The notes beneath the pieces were generated by a model. That model searched no databases and was not told the origin of the DNA. It was given only the letters and a program-made list of their open reading frames with translations. Made by a program: the position numbers and the translations under genes. A DNA stretch of 14,070 nt from Planctomycetota bacterium. GTDB lineage: Bacteria; Planctomycetota; Phycisphaerae; UBA1845; UTPLA1. The stretch spans positions 1 to 14,070 of the forward strand of contig JAPULF010000315.1 in the NCBI GenBank assembly GCA_027295245.1, given 5' to 3'. The number at the start of each line of letters is the position of its first letter. The stretch's first letter is position 1. This document shows, in pieces, positions 1 through 14,070 of the stretch.

Positions 1-390
1 CCCACCGATGCATTACGTCGAGAACTGATTCCGTGGGCGGAGAAGATTCCGTTGAGTGACCTGGTCGAGGCGTGCACGTACTATTTCGATAACACCGGTC
101 GAGAAGTCACGCTGGAGTACATTCTGCTGGACCATGTCAACGATCGGCAGACGCATGCGAAGCAACTGGCACGGCTGTGCAAGCAGATGCGCTGCAACGT
201 AAACCTGATCCGCTACAACACGGTCGAGGGGTTGCCATACAAGCGGCCTTCGAGTGAGGCGACGCACGCGTTTCAGGAAAATCTTCGCGACAACGGCGTG
301 AACGCCCACGTTCGCACGTCGCGCGGGCTTGATATCGACGCCGCTTGCGGGCAGCTTCGCCGGCGCGAGGCGATAGACACACCCTCTTGA
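1..390 (+). CDS. rlmN: 23S rRNA (adenine2503-C2)-methyltransferase RlmN, 3' part
   Basis: This is the last 129 residues of a radical-SAM methyltransferase that modifies A2503 of 23S rRNA (the family also modifies A37 of some tRNAs). The frame is open from base 1, so the start and the iron-sulfur CxxxCxxC motif lie outside the window. Visible family signatures are the EYILLDHVND stretch, NLIRYN, the YKRPS segment and the C-terminal DIDAACGQL. The Cys in DIDAACGQL is the conserved residue that carries the transient methyl group in RlmN. It ends at a TGA (388-390). About 290 bases separate it from tilS, which has its own candidate promoter, so the two may be transcribed separately. The family call is firm; RlmN is preferred over the Cfr resistance enzyme because the ending matches the housekeeping form. 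Confidence 0.93.
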   Translation, partial: PTDALRRELIPWAEKIPLSDLVEACTYYFDNTGREVTLEYILLDHVNDRQTHAKQLARLCKQMRCNVNLIRYNTVEGLPYKRPSSEATHAFQENLRDNGVNAHVRTSRGLDIDAACGQLRRREAIDTPS

Positions 391-683
391 ATGGGCGACA
401 TGCTGACGAGGTGGCGGGCTCGGCGGATCGCACGGGCGAGCATGCCGCCAGTGGCACCCTGCTTGACCGCCTCTGATTCTCGTCTACTTCGTCGCGGTAC
501 AGCGACATGTTCGGCCAACACAAGACCCGCCGGCATGGATGGCGGATAGCCGGTTGTGCCCAAACCACAATGGGGGGCGGGGCCGGTTTCAGCGCAGTCC
601 GCGGTGCCGTCGGTGTCGGCGTCGACCGCGGCCTTTCGGCGATATACAATCGTGTCTTAACTCCGGCGAACGGGTTCGACGAT
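391..683. other. Intergenic region between rlmN and tilS
   Basis: This stretch of 293 bases holds no gene I can support. The open frame that extends tilS upstream to 507 runs through here, but its translation is low-complexity and unlike any TilS N-terminus. The only likely signal is a promoter-like pair of hexamers near the right end, listed separately. Confidence 0.55.
622..650 (+). promoter_or_regulatory. Candidate sigma70-type promoter for tilS
   Basis: A -10-like TACAAT (645-650, 5 of 6 matches to consensus) lies 17 bases after a -35-like TCGACC (622-627, 4 of 6). Transcription would begin near 657, giving a leader of about 27 bases before the tilS ATG at 684. This is consensus matching by eye in GC-rich DNA, so chance matches are possible. 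Confidence 0.4.
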
Positions 684-1730
684 ATGGATGTTCGGAATTT
701 TCACAGACGATTCTTCGACGCGACGAGAAGGTTGATCGAGCCCGGCGCCGGGGTAGTTTGTGCGGTGTCGGGGGGTGCCGACTCGATGGCGCTGCTTTGC
801 GGATTGTCCGAGATCAACGAACGCAAGCAAATGAACTGGAAGCTCCATGCGTCGCACCTCAATCACGGGCTGCGTCCGGAGGCCGGGGCAGATGCGGAGT
901 TCGTTCGGGAGGCGGCGGCGGAACTGGGCATCGGGTGTACGGTCGAATACGCGGACGTCGCGGAGTCGGCGCGATCGAACCGCGAAACAATCGAAGAGGC
1001 CGGACGTCGCATTCGATATCGGTTTCTGGAGCGGGTAGCGGTGGAAGTGGAGGCCCGCGCGGTCGCGGTCGGACAACATGCCGACGATCAAGCGGAAACC
1101 GTGCTCCACAACATCGTTCGCGGGACCGGCTTGCGCGGGTTGGCGGGGATGCCGGCGGTGCGGCCGATTCGGGAGTCAAGCGACGTACGATTGGTGCGGC
1201 CGCTACTGGGATTCCGCAAGGTCGAACTTCGCGACTACCTGTCGGCTCGGGGGCTTTCGCATCGTGAGGACGCAACCAACACGGATGAGACTGCCACTCG
1301 AAACTGGATTCGGCGGACCCTGTTGCCGCTTTTGGAATCTCGGCAAAACCCGAAGGTTGCAGCGGCGCTGGGGCGACTTTCGGAACAGGCCCGGGACCTG
1401 GATGGGGCTGTTTCGTGGGCTGCGGGGCTGGCATTGAATCAGTGTTTGATTCGGGGAGATCATGGAGCCGTCGTTTTGAGAGTGGCGGCGGCTTCTCAGT
1501 TGCCGCGACTGCTGCTGTTGGAAGTACTCAAAAGGGCAATCGAAAGGGTTGGCGCCGGACGGCAGTCGGTCGGATATGATCGCCTTACGGCCGCGGCCGA
1601 TCTGCTCGACGGGGACGAATCGCGTCGGCTGATCGAGTTGCCCGACGGCATCGTCGTTGAAAGACGGGGGCCGGAATTACGGATTCTCTCCGGGCGTTGC
1701 CGTGAAGTCGTCCGTCAGAAATCCGAATAG
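684..1730 (+). CDS. tilS: tRNA(Ile)-lysidine synthetase TilS
   Basis: TilS ligates lysine to C34 of tRNA-Ile(CAU) using ATP, changing its reading from AUG to AUA; it is essential in most bacteria. The 348-residue product has the PP-loop ATP-binding motif SGGADS (residues 29-34), HLNHGLR (58-64), the HADDQAET motif (132-139), the RPLL segment (172-175) and the DATNTD...RNWIR region (196-210). All are typical of the N-terminal catalytic domain. The remaining ~140 residues correspond to the substrate-binding region; the protein is shorter than the ~430-residue E. coli enzyme, so the C-terminal domain is reduced. I chose the ATG at 684 because it places the PP-loop about 29 residues from the start, as is usual; no strong ribosome binding site precedes it. 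The frame is open upstream to an ATG at 507, but that extension looks non-coding. Confidence 0.93.
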   Translation: MDVRNFHRRFFDATRRLIEPGAGVVCAVSGGADSMALLCGLSEINERKQMNWKLHASHLNHGLRPEAGADAEFVREAAAELGIGCTVEYADVAESARSNRETIEEAGRRIRYRFLERVAVEVEARAVAVGQHADDQAETVLHNIVRGTGLRGLAGMPAVRPIRESSDVRLVRPLLGFRKVELRDYLSARGLSHREDATNTDETATRNWIRRTLLPLLESRQNPKVAAALGRLSEQARDLDGAVSWAAGLALNQCLIRGDHGAVVLRVAAASQLPRLLLLEVLKRAIERVGAGRQSVGYDRLTAAADLLDGDESRRLIELPDGIVVERRGPELRILSGRCREVVRQKSE

Positions 1731-1780
1731 ATTGGATTCACGGCACGCCCAGAGGGCACATCGAGGAATTCGAAAACGCC

Positions 1781-2923
1781 ATGCAAGATCCACGCATCGT
1801 CAAACTCGCCGACGTTCTCGTCAACTACTCCGTCGAGGTCAAGCGGGGAAACCTGGTTCGGATCGTCGGGTCCACCGTTGCCGAACCGCTCATGGTTGAA
1901 GTGTATAAGGCCGTCGTCACGGCCGGTGGACATCCGTATGTTACGCTCACCCCCGACGAGTGCTCCGAGCAATTCTTCAAACTGGCGCAAAAACACCAAC
2001 TCGACTTCGTCAACCCGATCGCAAAGTACGAAATGAGCACGATCGACTGCATGATCAGCGCGTGGGGCGGCACCAATACCAAACATCTCAGCAACGTGAA
2101 TCCGGGCAAGCAGGCCCGGGCCAGCGCGGCTCGCAGTCCGATCGTGAGTATCTTCATGCGGCGATCCGCGATCCCGAAGGGTCGCAAAGACCGGCTTCGC
2201 TGGGTCGGCGCCCAGTATCCCTGCCAGGCTCACGCACAGGACGCGGAGATGTCGCTATCGGAATTCGAGGATTTCGTTTTTGACGCATGTCTTCTGAATC
2301 GACCGAACCCGGCTGGCGAGTGGAAGAAGATCAGCGAGCGGCAACAGCGCGTCTGCGATTATCTGAACAAGGCCAAGGAGATTCGATTTCGCAACGGTGA
2401 GGGCACCGATCTACGGGTGGGCGTTGCCGGCCGGCGATGGATCAACTGTGACGGTAAGGCCAACTTTCCTGACGGCGAGGTGTTCACCGGACCGATCGAG
2501 AATGCCACCGAGGGGATCGTGCACTACAACTTTCCGGCGGTGTACGGCGGTCGGGAGGTGCATGACATTCGTTTGAGGTTCAAGTCCGGGCGGGTGGTGG
2601 ATTGCTCAGCCAGCAAGAACGAGGACTTTCTGATCAAGATGCTCGATCAGGATCGCGGGGCCCGGATTCTGGGCGAGGTGGCAATCGGAACGAACTATCG
2701 CATTCAGCGGTTCATGAAGAACACGCTTTTTGACGAGAAGATCGGCGGGACTTTTCACGCCGCCCTCGGGGCTTCCATCACGGAGAGCGGCGGGAAGAAC
2801 AAGAGCGGCCTGCACTGGGACATGGTCTGCGACCTGCGGGACGGCGGTACGATTGAAGCGGACGGGAAGGTCATCAGCCGCAATGGGCGATTCACCAAAG
2901 CGAATTGGCCGCAACCGGCGTGA
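1781..2923 (+). CDS. M29-family metallo-aminopeptidase
   Basis: The 380-residue product resembles aminopeptidases of MEROPS family M29 (AmpS/PepS/aminopeptidase T), cytoplasmic enzymes that use two divalent metal ions to remove N-terminal residues from peptides. The likely metal and catalytic residues are visible in the C-terminal half: Glu233 in FPDGEVFTGP, Glu299 in GEVAIGTN, His326 in GGTFHAALG, and His345/Asp347 in SGLHWDMVCDL. The N-terminal half is the alpha/beta region of this family (MQDPRIVKLADVLVNYSVEV). Length is close to the usual 370-410. It starts 50 bases after tilS on the same strand, so co-transcription is possible. The ATG is preceded by GAGG only at a long spacing (about 14 bases). 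Peptide specificity cannot be read from the sequence. Confidence 0.88.
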   Translation: MQDPRIVKLADVLVNYSVEVKRGNLVRIVGSTVAEPLMVEVYKAVVTAGGHPYVTLTPDECSEQFFKLAQKHQLDFVNPIAKYEMSTIDCMISAWGGTNTKHLSNVNPGKQARASAARSPIVSIFMRRSAIPKGRKDRLRWVGAQYPCQAHAQDAEMSLSEFEDFVFDACLLNRPNPAGEWKKISERQQRVCDYLNKAKEIRFRNGEGTDLRVGVAGRRWINCDGKANFPDGEVFTGPIENATEGIVHYNFPAVYGGREVHDIRLRFKSGRVVDCSASKNEDFLIKMLDQDRGARILGEVAIGTNYRIQRFMKNTLFDEKIGGTFHAALGASITESGGKNKSGLHWDMVCDLRDGGTIEADGKVISRNGRFTKANWPQPA

Positions 2924-2956
2924 TCGCCGTACGCTGCTCCCCAATTCAAATACGCT

Positions 2957-4273
2957 TCACTCCGGTCGCACGCTCGGCCGACCGACAGAATAGTACGTGA
3001 AGCCGAGTCGCCGCATCTGTTGAATCGTGTAGAGGTTTCGCCCGTCGAATATGACCGGCCCGCGGAGCGATTCGCGGAGGTGTTGGAAGTCGGGCGAGCG
3101 AAACTCGTTCCACTCCGTGCAAATCACGAGACCGTCCGCACCCGCAGCGGCCTTGTAGGCGTCGTCGAAGTAACCGATCCGGTCGCCGAACAGTCGTCGC
3201 AGGTTCGGTAGGGCCTTGGGATCATGGGCTCGAACGGTGACGCCCGCCTCCAGCAGACCGGCTATGACGATCAGGGCCGGGGCCTCGCGGATGTCGTCGG
3301 TTCTGGGTTTGAACGCGATGCCCCATAGCGCCAGAGTTCGGCCGGCCAGGTCTCCCTTGAAGTGATACTTGATCTTCTCGACGAGAAGCCGTTTTTGGCG
3401 TTCGTTGACCTCGTGGACCGCGGACAGCAGGTCCACCTCGGCGCCAAAACTCTTCGCCACGTGGCACAGCGCCTGTACGTCCTTGGGAAAGCAGCTTCCG
3501 CCGTATCCGATGCCGGGATACAGAAAGTGAAACCCGATGCGATTGTCGTACGCCATGCCCACCTTGACTTCGTCGATATCCACGCCGAGCGGCACGCACA
3601 GATTCGCAATCTGGTTGATGAAGCTGATTCGCGTCGACAGGTAGCAGTTCGCGGCGTACTTGACCAGCTCGGCCGCGGACCGATGGATAATCAGGACCGG
3701 GTGCTGATTGCGAACGAACGGCTGATACAGCTCCTTCATGATTTCGGCCGCCTCGGGGTCCTCGCTTCCAATCACGACGCGGTCCGGTCGTTGAAAATCG
3801 TCGACCGCGGTCCCCTCCTTCAGAAATTCCGGATTGCTGACCACGATGACGGGGTGTTTTGTCAACGGCGTCATCAATGACTCGACGCGGTCGCCTGTTC
3901 CGACCGGCACTGTGGACTTCATGGCCAGAATGGTCTTCTTGTTGACGGCCCGGGCGATGTCCTGGACGGCGGCCTCGATCATGGAGAGATCAGCCGAACC
4001 GTCTTCCCGCGGCGGCGTGCCGATCGCGATGAAGATTACCTCGGCGTGCTCAACGGCGGCTTTCAAGTCCGTCGTCATCCGAAATCGACCGGCGGCGAGG
4101 TTGGACTGCAACAGGTCCGACAGGCCGGGCTCGAAGATCGTGCACTCCCCGCGTCCCAGTCGCTCTACTTTTTCCGCGTCCACGTCCACCCCAACGACGT
4201 GGTTTCCGGTGTCCGCCAGGCAGACCCCGGTCACCAATCCGACGTACCCGGTTCCGACGACCGTGATTCTCAT
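2957..4273 (-). CDS. ugd: UDP-glucose 6-dehydrogenase
   Basis: This enzyme oxidises UDP-glucose to UDP-glucuronate with two NAD+ molecules, supplying precursors for polysaccharide or glycan synthesis in the cytoplasm. The 438-residue protein has an N-terminal NAD-binding GTGYVG (residues 7-12), the AIGTPPREDGSAD segment, the SNPEFLKEG motif, the ELVKYAAN segment, and the catalytic Cys261 in GYGGSCFPKD. The C-terminal UDP-binding part (IAFKPRTDDIREAP, FDGRNLY) is complete. The ATG at 4273 is chosen because GGAAGGG precedes it at good spacing and the protein then starts MRITVVGTGYVG as the family does; an upstream extension to 4333 looks non-coding. It is convergent with the aminopeptidase gene (33-base gap) and divergent from the selenoprotein gene. 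Related UDP-sugar dehydrogenases are possible, but the motifs fit Ugd best. Confidence 0.93.
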   Translation of the reverse strand: MRITVVGTGYVGLVTGVCLADTGNHVVGVDVDAEKVERLGRGECTIFEPGLSDLLQSNLAAGRFRMTTDLKAAVEHAEVIFIAIGTPPREDGSADLSMIEAAVQDIARAVNKKTILAMKSTVPVGTGDRVESLMTPLTKHPVIVVSNPEFLKEGTAVDDFQRPDRVVIGSEDPEAAEIMKELYQPFVRNQHPVLIIHRSAAELVKYAANCYLSTRISFINQIANLCVPLGVDIDEVKVGMAYDNRIGFHFLYPGIGYGGSCFPKDVQALCHVAKSFGAEVDLLSAVHEVNERQKRLLVEKIKYHFKGDLAGRTLALWGIAFKPRTDDIREAPALIVIAGLLEAGVTVRAHDPKALPNLRRLFGDRIGYFDDAYKAAAGADGLVICTEWNEFRSPDFQHLRESLRGPVIFDGRNLYTIQQMRRLGFTYYSVGRPSVRPE

Positions 4274-4309
4274 GATCAGGCCCTTCCGATTCAGGGTGCC
4301 AAGTCCCGT

Positions 4310-4328
4310 CACCCGTCGGCGACGGGTG
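4310..4328 (-). repeat. Perfect 8-bp inverted repeat in the ugd leader
   Basis: CACCCGTC and GACGGGTG flank a three-base GGC loop, forming a perfect 8-bp stem 37 bases upstream of the ugd start. No T-run follows on either strand, so it is not a classical terminator. It may be a leader RNA hairpin or an operator-like site. A GATAAT-like -10 hexamer on the minus strand (4354-4359) lies just upstream, so the hairpin would fall in the transcribed leader. Confidence 0.4.
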
Positions 4329-4495
4329 GACATCGAGGCGAATCCCTATCGAGATTATCGCCTGTGTCCGGACTCAACTCCAGCAATCGGATTGGTACGC
4401 CCAGCCCGATGCGATTCGTGGATGCGTCAGGATCGTTGATTCCGCGTAGGCGTCGCATTAGGCTGCAAATGACTTCGGGTGGTGTCCGAGCCGAG

Positions 4496-4501
4496 AAGGA
4501 G
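4496..4501 (+). promoter_or_regulatory. Ribosome binding site fixing the start of the SelW-like gene
   Basis: AAGGAG ends seven bases before the ATG at 4509. This near-perfect Shine-Dalgarno matters because it supports translation starting upstream of the in-frame TGA at 4539, not at the internal GTG at 4569 that follows it. Confidence 0.75.
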
Positions 4502-4508
4502 AAAAACG

Positions 4509-4751
4509 ATGAAAGTGCGGATCACCTACTGCTCGCAGTGAAACTACAAACCACAGGCCACCGGTCTGGTGGCGGAGCTCTGCGAGCGTTACGGCGCGGA
4601 TCAGATCGATGCCGAATTGATCGAAGGCGCCGGCGGGATCTTCGATGTCGTGCTCGACGGCGAAAAAATCTACAGTAAGCACGATACCGGGAGATTTCCG
4701 GAATACGCCGAGATTCCACTGGCGATCGACACCAGACTTGTCAACCAGTAG
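4509..4751 (+). CDS. SelW/Rdx-family selenoprotein with in-frame TGA (Sec)
   Basis: Read with TGA (4539-4541) as selenocysteine, the gene encodes 80 residues that begin MKVRITYCSQUNYKPQA, a classic Rdx-family thioredoxin-like redox motif CxxU (Cys8, Sec11) right after the first beta strand. After the TGA the frame stays open to a TAG. It keeps family features: a helix with VAELCERYG, a GAGGIFDVVLDGEKIYSK strand pair, and an ending like RFPEYAEIP. Known SelW-like proteins are small (about 80-100 residues) and take part in thiol redox reactions, though their partners are poorly defined. Supporting evidence is the strong AAGGAG site before the ATG and a hairpin after the TGA. Standard gene calling would start at the GTG at 4569 and lose the active site. 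A nonsense mutation in a Cys-type homologue is the alternative, but TGA exactly at the second redox position argues against it. Sec use also requires selA/B/C/D elsewhere in the genome. Confidence 0.85.
4539..4573 (+). promoter_or_regulatory. Bacterial SECIS-like element (UGA plus hairpin)
   Basis: After the TGA at 4539-4541 and 15 intervening bases comes a perfect 6-bp stem, GCCACC (4557-4562) with GGTGGC (4568-4573), closed by the five-base loop GGTCT (4563-4567). Bacterial SECIS elements lie inside the coding region just after the UGA, with a G at the start of the apical loop that is read by SelB. The E. coli fdhF element contains the same GGUCU in its loop. The loop begins 21 bases after the UGA, within the usual range. 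The lower stem is not well paired. Confidence 0.7.
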
Positions 4752-4776
4752 GACACGATCGATCGGCGCGGTCGCT

Positions 4777-6567
4777 TCAGGCACTCGGCGGGGACGACGA
4801 TTGATCATCGGCGTCCGGAGCCGCCGCCGCCAACAACGCCACGTCCTGGATGGAATGTCCGCATAATCTTCCGATCGACACGGTCTCTGTAGGCTTGTCG
4901 GGGGCGTGCAATCGCCACACGAAAACCTGGTCGCGGTTTGCATTCACTCCGACGATGCAGTCGTCCGCCCCGAATCCCCATCTCACGGCCTGAGCGCAAC
5001 GATAGACTCCGTAATGAGCATCTCCGAGGACTTGCATATCCAGGTGCGATCGGCCGTCGGCAATCAGCAGCCGCGGGACGCCTCCGCCGCTCATCCAGCA
5101 AATAGAGCGAACCTTGTTTCGGCTCGGTCCTCGGATCGTCTCCATGGCGGTGAGATCCATCAGTGGCCATCGCACCACGCGCCCGTCGCCCAGACCGGCA
5201 ATGACAAAACCGTCGCAGATAGTTGATGTTGCAATTACATCCGGGGCATGGATGGTACACGGCGGCTCGTCGGAGTCGGGGCGCCAACCGATGAGCCGAT
5301 CGTCCACGCTGAACCAGAGCCGCCCGCTGTCCTCCGATTGCACATCGCGAACCGTACTCGCCCCTTCGGTAAGGTCGGCCAGGCACAGTTCCTGGTCCTC
5401 GGGGGCCCCGATGCGCCAGGAGACCAACCCGATCTCGGAGTGTGTCGCAAAGAGACGTTCGCCTATAATTGATGCGGCATTGAATCCGCCGCGAACGGCC
5501 GTCGATTCCTCGCAGGCATAGGTGTCGCGCGGACCCTCGCCGATATCGACGACGTGAATACCGCGGGACGCCCCGACCAGAATCGTCCGCGTATCGCCGG
5601 CTTGGGCGACGCGAACGGAACGAAGTCCACCGACCGGCGAGTCGAGCGGAAGTCGACGAACGGGTTCGCCGAGCTTCGACGGGTCGAGCCAAAGCAACTC
5701 ATTACCCGCGACGACCAGGATCGCTTCGGTGCGGACGGTGGATTCATTCGAGGCAGCCAGGGCAAGGTACAACTCGCCGCGCTCCGACGCACTGAACGTC
5801 TGCAACAACGACGCGACACCGACACCGTCATTGCGTTCCGCCAGTGCCCGGGCCTTCGAAAGGACATCCTGGAGTTGCGACAGATGGGCCCTCTTTGCCT
5901 CGACGGAGGCGCTGCGAAGTTGGGCATCGGCCTCGAGCCGCTGCCGTCGCAAGGCCGCGGTGGATTCCATCCGCCGGGACTCGGTGAACGCCGGGGACGC
6001 GAACGTGACGCGCGGGTCCGGTCCCAGCGCCAGGCCGGACGCGAAGCCCACCGGCTTGAATCGCTCGTCGAGGACGGCGTCGAATTTATCCCAGGTCGTC
6101 GCTGCGGACAAATCGGCCGCGGATCGGGTTCTCGAAAATTCGGTGAGCGCCGAGCGCACCGGCTCTTCACAGAACTTGCGAATGCGCCCAATATCGACGC
6201 GGCTGCCGCTGCCCAAAAGCACCTTTCGCAGCAGTTCCAGCTCGGACCGCTCCGGCACGACGCAGATCGTCAATTCGACCGTCGCCGAGAAATCGTAGCC
6301 GTCCTCGGATCTGAGACTCGGGACGTCATAGTGCAAGTCGACCGGCGTTGTTCGGACGAAAAGTATTTCCGACGCTCCATCGGCCTCGACCGTGCCGCCG
6401 CCCGGCACGTGATGGGCCTGCCCGCCCCGTGCCCGGACGAGCGCGGCGCACGCCGGCGGGAGAGCGACCCGGCGTCGCATCAGCGAGAAGACGTCATCGG
6501 ATCGAACGAGCTGCGCGATCGTCTCCGGCTGCCGGCCGAACTTCTCAATGTCAAACTGAATCGACAT
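4777..6567 (-). CDS. SPFH/Band 7-like protein with C-terminal beta-propeller
   Basis: The 596-residue product is not a standard family member, so domains are read from pattern. Residues ~40-190 resemble an SPFH (Band 7/stomatin-prohibitin) domain: ILFVRTTPVDLHYDVPSL, then YDFSATVELTICVVPERSEL, then a helical region with RKFCEEPVRSALTEF. Residues ~195-245 are charged and Ala-rich (SRRMESTAALRRQRLEADAQ), predicted as coiled coil, as commonly follows SPFH domains. Residues ~270-590 consist of repeated short strands (LLVVAGNELLWLD-like, LVGASRGIHVVDIG, VIAGLGDGRVVRWPL, VFVWRLHAPDKP) typical of a WD40-like propeller. There is no signal peptide or clear transmembrane helix, unlike most SPFH proteins. 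It follows the Vps4-like gene by 25 bases with GGAG upstream, so it is probably co-translated. A scaffold role at the membrane or for the ATPase is inference. It ends 25 bases from the convergent selenoprotein gene. Confidence 0.65.
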   Translation of the reverse strand: MSIQFDIEKFGRQPETIAQLVRSDDVFSLMRRRVALPPACAALVRARGGQAHHVPGGGTVEADGASEILFVRTTPVDLHYDVPSLRSEDGYDFSATVELTICVVPERSELELLRKVLLGSGSRVDIGRIRKFCEEPVRSALTEFSRTRSAADLSAATTWDKFDAVLDERFKPVGFASGLALGPDPRVTFASPAFTESRRMESTAALRRQRLEADAQLRSASVEAKRAHLSQLQDVLSKARALAERNDGVGVASLLQTFSASERGELYLALAASNESTVRTEAILVVAGNELLWLDPSKLGEPVRRLPLDSPVGGLRSVRVAQAGDTRTILVGASRGIHVVDIGEGPRDTYACEESTAVRGGFNAASIIGERLFATHSEIGLVSWRIGAPEDQELCLADLTEGASTVRDVQSEDSGRLWFSVDDRLIGWRPDSDEPPCTIHAPDVIATSTICDGFVIAGLGDGRVVRWPLMDLTAMETIRGPSRNKVRSICWMSGGGVPRLLIADGRSHLDMQVLGDAHYGVYRCAQAVRWGFGADDCIVGVNANRDQVFVWRLHAPDKPTETVSIGRLCGHSIQDVALLAAAAPDADDQSSSPPSA

Positions 6568-6592
6568 GATTCTGGACGCTCCGCTCGATGCC

Positions 6593-7714
6593 TTAATTCC
6601 TGGACGCGAACTCCTCGTAACGCACCAGGTCCTTCTTTTGCACTGACGGCGGCATCGATTCGATGACGCCGAGCAGGTCAGCCATGCCGATCGGGCGCGG
6701 CTCCGAGCCCGTGATCGCCTCCATGAACGGCATTGTGGCCGCCTTTTGGGCAACCGCCTTCACGTCCGCGCCGCTGTATCCGTCGAGACGGCGCACCAAC
6801 TCGCCGAAATCCACGTCCGGGGCGAGCGGCCGCTTCCCGCAGTAGATCTCCAGCAGCCGATGTCTTGCGGGCTCGTCCGGCAGCGGGACGTAAACCTTCG
6901 AATCGAATCGCCCCGGCCGCATGACCGCGGCGTCGAGGGCCCACGGCTCGTTGGTCGCCCCGACGAACAGCAGGGGTTTGGAATCCGAACTCCTGTCAAA
7001 ACCCTCGAGTTCCTGAAGGATCTGCGGGACGACCCGTGTCATCACGCTGCTCTGCGAGCTTCGTCTCGCCGGAACCAGGGCCTCGACTTCGTCTATGAAG
7101 ATAATAGCGCTGTCCTCTTCCTTGGCGGCGGAAAACAGCTTCCGGATGTTCTGTTCCGCCTCTCCGACCCATTTGCTCAGCACGTGGGCCGGCGAGATGA
7201 CGAACATGGTCGCGTCGATCTCGTGGGCGATCGCCTTGGCGATCATGGTCTTGCCGGTGCCCGGAGGGCCGTACAACAGCAGGCCCCCGCCGGTGGCGAT
7301 GTGGTACCGGGCGGCAAGGTCCGGATGGCTGAACGGGTAGATCATCTTCATCCGGATTTCCTGTTTGACGTCATCCAATCCGGCGATGTCGTCGAACCCG
7401 ATGTCTGGTTTCTCCCGGACGATCCAGTCAGACGCCTTGGCCCCGCTGTCATCCGAATCCTTTTCGGCGGTCCGACCCCGGCCGGCCTTTTTCTCCACCG
7501 CCTTCTCGTCGCACTTGCCCGCAAATTCGATCAGCTCGGCTGCCATCGCCTTGCGCCGCTGGCGCCGGGCGGCGTCCTGGGTCTCGGCGGCGATCTTGAT
7601 CATGGCGTCGGCGGCCTGCATGAGGTAGGGCTTGGCGGCGCCGTAGTCGCCGGACTTGTAGGCGGCGAGTCCGCGGTCCTTGAGTCGCTCGAAGGTATTT
7701 AGACTTACGGTCAT
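6593..7714 (-). CDS. Vps4-like AAA ATPase with N-terminal MIT-like domain
   Basis: The 373-residue protein has the two-part layout of Vps4, the ATPase that disassembles ESCRT-III filaments. Residues ~5-75 form a predicted three-helix bundle like a MIT domain (GLAAYKSGDYGAAKPYLMQA, then KAMAAELIEFAGKCDEKA), matching the AxxxxxxxYxxALxxYxxA pattern. A charged linker (76-97) leads into one AAA module. It contains Walker A GPPGTGKT (149-156), pore loop SKWVGEAE (180-187), Walker B IIFIDE (204-209), sensor GATNEPWALD (252-261), the MRPGRFD arginine-finger region (265-271) and YSGAD (313-317). The KWxGE pore loop and the TNxPWxLD sequence are hallmarks of the Vps4/katanin/spastin clade. The ending (MADLLGVIESMPPSV, then DLVRYEEF) matches the Vps4 C-terminal helix, but the Vps4 beta-domain insertion appears missing. 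Its gene lies directly downstream of a CHMP2-like ESCRT-III gene. No good ribosome site precedes the ATG at 7714. An FtsH- or p97-type AAA protein is unlikely. Confidence 0.85.
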   Translation of the reverse strand: MTVSLNTFERLKDRGLAAYKSGDYGAAKPYLMQAADAMIKIAAETQDAARRQRRKAMAAELIEFAGKCDEKAVEKKAGRGRTAEKDSDDSGAKASDWIVREKPDIGFDDIAGLDDVKQEIRMKMIYPFSHPDLAARYHIATGGGLLLYGPPGTGKTMIAKAIAHEIDATMFVISPAHVLSKWVGEAEQNIRKLFSAAKEEDSAIIFIDEVEALVPARRSSQSSVMTRVVPQILQELEGFDRSSDSKPLLFVGATNEPWALDAAVMRPGRFDSKVYVPLPDEPARHRLLEIYCGKRPLAPDVDFGELVRRLDGYSGADVKAVAQKAATMPFMEAITGSEPRPIGMADLLGVIESMPPSVQKKDLVRYEEFASRN

Positions 7715-7797
7715 ATTGAGTCGTTGTCAGGTTTCAATCGTCGGTGCTCAAGACACTCGCCAGCGAGCGAATGGAGATTATTGCCGCATACGAAACC

Positions 7798-7820
7798 CCC
7801 CGCACCTGTAATGGTCGGGG
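7798..7820 (-). terminator. Possible weak terminator or attenuator hairpin before the Vps4-like gene
   Basis: On the minus strand CCCCGACC and GGTGCGGGG pair (8 bp with one bulged G) around an ATTACA loop, followed by GG and only three T residues. It lies in the 115-base gap between the CHMP2-like gene and the Vps4-like gene. The poor T-run makes full termination doubtful; partial read-through that sets the ratio of filament subunit to ATPase, or an mRNA processing site, would fit equally well. Confidence 0.3.
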
Positions 7821-7830
7821 CTCCCGCACC

Positions 7831-8439
7831 CTACTTGCTTTCCTTGGCGCCTTTTTCCTTCACCGCATTCAACTCCGCCCGGAGCGCCTCCAAGTCGTCC
7901 ATGTCCTTGCTGTGTTCGGCCTCGGCTTCTGCCTCGATCATCGCGTCGATTTCCTCTTCGGTCACTACCTCGGCGGGCGTTTCGGAGGTGTCGCTGGCGG
8001 CCATGTCCTCGACGGTTTCGAGGAACATCGACATTCGCTCCTCCATGCTCTGCGACTGGACCATGGCCTTTTCCCAATCCATTTGCGTTCTGGTCAGGTC
8101 CGTTTCGCTGAACATTCGACCGATCTCGTTGGCCATGGTGCCCATCGCCTGGGCGAAATCGGTCGAGGCCTCGGCCTGCCGCTTGATGATCAGGGCGTTC
8201 TTCACCGCCAGAAGCTGGCGCTCCAGCATCTTCTTGACGGTGGCGGTCTTCTTCAGAGAGTTGCGGATGAAGACGTATTGGGATTGGTCGCCGATCTCCT
8301 TAGCCCGCCGGGCGTTCTTGATGAACTCATCCGTGAACTTGTTCTGCTCGGAGATCGACTTCTCGATGCGCCGGATTCCCTGGCGGATCTTGATGTCCCG
8401 CTCGATGCGCCGCTCTTCCGCTGACTTGAACAGACTCAT
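7831..8439 (-). CDS. ESCRT-III-like protein, CHMP2/Vps2 type, with MIM1-like C-terminus
   Basis: The 202-residue protein is almost wholly helical, basic in the first half and strongly acidic in the last third, as in eukaryotic and archaeal ESCRT-III subunits. Residues ~5-90 form a long helical hairpin (RRIEKSISEQNKFTDEFIKN, then VFIRNSLKKTATVKKMLERQ). Residues 95-147 (DFAQAMGTMANEIGRMF, MDWEKAMVQSQSMEERM) align in pattern with the human CHMP2A stretch MAQAMKGVTKAMGTMNRQL and its following MMEFERQAEIM. Residues ~159-175 are the acidic region. Residues 182-194 (DLEALRAELNAVK) resemble a MIM1 helix, the part of CHMP1-3 proteins that binds the Vps4 MIT domain; the hydrophobic spacing fits, but the usual Arg is Glu. 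The ATG at 8439 has GAGG seven bases upstream. The next gene encodes the Vps4-like ATPase. A PspA/Vipp1 relative is the main alternative, but PspA proteins lack such an acidic MIM tail. Filament assembly on membranes is inferred. Confidence 0.77.
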   Translation of the reverse strand: MSLFKSAEERRIERDIKIRQGIRRIEKSISEQNKFTDEFIKNARRAKEIGDQSQYVFIRNSLKKTATVKKMLERQLLAVKNALIIKRQAEASTDFAQAMGTMANEIGRMFSETDLTRTQMDWEKAMVQSQSMEERMSMFLETVEDMAASDTSETPAEVVTEEEIDAMIEAEAEAEHSKDMDDLEALRAELNAVKEKGAKESK

Positions 8440-8495
8440 GGGAGGCCCTCTTCAAAACTCCTCGCAACCGGCGACTCTCGCCGATCGCCGCTGGA

Positions 8496-8687
8496 TCACT
8501 CTTCCGGTATCGCCAGCCAGCAGATGACATATACCAGGATTCCGCAAAACGCCGTCGCCACCGAAAGCACGACATAGAGCAGTCGGGCAAGCGTGGGGTC
8601 CATCCCCAGATACTCCGCGAATCCACCGACCACGCCGCCGATCATCCGATGACGTCGCGATCTACGCAAAATCCTGCTCGTGTGCAT
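8496..8687 (-). CDS. PspC-domain membrane protein
   Basis: The 63-residue protein is essentially one PspC domain: a basic start (LRRSRRHRM), the signature IGGVVGGFAEYLGMDPTLAR, then a hydrophobic stretch (LLYVVLSVATAFCGILVYVI) and the typical ending CWLAIPEE. In the phage-shock response PspC sits in the inner membrane and with PspB senses envelope stress, recruiting PspA, which belongs to the ESCRT-III superfamily. Here it lies directly upstream of the CHMP2-like gene, and no PspA is present in the window. The start is firm: GGAGG lies eight bases before the ATG and overlaps the stop region of the preceding gene, from which it is separated by three bases, so translational coupling is likely. 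Recruiting one of the ESCRT-III-like proteins to the membrane is an inference from this arrangement. Confidence 0.88.
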   Translation of the reverse strand: MHTSRILRRSRRHRMIGGVVGGFAEYLGMDPTLARLLYVVLSVATAFCGILVYVICWLAIPEE

Positions 8688-8690
8688 TGC

Positions 8691-9509
8691 CTAATCCTCC
8701 GCGAGTGCCCGACGGCCGGGTGACGCCTCGCGACGCGAGCCTACTTCTTCGTCGTCGCCGTCATCCATTACCGCCGGTGTTTCGCTTGCTGTGTCCTCGC
8801 TCGGTTTGTCGTCTGCGCCCCGATTCGGCGATTCATCGAGTCCGGTCGCTGCCCGCGAATCCGCAACCGTGTCCTCATCCGCACCGGCATCGGATTCGGA
8901 TTCGAGATCGGGCTCTACATCTACAGCCGCCAATTCGTTTTCCGAGGGCGGCTCAGACACCCCGTCCGGTACATCTTCCCGCTCGACCACAACCACTGGC
9001 ATCAACTCCCTCGATGCTTCAGGCTCATTCGACTCGCCCACGGTCCGCGACCGCGTGGCTTCCGCCGCCGTCAGGCTCTCTCCGCATTGGCCGCAGTAGC
9101 GGGCCGTCATGTTTCGCACTGCCGATGAGCAACGATGGCAAATCGGCGGGCACTCGCACGAATACGCACGTTCATCCTCCAAATAGGAACGTAATTCGTA
9201 CGCGAGCTGCACGCTCTTGCGATGTGAGCCGATGTCCATAGCCACAGTTGTCTTTCCGCGTCTCGACTTCAGTTCGATGTCGATCCGGGGCCGCTGATCG
9301 ACGTCGAAGACGCGCCGAAACATGGCTACGACTCTGGTCACGGGTGTGGTCGGCCGGTGGCGGGCCGACTGGGGTAGATCCTGGGTCTCCAGTCGTTGAC
9401 CGTCCAGCCACCAAGCGTTGAAAAGCCGGTATTCCCGTCGGGCGGCGAACTGCAGGATGGCCCCCTGCACTTCCGACTTTTTCCGATCGACGGTCACTTC
9501 CATCGCCAT
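8691..9509 (-). CDS. Zinc-ribbon protein with long acidic tail, function unknown
   Basis: I do not recognise this family as a whole. The 272-residue protein starts with a compact region of about 110 residues (VTVDRKKSEVQGAILQFAAR, then TRVVAMFRRVFDV, RIDIELKSRRGKTTVAMDIG) that looks like mixed alpha/beta. A zinc ribbon with Cys124/Cys127 (CHRC) and Cys139/Cys142 (CGQC) follows. Residues ~150-272 are low-complexity, rich in Glu, Asp, Ser and Pro, and probably disordered. The start is ATG 9509, preceded by GGAG at eight bases; an upstream extension to 9626 would overlap the preceding gene and is rejected. A second in-frame ATG lies at 9503. Its place between two ESCRT-III-like genes and directly before pspC suggests an adaptor role in the same system, which is inference only. 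Confidence 0.65.
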   Translation of the reverse strand: MAMEVTVDRKKSEVQGAILQFAARREYRLFNAWWLDGQRLETQDLPQSARHRPTTPVTRVVAMFRRVFDVDQRPRIDIELKSRRGKTTVAMDIGSHRKSVQLAYELRSYLEDERAYSCECPPICHRCSSAVRNMTARYCGQCGESLTAAEATRSRTVGESNEPEASRELMPVVVVEREDVPDGVSEPPSENELAAVDVEPDLESESDAGADEDTVADSRAATGLDESPNRGADDKPSEDTASETPAVMDDGDDEEVGSRREASPGRRALAED

Positions 9510-9552
9510 TCTGCCGGCTCCATGCGCGTCGAAGGGCTCGGGCGGCGTCTTC

Positions 9553-10158
9553 TTACGCCCCCTCGGCCGCTTGATGACGCTCTCGCACGCGGCGGTCCGC
9601 TTCATCGAAGGCCTGCGCCGAGTCACTGATCAGACCGGTATCCATCTGGTCCCAGACATCCAGAAGCTGCTGGCTGCCCGGCGTCAATATGGATTCAGTC
9701 TCGCCCGCGCCGATCTGAAGCATCGAGTCGAGGCGGTCCTGGTACATCTCCGTCGTGATCGACTCGTTCTCGATCATCTTCTCGAGGGCGACCAAGTCAC
9801 GTTCCGTGATCATGCCGATCTTGCTGCCCATCGCCTTGGCCTTGTCCGCGTTCTCTCGAAGCATCCGCATCCGCGTGACGGTCAGGGCCTCCTTGCTGCG
9901 GATGCCCAGTTGGCGGCTGGTCATCAACTGCTCGGTCGTCTTGAGATCGAACTCCTGGGCCAGGACGCGCCGCACCTCCGGTGTCGTCTCATTCCGACCG
10001 CGCTCGAAGATTTCCTGCTTCTTTCCGGCCAGATCGCCAATCCGCTTCAGAAGCTGGTCGCGATCGCGCTGCAGCAGCAACTCCTGCTTGCGCAGCTCCG
10101 CCCGCGTCATCTGCGACAACGACTTGCTCTTCTTGGTCAACCAGTCAAAGAGACCCAT
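9553..10158 (-). CDS. ESCRT-III-like coiled-coil protein (second subunit)
   Basis: The 201-residue, all-helical protein begins MGLFDWLTKK, a short amphipathic start much like that of CHMP3 (MGLFGKTQEK) and of PspA/Vipp1, where this segment contacts membranes. Residues ~17-55 form a first basic helix (ELRKQELLLQRDRDQLLKRI). Residues 60-115 form a second (EVRRVLAQEFDLKTTEQLMT, then MRMLRENADKAKAMGSKIGM). The pattern, including VLAQEF where CHMP3 has VLAKEM, resembles the ESCRT-III core hairpin. Residues ~118-150 (LVALEKMIENESITTEMYQD) may be the next helices. The C-terminal part is acidic but I see no clear MIM motif. Ribosome binding upstream of the ATG is weak. It lies 81 bases after the winged-helix ESCRT-III gene. 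The family assignment rests on helical pattern and context, so a generic coiled-coil protein remains possible. Confidence 0.6.
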   Translation of the reverse strand: MGLFDWLTKKSKSLSQMTRAELRKQELLLQRDRDQLLKRIGDLAGKKQEIFERGRNETTPEVRRVLAQEFDLKTTEQLMTSRQLGIRSKEALTVTRMRMLRENADKAKAMGSKIGMITERDLVALEKMIENESITTEMYQDRLDSMLQIGAGETESILTPGSQQLLDVWDQMDTGLISDSAQAFDEADRRVRERHQAAEGA

Positions 10159-10239
10159 GTATCAATCCAATCGAAAACCGCGAATGGCTAAGCAAGACGG
10201 CCCTTGTCGTCGCCGCTCGTGCCTCACGGGGCGCGTCCG

Positions 10240-11646
10240 CTACTCCGCCTGGGCCTGTCCGCGCTCCCGTCGGCCGGACTCGGTCTCGCGGGGCGCGGCT
10301 TCGGACGACGATGCCTTCGCCGATCCGCTTCCCTCGGAGGATTCGCCTTCCAGCTCGCGTAGAATCGCCGCCTCGTCGTCCGAAATCGACGTCTCCGCCA
10401 TGTTGACTTCCAGACTGCTCACAAGATCGTCGCTGGCGCTCAAGTCCTCCAGGATCTGCTCCGCGTTGACCGCCGCCTCCGTCAACTCCTCGCCGGTCGG
10501 CAACTGCGCCACCGTGCCCGTCTGGGCCAACTCCAGATTGTGAATGTGCGTGCTGATCACGTTGATCTGCTTGCTGAGGATGGACGCGCTCGTATTGACG
10601 CGCGAAATGTCCTTTCGCAAACGCGAAATCTGACCGGCGATACGGCGTTTCGCCACGCCCACCTTCGTCGCCTTGCCCTCGTCGCGGAGTTGCCCTTCCT
10701 TCTTCTCGAGCTTCGAAATGTCCGTGTAAAGACGATCCAACCGGCCGCTCAGCGACGCCCGGCGCTCCGACAATACGTTGATCTTAGTCGCCTCTTCTCC
10801 TTCCTTCGAGAAGAGACTCTTGACCCATTCCGACAAAGACATGGAACCGTCCTCCCTGCCGGACGCGACCGGCGCCCCGCGGAATAGCATCATTTCCCCG
10901 GATCGTTTCGAGACCCGCAACTCCGGATCGGCCTTCTCGACGACATCGAAGGCCTGTTCCACAACCGATTGGGGAAGGTCCAGACGCTCTGCAACACTGC
11001 GGGCGGAAACGCTGCCGGTCAGAAGATCGGTGCTGCGCTCCTCCAGTTCCTGGCGAACCCGACCGATTTTCTGGCCGATCTGTTCCGGATCAAACAGCTT
11101 GCAGAGTTTGGCATCGTGCGTGCCCAGCCCCTTTGAAATCCGCCATCCGCCGTCTTCACGGGGCTCAATCAAAACGAGCCGGACGCCCGAAATCTGAGGT
11201 GGAGAATTCCAGACTTCTTCCTCGAAGCCGCCCGGGCTACAAACGCCGATCAAGTGCGGCGCCTTGTTCTTCGTTTTCAGAGACTCCACGTGCCGCATCA
11301 GCTCGGACATCGAAACCGGCGGGGCCGGCTCGTCCGTTTCCAACAGGGGTCCCGGCGGCGCAAGCACCGACGCGATAGTCACGCTCTTGACGCGCTTCCC
11401 GAAGAGCCATCGCCGATCGAGACCGCGCATCGTGAATCCGTACCCGTGCGGCATCCGGCCGTATCGTTCGCGATCGTAAATCCGGCGGTCCACCATGGCG
11501 GCCCGAACCGCCTCGGCGGAATCATGCTCTTCCCGCTCGAACCGCGACCCGCCCAAAAGCGTCCCCCCTGCCTCGGCCAGGTTGGCCCGCACACCGGCCA
11601 TGTATTCGGACTCTACCTCGCACGCATATTCGGATGCCGTTTTCAT
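10240..11646 (-). CDS. Winged-helix plus ESCRT-III-like protein (CHMP7/CdvB-like layout)
   Basis: The 468-residue protein seems to have three parts. Residues ~1-175 form an alpha/beta domain I cannot name (KAPHLIGVCSPGGFEEEVW, then GVRLVLIEPREDGGWRIS). Residues ~196-256 look like a winged helix (SARSVAERLDLPQSVVEQAF, then strands ELRVSKRSGEMMLFRG). Residues ~270-432 resemble an ESCRT-III domain: an opening MSLSEWVKSLFSKEG, a basic helix LSERRASLSGRLDRLYTDIS, a second helix (KRRIAGQISRLRKDISRVNT), a link NLELAQTG, and acidic helices ending ISDDEAAILRELEGES. Winged helices joined to ESCRT-III domains occur in CHMP7 and archaeal CdvB, though in CdvB the order is reversed. The last 35 residues are Ser-rich and probably disordered, and could be a kinase target. 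It is preceded by a 178-base gap with no gene and a weak ribosome site, so an internal promoter is possible. Confidence 0.65.
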   Translation of the reverse strand: MKTASEYACEVESEYMAGVRANLAEAGGTLLGGSRFEREEHDSAEAVRAAMVDRRIYDRERYGRMPHGYGFTMRGLDRRWLFGKRVKSVTIASVLAPPGPLLETDEPAPPVSMSELMRHVESLKTKNKAPHLIGVCSPGGFEEEVWNSPPQISGVRLVLIEPREDGGWRISKGLGTHDAKLCKLFDPEQIGQKIGRVRQELEERSTDLLTGSVSARSVAERLDLPQSVVEQAFDVVEKADPELRVSKRSGEMMLFRGAPVASGREDGSMSLSEWVKSLFSKEGEEATKINVLSERRASLSGRLDRLYTDISKLEKKEGQLRDEGKATKVGVAKRRIAGQISRLRKDISRVNTSASILSKQINVISTHIHNLELAQTGTVAQLPTGEELTEAAVNAEQILEDLSASDDLVSSLEVNMAETSISDDEAAILRELEGESSEGSGSAKASSSEAAPRETESGRRERGQAQAE

Positions 11647-11824
11647 TCGTCCGGTTCCATCCGCAGGGACGATCCATCCATCCGGGCGCGGGCCCTCGCC
11701 GGCGCTTCACGAACACCACAGACCCCATCTTACACTTGTTGCGACCCGCCGACATATTGGGAGGCTGGCCGTCTGGGATCGGTCCGAAAACAAGCGATTC
11801 GTGGTTGCTCGGACCTGGGCCGGC

Positions 11825-12076
11825 CTAGGCCCGCTCCTTGCCGCAAAACCGGCAGAACCGACCGTGCGGGTAATTCGGTGACCGGCAACGCCTGCACACC
11901 CACGCATTCGGTACCGACCCCCAGGAGTCGTCGCCGAAGGCATCGTTGCGGCGCCTCTCCTGCAGGCTCTGGTTGCGTCGAAACGACCGGGTGATGGATC
12001 GCAGCGCGAAGATGGCGAACACCAGCGTGAATATGACGACAAAGACAGGCATCCCCATTGGCATCCAGTTTACCAT
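11825..12076 (-). CDS. Small one-helix membrane protein with zinc ribbon
   Basis: The 83-residue protein has a single hydrophobic helix at residues ~8-27 (GMPVFVVIFTLVFAIFALRS), a basic stretch (RSFRRNQSLQERRR) that should lie in the cytoplasm, and a C-terminal zinc ribbon with Cys61/Cys64 (CRRC) and Cys75/Cys78 (CRFC). I recognise no named family. It starts six bases after the kinase stop codon, so translation is probably coupled; ATG codons at 12064, 12058 and 12052 are other possible starts. The zinc ribbon resembles those on the kinase and on the 8691-9509 protein. Confidence 0.7.
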   Translation of the reverse strand: MVNWMPMGMPVFVVIFTLVFAIFALRSITRSFRRNQSLQERRRNDAFGDDSWGSVPNAWVCRRCRSPNYPHGRFCRFCGKERA

Positions 12077-12082
12077 GCCGCA

Positions 12083-13159
12083 TCAGCCCACACTCGCGGG
12101 CAACGACGACCCGCACGAGATACAGAAACGGTCACCCTTCTCGGGATAGGCCCCGCACGACGGACAGCGACGCGGATCCAATGCGATCTGCGTACCACAA
12201 AGGATACAGAAATTATCGTCCGCGGCGACATCGGCGCCGCATGACCCGCACACGCCTGAATCCGAACCCGCTACGCCGGGCAACGGGGGCGGTGACGGAA
12301 TCGCGCCATACGATCCCCCGCGAACAACGGGCGGCTTGCTCATGGTCTCGATCATGTTCAAGACCGCGGCCGCACTCGGGAATCGGCGCTCGCGACGGGT
12401 GTACAATCGCGAAAACACCGGATCTACCCAGGACGGCAGTCCTTCGCGAACGGAAGACGGCATGTCGCTTCCGCTCGGTCGTTCACCGGCCAACAATTCA
12501 AACAGCACGATGCCGACGGCATACAAGTCGGTTCGGGCGTCCGTGACGCCGCCGTCTCGTTGTTCGGGCGCCATGTAGGCGAGCGTACCCGAAATGCTCT
12601 TGCCCTCTTCGGACAGCAGGCTGCCCGACTGCATGATGGTCGAGGTTGTGATCTCACAGGCGCGGCCGAGGCCGAAGTCGGTAACTTTGACATCCGACAC
12701 GTCGATTTCCTCGGCGGGTTTCGATCCGCCGCCGACGATCAGCACGTTCGCCGGTTTGATATCGCGGTGAATCACGCCGTTGGCGTGCGAGTGGTCCAGG
12801 GCCCGGAGAATGCCGCACACGATTCGCTGGGCGGCCCGCAGGGGCATTCCGTTCGTATAGGAATCGACAAGTTCCCGAAGCGACGCACCGTCGACGAATT
12901 CCATGGCCAGGTAGGGCACATCGGCATACGGATCGAGCCCGATCGCCCGGACGATGTTGGGATGATTCAGGCCGTGGATCGTGACGCCTTCGCGCTGGAG
13001 ATTGCGAACGTATTGCGAGTCGGTGGGAACCTTGATGGCGACCAGCTTGTCCTTCCAGATATGGTGGTGGGCCTTCCACACCTGTCCAAAGCTGCCCGAA
13101 CCGACCTCGGCATCCAGGACGTATTCGCTGATGCGGTCGCCGACCTTCACCACGGACAT
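12083..13159 (-). CDS. Hanks-type Ser/Thr protein kinase with two C-terminal zinc ribbons
   Basis: The 358-residue protein has a complete kinase domain (~10-270): Gly-rich loop GSGSFG (20-25), ATP-binding Lys43 in VAIK, catalytic HRDIKPAN (131-138), DFG (161-163) and APE (197-199) with GTLAYM before it. All catalytic residues are present, so it should be active. After a Pro-rich linker (IPSPPPLPG) come two zinc ribbons: Cys304/307 with Cys318/321 and Cys332/335 with Cys346/349. There is no transmembrane helix or PASTA domain, so it is probably cytosolic and targeted by protein contacts. The start is supported by GAAGGG seven bases before the ATG. It overlaps none of its neighbours; the next gene follows after six bases. 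Phosphorylation of the ESCRT-III-like proteins downstream is an attractive but untested idea. Confidence 0.93.
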   Translation of the reverse strand: MSVVKVGDRISEYVLDAEVGSGSFGQVWKAHHHIWKDKLVAIKVPTDSQYVRNLQREGVTIHGLNHPNIVRAIGLDPYADVPYLAMEFVDGASLRELVDSYTNGMPLRAAQRIVCGILRALDHSHANGVIHRDIKPANVLIVGGGSKPAEEIDVSDVKVTDFGLGRACEITTSTIMQSGSLLSEEGKSISGTLAYMAPEQRDGGVTDARTDLYAVGIVLFELLAGERPSGSDMPSSVREGLPSWVDPVFSRLYTRRERRFPSAAAVLNMIETMSKPPVVRGGSYGAIPSPPPLPGVAGSDSGVCGSCGADVAADDNFCILCGTQIALDPRRCPSCGAYPEKGDRFCISCGSSLPASVG

Positions 13160-13182
13160 GGCAATTCCCTTCGGCCGCTTAA

Positions 13183-13197
13183 AACCGGCAGCCGGTT
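13183..13197 (-). terminator. Short inverted repeat with T-run at the end of the membrane-protein gene
   Basis: On the minus strand AACCGG and CCGGTT pair around CTG, followed by TTTT that partly overlaps the stem. It begins at the stop codon of the four-helix protein gene and lies 24 bases before the kinase start. The stem is only 6 bp, so it may cause partial termination or be an operator-like palindrome; full termination seems unlikely. Confidence 0.3.
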
Positions 13198-13634
13198 CAT
13201 GAGGTCTCCACGTGCCTGGCTAAAGACTCGCAGATTACAGAATTATACGCCCCGGCGGCGACGAAACCAAGCATCACGACGAACCAGGTGAAGCCTCCGG
13301 TGAAACCCCAATCCGCCAACCAAAACGCCAATAGGATGTCGATAGCACAAAACACTCCGATGATCGCTACGCTCACCATCCCGGCGATGTTCGCCGTCTG
13401 AAGCCTCGACTGAAACTGCAACAGCGGTCCCATGAAAAGATAGCTCGACCACGGAAGTCCGCCCACCAAAACGATCCAGATAAGCACTCGTTTGAGCACC
13501 CCGCCGATCGCCACGACCGTGTCCCAGTTTTGCCAGGTCCAGATTCCGCCGGCGACGACCGCCAGGAAAATGATCGCGGACGCCACCTTGGTACCGACGA
13601 ATTTCCCGATCTCGGCGAGGAACACGGTCACCAC
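13197..13634 (-). CDS. Four-helix integral membrane protein, function unknown
   Basis: I do not recognise this 145-residue protein. Four hydrophobic segments are clear at roughly residues 17-35 (VASAIIFLAVVAGGIWTW), 49-72, 82-108 and 114-134 (FTWFVVMLGFVAAGAY), joined by short loops. It should be an inner-membrane protein with few exposed residues. The start is uncertain: GTG codons at 13634, 13631 and 13625 are all in frame, with GGAG just upstream; spacing favours 13625 or 13631. It is the first gene after a plausible promoter, lies 37 bases before the kinase gene, and may be the membrane anchor of the cluster, which is inference. Confidence 0.7.
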   Translation of the reverse strand: MVTVFLAEIGKFVGTKVASAIIFLAVVAGGIWTWQNWDTVVAIGGVLKRVLIWIVLVGGLPWSSYLFMGPLLQFQSRLQTANIAGMVSVAIIGVFCAIDILLAFWLADWGFTGGFTWFVVMLGFVAAGAYNSVICESLARHVETS

Positions 13635-13923
13635 CTCTCCAAAAGGGCATCAGCCTACTATTTACTATAATCTCCGTCACGCCTGTGAGAACTACAATCC
13701 AAACGGTGTTTTAGAATCGCCCTCACGGCCAGCCCGAGATCAGGCCGGATGACCTCACAATCCTCTATGCACCAATGATTTATGTGAATGACTGGGCGTG
13801 TCGTGAAACAAGCTTCGTCCGGGATCAACAGCCGCGACATCGCTTTTCTGTCCCGAATGAGAAGTGCGGGCCCTGTTTCCATCCGCCCGCCAAGGAGCAC
13901 CCTTCAATCGGGCCCTGAGCGCT
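13635..13923. other. Upstream region of the minus-strand cluster
   Basis: This 289-base stretch has a lower GC content than its surroundings, particularly around 13655-13710, and carries the promoter-like hexamers listed separately. A minus-strand frame of 80 codons (13658-13900) is open here, but its codon use is not like that of neighbouring genes, it has no ribosome site, and it runs through the promoter-like sequence, so I do not call it a gene. Confidence 0.5.
13664..13691 (-). promoter_or_regulatory. Candidate sigma70-type promoter for the ESCRT-like cluster
   Basis: On the minus strand TTCTCA (13686-13691, 4 of 6 to the -35 consensus) and TATAGT (13664-13669, 5 of 6 to the -10) are 16 bases apart in the most AT-rich part of the right-hand region. 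Transcription would start near 13657, giving a leader of about 25 bases before the GTG starts at 13634-13625. It could drive the whole series of minus-strand genes down to 4777. Confidence 0.45.
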
Positions 13924-14070
13924 TCATCGCGCGGTTTGTTGCAGATAGACGAGCGTGTCCACCGCCTGGGCAAGCAACGGGCTTTGCTCTCGCCCTTCAG
14001 TGGCCTGCCTTAACAGGTTGTAGGCGGCGGTGCGACTTGCACGGGCGGCGGCCTCGTCGGTCGCCAAACC
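13924..14070 (-). CDS. 3' end of an unidentified gene
   Basis: A minus-strand frame is open from the window edge for 47 codons and stops at TGA (13924-13926). The visible C-terminus is Ala-rich and helical (ARASRTAAYNLLRQATEG, then AQAVDTLVYLQQTAR), with coding-like codon use. It is too short to name. It lies in the same direction as the cluster but is separated from it by nearly 300 bases and a candidate promoter, so it may be a separate unit. Confidence 0.5.
   Translation of the reverse strand, partial: GLATDEAAARASRTAAYNLLRQATEGREQSPLLAQAVDTLVYLQQTAR

Follow-up and report, generated by a model that had tools for sequence, protein, structure and literature searches.

A Planctomycetota operon that probably encodes a bacterial ESCRT-III/Vps4-type membrane-remodelling machine

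The present analysis indicates that an operon from a Planctomycetota bacterium probably encodes a membrane-remodelling machine of the ESCRT-III/Vps4 type, in which three proteins of predicted ESCRT-III fold are combined with an AAA ATPase carrying a MIT-like domain. The operon runs from 13634 to 4777 on the minus strand of the window (the whole 14,070-nucleotide stretch of DNA that was analysed), spans about 8.9 kb and contains ten genes in one orientation, with intergenic gaps of 3 to 178 bases under the assumed starts. The open frames lie where the first-pass annotation had placed them, and its description of a co-oriented gene cluster was borne out. As the gene order was found again in other Planctomycetota loci, the homolog counts and this recurring order mark the ten open frames as real genes. 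Of the flanking markers previously named as bacterial, the end of rlmN and tilS were confirmed, but the bacterial SECIS was not found, since no Rfam family reached its gathering score in the window. The features are listed below.

13197..13634, minus strand: small multi-pass membrane protein, 145 aa, hydrophobic stretches between residues 9 and 136
12083..13159, minus strand: Ser/Thr protein kinase, 358 aa, two zinc ribbons at the C-terminus (Pfam)
11825..12076, minus strand: 83-aa protein, hydrophobic over residues 1-32 and resembling a zinc ribbon at its end (hydrophobicity; DZR match below cut-off)
10240..11646, minus strand: 468-aa protein, predicted alpha/beta domain 1-183, winged helix 190-256, ESCRT-III domain 271-432
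10351..10836, minus strand: ESCRT-III domain within the 468-aa protein, predicted as a short N-terminal helix, a helical hairpin and two more helices
9553..10158, minus strand: 201-aa helical protein, taken as a second ESCRT-III-like subunit on its profile relation only
8691..9509, minus strand: zinc-ribbon protein with an acidic tail, start codon uncertain (open frame extends to 9626)
8496..8687, minus strand: PspC-family membrane protein, 63 aa (Pfam)
7831..8439, minus strand: 202-aa ESCRT-III protein, Snf7/CHMP type, C-terminal tail MIM1-like (profiles, predicted fold)
6593..7714, minus strand: ATPase, 373 aa, MIT-like, AAA and Vps4_C parts (NCBIfam, Pfam, trees)
4777..6567, minus strand: 596-aa protein, SPFH-like N-terminal half (Band_7 in homologs) and beta-propeller C-terminal half (PDB propellers)

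The ESCRT-III-like proteins

The 202-aa protein is related to ESCRT-III proteins of the Snf7/CHMP type and is not a PspA. Its family comprises 1731 homologous proteins (90% identity clusters), and Pfam Snf7 was matched by 26 of 31 homologs (best E 2.7e-6) while the next family was matched by 3; the window's own protein, scanned singly, gave no Snf7 match. Eight of the nine PDB profile matches of the family were ESCRT-III entries (E 0.005 to 0.39), and hhalign against one CHMP3 sequence gave E 2e-4 (prob 47, 46 columns). The curated Snf7 cut-off was reached in none of 31 genomes, but also in none of the 14 controls, Sulfolobus included, and the loose threshold was also triggered by 9 of the 14 control genomes, among them E. 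coli.

The predicted model of this protein, of middling confidence (pLDDT 68.6), consists of helices 7-49, 52-109, 116-148 and 161-201. In VIA, where every Z for this model and for the 468-aa model fell under the level that the tool requires for helical bundles, 4 of 50 rows had an rmsd of at most 2.4 A over more than 100 residues and all four were ESCRT-III; the top row was a bMERB domain, BAR domains had similar scores, and the Foldseek E-values of the structure matches exceeded 0.1. At the C-terminus, positions 186, 190 and 193 are hydrophobic in 30, 30 and 26 of the 30 homologs with letters there, which is the spacing of MIM1. A MIM1-like pattern that includes an acidic residue occurred in 20 of 31 tails of broad family members, compared with 28 of 1836 background open frames, and in the set of 80 named loci that acidic residue was present in 2 of 81 tails.

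The 468-aa protein (AF2, pLDDT 87.7; gene in 72 of 80 loci) is predicted with high confidence to join an alpha/beta domain, a winged helix and an ESCRT-III domain in one chain, with winged-helix and ESCRT-III matches for the respective parts. The modelled ESCRT-III domain contains helices 271-279, 285-326, 330-377, 385-413 and 423-432 and superposes on Snf7 (1.2 A, 86 residues), CHMP1B (1.3 A, 88) and CHMP3 (1.9 A, 89). The best seven VIA rows were six ESCRT-III entries and Vipp1, with a Borrelia surface protein tied; Snf7 was matched by 3 of 59 family members (best 0.011). Both this model and that of the 202-aa protein contain the ESCRT-III helical core, namely a long alpha1-alpha2/3 hairpin, alpha4 and alpha5. 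In CHMP7, too, a single chain has a winged helix ahead of ESCRT-III, with a second winged helix before these at the N-terminus. The likeness is one of layout only, since the 468-aa protein has the alpha/beta domain in place of that second winged helix and the sequences are far apart.

The 201-aa protein, with 917 homologous proteins (90% identity clusters) and a gene in 75 of 80 loci, shows a profile relation to the 468-aa family, namely to its ESCRT-III domain (prob 93.9, E 1.5e-7; in a second comparison prob 93.3, E 2.7e-7). The protein itself had no Pfam match, Snf7 was absent among the best 25 of 27 families for its family, and no clear profile signal connected the 202-aa family with the 201-aa or 468-aa families. 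Of the three ESCRT-III-like helical proteins proposed earlier, the 202-aa protein is placed there by sequence and fold, the 468-aa protein in its C-terminal part by predicted fold, and the 201-aa protein only through its profile relation to the latter.

As PspC lies within the operon and Vipp1 chains also superpose in VIA on the 202-aa and 468-aa models, the helical proteins could be read as PspA/Vipp1 paralogs and the locus as a phage-shock operon in rearranged form, the ATPase being an accessory. We consider this very improbable, because the window's genome (75.5% complete) had no PspA_IM30 match at 1e-6, hhalign to planctomycete PspA gave no signal for any of the three families (E 0.7 for the 202-aa family), PspA_IM30 was absent among the best 25 of 49 families for the 202-aa family, and this family matches Snf7, although it alone of the three was found nearer to Snf7 than to PspA. 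Further, 23 of the 54 carriers of the 202-aa protein across the phylum also have PspA, so the operon is no simple PspA substitute.

The ATPase and the accessory genes

The best NCBIfam match of the ATPase was CdvC (2e-72, residues 16-371, below the equivalog cut-off), which scored 244 bits over the whole protein against 228 for CDC48. Pfam identified PF00004 (8.5e-40) and PF09336 (Vps4_C; 6.5e-6), the latter passing its cut-off with 26.5 against 21.3 bits; Vps4_C was found in 17 of 28 aligned ATPases at E 0.01, and GPPGxGKT, D208, E209 and R269 were invariant across all 28. The AAA core has Walker A and B, the pore-loop KWVG and arginines.

The gene stands beside ESCRT-III genes in 8 of 9 same-order loci and in 24 of another 25 loci that were fetched (a contig end cuts one of these 24), and it was present in 54 of 80 loci, many of which end at contig edges. 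Such a position is criterion ii for Vps4/CdvC in passages of PMC10936438.

The N-terminal region is likely a MIT-like domain. The CdvC model aligns from residue 16 on, and six Vps4 MIT rows matched its three-helix span (E 0.03-0.6) in a PDB profile list that designed TPR proteins top and in which designed binders are also present. In Pfam, MIT was matched by 1 of 25 (E 0.29) versus 15 of 25 for TPR_2, and hhalign against yeast MIT gave no signal. The window AAA domain, which has RPGRFD at the site where yeast Vps4 and CdvC carry RRFxxRI, formed its own branch outside the Vps4 clade in the best tree, inclusion not being rejected (p-AU 0.224). The CdvC match and Vps4_C support the earlier description of a Vps4-like ATPase, and its MIT-like domain is likely.

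It is also conceivable, but quite unlikely in our estimation, that the helical proteins are coiled-coil proteins outside ESCRT-III and serve as adaptors for, or are substrates of, a Cdc48-like unfoldase that the SPFH and PspC proteins keep at the membrane. The TPR-hairpin resemblance of the ATPase N-terminus fits such a reading, as does the window AAA domain, which has RPGRFD and scored highest pairwise with VAT D2 and p97 D2, in a comparison where the CdvC letters lacked the domain start; against it, ESCRT-III matches were concentrated in three tests, CdvC exceeded CDC48 over the whole ATPase, and a second ATPase of sister loci groups with Vps4/CdvC (support 95/83, with a long-branch warning). 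Neither outcome named as refuting the earlier reading came about, be it helical proteins in unrelated coiled-coil families or an ATPase outside the Vps4/meiotic AAA clade with no MIT fold. Profile and structure searches grouped the 202-aa protein and the C-terminal part of the 468-aa protein with ESCRT-III and tied the 201-aa protein to the latter, CdvC was the best NCBIfam match of the ATPase, and the reading of the locus as a bacterial ESCRT-III/Vps4-like cluster is supported.

Among the accessory genes, Pfam confirmed the zinc-ribbon kinase (PF00069 3e-39, PF13240 5.7e-10, PF12773 3.7e-9; 64 of 80 loci) and PspC (PF04024 2.6e-23; TIGR02978 1.8e-10, below cut-off; 39 of 80), as it did the AAA domain. 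Regarding the proposed SPFH-propeller protein (46 of 80 loci), the C-terminal half matches WD-type propellers in the PDB, but the SPFH signal is weak, Band_7 being matched by 5 of 16 homologs, with E 2.4e-4 at best, and not by the window's own protein. The 145-aa membrane protein (60 of 80) gave a weak ThrE_2 match below cut-off (E 0.005), the 83-aa protein (50 of 80) a DZR match below cut-off (E 0.014), and the zinc-ribbon protein at 8691..9509 (7 of 80) weak matches (best E 0.003).

Relation to known systems

With archaeal ESCRT/Cdv (CdvB and CdvC) the operon has in common proteins of predicted ESCRT-III fold, an AAA ATPase that is probably of MIT type and a partner with a winged helix, and some of the euryarchaeal loci in passages of PMC10936438 likewise include a Ser/Thr kinase or else an SPFH protein that has a zinc ribbon. 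It differs in its bacterial host, the fusion of the winged helix to ESCRT-III, PspC in the operon, the fusion of an SPFH-like half to a propeller, and the separate branch of the AAA domain. The predicted ESCRT-III fold and the MIM1-like tail spacing are shared with eukaryotic ESCRT-III/Vps4. With bacterial PSP systems (PspA/Vipp1, PspC) it has in common PspC, the ESCRT-III superfamily and, according to passages of PMC11237479, SPFH/band-7 partners, whereas its subunit is of Snf7 type rather than PspA type and its MIT-like AAA ATPase is dedicated.

According to a 2024 survey, systems that combine ESCRT-III with Vps4 are confined to archaea and eukaryotes; therefore, the operon would be a new bacterial variant. 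The suggestion that it would be new for bacteria or little described carries a caveat: passages of PMC11237479 already mention Snf7-clade proteins of bacteria in the vicinity of AAA+ ATPases, or bacterial ATPases that are Vps4-like. Those cases differ, with Snf7 displaced where Vps4 was transferred, or lying beside ABC transporter genes; the Planctomycetota combination is not among them, and the words Planctomycetes and Verrucomicrobia are absent from the main text of that paper. If the proposed machine is real, the archaeal/eukaryotic boundary of such systems would move, with a bearing on what came from the last universal common ancestor or through gene transfer at an early stage. It would also offer a candidate ATPase for driving bacterial ESCRT-III polymers, as passages of PMC8281802 leave open which ATPase drives PspA and Vipp1 polymers.

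Cellular role and distribution

Gene order, conservation, sequence and profile relations and predicted folds form the basis of the following model, from which we infer polymerisation, ATP-driven disassembly and a cellular job. The three proteins of predicted ESCRT-III fold would assemble at the inner membrane into filaments, which the ATPase would take apart again. The 468-aa protein, held by its winged helix and N-terminal domain, may insert its short N-terminal helix and nucleate a filament that the 201-aa and 202-aa proteins would join by co-polymerisation. The tail of the 202-aa protein, which is MIM1-like, could then dock into the MIT-like domain of the ATPase, whose hexamer would thread and extract subunits, changing the filament shape so that the membrane is bent or cut. 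The SPFH-propeller protein, PspC and the small membrane proteins might anchor the assembly, with the kinase as a possible switch.

Planctomycetota carriers likely reshape membranes with this ESCRT-III-type machine. Most likely it serves to remodel and repair the cytoplasmic membrane when the envelope is stressed, since PSP systems include PspC and partners of the SPFH/band-7 kind and no PspA turned up in the window's family (0 of 17 genomes, all 17 having the 202-aa protein).

Division is the main alternative job. The machine would then be the cytokinetic engine of FtsZ-less cells and a bacterial Cdv counterpart, with ESCRT-III rings constricting the division site and the ATPase remodelling them. 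At a threshold of E 1e-10, FtsZ was matched in none of 61 relatives but in 13 of the 14 control genomes; passages of PMC6952346 describe Phycisphaerae as dividing in a manner like binary fission without FtsZ, the driving protein being an open question for which, as for membrane remodelling in FtsZ-less planctomycetes, the operon would be a candidate; and Sulfolobales division uses three ESCRT-III paralogs and one ATPase, with CdvA, in the abstract of PMC11796394. However, no 202-aa protein was seen in 12 of the 61 relatives and 240 of 294 phylum genomes in which FtsZ is missing too (with 10 weak FtsZ-like matches, and many genomes incomplete), and the PspC and SPFH partners point to envelope stress. 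On balance we regard an engine of this kind as unlikely, and the same holds for the corresponding proposal that FtsZ-less planctomycetes of the window's order divide by a bacterial Cdv system in which three ESCRT-III subunits, with a CHMP7-like nucleator, would work together with an ATPase resembling CdvC.

The operon is also carried on two whole-chromosome records (L106 and L129), which argues against contamination.

Setting and distribution of the operon

The operon consists of ten minus-strand genes running from 13634 to 4777, with intergenic gaps of 3–178 bases under the assumed start codons, and lies in a 3.13-Mb genome assembly of 653 contigs, 75.5% complete. The names of the nearest homologs, where given, and the titles of related loci mark the host as a planctomycete. 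By NCBIfam, its flanks are bacterial (the end of rlmN, tilS, and UDP-glucose dehydrogenase), and no RNA families were found in the window. One further gene of the window is listed here:

1781–2923, plus strand, 380-aa protein without an NCBIfam match at 0.001, presumably resembling an M29-type aminopeptidase

The 202-aa protein (7831–8439), of the Snf7/CHMP type of ESCRT-III, was found in 49 of 61 relatives, including all 17 genomes of the window's family (17/17), and in 54 of 294 genomes sampled from the phylum. Relatives beyond Planctomycetota were covered solely by a single-pattern contig scan, which gave 112 relatives, the best 80 of which were kept; one record among these 80 is titled Alphaproteobacteria, and another just "bacterium". 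In the best 80 of these 112 loci, many of which end at contig ends, the neighboring genes were the 201-aa gene (75), the 468-aa gene (72), the kinase (64), the membrane protein (60), the ATPase (54), SPFH (46), and PspC (39). Two whole chromosomes also bear on gene content: CP030884.1 carries most of the gene set in a different order, and CP070718.1 has the PspC, 202-aa, ATPase, and SPFH genes within the stretch examined. For gene linkage, 34 of 38 regions were counted. Among the distant loci (L071–L091 and L096–L099, n = 25), the ATPase and the winged-helix protein were each present in 24; L092–L095, which surround other weak Snf7 matches and were left out, contained none of the operon's families.

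The helical proteins

The alignment of the 202-aa family takes in 31 of the 35 homologs found. Among members having letters at these positions, the tail is hydrophobic at 186 (30/30), 190 (30/30), and 193 (26/30), the spacing of the MIM1 motif, whose consensus is (D/E)xxLxxRLxxLR. The MIM1-like pattern occurred in 20 of the 31 tails, compared with a mean of 1.3 and a maximum of 5 in shuffled tails; in a six-frame background, where not every open frame is a gene, it occurred in 28 of 1836 frames overall and in 7 of the 155 with charged tails. In the best 80 of 112 loci, 76 of 81 tails had the hydrophobic triad and just 2 of 81 had the MIM1-like pattern including the acidic residue; the window's own 202-aa tail has the hydrophobic triad only. 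A report on Asgard ESCRT-III describes C-terminal leucine-rich motifs, with isoleucine replacing some leucines, that were likened to MIM1 (PMC7240154).

The 201-aa protein (9553–10158) is related to the ESCRT-III domain predicted in the 468-aa protein (10240–11646) by profile comparison of the two families (prob 93.9, E 1.5e-7; in a second comparison, prob 93.3, E 2.7e-7), and no entry in PDB or Pfam matched its family convincingly. Foldseek hits for the 468-aa model were mainly winged-helix proteins, and VIA-align was therefore run as an additional comparison.

In 17 distant loci, the gap from the winged-helix gene to the next gene was translated and frames were picked, yielding two alignments (12 of 13 and 14 of 18 picked frames). 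Three such helical proteins seem usual in these loci, since the twelve aligned frames match the ESCRT-III domain of the 468-aa family (177 columns, E 2.9e-11) and the fourteen match the 201-aa family (179 columns, E 1.4e-9). Snf7 was not matched in Pfam by either gap-frame family. Paralogy of the three helical families with PspA was rejected, as hhalign against planctomycete PspA was blank and no PspA match was present in the window's 75.5% complete genome.

The ATPase

Against NCBIfam, the ATPase (6593–7714) gave CdvC as the top match (244 bits over residues 16–371), followed by CDC48 (228), both below cut-off; in Pfam, AAA, the AAA lid, and Vps4_C were all over cut-off. In a profile search against PDB, its residues 1–80 look MIT-like: six Vps4 rows cover the three helices (E 0.03–0.6). 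TPR proteins, the majority of which match a single hairpin, and certain designed helical proteins equal or outscore these rows. The direct test of this region against Pfam MIT failed, and hhalign against one yeast sequence gave no signal.

The 28 ATPase homologs aligned, of 43 found, comprise two types (19 and 9). The window type carries RPGRFD and the second lacks GR. The second type, which adjoins the window type in several other families, forms a clade with Vps4 of yeast and two chains from archaea (support 95/83, long branches flagged). The two trees built neither establish nor reject membership of the window type in that clade (p-AU 0.224 for inclusion, long branches flagged). Two AAA ATPases flank or adjoin the 202-aa gene in, for example, L072, L073, L080, L084, L088, L096, and L097; in two-ATPase loci such as L072, one is of the window's type and the other groups with Vps4/CdvC.

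Relation to known systems and possible role

The operon supplies the components of an ESCRT-III/Vps4 system: filament subunits, an ATPase whose Walker motifs are conserved and whose N-terminal region is probably a MIT domain, and a partner that contains a winged helix. The filament subunits would polymerize and bind membranes, and the ATPase would take their polymers apart. Among the other partners, PspC is a clear Pfam match, the 596-aa protein is SPFH-like, Band_7 being matched by 5 of 16 homologs, with a propeller at its C-terminal end, the kinase bears two zinc ribbons (Pfam), and two small proteins have hydrophobic stretches. Archaeal ESCRT loci also contain SPFH proteins, kinases, zinc ribbons, and winged helices (PMC10936438), and PSP loci hold band-7 and PspC genes (PMC11237479).

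A survey gives ESCRT-III/Vps4 systems as restricted to archaea and eukaryotes (PMC10936438). For bacteria, another paper reports Vps4-like ATPases, with snf7 displaced, and Snf7-clade members near AAA+ ATPases (PMC11237479). No published description of this operon was found in the main text of open-access journal papers.

Membrane maintenance is favored as the job of the system because the partners are of the PSP type and the window's family is without PspA (0/17 genomes). Counts that include many incomplete genomes, for PspA, FtsZ, and the 202-aa protein alike, gave PspA in 10 of 61 relatives (6/49 carriers of the 202-aa protein, 4/12 non-carriers) and in 76 of 294 phylum genomes (23/54 carriers versus 53/240 non-carriers). 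Phylum-wide mutual exclusion of PspA and the 202-aa protein was rejected, as 23 of the 54 carriers have PspA; within the window's family the pattern holds.

Cell division is the main alternative role, less probable than membrane maintenance. The lack of FtsZ, which had no match at E 1e-10 in 61/61 relatives and in 284/294 phylum genomes, keeps it in consideration. FtsZ and this system are both missing from the majority of the planctomycete genomes searched, and this speaks against division as its general function. The ten weak FtsZ-like matches (G040, G071, G110, G127, G128, G144, G175, G187, G239, and G291) were all under the FtsZ cut-off, with none among the 54 carriers of the 202-aa protein. 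As such matches occur in only 10 of 294 genomes, none over cut-off, mutual exclusion of FtsZ and the 202-aa protein is uninformative.

Gene order varies among related loci. Inversion or reordering affects the ATPase and SPFH genes, or stretches of the operon, in L105, L106, L108, and L160, an arrangement that would suit an operon assembled from two modules. In the loci of one family, a gene that looks like a lipopolysaccharide-kinase-type enzyme separates the ATPase gene from the 202-aa gene (L076, ~8990–9960; L077, ~8600–9750).
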